DNA from: Hyphomicrobiales bacterium
Lineage (GTDB): Bacteria > Pseudomonadota > Alphaproteobacteria > Rhizobiales > UBA4765
Direction: 5' to 3'
Assembly: GCA_021732205.1 (NCBI GenBank)
Contig: JAKFVK010000015.1
Location: forward strand, 1-34,380
Length of the DNA: 34,380 bases
The notes under the pieces are model-generated. The model ran no database searches, was not told the origin of the DNA, and saw only the letters and a list, made by a program, of their open reading frames with translations. Within the stretch, counting starts at the first letter, position 1. Each line of letters opens with the position of its first letter. Below, piece after piece: positions 1 through 34,380 of the stretch. Made by a program: the position numbers and the translations under genes.

Positions 1-579
1 CACAACGTTGTCATCGAGGTGGTGTGGACGCTGGCGCCGATCATCATTCTCATCGTTATCGCCATTCCCTCCTTCAAATTGCTCTACGAACAGCAGACGA
101 CACCGAAGGCTGATCTGACCGTCAAGGCGATCGGCTATCAATGGTATTGGGGATATGCCTATCCTGATCACGGCAATTTTGCCTTTGACAGCTATGTTGT
201 GCAGGACAAAGACCGCAAAGACCCGGTCAATCAGCCGCGTCTGCTGGCTGTCGACAATGAAATGGTCGTGCCGGTCGGCAAGGTGGTCCGTCTGCAGGTC
301 ACCGCGCAGGATGTGCTCCACGCCTTTTTCGTTCCCTCCTTCGGCGTGCAGGTCACGGCTGTTCCTGGACGTCTGAACGAAGCCTGGTTCAAGGTAGAGC
401 GCCCGGGTGTCTATTACGGACAATGCAACGAATTGTGCGGCAAGGATCATTCGTCCATGCCGATCGCGGTCAGGGCGTTGCCCGAGGCTGAATTTGCCGC
501 CTGGGTTGATGGCGCCAGGAAGAAATTTGCAGCCAGTCAATCGCTGGACGTGGCAAACGCCCAGCAGGCTGGTCGCTGA
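1..579 (+). CDS. coxB: Cytochrome c oxidase subunit II (partial, 5' end outside window)
   Basis: The reading frame is open from base 1, so the N-terminus and first membrane helix lie upstream; 192 residues are visible. Subunit II takes electrons from cytochrome c through its binuclear CuA centre and passes them to heme a in subunit I. The visible start is the second transmembrane helix (VVWTLAPIIILIVIAIPSF), followed by the periplasmic cupredoxin domain. The CuA ligands are all present: His at 319-321, then the loop with Cys (424-426), Cys (436-438), His (448-450) and Met (457-459) in the motif YGQCNELCGKDHSSM. There is no fused C-terminal cytochrome c domain, so this is an aa3-type subunit. 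coxA follows after 50 bases, as in other alphaproteobacterial cox operons. Confidence 0.97.
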   Translation, partial: HNVVIEVVWTLAPIIILIVIAIPSFKLLYEQQTTPKADLTVKAIGYQWYWGYAYPDHGNFAFDSYVVQDKDRKDPVNQPRLLAVDNEMVVPVGKVVRLQVTAQDVLHAFFVPSFGVQVTAVPGRLNEAWFKVERPGVYYGQCNELCGKDHSSMPIAVRALPEAEFAAWVDGARKKFAASQSLDVANAQQAGR

Positions 580-596
580 CGGATTTAATCGGTTAG

Positions 597-2240
<1,644 letters not shown>

Positions 2241-2245
2241 GGGGA

Positions 2246-2267
2246 CGGGCGCCTGAGAGGGCGCCCG
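2246..2267 (+). other. Stem-loop between coxA and ctaB
   Basis: A perfect 8-bp inverted repeat (CGGGCGCC / GGCGCCCG) with a 6-base loop TGAGAG lies directly after the coxA stop codon and 12 bases before the ctaB start. No T-run follows, so it is not a typical intrinsic terminator. It is more likely to protect the 3' end of a processed coxBA message or to reduce ctaB translation; that role is inferred. Confidence 0.6.
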
Positions 2268-2279
2268 GTCTGGAAGGTC

Positions 2280-3260
2280 ATGACCTACATCGCCGATAGC
2301 GATGCGGTGCCTGGTGGCGGCAGCCCTGCCGCCGGCATTGCCGTGAGCGATGCGATGGTCAGCGACTACATCGCGCTTCTGAAGCCGCGCGTCATGTCGC
2401 TGGTCGTCTTTACCGCCCTTGTTGGCATGGTGATGGCACCAACCCATATCCACGCAGCACTTGCCGTGATCGCGCTGGCGATGATTGCGATAGGCGCCGG
2501 CGCCTCGGGCGCGCTCAATATGTGGTTTGAATCCGACATCGATGCGCTGATGACGCGCACCCGCGGCCGGCCGCTGCCCCGTGGCGCCATCACCCATGAT
2601 GAAGCGCTCACCTTCGGTATCATGCTGTCGGCGGGTTCGGTGCTGGTTCTTGGTCTCGTTGCCAATTGGCTCGCCGCTGCTCTGCTGGCCTTTACGATCT
2701 TTTTCTATGCCGTCGTTTACACTCAGTGGCTGAAGCGCACGACGCCACTCAACATCGTCATCGGCGGGGCTGCAGGCGCCATGCCGCCGGTGGTCGCCTG
2801 GGCGGCCATGACGGGTGATCTGTCATTGCCGCCGGTGATCCTGTTTCTCATCATCTTCCTATGGACTCCACCGCATTTCTGGGCTCTCGCCCTCTATAAA
2901 TCCGACGATTACGCCCGTGCCGGCGTGCCCATGCTGCCGGTTGTTGCCGGCAGCGACGAGACGCGTCGCCAGATTGTCGTTTATACGGCGCTTTATCTGC
3001 CTGCGACGCTGCTGCCGGTGATCTGCGGCTTTGCCGGGCTGCTTTATGGTGGCATCGCCACGCTGCTGGCGCTGTGTTTTGGTGTGGGAGCGTGGCGCGT
3101 TTACCGGCTGCGGCAAGGCGGGAAGGCCGAGCAGGCCGCCCGCCAGCTCTTCGCGCTGTCGATCCTTCATCTCTTTTTGCTCTTCGTGCTGTTGCTGGTC
3201 GAGCATATCAGCGGCATGTCTCCGCTGATGGCGCCGCTTGCCGGCTGGATGGCCGGTTGA
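2280..3260 (+). CDS. ctaB: Protoheme IX farnesyltransferase (heme O synthase)
   Basis: It attaches a farnesyl group to heme B to make heme O, the precursor of the heme A used by CoxA. It is an integral membrane prenyltransferase of the UbiA family, 326 residues with about nine helices. The first Asp-rich motif starts at Asn80 and includes Asp86 (NMWFESDID), followed by TRTRGRPLP. The second is [15 protein letters not shown], with Asp209 and Asp210. The chosen ATG has GGAAGG just upstream; a start at the Met about 27 residues in would also keep the whole domain. The gene overlaps the next small gene by one base (TGATG), which points to translational coupling within the cox operon. Confidence 0.97.
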
Positions 3261-3409
3261 TGGCGCGCCAGCCGCTCTCGCCGGAAGAAAGCGCGCGCCG
3301 CCTGCGCCAGCGCAACATGGCGCTTGCGTACAGTCTGGTGTCGCTCGTCATCCTGTTTTTCATCATCACGCTCGTCAAGGGCGTACCGCTTCTCAACCGG
3401 GCGATCTGA
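3260..3409 (+). CDS. Small membrane protein of the cox operon (CoxF-like)
   Basis: This 49-residue protein has a charged N-terminal part ([19 protein letters not shown]) and one transmembrane helix of about 20 residues, ending with VKGVPLLNRAI. A protein of this size and shape sits between ctaB and ctaG in many alphaproteobacterial cox operons and is often labelled CoxF or hypothetical. Its start overlaps the ctaB stop by one base and ctaG begins three bases after its stop, so it is firmly inside the operon. A role in oxidase assembly is inferred from position only. The full-length 49-residue form is preferred over a longer frame that would run back inside ctaB. Confidence 0.85.
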   Translation: MARQPLSPEESARRLRQRNMALAYSLVSLVILFFIITLVKGVPLLNRAI

Positions 3410-3412
3410 GCG

Positions 3413-4036
3413 ATGGCAAACGACCTGTCCAATCACGCCCCCACCGTGCCAACTGAGCTGGCCAGGCGACATCGCCGCATTGCTCTGATATGCACCCTGT
3501 TCCTTGCCACCATGTTCGGCTTGGCCTATGCGGCGGTGCCGCTTTACGACCTCTTTTGCCGGGCAACGGGGCTTGGTGGCACGCCGCAGATTGCTGCAGC
3601 GCTTCCCTCATCCGGCAAGGCCGACGTCCTCCGCGATGTCACAATGCGCTTTGATGCCAACGTCGCTTCGGGCCTTCCCTGGCGTTTTGAAGCGGTGACG
3701 GCGCCAACCATCCTGCGCGTCGGCGAGCCGTTTCTGGCAACCTATCGCGCCACCAACCTGTCGGCGCGCGATACGGTGGGGACCGCATCCTATAACGTCA
3801 CCCCGCCGCAGAGCGGCGCTTTCTTCTTCAAGGTTGAGTGTTTCTGCTTCACCGAGCAAAAGCTCGGGCCACATGAAAGCGCCGAGCTGACGGTCAGTTT
3901 CTATGTCGATCCGGAGCTGGCAGGGGATATAAATCTTGCCTCGCTCGACACCATCACCTTGTCCTATACATTCTTTCCCGCCCGCCAGCCGGTGCGCTCT
4001 TCGGCATTACCTGCCCAAGCCGTGCCGGCGCCGTGA
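3413..4036 (+). CDS. ctaG: Cytochrome c oxidase assembly protein CtaG/Cox11
   Basis: It is a copper chaperone that delivers copper to the CuB site of subunit I. The protein has 207 residues: a short cytoplasmic N-terminus, one membrane anchor (about residues 22-42) followed by AVPLYDLFCRATG, then a periplasmic immunoglobulin-like domain. The copper-binding motif CFCF lies at 143-146 in VECFCFTEQKL, as in Cox11 proteins. The length is normal. It sits between the small CoxF-like gene (3-base gap) and coxC, consistent with an assembly role. Confidence 0.97.
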   Translation: MANDLSNHAPTVPTELARRHRRIALICTLFLATMFGLAYAAVPLYDLFCRATGLGGTPQIAAALPSSGKADVLRDVTMRFDANVASGLPWRFEAVTAPTILRVGEPFLATYRATNLSARDTVGTASYNVTPPQSGAFFFKVECFCFTEQKLGPHESAELTVSFYVDPELAGDINLASLDTITLSYTFFPARQPVRSSALPAQAVPAP

Positions 4037-4067
4037 GGGTGGCCTTTCCTAGGGGAGCTGACTGACC

Positions 4068-4931
4068 ATGGCCGACACCCACGCCGTCAACCACGATTAT
4101 CACCTTGTCGCGCCAAGTCCGTGGCCGCTTGTTGGCTCCGGCGCCGTTTTTGTCATGGCGGTAGGCGCCGTCATGTGGATGAAGAAACTGACATTGCTGG
4201 GCTTCAGCGCCGGCGGCTTCCTGTTCTTCGCCGGGCTTCTCGGTATCCTCTATGTGATGTTCAGCTGGTGGGTGGACGTCATTCGTGAGGCAACGAGCGA
4301 GGGCCATCACACGCCCGTGGTGCAGCTGCATCATCGCTACGGCATGATCCTCTTCATCGCCTCTGAAGTGATGTTCTTCGTTGCCTGGTTCTGGGCTTAT
4401 TTCGCCGTTGCCTTCTATCCCGACCAAGCTGAAATGACGGCGCGCATTGCCCATACGGGCGGCACCTGGCCACCCCACGGCATCCAGACCTTCGATCCCT
4501 GGCACCTGCCGCTCCTCAACACGCTGATCCTGTTGTTATCAGGAACAACCGTCACCTGGGCCCATCACGCGCTCCTTGAAGGCGATCGTGCCAGCCTCAA
4601 GCAGGGCCTGTGGTGCACGGTTGGCCTGGGCGCCCTCTTCACCACCTTGCAGGCGGTGGAGTACAGCCATGCGCATTTCGGTTTTTCCGGGAACATTTAC
4701 GGCGCCACCTTCTTCATGGCGACCGGCTTTCACGGCTTTCACGTCCTCATCGGCACCATCTTCCTCGGTGTCTGCCTGCTGCGTGCCTATCTTGGGCAGA
4801 TGACCTCCAAGCAGCATCTTGGCTTTGAATTCGCCGCCTGGTACTGGCACTTCGTCGACGTGGTATGGCTGTTCCTCTTCGCCTGCATTTATGTCTGGGG
4901 TTCCGGCAGCTCGGTTGCAGCCGGCCATTGA
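4068..4931 (+). CDS. coxC: Cytochrome c oxidase subunit III
   Basis: This third core subunit (287 residues, seven predicted helices) stabilises the oxidase and proton uptake. Family hallmarks include WWVDVIREA, the glutamate-bearing helix [18 protein letters not shown], the tract [21 protein letters not shown], and the C-terminal [19 protein letters not shown]. The ATG is preceded by AGGGGAG. It follows ctaG by 31 bases. Confidence 0.98.
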
Positions 4932-4990
4932 CGTCACACCATGGCAGCGGCGCAAAGCGCGCCGCTTGCCCCTCGCACCGGAGTTCGGGC

Positions 4991-5398
4991 ATGGCAACCG
5001 TCGATCCGGCTCCCGCGACGCCGACCCGTCCCATGACGGCGCGCTCGGTCGTTGCACTTGGCCTCACCGGCGCGTGTCCTCATTGCGGTGAGGGCAAGCT
5101 GTTTGCGGGCTTTCTCACCCTCCAGCCACGCTGTGAGGTCTGCGGATTGTCGTTTGATTTCGCTGATGCGGGCGATGGGCCTGCGGTCTTCATCATGATG
5201 ATCGTCGGCTTTATCGTCATCGGTTCCGCCCTCATGCTCGAGCTGCGCCACCATCCGCCCATCTGGGTTCATCTCATGCTGTGGCTGCCATTGGCGACGT
5301 TTCTGGCGCTTGCCATTCTGCGCCCGCTGAAAGGCACGATGATCGCCCTGCAGTACCGCAATGCTGCCCGGGAGGGGCGACTTGAGCGCATGTCATGA
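4991..5398 (+). CDS. DUF983 family membrane protein
   Basis: The protein has 135 residues from the ATG at 4991. A putative zinc ribbon comes first (CPHCGEGKLF ... RCEVCGL, two CxxC pairs), then two transmembrane helices (about residues 65-87 and 92-112). DUF983 proteins are standard members of alphaproteobacterial cox operons between coxC and SURF1; their function is not known. The frame also stays open further upstream into coxC, but an in-frame start there would overlap conserved coxC sequence. The gene overlaps SURF1 by four bases (ATGA), so the two are probably translationally coupled. Confidence 0.88.
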   Translation: MATVDPAPATPTRPMTARSVVALGLTGACPHCGEGKLFAGFLTLQPRCEVCGLSFDFADAGDGPAVFIMMIVGFIVIGSALMLELRHHPPIWVHLMLWLPLATFLALAILRPLKGTMIALQYRNAAREGRLERMS

Positions 5399-6123
5399 GC
5401 GCCGCTCACCATCGTTTTGCCTGGTGGCCACTGCTGCTCGCAATCATGTCTGCTTTCTTGCTCCTGTGCGCTTTGGGTGTCTGGCAATTGGCGCGCAAGG
5501 CGGAAAAGGACAAGCTGATCGGCGCTATCGCCACCCGCAGCGCCCCGCCAGCGCAGGCATTATGGCCGCAAGCTGCATGGCGGGACCTGACGCCTGAGGT
5601 TCTTTTTTTCCAGCGTGTGACACTCACCGGCCAGTTTCGACCAGTGCCGGTGTTCCGCCTTTATACCGTCCAGGAGGATGCCGCCGGCCAGGCGCAGGCG
5701 GGCTGGCTGCTGTTGACGCCTCTCGACGTCGATGGCGGCGGCATCATTCTTGTCAATCGCGGTCGCATCGCCCCTGACGCAGCGCTGCCTGTGCCACCAG
5801 CCGGGCGGGTGCAGATCGAGGGCTGGGTGCGCCCGCGCGAGGTGGCGGGATGGTTTGCCGCCGCCGACAATCCTGCCGCCAACGCCTGGTACACCCGCGA
5901 TCCGCAAATGATGGCGCTCTCCGCATCGCTTGGCGCCGTGGCGCCATTTTCGCTCGATCAGATCAGCGATAATCCGGGCGGGGTTCCGGTGATCGTTCCG
6001 CGCCCGCCAGTCCTTCCCAATCGCCATCTCGAATACGCCATCACCTGGCTGGCGCTGGCCTTGACGCTTCTCGTCGTTTCATCGCTTTTCATCACCGAAC
6101 GGTTGAAGCGGCGCTCCGCCTGA
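5395..6123 (+). CDS. SURF1 family cytochrome oxidase assembly protein
   Basis: This is a heme A handling and assembly factor for the aa3 oxidase, 242 residues. It has the SURF1 plan: an N-terminal membrane helix followed by LGVWQLARKAEKDKLI, a periplasmic domain with VNRGRIA, and a C-terminal helix after VLPNRHLEYAITW. It is the last gene of the cox operon and starts inside the DUF983 stop codon. The 49-base gap to thrC holds no obvious terminator, so read-through into thrC is possible. Confidence 0.95.
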   Translation: MSAAHHRFAWWPLLLAIMSAFLLLCALGVWQLARKAEKDKLIGAIATRSAPPAQALWPQAAWRDLTPEVLFFQRVTLTGQFRPVPVFRLYTVQEDAAGQAQAGWLLLTPLDVDGGGIILVNRGRIAPDAALPVPPAGRVQIEGWVRPREVAGWFAAADNPAANAWYTRDPQMMALSASLGAVAPFSLDQISDNPGGVPVIVPRPPVLPNRHLEYAITWLALALTLLVVSSLFITERLKRRSA

Positions 6124-6172
6124 GGCAAGAGGGATGACCCGATCCGTGATGGAGCGGTCAAACGGAGTGCCT

Positions 6173-7582
6173 ATGCGCTACATTTCGACACGCGGAAGCG
6201 CGCCTGAACTCGGCTTCGAGGACGTTCTGTTGAGCGGGCTTGCGAGCGATGGTGGCCTTTACCTCCCGCGTCAATGGCCGCGTTTTGGTGAGGGCGAGAT
6301 TGCCGGTTTCGCCGGCAAACCCTTTGCAACCATTGCCGCCGATATCGTGGCGCGCTTCACCGCCGGCGAGGTCGATAAAGCCGTCATCGCCACCGCCTGC
6401 CGCGAGGCGTTCGCGACGTTCCGCCACCCTGCCGTCTGCCCGCTGGTCCAGATGACGCCCGACGCGTTCCTGCTGGAACTTTTCCATGGGCCGACGCTTG
6501 CCTTCAAGGATGTGGCGATGCAGCTTCTGGCGCGCCTCATGGATCACGCGCTGGAGAAGCGCGATGGGCGTGTCACCATCGTTGGTGCCACCTCGGGTGA
6601 TACGGGTGGCGCGGCCATCGAGGCCTTTCGCGGCCGGGCGCGCGCCGATGTGTTTATTCTCTATCCCGAGGGGCGCGTTTCTGAGGTGCAGCGCCGCCAG
6701 ATGACGACCGCCGGCGAAGCCAATGTCCATGCCCTCGCCATCGCCGGCAATTTCGATGATTGCCAGGCGATGGTGAAGGCGATGTTTGCCCATGAGGCGT
6801 TTCGCCAGCGCGTGCAGCTTGCTGCTGTCAATTCGATCAACTGGGCGCGCATTCTTGCCCAGATTGTTTATTTCGTGGCCGCCGCCGCAGCCCTGGGTGC
6901 GCCGTCGCGGCGCCTGAGCTTTGTTGTGCCAACGGGCAATTTCGGTGATATTTTTGCGGGCTATGTGGCGCACCGCATGGGTCTGCCCATCGCCCAGCTG
7001 GTCATTGCCACCAACCGCAACGATATACTGGCGCGGACTGTGGCGAGCGGCAATTACACGATCACCGGGGTGCAGCCGACCACCTCGCCATCGATGGATA
7101 TCGAGGTGTCGTCGAATTTCGAGCGCCTGCTGTTTGAGGCCGAGGGACGCGAACCGGCCATCATCCGTAACGCCTTCGCGGCGCTGAAACAGCAGGGCAG
7201 CTTCGCCCTCTCCCCGCAGGCGCTCACCTCGATACGTGCGCTCTTTGCAGCCGGCCACGCCTCCGAGGCCGAAGTCGCGGACGAAATCAGGACCGTCCAT
7301 GCCGCGTCGGGCTATGTGCTCGACCCGCATACGGCGGTTGGCGCGGTGGTGCTGCGCAAATGCGCCGAGGCTGACGCGATCAAGATCCTGCTCGCCACCG
7401 CCCACCCGGCAAAATTTCCCGATGCGGTCGAGGCGGCGTGCGGTGTCCGCCCCCTCCTGCCGCCGGCGCTGGCCGCCCAGCGCACCGCCCCTGAGCGCCT
7501 CACGGTGCTTCCCAATGACCAGGCAATCGTCGAGCGCTACGTGCTCGATCACTGCCGTATCGCCAAAGGATTTGCGGCATGA
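6173..7582 (+). CDS. thrC: Threonine synthase
   Basis: It converts O-phospho-L-homoserine to L-threonine and phosphate with pyridoxal phosphate; 469 residues from the ATG at 6173. That start gives the usual MRYISTRG N-terminus and has GGAG upstream; an earlier in-frame ATG at 6134 would add 13 residues with no family match. The PLP lysine is Lys112 in GPTLAFKDVAM, and the phosphate-binding stretch is ATSGDTGGAA. The length fits the longer enterobacterial/yeast type of enzyme. It overlaps the peptidase gene by four bases (ATGA). The partner homoserine kinase gene is about 16 kb away in this window. Confidence 0.97.
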   Translation: MRYISTRGSAPELGFEDVLLSGLASDGGLYLPRQWPRFGEGEIAGFAGKPFATIAADIVARFTAGEVDKAVIATACREAFATFRHPAVCPLVQMTPDAFLLELFHGPTLAFKDVAMQLLARLMDHALEKRDGRVTIVGATSGDTGGAAIEAFRGRARADVFILYPEGRVSEVQRRQMTTAGEANVHALAIAGNFDDCQAMVKAMFAHEAFRQRVQLAAVNSINWARILAQIVYFVAAAAALGAPSRRLSFVVPTGNFGDIFAGYVAHRMGLPIAQLVIATNRNDILARTVASGNYTITGVQPTTSPSMDIEVSSNFERLLFEAEGREPAIIRNAFAALKQQGSFALSPQALTSIRALFAAGHASEAEVADEIRTVHAASGYVLDPHTAVGAVVLRKCAEADAIKILLATAHPAKFPDAVEAACGVRPLLPPALAAQRTAPERLTVLPNDQAIVERYVLDHCRIAKGFAA

Positions 7583-8862
7583 TCGACCTTCCGCCGCCCC
7601 GTCTCACCACGCTGGATAACGGCTTGCGCATCGTGAGCGAGCGCATGCCCGGTCTCGCATCGTCCTCGCTGGGCGTTTTCGTCGGCGCCGGCGCCCGCGT
7701 CGAGGCCGGCCATGAGCATGGGATCGCGCACCTCCTCGAACATATGGCCTTCAAGGGCACGCGCCGGCGCAGCGCGCGTCATATTGTTGAGGAAATCGAA
7801 GCGGTGGGCGGCGATATCAACGCCGCGACATCGATGGAACAGACCGCCTATTACGCCCGCGTCCTTGAAGATGATCTGCCACTGGCACTTGATATTCTGG
7901 CTGACATCGTCACCGCCAGCGTCTTTGCCCCCGATGATCTGGCGCGCGAAAAGGCGGTCATCCGCCAGGAAATAGCTGCCGTCCAGGACACACCGGACGA
8001 TATCGTTTTCGAAAGTCTGCAGGCTGCCGCCTTCACCAATCAGCCGCTTGGCCGGTCCATTCTGGGAACCGATCGCTCGGTTGCGGGCTTTACCCGTTCC
8101 GATATCGAGGGTTTCCTGCGTCGTCATTATGTGGCCGGTGACGTCGTGATCGCTGCGGCCGGCGCCATCGATCATGACGCGCTTGTCGCTGATGTGACGC
8201 GCCATTTCGCCTCCCTGCCGAGCGGTCAGGCCGCTTCGCTGCCTCAGGCCCGTTTCATCGGCGGCACCGTGCTTGATCGCCGCGATCTTGAGCAGGTCAA
8301 CATCGCCCTTGCTCTCCCCAGCGTCGGCGTCGAGGACGACCAGGTCCATGCGGCGCGGATTTTTGCCACCCTGCTGGGCGGCGGCATGTCCTCGCGCCTC
8401 TTCCAGGAGGTACGGGAAAAAAGAGGGCTGTGCTATAATGTTTCGGCTTTTCAGTGGGGATATGCCGGCATCGGCCTGCTGGGCGTCCATGCCGCGACCG
8501 CGCCCGAGGACGTGGTTGACCTCGTCACCGTCATCCGCGAGGAGACCGCGAGAGCTGCGCACGAATGCACAACTGAGGAAATTGCTCGCGCCAAGGCGCA
8601 GCTGCGCGCCGGCCTCATCATGAGCCTTGAGAACTCCTCGGCACGCGCCGATCGCCTGGCCCGCCAGCTCCTTGTCTTCGGAGAGCTGCGCGATGCCGCC
8701 ACCGTCATCGCTGACCTTGATGCGGTGACGGTCGACGAGGTGCACGCCTCCGCCCAGCGTATTATCGAGGACGGCAGACTTGCCCTGTCCGCCATCGGCC
8801 CGGAAAGTGCGCTGGGTGGCCTTGAGGCGGTGATGCCTGAAAAGCCGCGCCCGCAACATTGA
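7579..8862 (+). CDS. M16 family zinc peptidase (mitochondrial processing peptidase-like)
   Basis: It is a 427-residue metallopeptidase of the pitrilysin family. The inverted zinc motif HLLEH is at 51-55 (His51, Glu54 catalytic, His55), and the third ligand is Glu131, 76 residues on, as in the family. The half after about residue 215 is the second M16 domain (EVREKRGLCYNVSAF). Alphaproteobacterial proteins of this kind are close to the beta subunit of mitochondrial processing peptidase; their substrates in bacteria are mostly unknown. It starts inside the thrC stop codon, a conserved pairing in this group. No signal peptide is visible, so it should be cytoplasmic. Confidence 0.95.
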   Translation: MIDLPPPRLTTLDNGLRIVSERMPGLASSSLGVFVGAGARVEAGHEHGIAHLLEHMAFKGTRRRSARHIVEEIEAVGGDINAATSMEQTAYYARVLEDDLPLALDILADIVTASVFAPDDLAREKAVIRQEIAAVQDTPDDIVFESLQAAAFTNQPLGRSILGTDRSVAGFTRSDIEGFLRRHYVAGDVVIAAAGAIDHDALVADVTRHFASLPSGQAASLPQARFIGGTVLDRRDLEQVNIALALPSVGVEDDQVHAARIFATLLGGGMSSRLFQEVREKRGLCYNVSAFQWGYAGIGLLGVHAATAPEDVVDLVTVIREETARAAHECTTEEIARAKAQLRAGLIMSLENSSARADRLARQLLVFGELRDAATVIADLDAVTVDEVHASAQRIIEDGRLALSAIGPESALGGLEAVMPEKPRPQH

Positions 8863-8877
8863 GGAGCCGCATCGGCA

Positions 8878-9459
8878 ATGACGCTGTTCCGCACAATCGG
8901 TCTGGGCGAAACGATGGCACCGATCCTCGGACAGGGGGTCATCTTGCGTGTGCCGCTGGCGAGCGATTACGACAGCTGGGCGGCCTTGCGCCACCAGAGC
9001 CGCGCCTTTCTGACCCCGTGGGAACCAACCTGGCCGGCGGATGATCTGACAAAAATTGCCTTCCGCCGTCGTATCAGGCGTTACGGGCAGGAAATGCGTG
9101 AGGATACCGCCTACAGCTTTTTCATCTTTGCCGACGCGACGCTGGTCGGCGGCCTGACGCTGTCGAATGTTCGCCGCGGCGTCGCCATGACCTGTGCGCT
9201 CGGCTACTGGATGGGCGCGCCCTATGCCGGCAAGGGGCTGATGAGCGCCAGCCTGCGGGCATTGCTCCCTCATGTTTTCGGCAAAATGGGGCTGCACCGC
9301 ATCGAGGCGGCCACCATGCCGCATAACCGCGCGTCGATGACCCTTCTCGAAAAAGTCGGATTCCAGCGCGAAGGCTACGCACGAAAATATTTGTGTATTG
9401 CTGGCGCTTGGCAGGACCACCTGCTCTTCGCCCGCCTTGCCGAGGACGCGTGTGGCTGA
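8878..9459 (+). CDS. GNAT family N-acetyltransferase (RimJ/RimL-like)
   Basis: The protein has 193 residues. It resembles the RimJ/RimL branch of GNAT enzymes, which acetylate protein N-termini, including ribosomal proteins. Visible marks are VILRVPLASDYDSWAALR near the N-terminus, GYWMGAPYAGKGLMSASLRAL (the acetyl-CoA loop), and the typical HRIEAATMPHNRASMTLLEKVGF. A GAGGAG ribosome site directly follows the peptidase stop, so it belongs to the thrC-peptidase unit. The true substrate cannot be read from the sequence. Confidence 0.9.
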   Translation: MTLFRTIGLGETMAPILGQGVILRVPLASDYDSWAALRHQSRAFLTPWEPTWPADDLTKIAFRRRIRRYGQEMREDTAYSFFIFADATLVGGLTLSNVRRGVAMTCALGYWMGAPYAGKGLMSASLRALLPHVFGKMGLHRIEAATMPHNRASMTLLEKVGFQREGYARKYLCIAGAWQDHLLFARLAEDACG

Positions 9460-9702
9460 TCTCGATGACGACGCGCCTCCTGGCGGTGATCGATCACCGG
9501 GAACACTCTTGGGTGTGAAGCGCAAGCTTGTCGATCGGCTGTCGATAGCTGAGGCCCGTGGCGGGTGGGGCGAACCGTCCGGGCGCCGACGCCGTCATCA
9601 TGTGCAAAATCGTGGGGCATATGGCGATTGAATTACCGGTTCCACTTTCTGGCAACATGCTCTAGGCATTCGCAGCATGCGCGATGGGCGCGGGAGGAAC
9701 GG

Positions 9703-12588
9703 TTGCGGTTTTCTGACCTCGTTCGGATCGTGACATGTGTGCTCGCCCTGGCAATCGCCGGGCCGGCATCAGCGCTCGACGCTGTGAGCGTCGCTGTCGA
9801 TGTCAACGCGATCGATCTTGGCCGGGCCATCGAATTCTACCGTGATCGCGGCGAGCAATTATCGGTGTCGACCGCGCCGGGGACTGACGGCATCGTCCGC
9901 CGGATCGAGGTACGCGCCAGCGCGGCCCGCCAGTCGCCGAGCTGGGCGGTGTTTGCGCTGTCAAACGAGACGGATGAGCAGATCGACCGCATTCTGGTCG
10001 CGCCGTTTTATCGTGCGTCCGGGTCGGGGCTTTATCGGCCTGATCTTGGCGGCCCGCGTATCGAATCGATCACGCCGAGCCAGGGGTTCCGTCCCGATCG
10101 CCAGTACAGTAGCCAGGCTGATGTCTTCCTGATCACTCTTGATCCGCGCTCGACCGTGACCTTCGTTGCCGAATTGCGCGACAGCCGCCTGCCGCAACTC
10201 TATCTGTGGGAACCGGATGCCTACAAGGATACCGTCAATTCATTCACCCTCTATCAGGGGATCGTGATCGGTATCGCGGGGTTGACGGCGCTCTTCCTCA
10301 CCATCCTGTTTCTCGTCAAGGGAACCACCATGCTGCCGGCTGCCGCCGGCCTTGCCTGGGCTGTGCTGGCCTATATGTGCATTGATTTCGGCTTCTGGCA
10401 TAAAGTCTTCAACGGGGCGGCGAGCAGCGACAAGGTCTATCGCGCCGGCGCCGAAGTGGCGATTTCGGCCATGCTCCTGATCTTTCTCTTCGCTTATCTC
10501 AATCTCGGGCGCTGGCATGTGCGCTTTGTATGGGTCGCCGGTCTGTGGCTGGTTGGTCTTGGCGCCCTGGTGGGACTGGCGTTCTACGATCCGCCGCTGG
10601 CGGCGACGATTGCCCGATTTTCGACGGCGGCCACCGCGATCGTTGGCCTTTGTCTCATTGTCTGGCTGGCGATCATGCGTCATTATGATCGCGCCATCAT
10701 GCTCGCTCCCTGCTGGATTTTGCTGGCCCTGTGGATTGCTGCGGCAGGGGCGACCGTGTTCGGCACTCTCAACAACGATGTGGTCGCGGCGGCACTCGAC
10801 GGTGGCCTGGTGCTGATCGTGCTGCTCGTCGGCTTCACGGTGATGCAGCACGCTTTTGCCGGCGGGCCGCTGGCCCCCTCATCGGTGAGTGATGGCGAGC
10901 GCCGCGCGCTCGCGCTGATCGGGGCTGGCGATGTCGTGTGGGATTGGGACGTTCTGCGCGACCGCATTTTCGTCAGCCCCGAGGCTGAACAGGTGCTGGG
11001 CCTGCCGCGCGGCACGCTGCTGGTGGCACCGGCGCGCTGGCTTGATTGTCTGCACCCAAGCGATGGCGACCGCTTTCGCGCCGTCCTCGATGCCGTCCTT
11101 GAAACACGGCGCGGTCGTGTCGATGAGGATTTCCGCCTGCGCGATCATGAAGGGCATTATCGCTGGTTTCATCTGCGCGCCCGCCCTGTCGTCGGCTCCG
11201 ATGGTGAGGTGATCCGCTGTGTCGGAACGCTCGCCGACGTCACCGACATGCGCATTGCCCAGGAGCGCCTGCTCCATGATGCGGTGCACGATAATCTGAC
11301 CGGCCTGCCCAATCGCGAATTGTTTCTCGACCGCGTCTCCGCCGCCATGGTGCGCGCCCAGACGGACGCACAGATACGTCCTTCCGTCTTTGTCGTGGAT
11401 GTTGATCGCTTCAAGCAGGTGAACGATTCGGTGGGGCTTGCCGCCGGCGACAGCATGCTGATGACCATTGCCCGCCGCCTGTCGCGCCTCATCGAGCCGC
11501 AAGATACGCTGGCGCGCATCGGGGGCGACCAGTTCGGCATCATTCTCATGTCACAATCAGAGACCGATCAGATTGCGGCGTTCGCCGATCGTCTGCGGCG
11601 GACCATCCGCCAGCCGCTGAGCTTTGCCGAACGTGAAATATTTCTTACCGCCTCAATCGGTCTTGCCATCCATGATGATCATTATCATGGGCGTGAGGAT
11701 ATCCTGAACGACGCTGAACTGGCGATGTATCACGCCAAAAAAGGCGGCGCGGACCGTATCGAAGCCTTCAAGCCGAGTATGCGCGCCAGCAGCGGCGACC
11801 GGCTGATGGTCGAAAGCGAATTGCGCAGAGCCGTGGAGCGCGGCGAAATTCGTGTCTTTTACCAGCCTGTGGTCCGGCTTGCCGATCAGACGATTGCCGG
11901 CTTTGAGGCGCTGGTGCGCTGGGAGCATCCGCGGCGCGGGCGCATCTCGCCTGGCGAATTCATCGCGATTGCCGAAGAAAGTGGCGTGATCGTCGAACTG
12001 GGGCAGGCAGTCCTCCAGCAAAGCTGCCACCAGCTTGCGATCTGGCAACGCGATTTTCCAAGCCCGCGCCCGCTCACCATGGCCGTCAACGTCTCGAGCC
12101 GGCAATTGCTGCGCCAGGACCTTGCCCATGATGTGGGCGCCGTATTGTCGACGACCGGGATCGACCCGGCAACGCTGAAACTGGAGATTACCGAGGGTCT
12201 GGTGATGGAAAATCCCGAATTCGCTGCCCAGGTCCTGGTGCGTCTGAGGGAATTAGGCGTGGGCTTGTCGCTTGATGATTTCGGTACCGGCTATTCGAGC
12301 CTGTCCTATCTGCAGCGCTTTCCCTTCGACACGCTGAAGATTGATCGCGCCTTCGTCCATCCCGACGGCTCAGGCAAGCGCCCGGCCATCCTGCGCTCGA
12401 TCGTCGCCCTTGCTCACGACCTTGAAATGGACGTGGTGGCGGAAGGAGCGGAAACGGTGTCCGATGGGCTGGAATTGCGCCAGCTCGGCTGCCTCTATGC
12501 CCAGGGCTATGCCTTTGGGCAGCCGATGAATGCCGACCATGCGACGCTCCATCTGCGCGGCGCCACAAGGCTTGCTGCGGCGCAGTAA
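9703..12588 (+). CDS. 7TMR-DISM / PAS / GGDEF / EAL membrane protein, probable c-di-GMP phosphodiesterase
   Basis: A TTG start at 9703 is chosen: GGGAGGA lies just before it, and it opens directly onto a signal peptide (hydrophobic core CVLALAIAG, then PASALDA). The product has 961 residues. In order: periplasmic sensor domain of the 7TMR-DISM kind (about 25-180), seven helices (about 184-385), PAS domain (about 400-515), GGDEF (about 525-685) and EAL (about 705-955). The GGDEF site reads GGDQF (607-611), and the inhibitory-site position reads EPQD rather than RxxD, so cyclase activity is doubtful. The EAL site keeps EAL (735-737), NVSSRQL, EITEG, DDFGTGYSS (from 858) and AEGAE (from 913), so it should hydrolyse c-di-GMP. 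The ligand sensed is unknown. The 243 bases before it contain no clear gene. Confidence 0.93.
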   Translation: MRFSDLVRIVTCVLALAIAGPASALDAVSVAVDVNAIDLGRAIEFYRDRGEQLSVSTAPGTDGIVRRIEVRASAARQSPSWAVFALSNETDEQIDRILVAPFYRASGSGLYRPDLGGPRIESITPSQGFRPDRQYSSQADVFLITLDPRSTVTFVAELRDSRLPQLYLWEPDAYKDTVNSFTLYQGIVIGIAGLTALFLTILFLVKGTTMLPAAAGLAWAVLAYMCIDFGFWHKVFNGAASSDKVYRAGAEVAISAMLLIFLFAYLNLGRWHVRFVWVAGLWLVGLGALVGLAFYDPPLAATIARFSTAATAIVGLCLIVWLAIMRHYDRAIMLAPCWILLALWIAAAGATVFGTLNNDVVAAALDGGLVLIVLLVGFTVMQHAFAGGPLAPSSVSDGERRALALIGAGDVVWDWDVLRDRIFVSPEAEQVLGLPRGTLLVAPARWLDCLHPSDGDRFRAVLDAVLETRRGRVDEDFRLRDHEGHYRWFHLRARPVVGSDGEVIRCVGTLADVTDMRIAQERLLHDAVHDNLTGLPNRELFLDRVSAAMVRAQTDAQIRPSVFVVDVDRFKQVNDSVGLAAGDSMLMTIARRLSRLIEPQDTLARIGGDQFGIILMSQSETDQIAAFADRLRRTIRQPLSFAEREIFLTASIGLAIHDDHYHGREDILNDAELAMYHAKKGGADRIEAFKPSMRASSGDRLMVESELRRAVERGEIRVFYQPVVRLADQTIAGFEALVRWEHPRRGRISPGEFIAIAEESGVIVELGQAVLQQSCHQLAIWQRDFPSPRPLTMAVNVSSRQLLRQDLAHDVGAVLSTTGIDPATLKLEITEGLVMENPEFAAQVLVRLRELGVGLSLDDFGTGYSSLSYLQRFPFDTLKIDRAFVHPDGSGKRPAILRSIVALAHDLEMDVVAEGAETVSDGLELRQLGCLYAQGYAFGQPMNADHATLHLRGATRLAAAQ

Positions 12589-12604
12589 GGCGTGCGTGTA
12601 ATTA

Positions 12605-12619
12605 GTTGACATCATCAAC
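12605..12619. promoter_or_regulatory. Probable MarR-type operator upstream of the MarR-GNAT gene
   Basis: The inverted repeat GTTGA-CATCA-TCAAC sits 54 bases before the ATG of the MarR-GNAT gene. Half-sites of this spacing are common for MarR regulators. It overlaps a perfect -35 hexamer TTGACA at 12606-12611; the -10 at the expected distance is weak (GAATCT at 12629). Binding here would block transcription, so autoregulation is the simplest reading; this is inferred. Confidence 0.5.
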
Positions 12620-12673
12620 CAATCGCACGAATCTCGACCTCTGTTCTCCGGACGGCGCGCGAGAGGATGCCCG

Positions 12674-13651
12674 ATGTTTGCAGATGAACTCCCCGGTTCC
12701 GCCGGCCGGGATAACGCCTTTGGCGCCGACGTGCCCGCCACATCAGTCGCCGCGCTTCGCCGCTTTGCTCGCTTCTACACGCGCCATGTCGGCCTTCTGA
12801 AGCCCGGCCTCTACGGCACCAGCCTGACCTTGACCGAAGCGCGCATCCTCTACGAGCTGGCGCGTGGTGAGGGCAGCCACGCCGTCGATATCGCCCGCCT
12901 CCTTGCCCTTGATCGCGCGCAACTCAGCCGCACATTCGCGCGCTTCGAAAAGGCCGGGTGGATCAGGCGCGAGACGGACCGGCACGATCGTCGCCGCGCC
13001 ATCGTCAAATTGACCAGGCCGGGCAAAGCGCTCTTCCGCTCGCTGGATCGTCAAGCCGACCATGACGTCGCCGCCATGTTGAAGCCATTGCCAGGTGATG
13101 TCAGACAGCGTCTCATCACCGCACTGGCAACCGCAGAGCACATCCTTACCGCCGCCGCGCCATCGCCCGTCATTATCCGCGACGCCGCCATCGGTGATCT
13201 GGGCCTCATCATTCAGCGCCATGCCGTGCTCTACGCGCGTGACTATGGCTGGAATCGCGCCTTCGAAGCTCTGGTGGCCGAGATCGCCAGCACCTACATC
13301 CGTGACTTCACTCCCGACCATGATGGCTGCTGGATTGCCGAGCGCGACGGGGCCTTTCTCGGCTGTGTGATGCTGGTCAGGGCCGGGCCTGATGCCGCCA
13401 GGCTGCGCCTTCTGCTGGTGGAGCCGCAGGCGCGCGGTCTTGGACTTGGCGGACAATTGGTCGATCACTGTATCGCTGCCGCCAAGGCCCGCAGCTATCG
13501 CCGCCTTGTTCTCTGGACCAATGATATTCTTGTCGCCGCGCGCGCGCTTTATGTGCGTCGCGGCTTTGTCCTGACCGCAAGCGAGCCTCATGACAGTTTC
13601 GGCCACCACCTCGTGGGCGAGACGTGGGAATTATCGCTGGAGAGCGACTGA
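12674..13651 (+). CDS. Bifunctional MarR-family regulator / GNAT acetyltransferase
   Basis: The protein has 325 residues. The N-terminal half (about 20-155) is a MarR-type winged helix-turn-helix (LTLTEARILYEL, then LLALDRAQLSRTFARFEKAGWI and the wing RRETDRHDRRRAIVKLT). The C-terminal half (about 165-320) is a GNAT domain with LLLVEPQARGLGLGGQLVDHCI and a late LYVRRGFVLT segment. Such fusions are known in Proteobacteria and may couple a ligand or acetylation to gene control; no target is evident here. GAGAGG precedes the ATG by seven bases. A MarR-like palindrome upstream suggests autoregulation. It is convergent with the yqgE gene, with seven bases between stops. Confidence 0.92.
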   Translation: MFADELPGSAGRDNAFGADVPATSVAALRRFARFYTRHVGLLKPGLYGTSLTLTEARILYELARGEGSHAVDIARLLALDRAQLSRTFARFEKAGWIRRETDRHDRRRAIVKLTRPGKALFRSLDRQADHDVAAMLKPLPGDVRQRLITALATAEHILTAAAPSPVIIRDAAIGDLGLIIQRHAVLYARDYGWNRAFEALVAEIASTYIRDFTPDHDGCWIAERDGAFLGCVMLVRAGPDAARLRLLLVEPQARGLGLGGQLVDHCIAAAKARSYRRLVLWTNDILVAARALYVRRGFVLTASEPHDSFGHHLVGETWELSLESD

Positions 13652-13658
13652 CGAGCGA

Positions 13659-14273
13659 TCAGGCGTGACCGGTCTGCGATGACAGATGGGTCGGATCGGC
13701 GCCGAGATGGCGCAGGATGCGCTGGTATTTTCCTGAAATATCGGGATCAAACACCAGCATACGGTCGGCGGCACAGACGAGCCAGCCATTGGCCTGCAGC
13801 TCACGCTCGAGCTGCCCCGGCGCCCAGGCGGCATAACCAAGCGCCAGAATGGCGTCGCGCGGCCCCTGTCCGGCGGCAATGGCGCGAATGATATCGAGCG
13901 TCGCAGTGAGGCAGACCCCGTCATCCATCGCCATCGTGGCGTTGGCGATCATGACATCATCGGAGTGAAGGACGATGCCGCGCGACGGCTCAACCGGCCC
14001 GCCTTTGACAACCGAAATCGCACCATGCCCCGGCGGCAATGTGATATCGGTTCCTTCAGGGATGATGTTGAGTTGCACCAGCAGATCGAAAAACCGGACG
14101 TCATCGGCTGGATGATTGATGATCAGACCCATGGCCCCGGCATCGGAATGGGCACATATATAGATCACCGCGCGTCGAAAGCGCGGGTCGGGCATTGACG
14201 GCATCGCCACCAGGAAATGGCCGTCGAGATAGCCCGGACCAGTCAGGCGTTCGAGAAGTTCGGTCAGCTTCAT
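13659..14273 (-). CDS. YqgE/AlgH family protein (UPF0301)
   Basis: This 204-residue cytoplasmic protein has the family signatures [57 protein letters not shown] and [17 protein letters not shown]. The family is widespread; AlgH was linked to alginate regulation in Pseudomonas, but no biochemical function is settled. The start ATG begins [15 protein letters not shown], a normal N-terminus. It is divergent from the DsbD-N-like gene across 143 bases with no obvious palindrome. Confidence 0.93.
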
Positions 14274-14416
14274 GGGCGTCAGCCTAGCGGTTTCACCGCC
14301 CTTATGAATATCCGAGCATCATACACCGCGCCAGTCGACCCCGCTCAAACCCGCTTCACGTGGGCGTCACGAGCTTGTTCATCGTTTTTTCGAATTATCT
14401 GGCGTAGGGATACGGG

Positions 14417-15238
14417 ATGCCGATGTTCTTTTCCACCCGTCGCCGCGATGTGTGTGCTGGTGCCGCCGCCGGGCTGATGGCGGTGTGCGCGCAGTGGATG
14501 GGACGAAGCCTTGCCAGCGACGCCTTGCCGGCGCGCATGCGCCTGCTCGCCGGCGGACGTGATGGCGAGGGGCGCATTCTTGCCGGTGTCCAGCTGTCGT
14601 TGCAGCCGGGCTGGAAGACGTATTGGCGCTTGCCCGGCGGGAGCGGTATCCCGCCGACCTTTGACTGGAGCGCCTCGCTCAATGCAAAATCGCTCATTGT
14701 CTCCTACCCGGCACCAAGCCGTCTGGGGGAAGGGCAGGGTATGTTCCTGGGCTATACCGGCGACGTTGTTTTCCCTGTCGAGGTGATACCCGCCGACCCG
14801 GCCGGTGACGTCGAACTTGTCCTCAATCTGACGTATGGGGTGTGTGAGCGCATCTGTATTCCAGCCGAAAGCCAGGCGCGGCTGCGCTTTGCATCCGCCT
14901 CGCCCGCTGATGACGCCGCCGCGTTGATCGAGCGCGCGCGAGCGCGTGTGCCCCGTCGCGTCCCTGCGGGAACCATGGTCCGGGACTGGCGGTATCTGGC
15001 TGATCAACGGCGTATCGAGTTTGCGGTGGATGCGTTGGGTGGCGTTGACTTTGTCGCCGTCGAGGGGCAGGTCGACCTTGATCTGGGGATGGCGGTCGAG
15101 GTCGCTTCGTCCGGGCCTTTGAAGCGATTTTCAGTAAGCCTTGGCGGACCATCCGCCGCACCGCCTGCCTCTCCTCTTCTCGTGACCATTGTCAGCCGCC
15201 GCGCGGCGGTCGAGGAGGCGCATACACTCGACGGATAG
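14417..15238 (+). CDS. Stand-alone DsbD N-terminal-domain-like protein
   Basis: The protein has 273 residues. An arginine-rich N-terminus (STRRRDVCAGAAAGLMAVCA) reads as a signal peptide, possibly Tat-type, so the rest should be periplasmic. The domain resembles the N-terminal (alpha) domain of DsbD/ScsB: WKTYWRLPGGSGIPPTFDW and, at the redox site, YGVCERICIP with Cys143 and Cys147. It lacks the membrane and thioredoxin domains of full-length DsbD. Those functions could come from the CcdA and thioredoxin genes at 26113-27243; that link is inferred. AGGGA lies a few bases before the ATG. The peroxiredoxin gene follows 35 bases later. Confidence 0.85.
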   Translation: MPMFFSTRRRDVCAGAAAGLMAVCAQWMGRSLASDALPARMRLLAGGRDGEGRILAGVQLSLQPGWKTYWRLPGGSGIPPTFDWSASLNAKSLIVSYPAPSRLGEGQGMFLGYTGDVVFPVEVIPADPAGDVELVLNLTYGVCERICIPAESQARLRFASASPADDAAALIERARARVPRRVPAGTMVRDWRYLADQRRIEFAVDALGGVDFVAVEGQVDLDLGMAVEVASSGPLKRFSVSLGGPSAAPPASPLLVTIVSRRAAVEEAHTLDG

Positions 15239-15273
15239 ACGATGACCGTCTATGTCAGGAGGCTGGAGCAACG

Positions 15274-15780
15274 ATGCTGCAGCCGGAGACACAGATGACG
15301 ATTAAAGTTGGTGATCGCCTACCCGACGTGAAGTTCAAGATCATGGGTTCCGATGGCCCTGCTGACCTTGCGAGCAGCGATGTCTTCAAGGGCAAGAAAG
15401 TTGCCTTCTTCGCCGTACCGGGTGCCTTTACCCCCACCTGCCACCGTAATCATCTGCCGGGCTATCTCGAGCATGCGGCAGAGCTTCATGCCAAGGGCGT
15501 CGATACCATCGCTGTGACCGCCGTCAACGATGTGTTTGTGATGAACGAATGGAAGAAAGCAACGGGGGCCGGCGACAGGATCGTGTTTCTGGCTGACGGC
15601 GCGGCTGTCTTTGCCAAGGCCATCGGCCTTGATCTTGATGCGACAGTTCCTGGCCTTGGCATCCGCTCGAAACGCTATGCGATGCTGGTAGACGATGGTG
15701 TCGTCAAGGTCCTCAATGTCGAGGACGTGCCTTCCAAGGCTGACGCGTCGAGCGCTGTCGCGCTTCTGAAGGAAATCTGA
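15274..15780 (+). CDS. Peroxiredoxin, Prx5/AhpE-like thiol peroxidase
   Basis: It reduces hydrogen peroxide and organic hydroperoxides using thiol donors such as glutathione or glutaredoxin. The peroxidatic Cys lies in VPGAFTPTCHRNHLPGY, the classical Prx5 signature; VPGLGIRSKRYAMLVDDGVV is the matching C-terminal part. The ATG at 15274 follows AGGAGG and gives 168 residues; the ATG at 15295, with GGAG six bases ahead, gives 161 and the more usual MTIKVGDRLPD beginning, so either may be used. No signal peptide is seen, so it is cytoplasmic. It ends 322 bases before gcvT. Confidence 0.95.
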   Translation: MLQPETQMTIKVGDRLPDVKFKIMGSDGPADLASSDVFKGKKVAFFAVPGAFTPTCHRNHLPGYLEHAAELHAKGVDTIAVTAVNDVFVMNEWKKATGAGDRIVFLADGAAVFAKAIGLDLDATVPGLGIRSKRYAMLVDDGVVKVLNVEDVPSKADASSAVALLKEI

Positions 15781-15810
15781 AATACTCTGCCGGCTTCGCT
15801 CGATCAGCCT

Positions 15811-15838
15811 TTGATCTTTGCAATCGGCGCGCTATGAT
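15811..15838 (+). promoter_or_regulatory. Probable sigma-70 promoter of the glycine cleavage operon
   Basis: TTGATC (15811-15816) and TATGAT (15833-15838) are separated by 16 bases. A start near 15845 would place the glycine riboswitch about 30 bases into the transcript. The position, just upstream of the aptamers, supports it; no mapping data are available. Confidence 0.5.
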
Positions 15839-15872
15839 CCAAGGCGTCTGGCGGCATGTCAGGCAGCACACG

Positions 15873-16057
15873 CGGGAGAGACCAGCCGGGTATTCCCGAC
15901 TGGCGCCGAAGGCGCAACCGCCCCGGAAACGCTCAGGCAACCGGACCGCGCGTGTTACAGACTCTGGAAAGCAACGGCCACAGCCGTTCACCGACGGGTG
16001 CAAGCCGCGTTGTTGCGATGCGGTGAAATCTCTCAGGTTCCCAGACAGAGGGGGCGC
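15873..16057 (+). promoter_or_regulatory. Tandem glycine riboswitch (two aptamers) upstream of gcvT
   Basis: Two copies of the glycine aptamer pattern are visible. The first has GGGAGAG (15874-15880), GCCGAAGGCGCAA near 15905 and CGCTCAGGCAACCGGACCG near 15930. The second has CACCGACGGGTGCAAGCC from 15989 and GAAATCTCTCAGG from 16025, followed by CAGAGGGGGC. CTCTG at 15962-15966 can pair with CAGAG at 16046-16050. This matches the known cooperative glycine riboswitch, which turns on gcv genes when glycine is high. No intrinsic terminator follows. GCGCG at 16054-16058 is complementary to CGCGC directly before the gcvT ATG, so a translational switch is possible; that part is inferred. Confidence 0.93.
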
Positions 16058-16102
16058 GAACCGGGCATGATCCGGCACGCTGTCTCTTGTCGGGAACCGC
16101 GC

Positions 16103-17233
16103 ATGGCCACTGATATTTCTTTGAAGCAGACGCCGCTGGTGATGGCCCATCGCGCCTCAGGCGCGCGCATGGTACCGTTTGCCGGCTATGAAATGCCGCT
16201 TCACTACGAGGATGGCATTCTAGCCGAGCACAACTGGACCCGCAGGAATGCCGGTCTCTTCGATGTCTCTCATATGGGGCAGGCTGAGCTGGTCGGCCCC
16301 GATCACGAGACGACGGCGCGGGCGCTTGAAGCGCTGGTGCCCGCGGATATTTTGGGCCTTGAGCCGGGAAAGCAGCGCTACACCCAGTTATTGAACCCGT
16401 CTGGCGGCATCATTGATGATGTGATGGTGAGCCGTGGCGGCGATGATGGCCGCCTCGCCCTCGTCGTCAACGCAGCCGGCGCATCGGTTGATTATGCGCA
16501 TATGACAAGCGCACTGCCACCCGTCGTGCGATTGCTCGCGCATGAGGATCGCGCCCTGCTTGCCCTGCAGGGCCCGAAAGCGGCGTCGGTTCTAGCCGAG
16601 CACGAGGCGACATTGGCGACCATGAGCTTCATGAGCGTGCGCCACGTGCGGCTGGCCGGTATCGATTGCGTCGTTTCGCGCGCCGGCTATACCGGTGAGG
16701 ACGGTTTCGAGATAGCGCTTGGCGCCCGCGATGCACCGCGGCTGTGGGCGGTGTTGACGGGCGAGGATGATGTGCGCCCGGTAGGCCTTGGGGCCCGCGA
16801 TACGCTGCGCCTTGAAGCCGGGCTTTGCCTGTACGGCCACGATATCGACGAGACAACCTCGCCGATCGAGGCGGGGCTTGCCTTCTCGGTCGCCAAGCGC
16901 CGGCGTCAGGAGGGAGGCTTTCCTGGCGCTGCGCGGCTTACACGCGAGCTTGCTGGCGATATCAAACGCCAGCGCGTTGGCATCATCGTTGAGGGCCGCC
17001 AGCCGGCTCGCGAAGGCTGCGCCATCCTGGATCCGGCGACGGGCCTGAGGATTGGTATCATCACATCCGGCGGTTTTAGCCCGACAGTCGGGCGGCCTGT
17101 CGCCATGGGCTACCTCCCGCCGACGCATGCGGTGCCCGGAACAGCGCTTCAGGTGCAGGTGCGCGACAAGCGTCTCAACGCCCTCGGCGCCGCTATGCCA
17201 TTTGTACCGCATCGCTATGTCCGGGCTCGTTGA
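16103..17233 (+). CDS. gcvT: Glycine cleavage system T protein (aminomethyltransferase)
   Basis: It moves the methylene group from the aminomethyl-lipoyl arm of GcvH to tetrahydrofolate and releases ammonia. The ATG at 16103 gives 376 residues with the usual beginning LKQTPLVMAHRASGARMVPF. Family motifs are AGYEMPLHYEDGI, GLFDVSHMGQ, SRAGYTGEDGFEIAL and GLGARDTLRLEAGLCLYGHD. The frame is open further upstream, but that stretch is the riboswitch. A weak GGGAA lies seven bases before the ATG. It is the first gene of gcvT-gcvH-gcvPA-gcvPB. Confidence 0.97.
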   Translation: MATDISLKQTPLVMAHRASGARMVPFAGYEMPLHYEDGILAEHNWTRRNAGLFDVSHMGQAELVGPDHETTARALEALVPADILGLEPGKQRYTQLLNPSGGIIDDVMVSRGGDDGRLALVVNAAGASVDYAHMTSALPPVVRLLAHEDRALLALQGPKAASVLAEHEATLATMSFMSVRHVRLAGIDCVVSRAGYTGEDGFEIALGARDAPRLWAVLTGEDDVRPVGLGARDTLRLEAGLCLYGHDIDETTSPIEAGLAFSVAKRRRQEGGFPGAARLTRELAGDIKRQRVGIIVEGRQPAREGCAILDPATGLRIGIITSGGFSPTVGRPVAMGYLPPTHAVPGTALQVQVRDKRLNALGAAMPFVPHRYVRAR

Positions 17234-17276
17234 ACAGCGCGGCCGGCGAATTGATCCCCCTTTTCGGAGCTTTGCC

Positions 17277-17654
17277 ATGTCATCTCTGCGTTTCACCAAA
17301 GAACACGAATATGTCCGCCTCGACGGCGATATCGCGACCATCGGCATCACCGACTATGCGCAAAAGCAGCTCGGCGATGTCGTCTTTGTCGAATTGCCGG
17401 ATGTCGGCGCGAAGCTTGAGCGGGGCAAACAGGCGGCAATTGTTGAATCAGTGAAGGCGGCGTCCGAAGTGTATGCGCCGCTGACGGGTGTGGTGATCGC
17501 CGTCAACGAGGCGCTTCCCGATACGCCAGCAATCGTCAATTCGTCGCCGCTGGCCGGGGGCTGGTTCCTCAAGATGACGCTTGCCCATGCCGGCGAGATG
17601 GATGTCCTGATGAGCGAGGCAGACTACAACGCCTATGTCGAAACCCTGGGCTGA
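17277..17654 (+). CDS. gcvH: Glycine cleavage system H protein
   Basis: This 125-residue lipoyl carrier shuttles the aminomethyl group between the P, T and L proteins. The lipoylated lysine is Lys60 in [29 protein letters not shown] at the N-terminus and the GGWFLKM strand are typical. The ATG at 17277 with GGAG upstream is clearly the start; the frame runs further back only through gcvT sequence. It lies 43 bases after gcvT and 8 before gcvPA. Confidence 0.98.
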
Positions 17655-17662
17655 GGCGTTCC

Positions 17663-19012
17663 ATGCGCTATCTCCCGCTCACCGCTGTTGAACGTCTCGA
17701 CATGCTGGCCAAAATCGGCGCCGCGTCGATGGATGATCTCTTCGTCGGTATCCCTGCTGACAAGCGTTTGCCGGGGCTGATGGAGCTGCCGGCGGGGCGC
17801 GGCGAATGTGATGTCGAGCGCTTGCTCAATGGGCTTTCGGCGCAAAATAAAGCGGCTGGAGATGTGCCCTTCTTCGTCGGTGCTGGCGCCTATCGCCACC
17901 ACATCCCCGCCAGCGTCGATCATCTCATCCAGCGCTCGGAATTCCTCACCTCCTACACCCCCTACCAGCCCGAGATCGCGCAGGGGACGCTGCAATACCT
18001 CTTCGAATTCCAGACGCAGGTGGCATTGCTGACCGGCATGGAGGTCGCGAACGCCTCGATGTATGATGGCTCGACGGCCACCGGCGAAGCCGTCCTCATG
18101 GCCCATCGCCTGACGAGGCGCAGCAAATCCGTGCTGTCGGGCACGCTGCACCCCCATTACCGTGCGGTTGTTGAAACGTTGTCGCACATGGCAGGCGATC
18201 ACGTGGAGGCGCTGGCACCGGCCATTGCCGGCAGGAGCGAGGATATCCTCGCAGCCATCGATGCTGACACGTCGTGCGTCGTCGTTCAGTCGCCGTCTTT
18301 TTATGGCGAGATCATCGATCTGCGGCCGATTGCCACCAAAGCCCACAGCGTTGGCGCCCTGCTGATTGCGGTGGTGAGCGAAGCGGTGTCCTTCGGCCTG
18401 GTTGAAAGTCCGGGTCAGCTCGGGGCTGATATCGTGGTGGCGGAAGGCCAGTCTATCGGCAACAGCCTCAATTTCGGCGGCCCCTATGTCGGGCTCTTCG
18501 CCACCCGCCAGAAATTCGTCCGCCAGATGCCCGGGCGCCTGTGCGGCGAAACGGTTGATGCCGATGGCAGGCGCGGTTTTGTCCTCACTTTGTCGACCCG
18601 CGAGCAGCATATCCGTCGCGACAAGGCGACATCGAACATCTGTACCAACTCCGGCCTGTGCTGCCTTGCCTTCACCATTCACATGGCGCTTCTGGGTGAA
18701 ACAGGCCTCAAGCGACTTGCACGCCTCAATCATGCGCATGCGGTCAGACTTGCCGACATGTTGCGGGACGTCAAAGGGGTGGAGGTGTTGAACCATTCCT
18801 TCTTCAATGAATTCACCCTGCGCGTCCCTGGCGATGCGGCAACACTGGTGGAAGCCCTGGCGCAGGCGGGTGTGCTTGCCGGCGTACCGGTATCGCGGCT
18901 TGAGCCGGAGTGCCCGCACCTCAATGATCTGCTGCTCGTCGCCTCCAGCGAGATGAACAGCGATGACGATCGCCACAGGCTGGTCGCGGCAATGAAAAAG
19001 GTGCTCGCATGA
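17663..19012 (+). CDS. gcvPA: Glycine dehydrogenase (decarboxylating) subunit 1
   Basis: This is the N-terminal half of the split P protein, 449 residues, beginning [19 protein letters not shown]. With subunit 2 it decarboxylates glycine on pyridoxal phosphate and loads the remainder on GcvH. Characteristic stretches include [47 protein letters not shown] and the C-terminal [18 protein letters not shown]. It overlaps gcvPB by four bases (ATGA), which fits equal production of two halves of one enzyme. Confidence 0.97.
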
Positions 19013-20577
19013 ATTCCGAAGGTGGCCCCACCGCCCTATCACAAACGACCAGCATCCGCCCGGCGCGAACCTTTACCGCCAACCGAGCGCTTCAGCAGGA
19101 AGAAGGGCTTCTTTTCGAGATCGGGCGCCTTGATGTCACCGGCGTTGATCTTGAGGAGCCTGCGGCTTTCGTGCCGCGCCTTGGCGGATTGGAGAGAGCG
19201 GGCGCGATCGGCCTCCCCGGCCTCAGCGAACCGGAAGCGATGCGCCATTATGTGCGCCTCAGCCAGAAGAATTACGGCATTGATTCAGGGCTGTTTCCGC
19301 TGGGCTCCTGCACCATGAAACACAATCCTCGGTTAAATGAGAAGATGGCACGCCTGCCGGGCTTTGCCGATATCCACCCATTGCAGCCGCAATCAACCGT
19401 GCCCGGCGCGCTGGCGCTCATGGAGATGCTGTCGCATTGGCTGATCGAGATGACGGGCATGAACGCGGTGGCGCTGAGCCCCAAGGCAGGCGCCCATGGC
19501 GAGCTTTGCGGAATGATGGCGATCAAGGCGGCGCTGGCTGCCCGTGGCGAGCACGAGCGTCAGGTGGTGCTCGTGCCTGATTCAGCCCATGGCACTAATC
19601 CCGCGACCGCTGCCCTGATCGGCTTCAGCGTGCGCTCGGTGCCAGCCGGCGCTGATGGCATGGTGCGGGCGGATGCGGTCAAAGCAGCCCTTGATGGCGA
19701 TGTCGCGGCAATCATGCTGACCAATCCCAACACCTGCGGTCTGTTCGAGGCCGAGATCGTCGCAATCGCCGAGGCCGTGCACGAGGCTGGCGCCTATTTT
19801 TACTGCGACGGCGCCAATTTCAACGCCATCGTCGGCAAGGCGCGTCCGGGCGATCTGGGTGTCGACGCCATGCACATCAACCTGCACAAGACTTTTTCGA
19901 CGCCTCATGGCGGCGGCGGTCCGGGGGCCGGGCCGGTGGTCCTGTCGGCAGCCCTCGCCCCGTTTGCCCCGGCGCCCTATCTGCGCCGCGATGGCTGGGG
20001 CCTGCGCCTCGTTGAGGATTCAGCGCGCGAAGGCGATCACGCCCCCTTCGGTCGCCTCACCGCTTTCCACGGCCAGATGGGTATGTATGTGCGCGCATTG
20101 TCCTACATGCTCTCGCATGGCGCCAATGGCATGAAGCAGGCATCCGAGGATGCCGTCCTCAACGCCAATTACATCCGCGCCGGGCTGAGCGACCTCTTGA
20201 GCCAGCCCTTCGGCGACCAGCCCTGCATGCATGAGGTGCTGTTTGATGATGCCTGGCTGAAAGGGACTGGCCTCACCACGCTCGACATCGCCAAGGCGCT
20301 GATCGACGAGGGCTACCATCCCATGACGATCTATTTCCCGCTGGTCGCCCATGGTGCCATGCTGATTGAACCAACCGAATCGGAATCAAAGCTCTCGCTT
20401 GACCTGTTCATTGCGACCATGCGCGATCTCGCTTTGGCCGTGAAGGCGGGCGAGAAAGAGCGCTTTCTTTCCGCCCCGCGCCTCAGTCCGCGCCGCCGGC
20501 TTGATGAGACGCGTGCGGCCCGTCAGCCCGTTTTGCGCTGGAAGCCCCGCGCGCCGCTGCCGCAGGCAAATGATTAG
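19009..20577 (+). CDS. gcvPB: Glycine dehydrogenase (decarboxylating) subunit 2
   Basis: This is the PLP-binding half of the split P protein, 522 residues. The cofactor lysine is Lys294 in [18 protein letters not shown], preceded by [19 protein letters not shown]. Also seen are [20 protein letters not shown] and the C-terminal [15 protein letters not shown]. The start overlaps the gcvPA stop. The roughly 20 residues before [15 protein letters not shown] and the last 30 or so are poorly conserved extensions. It is the last gene of the operon, with no L protein gene in the window. A convergent gene ends 11 bases away. Confidence 0.97.
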
Positions 20578-20588
20578 ACGGGAACGGG

Positions 20589-21368
20589 CTAGCTGCGGGC
20601 TCGCGATTTACGTGCCGTTTTGGGTGCTGCCGGCGGAGGTGCCGGATCAAAGCCCACAAATATCTGCAGGTCGGAGAGTTTATCGCTGGGATCGCGGGTG
20701 ATTTTGAAATTGTCGATGACGACCGAAAAATTTGCCTGCGCCTCATTGGGCGGTATTGTCACGCTCACCTGGGTCAGGCGGGAATCGAGGACATCATCCC
20801 CTCTCACAACAGCAATCCGCACCGGCACCTGATAGACTCCGGGTGATCCGGACGGCCCCAGCAGCAGGCGGCCGATGGCGCCGACACGGTAACTTCCGGC
20901 GAAATTATCATCGGCTCCCAGCGTGCGGCATTCACGCGCCAGCTTGCCAAGCGTGGCCTGCCACACCAGCGCTTCCGCCGCCTCACCGGCACCTGCGCGG
21001 AAGGTACGAAGGGTCTCGGTACCCTCGCGGACTTCCACGTTGGGGCAGCTGGCAGCGACGATCCCTGGCGCCAGCTTCGGCGCGGCGGGGTCGCCGGGAA
21101 TGGCCAGAGGCGCGCCGAAAATTCCCTGCAGCCATCCTGGGCGGGCATTGGTTGGAAGGTCGGCGAGCGAGGGTTGGCTGGCCGCCGGCGCCGCCGCCGC
21201 CTGGCCCGCAACTGTTCCTGATCTCTCGACAGATGCGGGCGCCTGGGAAGCGGGCTGGCTTGCCCCGATACCAAACGCGCTGCATCCGGCCAGCGTCAGG
21301 AATGCCGTCCCTGCGACTCCTTGGCGTAGTCGGGCAACCATCACTCGCTTGCGAACCGCGCAGACCAT
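20589..21368 (-). CDS. Predicted lipoprotein of unknown function
   Basis: I do not recognise the family. From the ATG at 21368 the product has 259 residues; GGAG lies 10 bases upstream. A second start nine codons in (21341) is possible. The N-terminus is a lipoprotein signal with the lipobox LTLAGC and the lipid-bearing Cys at 29. A low-complexity Ala/Gln/Pro/Ser-rich linker follows (about 33-65), then a compact domain with two further cysteines (SCPNVEV, ARECRTLG) and a beta-rich part (YQVPVRIAVV, LTQVSVTIP, NFSVVIDNFKI). The C-terminus is basic and proline-rich. It is probably anchored in a membrane facing the periplasm. It is convergent with gcvPB and divergent from ispH. Confidence 0.78.
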   Translation of the reverse strand: MVCAVRKRVMVARLRQGVAGTAFLTLAGCSAFGIGASQPASQAPASVERSGTVAGQAAAAPAASQPSLADLPTNARPGWLQGIFGAPLAIPGDPAAPKLAPGIVAASCPNVEVREGTETLRTFRAGAGEAAEALVWQATLGKLARECRTLGADDNFAGSYRVGAIGRLLLGPSGSPGVYQVPVRIAVVRGDDVLDSRLTQVSVTIPPNEAQANFSVVIDNFKITRDPSDKLSDLQIFVGFDPAPPPAAPKTARKSRARS

Positions 21369-21516
21369 GGATAGACATCTCCATTGCCGCCATGCTGGGG
21401 GCGTTCGTGTCCTAGCATGGCAAGCGTTGCAACCAAAACAGGCAGGCCGGCGCCTGATATGCGCCACTTGACCGGAGCTTATCGCTGCTCCTGTGCCGTC
21501 AAGACAAGGAAATTTC

Positions 21517-22497
21517 ATGGCAAGCGCTGAAAAACCCAAGTTGAACATCATCCTGTGCTCGCCGCGCGGCTTCTGCGCTGGTGTTGTGCGTGCCATTGAT
21601 GTGGTGGTACTGGCGTTGAAAAAATACGGCGCGCCGGTCTATGTGCGCCACGAAATCGTCCATAATCGCTACGTGGTGGAGAGTCTGAAGCAAAAGGGCG
21701 CGATTTTCGTCGAGGAACTCGACGAGGTGCCCAGCGATGATCATCCGGTGATCTTTTCGGCCCATGGCGTCCCGAAATCCATTCCCGCCGAGGCCGCCAG
21801 CCGCAATCTGCTTGCCATCGACGCCACCTGTCCGCTGGTGACGAAAGTGCATCGCGAGGCCGAGATCCATCATCGTCGCGGCCGCAACATCATCCTTATC
21901 GGCCACGCCAGCCACCCCGAAGTGACGGGGACCATGGGTCAATTGCCTGACGGTGCGGTCCAGCTTGTCGAAACGGTAGATGATGTCGCAAGGCTGAAGC
22001 CGCGCGATGAAGGCAATCTCGCCTACATCACCCAGACGACGCTGTCGATCGACGACACCCATGATATCATCCTCGCCCTTGAGCAGCGCTTTCCCTCGAT
22101 CACCGGACCGCACAAGGAGGACATTTGCTACGCCACCACCAACCGTCAGGAAGCGGTGAAGGTGGTCGCCCCGCAGGTTGACGCGCTGATCGTTGTCGGC
22201 GCCCCCAATTCCTCAAACTCGCTGCGTTTGCGCGAGGTTGCCGAGCGCGCCGGATGCGCCCGCTCCTACCTTGTCCAGCGCGCGGCTGAAATCGACTGGT
22301 CCCTGTTTGAGGGCATCAAGACGCTGGGTCTGACGGCAGGCGCTTCGGCGCCCGAGGTCCTGGTCGAGGAAGTGATGGGGGCATTCGCCGAGCGCTACGA
22401 CATCACTATCGACCAGGTCTCGACCTCGGAAGAACATGTCTTTTTCCCGCTGCCGCGCCAGTTGCGCGACGTAGCCCAGCCCGAGCCGGCGGTTTAG
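21517..22497 (+). CDS. ispH: 4-hydroxy-3-methylbut-2-enyl diphosphate reductase
   Basis: This is the last enzyme of the MEP isoprenoid pathway, an Fe-S protein making IPP and DMAPP. It has 326 residues from the ATG at 21517, which has AAGGA nearby. The three cluster cysteines are Cys20 ([11 protein letters not shown]), Cys105 ([11 protein letters not shown]) and Cys204 ([13 protein letters not shown]). Other conserved stretches are [21 protein letters not shown] and [13 protein letters not shown]. An upstream in-frame start would add eight residues outside the family pattern. It is convergent with the EamA gene, nine bases apart. Confidence 0.98.
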
Positions 22498-22506
22498 CAG
22501 CCGCCC

Positions 22507-23406
22507 TCAGCTGTTGAGGATCAGCCCCACGCCCAGCACGACGAGCAGCAGTCCTGCCGCCTCGAGGCCTGTCGTGCCCTGCCTGAAGACCTTGCGTGAC
22601 AAGGCCCAGGCAAAGATCACCTCGACAAGCGCCAGCGTGCGCACGCGGGCGACCTGTTCAAGCGCAAACGCCAGAAACCAGAATTGCGAGGCAATCGCCC
22701 CGGTGAAGCCCGCCGGCAATGAAGAGCGCCACGCCTTGAGCACGCCGATGAGCACCTGGCGGTCACGTACCGCCAGATAGGCTGACAGGCTGAAGGCCTG
22801 GAAGGCCAGCCCCCAGACAAGCGTGGTCGTCGCCCGTAACACAAAGCTCGTGTGCTCAAGCGACAGCACGCCACCACGAAAGCCTACCGCAGCGGCGCCA
22901 AAGAGCGCACCCGAGATGATACCGCGCAGGGCCGGCCGGGCATTGGCTTTGAAGCCTCTGGTTTCTGTTCCGGCCGGCCACGACATCATCAGCACGCCGC
23001 CGGTCGCCATCAGGATGGCCATCACCGCCAGCGCTGACAGATGCTCGCCCAAAACGACAACCGCAAAGAGCGCCACGTGAATGGGTTCGGTCTTGGTGAG
23101 TGCCGTCGTCACCACGAACGACTTTTCGTTCATTGCCGACAGCATGAGGCCGGTGGCGAGGATCTGCGCGAAGGCGCCAAGCGCCACCCACAGCAGGAAG
23201 GCGATATTGGGCGCCGGCGGCGCGGCGCCAGACGTCAGGCAGACGATCAGCAAAAACAGCAGGGAAAAGGGCAGGCCGTAGAGAAAGCGTACATGGGTGG
23301 CGCCGACCGTGCCGAGCCTTTTGGTCAGGCTGCGCTGCACGCCATTGCGCACCGTCTGCGCGGCGGAGGCGGTGACGGTAAAGACAGCCCATAGCCATTC
23401 GAACAT
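22507..23406 (-). CDS. EamA/DMT superfamily membrane transporter
   Basis: This 299-residue protein is almost entirely hydrophobic, with about ten predicted helices in two repeats of the EamA (DUF6) type. Stretches include WLWAVFTVTASAAQTVRNG, the middle LTKTEPIHVALFAVVVLGEHLS, and the end GLEAAGLLLVVLGVGLILNS. Members export or import small metabolites; the substrate cannot be predicted. It lies on the opposite strand between ispH and thrB, splitting a pair often found together in alphaproteobacteria. Base composition looks like that of its neighbours. Confidence 0.9.
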   Translation of the reverse strand: MFEWLWAVFTVTASAAQTVRNGVQRSLTKRLGTVGATHVRFLYGLPFSLLFLLIVCLTSGAAPPAPNIAFLLWVALGAFAQILATGLMLSAMNEKSFVVTTALTKTEPIHVALFAVVVLGEHLSALAVMAILMATGGVLMMSWPAGTETRGFKANARPALRGIISGALFGAAAVGFRGGVLSLEHTSFVLRATTTLVWGLAFQAFSLSAYLAVRDRQVLIGVLKAWRSSLPAGFTGAIASQFWFLAFALEQVARVRTLALVEVIFAWALSRKVFRQGTTGLEAAGLLLVVLGVGLILNS

Positions 23407-23502
23407 GTGTGAAACCCGGTTGGTGGTCTGGTGGGCGTTTTGACGTGGTGGATAAGCAAGGCTACCACCGGTTGCGGCATGGTGCGCGGAGCTGTGGTGG
23501 GA

Positions 23503-24465
23503 ATGGCAGTCTATACCGATGTATCGGATGAAGAATTATTGTCCTTCGTGGCGGCATACGACATCGGCATGCCTTTGTCTTTCAAGGGAATCGCTGAAGG
23601 TGTCGAGAATACCAACTATCTGCTCCATGCCGAAGGCGGTCGGTTTATTCTCACCCTCTACGAGAAGCGGACAAAAAGCGAGGATCTGCCGTTCTTTTTG
23701 GGGTTGATGCGCCATCTGGCGTCCAAGGGCGTGCGCTGCCCGATGCCGGTTGCCGATCGCCAGGGTGAAAGCCTGAAGCGGCTTGCCGGTCGTCCGGCAG
23801 CGATGATGAGTTTTCTCGACGGTGTGTCGGTGCGCCGCCCGAGTGCGGAACAATGCGCGACTGTGGGTGCGGCCCTCGCCGCCCTTCACGAAGCCAGCGC
23901 CGATTATGAATTATCACGGCCAAACGCCATGTCGGTCATGGCCTGGCGCCCGCTGATTGCGGCGGTGGGTGAGCGCGCTGACGAGGTGGCGCTGGGGCTT
24001 GCCGAGGACATCGAGGATGAGATGGCCTTCCTGGAGCGCCACTGGCCATCCGACCTGCCACGCGGCGTCATTCACGCCGATCTCTTTCCCAACAATGTCC
24101 TCTTCATCGGCAAGCAGGTGTCGGGGCTCATCGATTTCTATTTCGCCGCCAATGATGCCTACGCCTATGATCTGGCGATCTGCCTGAATGCCTGGTGTTT
24201 TGAAGCCGATCACTTTTCGCTCAATATCACCAAGGCGCGCGCACTCGTGGAGAGTTACAGCAAAATCAGGCCGCTGGCCGACGGCGAAAAAGCGGCGTTT
24301 CCGCTGCTGAGCCGTGGTGCCGCCATGCGCTTCCTCGCCACCCGCCTCTATGACTGGATCAATACGCCGCCGGGTGCCCTGGTGAAGCGTCTTGATCCCG
24401 TCGAATACTGGCGCAAAAACCGCTTTCACCGGCGCATCATGTCGCCCGCTGATTATGGTCTTTGA
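23503..24465 (+). CDS. thrB: Homoserine kinase (APH/choline kinase-like type)
   Basis: It phosphorylates homoserine to O-phosphohomoserine, the substrate of ThrC. The ATG at 23503 gives 320 residues beginning [20 protein letters not shown], the typical start in alphaproteobacteria; a start 24 codons earlier is in frame but gives unrelated sequence. This is the aminoglycoside-phosphotransferase-fold type, not the GHMP type of E. coli: [20 protein letters not shown], the catalytic [14 protein letters not shown] and metal-binding LIDFYFA. It is followed two bases later by rnhA. Confidence 0.95.
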
Positions 24466-24467
24466 GC

Positions 24468-24923
24468 ATGGCAGACACCGCAAAGCGCGTGATCATCTTC
24501 ACCGATGGCGCCTGTTCGGGAAATCCCGGGCCGGGCGGCTGGGGGGCGGTCCTGCGCTGGGGCGCGAGCGAGCGCGAGCTCTCCGGGGGCGAAGCTGACA
24601 CGACCAATAACCGCATGGAGCTGATGGCTGCCATCGAGGCGCTGGCAGTCCTCACCCGGCCGATGTCGGTTGACCTCACCACCGACAGCGAATATCTGCG
24701 CAATGGCATCATGCAGTGGATTCATGGCTGGAAACGCAATGGCTGGAAGACGGCACAGAAAAAGCCGGTGAAGAACGCCGATCTGTGGATGCGCCTCGAT
24801 GAGCTGGTCGCCCGCCACGACATCGCCTGGCACTGGACCAAGGGGCATGCCGGCGATCCGATGAATGAGCGCGTGGACGAATTGGCGCGCGCTGCCATCA
24901 AGCGCTTGCGCGAGCAAGGGTAG
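24468..24923 (+). CDS. rnhA: Ribonuclease HI
   Basis: It cuts the RNA strand of RNA-DNA hybrids. The product has 151 residues with all four catalytic acids: Asp in [12 protein letters not shown], Glu in NNRMELMAA, Asp in LTTDSEYL and Asp in NERVDELA. The basic handle ([11 protein letters not shown]) is present. The ATG at 24468 is used; a TTG at 24462 overlapping the thrB stop is an alternative, and no strong ribosome site is seen. It is co-transcribed with thrB, a frequent pairing. Confidence 0.97.
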
Positions 24924-25003
24924 CCCTCACCCTGGGCCCGAGCGGATTTGGCATATGGCCGTGCAGCCTCTAACCTTGCGGCAGCCATGATCAGGAGTAA
25001 CCG

Positions 25004-26002
25004 ATGCCGTACACCGCCACAGCGCAGATGATGACACCCGGAACGGACATCCCGACCTATGCCGATGTCGAAGCGGCGGCCAGGCGTCTTGCCGGCGTTG
25101 CTCACCGCACGCCTGTCGTGACGTCGCGCGCCGCGAACAAGCGGGCAGGGGCCGAACTCTTCTTCAAATGCGAGAATTTTCAGCGCGCCGGCGCCTTCAA
25201 ATTTCGTGGCGCTTATAACGCGATATCGCTGCTGTCGCCGGCGGCAAGGAAGGCTGGTGTGCTCACCTATTCCTCCGGCAACCACGCGCAGGCGATAGCC
25301 CTTGCTGGCTCCCTTCTTGGCGTTCCCGCCACCGTCCTCATGCCTGAGGACGCGCCGGCGATGAAAGTCGCCGCCACGCAAGGCTATGGCGCTCACGTCA
25401 TCCGCTTCGACCGCTACAAGGATAGCCGTCATGAGCTCGCAACGATCATGGCAAACGAGCGGGGGCTGACGTTGATCCCGCCCTTCGACCATGCCGATAT
25501 CATCGCCGGGCAGGGGACGGCCGCCAAGGAGCTGATCGAGGAGACTGGCGCGCTTGACGCCTTGCTCATCTGCATGGGCGGCGGCGGGCTGGTCGCCGGC
25601 TGCGCGCTGGCCGCACGCGCTTTGTCGCCGTCAGCAGCCATTATCGGCGTCGAGCCGGAAGCCGGCAATGACGGCCAGCAATCCTTCCGCGCTGGTAAAA
25701 TCGTTGAAATCACTGTGCCGCGCACCCTTGCCGACGGTGCGCAGACAACGGCGCTGGGGGAGCGCAACTTTGCCATCATCCGCCGCGATTTGAGCGATGT
25801 TCTGACCGTCGACGACACAGAGCTTGTTGCGACCATGAGATTCTTTGCCGAGCGGATGAAGATGATCGTCGAGCCGACGGGCTGTCTTGCAGCGGCGGGC
25901 GCCTTTGCTCACGCCGCGCAGACATGGCCGGGGGGCAGGGTTGGCGTTATCATCAGCGGCGGCAATGTCGATCTTGCCGCTTTCGCGCGGCTGGTGGCTT
26001 GA
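25004..26002 (+). CDS. PLP-dependent threonine/serine dehydratase, possibly threo-3-hydroxyaspartate ammonia-lyase
   Basis: This 332-residue fold-type II PLP enzyme has the cofactor lysine in KCENFQRAGAFKFRGAYNA, the phosphate loop CMGGGGLVAGCALA, and SSGNHAQAIALA. It lacks the C-terminal regulatory ACT-like domain of biosynthetic threonine deaminase (IlvA). The FQRAGAFKFRGA form resembles serine racemase and threo-3-hydroxyaspartate dehydratase more than IlvA, but the substrate is uncertain. AGGAG precedes the ATG. The gene seems to stand alone, 80 bases after rnhA. Confidence 0.88.
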   Translation: MPYTATAQMMTPGTDIPTYADVEAAARRLAGVAHRTPVVTSRAANKRAGAELFFKCENFQRAGAFKFRGAYNAISLLSPAARKAGVLTYSSGNHAQAIALAGSLLGVPATVLMPEDAPAMKVAATQGYGAHVIRFDRYKDSRHELATIMANERGLTLIPPFDHADIIAGQGTAAKELIEETGALDALLICMGGGGLVAGCALAARALSPSAAIIGVEPEAGNDGQQSFRAGKIVEITVPRTLADGAQTTALGERNFAIIRRDLSDVLTVDDTELVATMRFFAERMKMIVEPTGCLAAAGAFAHAAQTWPGGRVGVIISGGNVDLAAFARLVA

Positions 26003-26042
26003 AATCGCGCAATCGTGACTTAGAACGGCAAGACTTTAATGA

Positions 26043-26068
26043 TTTAGTACATCATCCCGTGTACCAAA
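26043..26068. promoter_or_regulatory. Inverted repeat upstream of the thioredoxin-ccdA pair
   Basis: TTTAGTACA and TGTACCAAA (8 of 9 paired) are separated by eight bases, 45 bases before the thioredoxin ATG. A second small repeat (TACGT at 26076, ACGTA at 26087) follows. No T-run is present. An operator or leader hairpin is possible, but no regulator is identified. Confidence 0.35.
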
Positions 26069-26112
26069 CTCTGCGATACGTATTGTAACGTAGATAGAGA
26101 TTGAGGTCGATG

Positions 26113-26508
26113 ATGAACCGCCGTTCGCTCCTTGCGTTGATAACAGGCGCTGCCCTTGTACCCCTGATGCGCGCTGCTGAGGCGGCTGCCGGCTTCCTGC
26201 ATTATAAGGCGGAAGAATTCGCGCAGATGCTGAAGAATGGCGACACCATCGTCATTCACGTCCATGCTGACTGGTGCCCGACCTGCACCCGCCAATTGGT
26301 GACACTCGAACAGATGGCAAGCGAAGCGGCTTTCAGCCGTGTGCGCTTTGTTCGCGTCAATTTTGATACGGACCTCGATTTCCTGCGCGCCAATCGTGTG
26401 TCCAGCCAGTCAACGATCATCGTCGTCAAGGGCGGCCACGAAGCAAGCCGCTTTGTGGGCGTGACCCGCGCCGGCGAAATCCGCACCCGCATCACCGCCG
26501 CGGTCTGA
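26113..26508 (+). CDS. Exported thioredoxin-like protein
   Basis: The protein has 131 residues. The start at 26113 follows GAGG by six bases and gives an N-terminal signal (NRRSLLALITGAALVPL) with two arginines, possibly Tat-dependent. The thioredoxin fold carries WCPTC at 54-58 (Cys55, Cys58) in VHVHADWCPTCTRQ. It lies 18 bases before ccdA, so it is likely reduced by CcdA in the periplasm. The CPTC form, rather than CGPC, suggests a special partner rather than general thioredoxin duty; that is inferred. Confidence 0.88.
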   Translation: MNRRSLLALITGAALVPLMRAAEAAAGFLHYKAEEFAQMLKNGDTIVIHVHADWCPTCTRQLVTLEQMASEAAFSRVRFVRVNFDTDLDFLRANRVSSQSTIIVVKGGHEASRFVGVTRAGEIRTRITAAV

Positions 26509-26526
26509 CGACCGGGGAGTGTTCAC

Positions 26527-27243
26527 GTGACAGCGCTTGCCCTGGCCTTCCTCGCCGGGACGTTAACCACGCTGAACCCGTGCGTTCTTCCCATGTTGCC
26601 GCTCGTCCTGGCGGGAACCATGAGTGGAGGCAGGCTCGGGCCGGTCGCCTTTGCCGCCGGCATGGTGTTGTCGTTCACTGCGCTTGGTCTCTTCATCGCC
26701 ACCATCGGCATTGGTCTTGGCATCACGCCCAATGTGCTGCGTCAGGTGGCCGCGCTGATGTTTGTCCTCTTTGGTCTCGTTTTGCTGGTTAAACCGCTGC
26801 AGGAGCGTATGGCGCTTGCAACCGCCGGTATCGCCACGGGTGCCAATGCACTGGCCGGGCGGGTGGAAGCAAAGGGCCTTGCCGGCCCGTTTCTCTTCGG
26901 AACGTTGGCAGGGGCCTTGTGGTCGCCATGTTCAGGGCCTTCGCTCGGGGCGGCGATTGCGCTGGCAGCCGAATCGGGCGGACTTGCGCCAGCCGCGCTG
27001 CGCATGTTGGCCTTTGGCCTTGGCGCGACGCTCATTCTGATGATCCTTGCCTATGGCTCGCGCGCTGCCATCATGGATCGGCGCAATACGCTGCTATCCG
27101 CTGCGGGCTGGGTAAAACCCGCTGCCGGTTTTTTGTTTGTTGCAATCGGCCTCATCGTCCTCACCGGCCTCGACAAGACGATGGAAGCGTTCCTCGTCGC
27201 CCATATGCCGGATTGGCTGATCGATATCACCACCAGCCTGTGA
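26527..27243 (+). CDS. ccdA: CcdA-type transmembrane thiol electron transporter
   Basis: This 238-residue protein has six predicted helices. It starts with GTG after GGGGAG. The two electron-carrying cysteines are Cys19 in LNPCVLPMLP and Cys135 in LWSPCSGPS, both next to prolines as in the CcdA/DsbD family. It carries reducing power from cytoplasmic thioredoxin to periplasmic thiol proteins, for example for cytochrome c maturation. The thioredoxin gene just upstream is the likely partner. It is convergent with the ETF-QO gene, 13 bases apart. Confidence 0.93.
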   Translation: MTALALAFLAGTLTTLNPCVLPMLPLVLAGTMSGGRLGPVAFAAGMVLSFTALGLFIATIGIGLGITPNVLRQVAALMFVLFGLVLLVKPLQERMALATAGIATGANALAGRVEAKGLAGPFLFGTLAGALWSPCSGPSLGAAIALAAESGGLAPAALRMLAFGLGATLILMILAYGSRAAIMDRRNTLLSAAGWVKPAAGFLFVAIGLIVLTGLDKTMEAFLVAHMPDWLIDITTSL

Positions 27244-27256
27244 CCGGGCTGGCGCC

Positions 27257-28942
27257 CTACATGCCGATGTAATTCGGGCCGCCCGCCCCTTCCGGCGTCA
27301 CCCAATTGATGTTCTGGGCGGGGTCCTTGATGTCGCAGGTTTTGCAATGGACGCAATTCTGCGCGTTGATGACAAAGCGCGGATCGCTTTTCGTCTCGGA
27401 ATTGGCGTAAACCACCTCGTACACGCCCGCCGGGCAATAAAGCCGCGCCGGCTCGCCATAGAGCGGCAGGTTCCGGCCAATCGGGATGCTTGCGTCTTTG
27501 AGCTGCAGATGCACCGGCTGGTCTTCCTCGTGATTGGTGTTGGAGAGATAGACCGAGCTTGGCTTGTCGAAGCTGATCTTGCCGTCCGGGCGCGGATAAT
27601 CGATGGGTGATGACTGCGCCAGCGTTTTCAGCGTAGCGAAATCGGCCTTGCCATGTTTCATCGTACCAAACAGCGAAAAGCCGAAGGTGTTGCACCACAT
27701 GTCAAAGCCGCCGAGAGCGATGCCGATGAAGGTGCCAAGCTTCGACCATAGTGGCTTGGCGTTGCGCACCCGCCACAGATCCTGACCGATCGCAGACGTC
27801 CGCCACGCCTCCTCATAAGCTGCCAGCTCGTCATGAGCGCGCCCCTGTTGCAGCGCCGTGAACGTATGCTCGGCCGCCAGCATGCCTGAGAGAATGGCGT
27901 TATGACTGCCCTTGATGCGCGGCACGTTGACGAAGCCCGCCGCACACCCGAGCAGCGCTCCGCCGGGAAACGTCAGCTTGGGCACCGACTGATACCCACC
28001 CTCGGTAATGGCGCGCGCCCCGTAGGCGATACGCTTGCCGCCCTCGAACACGCTGCGGATGCCAGGGTGCGTTTTGAAGCGCTGGAACTCGTCGAAGGGC
28101 GACAAATAGGGGTTCGTGTAGTTGAGATGAACAACGAAGCCGGCGGCAACAAGCCGCTCGCCATAATGATAGAGGAAGGAGCCGCCGCCGGTTGTGTTGT
28201 CAAGCGGCCAGCCGAAACTGTGCTGCACCAGACCGGGCTGATGCTTGTCGGCGGCCACTTCCCAGATTTCCTTGATGCCGATGCCGAATTTCTGTGGCTC
28301 GCGCCCCTGTGACAGGTCGAAGCGGGCGATTGCCTGCTTGCTGAGATGACCGCGCGCGCCCTCGCCGAGCAGCGTGTATTTGCCGCGCAGCTCCAGGCCA
28401 CGGGTAAAGGTTGATTTGGGGCTGCCATCCTTGGCAACACCCATATCGCCGGTAGCAACCCCGACCACACCGCCCGCCTTGTCATAGAGCAATTCGGCAG
28501 CGGCAAATCCCGGATAAATCTCGACACCCAGAGCCTCCGCCTCACCGGCGAGCCATTTCACCACCTCACCCAGCGAGACGATATAGTTGCCGTGATTGTT
28601 CATCAGTGGCGGCATCATCCAGTTGGGCAGGCGAAACGCCATCGAGGTGCCAAGAAAGAGAAAGCGGTCATCCTTCACTTGCGTGGTGATCGGGGCGCCT
28701 TTCTCCTTCCAGTCAGGGATGAGCTGGTTGATGCCTACCGGATCAATGACGGCGCCCGACAGGATATGGGCGCCGGGCTCCGAGCCCTTCTCGACGACGA
28801 CCACCGAAATCTCGGCACCATTATCCATCGCCAGCTGTTTGAGGCGAATGGCGGCGGCCAGACCCGCCGGTCCGGCGCCAACAATCACCACATCATAGTC
28901 CATCTGGTCGCGCGCTGGCTTATCGGTCAAATTCTGGCTCAT
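27257..28942 (-). CDS. Electron transfer flavoprotein-ubiquinone oxidoreductase
   Basis: It passes electrons from ETF (fatty acid and amino acid oxidation) to ubiquinone at the inner membrane. The product has 561 residues. The ATG at 28942 is chosen because GGGGAG lies eight bases upstream; a GTG three codons earlier is less likely. The FAD fold starts with YDVVIVGAGPAGLAAAIRL. The C-terminal ferredoxin-like part has the 4Fe-4S cysteines (LYCPAGVYE, then NCVHCKTCDIKDP) and ends NYIGM. The sequence is complete. A palindrome sits just upstream in the region shared with the glycosylase gene. Confidence 0.97.
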   Translation of the reverse strand: MSQNLTDKPARDQMDYDVVIVGAGPAGLAAAIRLKQLAMDNGAEISVVVVEKGSEPGAHILSGAVIDPVGINQLIPDWKEKGAPITTQVKDDRFLFLGTSMAFRLPNWMMPPLMNNHGNYIVSLGEVVKWLAGEAEALGVEIYPGFAAAELLYDKAGGVVGVATGDMGVAKDGSPKSTFTRGLELRGKYTLLGEGARGHLSKQAIARFDLSQGREPQKFGIGIKEIWEVAADKHQPGLVQHSFGWPLDNTTGGGSFLYHYGERLVAAGFVVHLNYTNPYLSPFDEFQRFKTHPGIRSVFEGGKRIAYGARAITEGGYQSVPKLTFPGGALLGCAAGFVNVPRIKGSHNAILSGMLAAEHTFTALQQGRAHDELAAYEEAWRTSAIGQDLWRVRNAKPLWSKLGTFIGIALGGFDMWCNTFGFSLFGTMKHGKADFATLKTLAQSSPIDYPRPDGKISFDKPSSVYLSNTNHEEDQPVHLQLKDASIPIGRNLPLYGEPARLYCPAGVYEVVYANSETKSDPRFVINAQNCVHCKTCDIKDPAQNINWVTPEGAGGPNYIGM

Positions 28943-28967
28943 TCTTGCCACTCCCCTCGCGTTTGGT

Positions 28968-28980
28968 TACATCCGATGTA
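28968..28980. promoter_or_regulatory. Palindrome in the ETF-QO / UDG divergent region
   Basis: TACATC-C-GATGTA is a perfect inverted repeat, 25 bases before the ETF-QO start codon and 60 before the glycosylase start. The position fits a repressor site or a leader hairpin. The regulator is unknown. Confidence 0.35.
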
Positions 28981-29040
28981 GCAGCGCGCCATCAGGCTTG
29001 CGACCATTTTATCCTGCTTCACGCCAGTCGGGTCCGATTC

Positions 29041-29874
29041 ATGCAGGTATCTGCGACAGAGGCAATGTCGGTTGCGCAGGCAAGAGCACTGCTTGACTGG
29101 TATATCGCCATGGGCGTTGATTGCGCTATTGGCGAAACTCCGATCGACCGCTTCGCTCTGGGCAATGCCACGCCCACATCCCCGTCCAGGCCAGCCGCGG
29201 TCGCTTCCCTGATAGCGCCGCTATCGCCTCGCGCCAGCGCCGCACGACCCTCCGCGCCGGCCATCGAGGGTGAGCCCGGCATCGCCGAAGCGCGCCGTCT
29301 CGCCGCCGCGGCAATGAGTCTCGACGAGCTGCGCGAGGCGATGAACGCCTTCGAGGGCTGCGCTTTGAAGGCAACCGCGTCCCAACTCGCGTTTGCCGAT
29401 GGCATTGCCGGTGCAGCCCTGATGCTGGTCGGTGAAGCGCCGGGCCGGGAAGAAGATTTGCAGGGCAAACCCTTCGTCGGACGCTCCGGGCAATTGCTCG
29501 ATCGTATTCTGGCATCGATCGGCCTTGATCGCAGCAAGGTCTATATCGCCAACGTTGTGCCTTGGCGCCCGCCAGGCAACCGCACACCCACTCCCCAGGA
29601 ATTGGCAATCTGCCGACCCTTCATCGAACGTCAGATTGAATTGGCGGCACCCAAATGCCTCGTCCTGCTGGGCGGCGCGGCCAATTCCGCCCTGACCGGC
29701 TCCTCTCAAGGCATTGTCAAGCAACGCGGGAAATGGCTGAGCCTGCACATGGGACAGCTTGTCCTGCCCACCATGCCGACCTTCCACCCGGCTTATCTGT
29801 TACGAAACCCCCTCTCCAAGAAATTGATATGGAACGATTTTTTGGAAGTTCATCAAGTGTTGCGCCGGGCCTGA
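29041..29874 (+). CDS. Uracil-DNA glycosylase, family 4-like, lacking two Fe-S cysteines
   Basis: It removes uracil from DNA to start base excision repair. From the ATG at 29041 the product has 277 residues (29065 is an alternative). The first 95 residues are a variable Ala/Pro-rich part. The glycosylase domain has GEAPGREEDLQGKPFVGRSG, NRTPTPQE and the FHPAYLLRNP motif. Family 4 enzymes bind a 4Fe-4S cluster with four cysteines; here only Cys107 and Cys191 remain, with Phe104 and Trp175 (VVPWRPPGNR) at the other two positions. The cluster is therefore probably absent. Related alphaproteobacterial proteins are believed to share this form. It is divergent from ETF-QO. Confidence 0.9.
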   Translation: MQVSATEAMSVAQARALLDWYIAMGVDCAIGETPIDRFALGNATPTSPSRPAAVASLIAPLSPRASAARPSAPAIEGEPGIAEARRLAAAAMSLDELREAMNAFEGCALKATASQLAFADGIAGAALMLVGEAPGREEDLQGKPFVGRSGQLLDRILASIGLDRSKVYIANVVPWRPPGNRTPTPQELAICRPFIERQIELAAPKCLVLLGGAANSALTGSSQGIVKQRGKWLSLHMGQLVLPTMPTFHPAYLLRNPLSKKLIWNDFLEVHQVLRRA

Positions 29875-30054
29875 CGGCGCGGGCAGCGCGTTGAAAGCAG
29901 GAAACGACGCAAAGCAAAAATCACGCAAGATAAGTTGAAATTATTTGAATAACTTAACCGAATTTCAAAGATCAGCGGTTAGATTGGACACATGCCGGAC
30001 AAGAAGATTATCTGGCTCCGCCATGGCGGAAATTAAGCACAAGGAGTGAGCTGA

Positions 30055-30216
30055 ATGAACAAGATGCGCGAATTTTTTTCCTGCGAGAGCGGCGCGACGG
30101 CAATCGAATATGGTTTGATTGCTGCTGGTATCGCTGTTGTTGTTATCGGCGCGGTTAATAGTATTGGTACGAACCTCAACACTGTGTTCACCAACGTCCA
30201 AAACAACCTCAAATAA
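30055..30216 (+). CDS. Flp/Fap-type pilin (first copy)
   Basis: This 53-residue prepilin has the Flp signature: short basic leader ending in Gly13, then ATAIEYGLIAAGIAVVVI with Glu at +5 and Tyr at +6, and a short polar tail FTNVQNNLK. It would be cut by a TadV/CpaA-type peptidase and assembled by a Tad secretion system; no tad or cpa genes are in the window. CAAGGAGTGAGC precedes the start. A possible 8-codon ORF (MAEIKHKE) ends six bases before the ATG. A strong terminator follows. Confidence 0.93.
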   Translation: MNKMREFFSCESGATAIEYGLIAAGIAVVVIGAVNSIGTNLNTVFTNVQNNLK

Positions 30217-30258
30217 AATATCCAATAAATTCTATCTGATCATGCATCCTGACATCGG

Positions 30259-30292
30259 GCAGAGCAAGCTTTGCGGCTTGTTCTGCTTTTTT
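30259..30292 (+). terminator. Rho-independent terminator after the first pilin
   Basis: An 11-bp stem (GCAGAGCAAGC / GCTTGTTCTGC, one G-T pair) with a 6-base loop is followed by six T. It lies 42 bases after the pilin stop and separates the two pilin transcripts. Confidence 0.9.
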
Positions 30293-30299
30293 CATTTCA

Positions 30300-30492
30300 T
30301 TTAGGTATTTAATTTATTATTAACAAATTTAAATAAAAAATTAAATCAAGCGTTAAATATATAATTTTTATCGATTTGACACATTAATTCCAGGCGAGAT
30401 GCAATGGTCAATTAACGTCTGTCAAATATAAAAACGCAGATGCACGGGATGATGGTTCCCGTCACGTATCATCGCGCAAGGAGTGAGCGAGC
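30300..30492 (+). promoter_or_regulatory. AT-rich upstream region of the second pilin
   Basis: Bases 30301-30370 have only 7 G or C of 70, far below the surrounding sequence. A candidate promoter follows: TTGACA (30376-30381), 18 bases, TGCAAT (30400-30405). AT-rich promoters of this kind may be bound by MucR/Ros or other AT-binding silencers; that is inferred. No other gene is seen in the 276 bases between the pilins. Confidence 0.5.
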
Positions 30493-30654
30493 ATGAACGC
30501 AATCGCCCGGTTTATCGGCTGCAACAAGGGTGCGACCGCCATTGAATATGCTCTGATTGCCTCCGGCATCGCTGTAGCCGTCATCGTAGCGGTCACCGGC
30601 CTTGGTACCAATTTGAACGCGCTCTTTACCAAGGTCCAAAACAACATCAAATAA
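30493..30654 (+). CDS. Flp/Fap-type pilin (second copy)
   Basis: The protein has 53 residues, the same length as the first copy and clearly a paralog: leader ending at Gly13 (FIGCNKG), then ATAIEYALIASGIAVAVIVA, and the tail FTKVQNNIK. Both leaders carry a Cys four residues before the cleavage point. The same 12 bases CAAGGAGTGAGC lie before the start, so the duplication included the ribosome site. It may be a major/minor pilin pair or a dosage copy. It is convergent with a glycosyltransferase gene, five bases apart. Confidence 0.93.
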   Translation: MNAIARFIGCNKGATAIEYALIASGIAVAVIVAVTGLGTNLNALFTKVQNNIK

Positions 30655-30659
30655 GCGTT

Positions 30660-31283
30660 TCATTCATCAATATCGCGCCGTACCGGCCCGCTGGCGACGC
30701 GAAATCCCTTCGCTTGAAGCGCTTTTCTGGTTAACTCTCCGCTGTCGCTGCGCGACCAGCCGATGCCGGCAAAGGCGCCCGCTTTGCCGGGAGGAAAGCG
30801 TGGCGCGGTGCCCTTGACCGCGCAAAACCAGAATCCGCCATCTTCGGCATAGGCGATCACAGCGTCGGCGCCCTTGAGGGCGCTGAACGCCGCCGCGATA
30901 TGCGTGGCGTTGACATCAACAATATCGCTCCCCATGACCGCCGCCGGCGCCGCGCCGGCATGGGCGAGCAGGCTACCCATACGATGGCCGAGATCGCCTG
31001 AGCTTTGTGCCAATACCTCGCAGCCGGGGGCAAGCCGCCGCCATAACGGGCTGTGAACCGCAGTGGGCGGCGTGACGGCCAGGATCGTTCGCCAGCGTTT
31101 GTCCTGCCCTGCCGTCCGCAAGGTGGAGGCCAGCAATGTACGATATAGCGACACCGCGCCAATAGCGCCAATCCGTCGCGCCAGCCTTGTCTTGACGGCG
31201 CCGGCAATCGGCAGCCGTGCCATGATGAACAGCAGGGGCCGCGATCTTCCGGCCTTGCGCTGGCGTGCAGGCGAGCTCGTCAT
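30660..31283 (-). CDS. DUF2064 / TIGR04282-type glycosyltransferase
   Basis: This 207-residue nucleotidyl/glycosyltransferase-fold protein has a nucleotide-binding start LLFIMARLPIAGAVKTRLA and GSDIVDVNATHI at the metal site. TIGR04282 proteins are usually paired with a TIGR04283 protein, as here, and in some genomes these lie near arsenosugar synthesis genes; no arsM or arsS gene is in the window. The real product is unknown. The start overlaps the stop of the upstream partner by four bases. Confidence 0.85.
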   Translation of the reverse strand: MTSSPARQRKAGRSRPLLFIMARLPIAGAVKTRLARRIGAIGAVSLYRTLLASTLRTAGQDKRWRTILAVTPPTAVHSPLWRRLAPGCEVLAQSSGDLGHRMGSLLAHAGAAPAAVMGSDIVDVNATHIAAAFSALKGADAVIAYAEDGGFWFCAVKGTAPRFPPGKAGAFAGIGWSRSDSGELTRKALQAKGFRVASGPVRRDIDE

Positions 31284-31975
31284 TTTTGTCCTTGATAGCG
31301 ACGCATCAGCGCTTCCGGAGAGGCGCCAAGCAGGTAGAGCGCAAGACAGGAGAGATTGCGCAGGCTGCGCCCGACATAGCCGTCGGTCTCATAACGCCTG
31401 GCACTGGTGATGGCCCTGGTGCGCAGGATCTGCAGGTTCCGGTGACCGATACGCCGGACCATATCGACGTCTTCCATCAACGGTATGTGCCGGAAGCCTC
31501 CCAGCCGGCGGTAATGATCAAGGCGCATGAGCAGCCCCTGATCGCCATAGGGAAGTGCGAACAGGAAGCAGCGCAGCGCCACCATTCCTTCAAGCAGGCG
31601 GGCTTTCACGCCGAAACTGTCAAGGGCAAAGGTGAAGCACGCAGCCCTGTCATCGTCCTGCTTGTCGGCGCGTTCGATAAAGGCCGACACCTCTTGCTCC
31701 CAGCCAGGACCGGGAAGGGTATCGGCATGCAGGAAAAGAAGCCAGGGCCCGCGCGCCTGCGCGGCGCCGGCGGCAAGCTGCGTGCCACGTCCTTTGTTAC
31801 TATGAACGATGCCACAACCCATGGCATCGGCGATAGCGAGTGTGTCATCCTGCGACCCGCCATCGCTGACGATGACCTCGCGCACCAGGCCGTCGGCCGC
31901 AGCCGGCACCAGTGTGCATAGCGTTGCCGGGAGGTCTTGGGCGGCATTGAAGGTGGGGATGATAACGCTGATCAT
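31280..31975 (-). CDS. Family 2 glycosyltransferase, TIGR04283 type
   Basis: This 231-residue GT-A enzyme starts at 31975 with MISVIIPTFNAAQDLPATL, the usual N-terminus; a longer frame to 32107 would overlap the divergent radical SAM gene. It has VREVIVSDGGSQDDTLAIA and LLFLHADTLPGPGWE (the DxD-like metal site is HAD) and LPYGDQGLLMRLD. It forms a two-gene unit with the DUF2064 gene. The pair is named for arsenosugar synthesis, but a role in envelope glycolipid or hopanoid modification is equally possible. Confidence 0.87.
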   Translation of the reverse strand: MISVIIPTFNAAQDLPATLCTLVPAAADGLVREVIVSDGGSQDDTLAIADAMGCGIVHSNKGRGTQLAAGAAQARGPWLLFLHADTLPGPGWEQEVSAFIERADKQDDDRAACFTFALDSFGVKARLLEGMVALRCFLFALPYGDQGLLMRLDHYRRLGGFRHIPLMEDVDMVRRIGHRNLQILRTRAITSARRYETDGYVGRSLRNLSCLALYLLGASPEALMRRYQGQK

Positions 31976-32066
31976 GGCTCCACAGTGCCGAGAACCGGGC
32001 GCCGTGGGCAAGCAGGAAATGCGCAGGCCGCTTGCAAACAACAAAGAACAAAGATAGAACATCGCA

Positions 32067-33176
32067 ATGACCCAGCTTGCAATCCGCCACACTTTGCCAG
32101 GCGACAATCACATCGCTGAACCGCGACGCCGCGGGCGTGGCGTGGTGTCGAATGCCGTCGGTCGCTTTGAGGCTTTGAAGCGTCACGAGGAAGATGACGG
32201 GTGGGGCAGTGTCGACACGCTGCCGGCATTCCGCACCGAGGTGGCGGTTGAAATGGCGCGGGCGATCATTGCCCGCAATGAATCGCCTGATATTTCCTTT
32301 GACCGTTCGATCAATCCCTATCGCGGCTGCGAGCATGGCTGCGTCTATTGTTTTGCGCGGCCAACCCACGCTTTTCTCGGATTGTCGCCCGGGCTCGATT
32401 TCGAGACCCGTCTGGTGGCAAAAGACAATGCCGCCGACCTTCTCGAACGCGAACTGGCAAATCCGCGATATGAACCGCGCACCATCGCGCTGGGCACCGC
32501 GACCGACCCCTATCAGCCCATTGAGCGCGAGCGCAAACTGACCCGCAGCGTTCTCGAAGTGCTCGAGCGCGCCGGCCATCCGGTCGGTATCGTCACCAAA
32601 TCGGCGCTGGTGACCCGCGATATCGATATTCTGGCGCGCATGGCCGAGCGTAACCTCGCCAAGGTGGCGATATCGGTGACGACGCTTGATCATCGTCGCG
32701 CCCGTTCGCTGGAGCCGCGGGCCTCGACCCCCAAACGCCGGCTGGAGGCGATCAGCCGGCTGAGCGCGGCCGGCATCCCGACCACGGTGCTGATTGCCCC
32801 GGTGATCCCCGCGCTCAATGATTACGAGATCGAGGCGATCCTCGAGAAAGCCTATGAGGCTGGCGCGCGCGAGGCCGGTTGGGTGATGCTGCGCCTGCCG
32901 CGCGAGGTGCGCGACCTGTTCACCGAATGGCTGATGACGCACGAACCGGACCGCTACCGTCATGTCATGAGCATCATCCGCGCCATGCGCGGCGGCAAGG
33001 ATTATGACGCAACCTTCGGCAAGCGCATGACCGGCGAGGGCCCCTATGCGTGGATGATCGCCCGGCGCTTCCAGGCAGCGCTCCGGCGCCTTGGCTATCG
33101 CAGCACGAGGACAAGGCTTGACACCAGTCATTTCCGCCGGCCTGTGCTCGCAGGCGGGCAACTCTCACTGTTTTAG
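32067..33176 (+). CDS. PA0069-family radical SAM protein
   Basis: This 369-residue protein resembles spore photoproduct lyase-like enzymes. The radical SAM cluster cysteines are Cys88, Cys92 and Cys95 in YRGCEHGCVYCFARPTH (CxxxCxxC). The next parts are IALGTATDPYQPIER, GHPVGIVTKSALVTRDIDIL and LIAPVIPALND. A role in DNA repair is guessed for the family but unproven. The protein ends QLSLF, a short motif like the QLxLF clamp-binding peptide, which would fit a replication or repair link; that is my inference. No strong ribosome site is visible before the ATG. Confidence 0.92.
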   Translation: MTQLAIRHTLPGDNHIAEPRRRGRGVVSNAVGRFEALKRHEEDDGWGSVDTLPAFRTEVAVEMARAIIARNESPDISFDRSINPYRGCEHGCVYCFARPTHAFLGLSPGLDFETRLVAKDNAADLLERELANPRYEPRTIALGTATDPYQPIERERKLTRSVLEVLERAGHPVGIVTKSALVTRDIDILARMAERNLAKVAISVTTLDHRRARSLEPRASTPKRRLEAISRLSAAGIPTTVLIAPVIPALNDYEIEAILEKAYEAGAREAGWVMLRLPREVRDLFTEWLMTHEPDRYRHVMSIIRAMRGGKDYDATFGKRMTGEGPYAWMIARRFQAALRRLGYRSTRTRLDTSHFRRPVLAGGQLSLF

Positions 33177-33189
33177 AAACAACATTCCG

Positions 33190-33474
33190 TCACGGCACCT
33201 TGCGCACCGCTTCGATCACCGGTGTCACCGCCACCGCCAGCGCCGGACCAAGTGCGGCAGGTACGGCATTGCTGGCGGTGATCAAGGCGTCCAGCCCATC
33301 ACGCCGCAATGCGCTGAGGGCTTGCTGGAGGGACGCCAGCAATGCCGGTGTCAGACGGTCAAGTTCCGGGCGGATGCTGGCTGCCAGATCAGGCGGCGCC
33401 GGCAGCACCAGCCATGACAGACCAAGGATCACGGCCATGATCACCGTTCGGTCGATCTTGGCACGAATTATCAC
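33190..33474 (-). CDS. Small membrane-anchored or exported protein, unknown
   Basis: I do not recognise this family. GTG at 33474 is preceded by AGGGAGGA at good distance, giving 94 residues; the frame is open for 35 more codons upstream, but those lack a signal and would overlap the start of rnhB. The N-terminus is basic followed by a hydrophobic stretch (VIMAVILGLSWLVLP), either an anchor or a signal. The rest is Ala/Leu-rich and helical (LDRLTPALLASLQQAL). It is convergent with the radical SAM gene and divergent from rnhB. Confidence 0.6.
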   Translation of the reverse strand: MIIRAKIDRTVIMAVILGLSWLVLPAPPDLAASIRPELDRLTPALLASLQQALSALRRDGLDALITASNAVPAALGPALAVAVTPVIEAVRKVP

Positions 33475-33558
33475 GCAATCCTCCCTCACTCGCTGACGAT
33501 CGGAAAGGGGGCGAAATTTTCTCTGTCGGCAAAGCCCGAGTGTGGATAAATATCTCGC

Positions 33559-34197
33559 ATGATGAGCCCCGCCCGCCAAGTCCGCCCTATGATCCTTGCC
33601 GCTGCGAGTGGGGTGGCGGGAATTGACGAAGCCGGCCGTGGGCCGCTGGCCGGCCCGCTGGCGGTGGCGGCTGTCCTTCTTGATCCTCGCCGGCCCATCC
33701 CCGGCCTCGATGATTCAAAAAAACTCACCGCGTCCCGTCGTGACGAACTCTACGTGCGCATCATGGCCGAGGCCGAGGCCGTATCTCTTGTCTTTATGTC
33801 GACAGACGACATCGCGGCCTTGAACATCCGTGGCGCCACGCTTGCCGGGATGCGTCGTGCGGCCCACGCCCTGTCGCGCGCCGCCATCGCCTTCGTCGTT
33901 GATGGACGTGACGTGCCGCCGGGGCTGGATGCGCCTGCCAGCGCCATCATCGGCGGCGATGGCAGATATGCAGCAATCGCCGCTGCCTCCATCATCGCCA
34001 AAGTCGCCCGCGACCGCGCCATGCAGACGCTGGCGAACGATTATCCGGGCTATGGTTTCGAGCAGCATATGGGCTATGGCACGAAACGCCACCTGCAGGC
34101 GCTCCGCCGCCTCGGCCCAACCCCCATCCACCGCGCAGGCTTTGCCCCCGTCGCCGATGCGCTGCGGCTCCGTCAATCATCAGCAGCAACTTGTTAA
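33559..34197 (+). CDS. rnhB: Ribonuclease HII
   Basis: It removes ribonucleotides and RNA primers from DNA. The product has 212 residues. Catalytic residues: Asp23 and Glu24 in GIDEAGRGPLAGPL, a further Asp in FVVDGRD, and a C-terminal Asp in KVARDRAM; GYGTKRHL completes the site. Two ATGs (33559, 33562) are possible and no clear ribosome site is seen. The position before ccrM is typical for alphaproteobacteria. Confidence 0.96.
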   Translation: MMSPARQVRPMILAAASGVAGIDEAGRGPLAGPLAVAAVLLDPRRPIPGLDDSKKLTASRRDELYVRIMAEAEAVSLVFMSTDDIAALNIRGATLAGMRRAAHALSRAAIAFVVDGRDVPPGLDAPASAIIGGDGRYAAIAAASIIAKVARDRAMQTLANDYPGYGFEQHMGYGTKRHLQALRRLGPTPIHRAGFAPVADALRLRQSSAATC

Positions 34198-34219
34198 CTG
34201 CGTTCCTTTACCGGGCATC

Positions 34220-34224
34220 GACTC
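34220..34224. promoter_or_regulatory. GANTC (CcrM) methylation site upstream of ccrM
   Basis: GACTC lies 71 bases before the ccrM start. In Caulobacter, GANTC sites in the ccrM leader make its transcription depend on methylation state and so on the cell cycle. One site does not prove the same here, and by chance such 5-mers are common. Confidence 0.4.
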
Positions 34225-34295
34225 TTTCCCTTCACCATAAGTGCCGTTGCCCGCCCGTCGCGGTCAGCAGCGAACAAGCGTTGGTGAGTTGCGTC

Positions 34296-34380
34296 ATGTC
34301 GGTAAAGCGTCGTCGCGAGGCGGTGTCCTCGTCCCCCTTGCCTGTCGATACCATCCTGCTTGGCGATTGCGTCGCCCATA
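34296..34380 (+). CDS. ccrM: CcrM-type DNA adenine methyltransferase (partial, 3' end outside window)
   Basis: Only 28 codons are visible: a basic, Ser-rich start, then LPVDTILLGDCVAH, which matches the beginning of CcrM-type enzymes just before their DPPY motif. CcrM methylates adenine in GANTC and is a cell-cycle regulator in alphaproteobacteria. The adjacent rnhB gene supports the call, since the two are often neighbours. The catalytic motif lies beyond the window, so the identification rests on this short start and context. Confidence 0.72.
   Translation, partial: MSVKRRREAVSSSPLPVDTILLGDCVAH

Follow-up and report, generated by a model that had tools for sequence, protein, structure and literature searches.

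Locus and predicted protein

The gene at positions 29041–29874 (+) of the window, by which we mean the whole 34,380-nt stretch of DNA that was analysed, encodes a protein of 277 aa with matches to PF03167 (124.2 bits, cut-off 24.3) and to TIGR00758 (UDG_fam4; 189.5 bits, cut-off 125.3), in agreement with the initial annotation, which had called it a family 4-like uracil-DNA glycosylase (UDG). The open reading frame starts with an ATG at 29041, and no stop codon separates this from an in-frame upstream TTG at 28945. Among the named records, Candidatus Raskinella chloraquaticus (Hyphomicrobiales by taxonomy) comes closest, at 94% identity. The divergently oriented neighbour (27257–28951, −) encodes an FAD-dependent oxidoreductase whose best NCBIfam matches are FixC-type and below cut-off, and which we take to be ETF-QO-like. 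Such a neighbour is also found in 62 of the 80 named loci and in 81 of the 140 loci from genome searches, counts in which some loci end early and the 140 take in other UDG types. Further along the window lie genes for a TIGR04282 glycosyltransferase annotated for arsenosugar biosynthesis (30660–31283, −; 131.2 bits, just below the cut-off of 134), a TIGR04283 glycosyltransferase with an arsenosugar biosynthesis annotation (31280–32107, −) and, adjoining these two, a radical SAM protein (32067–33176, +).

The N-terminal part of the UDG contains a motif conserved throughout the class (residues 15–38, RALLDWYIAMGVDCAIGETPIDRF; 29083–29154, +), which is a putative psi-type clamp-loader-binding motif, and an unconserved, Pro/Ala-rich flexible linker (residues 43–75; 29167–29265, +) with pLDDT below 50 at residues 43–62 and 64–70. 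Reading of the sequence and alignment place motif A (GEAPG, residues 131–135) at 29431–29445 (+) and motif B (HPAYLLR, residues 249–255, including the catalytic H249) at 29785–29805 (+), and N171 (29551–29553, +) aligns with the uracil-binding N80 of the Thermus enzyme TthUDGa (role as given in the available text of PMC5387724). The pocket residues E132, E138, F145, N171, N180 and H249 correspond to E41, E47, F54, N80, N89 and H155 of TthUDGa and are all intact; the motifs GEAPGREED and HPAYLLR, described as intact at the outset, are both present, with the aligned catalytic residues unchanged.

The comparison with the Thermus family 4 enzyme that the initial annotation had proposed was made with an AlphaFold model (44 sequences; mean pLDDT 84.4). 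The model has the family 4 fold, unchanged with respect to the Fe–S enzyme 1ui1 (Z 28.1, rmsd 1.3 Å over 181 residues); as the predictor omits clusters, agreement of the sequence with the fold is all that this shows. By the motif definitions of family 4 (available parts of PMC10359453 and PMC5387724), the protein has a motif A of the form GE(A/G)PG, a motif B starting with HPA and the equivalents of the catalytic residues, as well as a TIGR00758 match, and it carries two of the four cysteines that hold the 4Fe–4S cluster. Judged from its sequence, its descent and catalytic residues make it a family 4 enzyme, which its Fe–S cysteines do not.

Loss of the Fe–S cysteines in Alphaproteobacteria

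Reading of the DNA and phmmer alignment with the Thermus and Thermotoga enzymes, both of which have all four cysteines (CCCC), put F104 (29350–29352, +), C107 (29359–29361, +), W175 (29563–29565, +; in VVPWRPPGNR) and C191 (29611–29613, +) at the four Fe–S cysteine positions. As first noted, cysteines 1 and 3 are thus replaced, by Phe and Trp, and cysteines 2 and 4 are kept. Among 190 alphaproteobacterial loci (80 named and 110 from class genomes, with one gene counted twice, L106 being L189), W175 was found in 189, F or Y at position 104 in 182, and each of the two cysteines, C107 and C191, in 183; 166 loci have FCWC complete. These are no population frequencies, because the 110 class loci are best-scoring matches. 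The class-wide occurrence of the pattern rules out chance, sequencing error or a frameshift as its source. Of the family 4 UDGs fetched from non-alphaproteobacterial members of the same phylum, 13 of 14 are CCCC, and the remaining one, L257, is CCSC.

That the pattern marks a clade rather than a mutation, as the initial annotation supposed, is borne out both by the near-universal W175 and by the homolog tree it had called for, in which these sequences group together. Close homologs with all four cysteines, which would have told against this, did not occur among the alpha-clade sequences read: the maximum is three, in L311 alone. This alphaproteobacterial protein is CCWC and forms the first branch of the alpha clade in a FastTree tree of 248 sequences, where the node joining all of the clade except L311 has a support of 0.64. 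On an IQ-TREE tree built with the trait columns left out, the fewest changes were one at position 104, two at 175 (of which L257 presumably accounts for one), 23 at 107 and 19 at 191. Cysteine 3 was probably lost first, giving way to Trp, followed by a single replacement of cysteine 1 by Phe, while C107 and C191, apparently no longer ligands, seem to have undergone some 20 changes each, in many cases alongside intact catalytic residues. Several sister proteins, such as L160, L166, L276 and L306, have none of the four cysteines yet keep their catalytic residues. Given the loss of two ligands and the repeated changes at the other two with catalysis intact, the alphaproteobacterial clade almost certainly lacks the 4Fe–4S cluster, and the cluster-free enzyme envisaged at the outset is very probably what the window encodes. 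In archaeal family 4 enzymes, Cys-to-Ser changes cost just about 40% of activity, according to the available part of PMC5295032. One of the sister proteins, the alpha-type UDG L276 (G699:C18, family f29), combines intact catalytic residues with TSWF at the cysteine sites and lies in an open frame of 933 aa, which may stem from a fusion or from a long upstream stretch that happens to stay open.

Catalytic decay, gene retention and uracil repair

Degeneracy was scored by residues that are costly when mutated in TthUDGa (available text of PMC5387724). E132, N171 or H249 is changed in 43 of the 213 genomes with an alpha-clade sequence read and intact in 170, a ratio that is no frequency since low scorers were sought on purpose. 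In the degenerate proteins the losses fall mainly at the active site (E132, A133, G135, N171, N180, R255), with W175 kept in 38 of 42, K260 in 39 of 43 and W264 in all 43; the last two belong to a C-terminal K260-W264-D266 motif (29818–29838, +, in the window) that resembles the psi motif AKRALWQQI. Seven pairs of degenerate copies from the Rhizobiaceae-like family f175 gave dN/dS values of 0.07–0.19, indicating purifying selection; five of the 15 degenerate pairs were saturated, and the low dN/dS in the pairs that gave a value rules out that the degenerate copies are pseudogenes. Something besides excision seems to maintain the gene. The fewest catalytic losses by parsimony number seven, a lower bound that may have been pulled down by long branches; counted by family label, degenerate copies turn up in 20 families. 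An alphaproteobacterial genome of family f168 has two alpha-type copies (L324 and G346:C26:34057–34620), each near another UDG-superfamily match; L324, the one read, is catalytically degenerate, chi is undetected there, and with a contamination of 6% the genome perhaps represents two strains.

No family 1 Ung was found in the window's genome (56% complete), and 27 of the 385 class genomes have an Ung match over cut-off, the corresponding figure for TIGR00758 being 348 of 385 with UdgX-like matches counted. With Ung so rare, the family 4 enzyme, where intact, probably serves as a main uracil glycosylase. For Caulobacter, the available part of PMC1839093 reports no E. coli-like Ung and four COG1573 proteins. 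The window's genome has two more UDG-superfamily genes, at G000:C32:10119–10619 (L002, with a GLAPG motif of the family 5-like kind) and G000:C152:3113–3607 (L003). Ung is present in 21 of 41 genomes with a degenerate alpha-type UDG vs five of 148 with an intact one (Fisher p 2.4e-12), and a tree-based test of the same relation gave two supported pairs and p 1. Degenerate copies also occur in Ung-negative genomes, three in family f25 and one in f107, both of which have Ung-positive relatives. In view of the tree-based test and of these cases, replacement by Ung is suggestive at most as an explanation of the decay. At least two UDG-superfamily matches were found in each of the 20 degenerate genomes without Ung, which is uninformative, as the superfamily is also present in 13 of 14 controls.

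Psi-type N-termini and gene position outside Alphaproteobacteria

The N-terminus of E. coli psi (HolD) ties the chi–psi complex to domain III of three tau subunits (available parts of PMC3290774; 3GLI via PMC13213242). When 14 non-alphaproteobacterial UDGs (L254–L267), chosen for their family 4 score and not for likeness to psi, were aligned with ten psi proteins, hhalign gave an E-value of 6.5e-6 and a score of 39.9, the best of 150 column shuffles reaching 21.3; with the N-termini alone the values were 2.5e-6 and 32.6 vs 11.7 for the best of 150 shuffles. By hmmscan, PF03603 matched two of the 14 whole proteins, at best with E 0.00047 and below the gathering score. With seven of the 14 N-termini, picked by eye, PF03603 was found in three, and the psi peptides 9oyg_J and 3gli_O were the top two of eight PDB matches (E 0.13 and 0.18).

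Intermediates between the two proteins were also found. Two genomes of family f219 with no strong family 4 match, G504 and G535, carry an ORF of 172–177 aa beside rimI that matches PF03603 with 26.4 and 25.3 bits (gathering score, 22.2). The first of these ORFs, that of G504, is in addition matched by the alphaproteobacterial UDG profile A2 (E 7e-6); the one of G535 matched A2 solely when the fetched loci were searched without filters and gave no match in the profile search that picked up the G504 ORF. PF03167 is over cut-off in the intermediates L350, L351, L356 and L357, and a psi-like N-terminus was read by eye in L350–L354, L356 and L357. Alignment of psi with UDGs and intermediates together gave E 5.5e-10 and a score of 64.5 vs a maximum of 22.7 over 100 shuffles; this test included three canonical UDGs, all of them already matched by PF03603. 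When the two PF03603 ORFs were left out, the alignment was reduced to the N-terminal motif (40.7, shuffles up to 18.5), so that homology of the folded domains rests mainly on the intermediates. Taken as a result of profile comparison, the sharing of the psi clamp-loader-binding N-terminus by non-alphaproteobacterial family 4 UDGs is well supported.

The gene rimI adjoins psi at 14 of 14 loci, canonical non-alphaproteobacterial UDGs at 10 of 21 and degenerate UDG/psi-like genes at 10 of 10, its identity having been established by TIGR01575 in three loci and the flanks spanning 1.5–3 kb; within flanks of the same size it was seen beside none of 230 alpha-side UDG loci, some of which are of the UdgX and family 5 types. 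Nine of the 11 canonical non-alphaproteobacterial UDGs without rimI belong to a single family, f191. A canonical four-cysteine UDG at 915–1706 of L384 (G416:C5:2500–5500), a locus that was fetched as a PF03603 match, stands in the order UDG–rimI–prfC. The E. coli order we take to be holD–rimI–yjjG–prfC, which would put the UDG of L384 in the place of holD. Among 77 hand-picked non-alphaproteobacterial genomes, psi is over cut-off in one of the 40 with a strong family 4 match (E ≤5e-50) vs 18 of the 37 without (p 1.7e-6), and the single psi match among the 40 lies in the UDG's own frame, at its N-terminus. For 15 of the 37, absence of family 4 was inferred from an earlier match list; eight of the 15 were searched again and gave no strong match. 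Outside Alphaproteobacteria, UDG and HolD occupy the same place, are almost mutually exclusive and are joined by intermediates.

The alphaproteobacterial motif and its association with chi

The consensus of the alphaproteobacterial motif at residues 15–38 is LLx[FW][YQ]xxAG[VA]DEA[LI]xDxPVDRF, and the disordered linker comes next. Of 300 alpha-side loci, 242 contain it by a strict text pattern, among them 30 of the 45 in which at least one of the six residues is changed; truncated N-termini and diverged motifs are among the misses. An HMM built from 73 'alpha' motifs (two of them, L255 and L267, non-alphaproteobacterial) detected it in 129 of 147 genomes. Aligned as a block, 71 alpha motifs fell in register both with the 14 non-alphaproteobacterial N-termini (LLDWYIAMGV on QMALKAMGF; score 12.9) and with psi (DWYIAMGVD on RLLQQLGIT; 13.9), three of 200 shuffles doing as well in each case; against the 14 whole non-alphaproteobacterial proteins, the best match of the block lay elsewhere and 77 of 200 shuffles did as well. 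Whole alpha N-termini that had not been selected for the motif gave E 0.13 with 80 sequences, a test in which one or two shuffles scored about 130 and whose repeat with a trimmed alignment had no such outlier, and gave no match with 150 sequences (19 of 150 and 86 of 150 shuffles did as well). A better score for the 73 alpha motifs, 19.4 vs 14.0, is biased, the non-alphaproteobacterial peptides having been hand-picked and hand-aligned and two of the 73 motifs not being alphaproteobacterial.

Psi matched full-length alpha UDGs with a probability of 16% and gave no significant match to the alpha UDG domain alone. The N-terminus of the window protein (67 or 43 residues) has no Pfam match, and PF03603 is absent both there and from the whole protein; no psi chain was among the top 50 matches listed by Foldseek and VIA, which counts neither for nor against. 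The equation of the alpha motif with the psi motif is suggestive only, and as this match is weak, the case for the alphaproteobacterial protein leans on orthology of the UDGs, on the shared layout of motif, linker and domain, and on chi. The initial annotation mentioned neither this conserved motif nor the recurrent decay of the active site in genes that are kept, nor a possible link to psi of DNA polymerase III.

Chi (HolC, PF04364) was found in 337 of 385 class genomes. In the window's genome it lies at G000:C30:8273–8671 (E 7.9e-35), and a search of the same genome (G000, 56% complete) for psi with PF03603 found none. Of 147 genomes, 122 have both motif and chi, 11 neither, seven the motif only and seven chi only (p 6e-8). 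The association is also seen among genomes no larger than 1.7 Mb (p 2e-4) and at the level of families (p 0.0015); since all 103 genomes larger than 1.7 Mb have the motif, it rests on small genomes. In 25 catalytically degenerate genomes, the corresponding numbers are 17 with both, seven with neither, one with the motif only and none with chi only. Three genomes of family f27 (G024, G156 and G254) have kept the catalytic residues and have neither motif nor chi, and a fourth, G333, has chi without the motif. Excision and the chi-linked role look like two separable functions. As the losses are in reduced genomes and a tree-based test had just three supported pairs, shared decay is a possible confounder of the association. 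Family f15, which we guess to be sphingomonad-like, keeps chi, yet no alpha-type UDG was found in the four genomes of the class draw (G012, G145, G244 and G325); G577, also of f15, has one.

Interpretation and relation to known systems

The reading that we think likeliest, though at no better than even odds, is that the window protein is bifunctional, a cluster-free UDG that also takes the part of the psi not otherwise recognised in Alphaproteobacteria. Its C-terminal domain would be a UDG of the family 4 type in which a hydrophobic plug formed by F104 and W175 took the place of the 4Fe–4S cluster in the alphaproteobacterial ancestor, leaving C107 and C191 as ordinary core residues, and which would remove uracil by the usual family 4 chemistry. 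The N-terminal motif would be the alphaproteobacterial form of the psi peptide and bind the DnaX clamp-loader collar; the disordered linker would join it to the UDG-fold domain, which in turn would contact chi, and hence SSB, as in psi. The HolD protein of E. coli would then be a UDG that has shrunk and lacks the active site. Against this reading stand the weak likeness of the alpha motif to psi, the absence of rimI from the flanks of all 230 alpha-side loci, and the f15 genomes that have chi yet gave no alpha-type UDG. We infer the absence of the cluster from the protein, the binding of DnaX and chi and the activity at the fork, and the psi role of the window protein is suggested by orthology, layout and co-occurrence with chi. 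We lean slightly against a broader proposition while taking it seriously, namely that HolD is a worn-down UDG; that in much of Proteobacteria, including nearly all Alphaproteobacteria, the position of psi is filled by a UDG, mostly one with its catalytic residues, so that the replisome would have uracil excision as one of its own activities; that bacteria with HolD kept the scaffold only; and that the same decay is recurring in Rhizobiaceae-like and several other alphaproteobacterial lineages.

The protein might instead be a cluster-free UDG and nothing else, with a hydrophobic core in place of the cluster and a motif that is otherwise used, or that just recruits uracil repair to the replisome without any chi-binding psi function. 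We find this possible though rather doubtful. The intact E132, N171 and H249 in the window and in 170 of 213 genomes, the weak match of the alpha motif to psi, the rarity of Ung in the class and its apparent absence from the window's genome, 56% complete as it is, all agree with a plain glycosylase; however, such an enzyme leaves unaccounted for the upkeep of degenerate copies, mostly with the motif and at dN/dS of 0.07–0.19, and the joint gain and loss of motif and chi. The initial annotation had proposed a UDG with a different substrate or strand preference (hypoxanthine, xanthine or single-stranded DNA), which we consider improbable: although W175 adjoins motif 3 (RPPGNR, with N180), and BdiUng of B. 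diazoefficiens (PDB 5gn2) is an example of an odd UDG in Alphaproteobacteria, all six pocket residues are those of canonical family 4 and the predicted fold is unchanged. A disulfide between C107 and C191, or another metal, serving as a redox switch in place of the cluster, appears very improbable. Each of the two cysteines is kept in 183 of 190 loci, and five of the nine loci that lack either lack both, as would be expected of a pair; but the minimum of 23 and 19 changes, often to the bulky F, M or L with the catalytic residues intact, is typical of core residues.

A review of 2012 records chi in alpha-, beta- and gammaproteobacteria and psi as recognised in gammaproteobacteria only, leaving the reason open in the text available (PMC3290774; similarly the available part of PMC3197488). 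Among the literature matches listed, as far as their available text goes and with subscription papers outside the scope, we found no paper linking psi/HolD with a uracil-DNA glycosylase. If a family 4 UDG is psi, uracil repair and the replisome would physically be one machine in much of a phylum, and the clade would offer a natural example of an enzyme stripped first of a cofactor and later, across many lineages, of its catalytic activity, with the gene maintained by a different role.

The window protein has the same fold (Z 27–28), motifs A and B and catalytic residues as the family 4 UDGs of Thermus (TthUDGa, 1ui0/1ui1), Thermotoga (TM0511) and Sulfolobus tokodaii (4zbx), from which it differs by the replacement of two Fe–S cysteines and by the motif and linker that make up some 90 residues at its N-terminus. 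With psi (HolD, PF03603; E. coli, Pseudomonas), non-alphaproteobacterial UDGs have the N-terminal peptide and the rimI neighbour in common, and the C-terminal K..W motif is common to psi and UDG; the N-terminus of psi is flexible as well (available part of PMC3197488). In contrast to psi, the window protein has a glycosylase site of the active type, an oxidoreductase as neighbour instead of rimI and no PF03603 match. A precedent for a catalysis-independent role of a UDG in replication is the processivity factor D4 of vaccinia virus (available text of PMC1936997), although D4 is viral, has A20 as its partner and involves no clamp loader. UdgX (TIGR03914) belongs to the same superfamily; the window protein scores 137.9 bits against this model, under the cut-off of 189.95, and in place of GEQPG and the KRRIH loop it has GEAPG and RPPGNRTPT.
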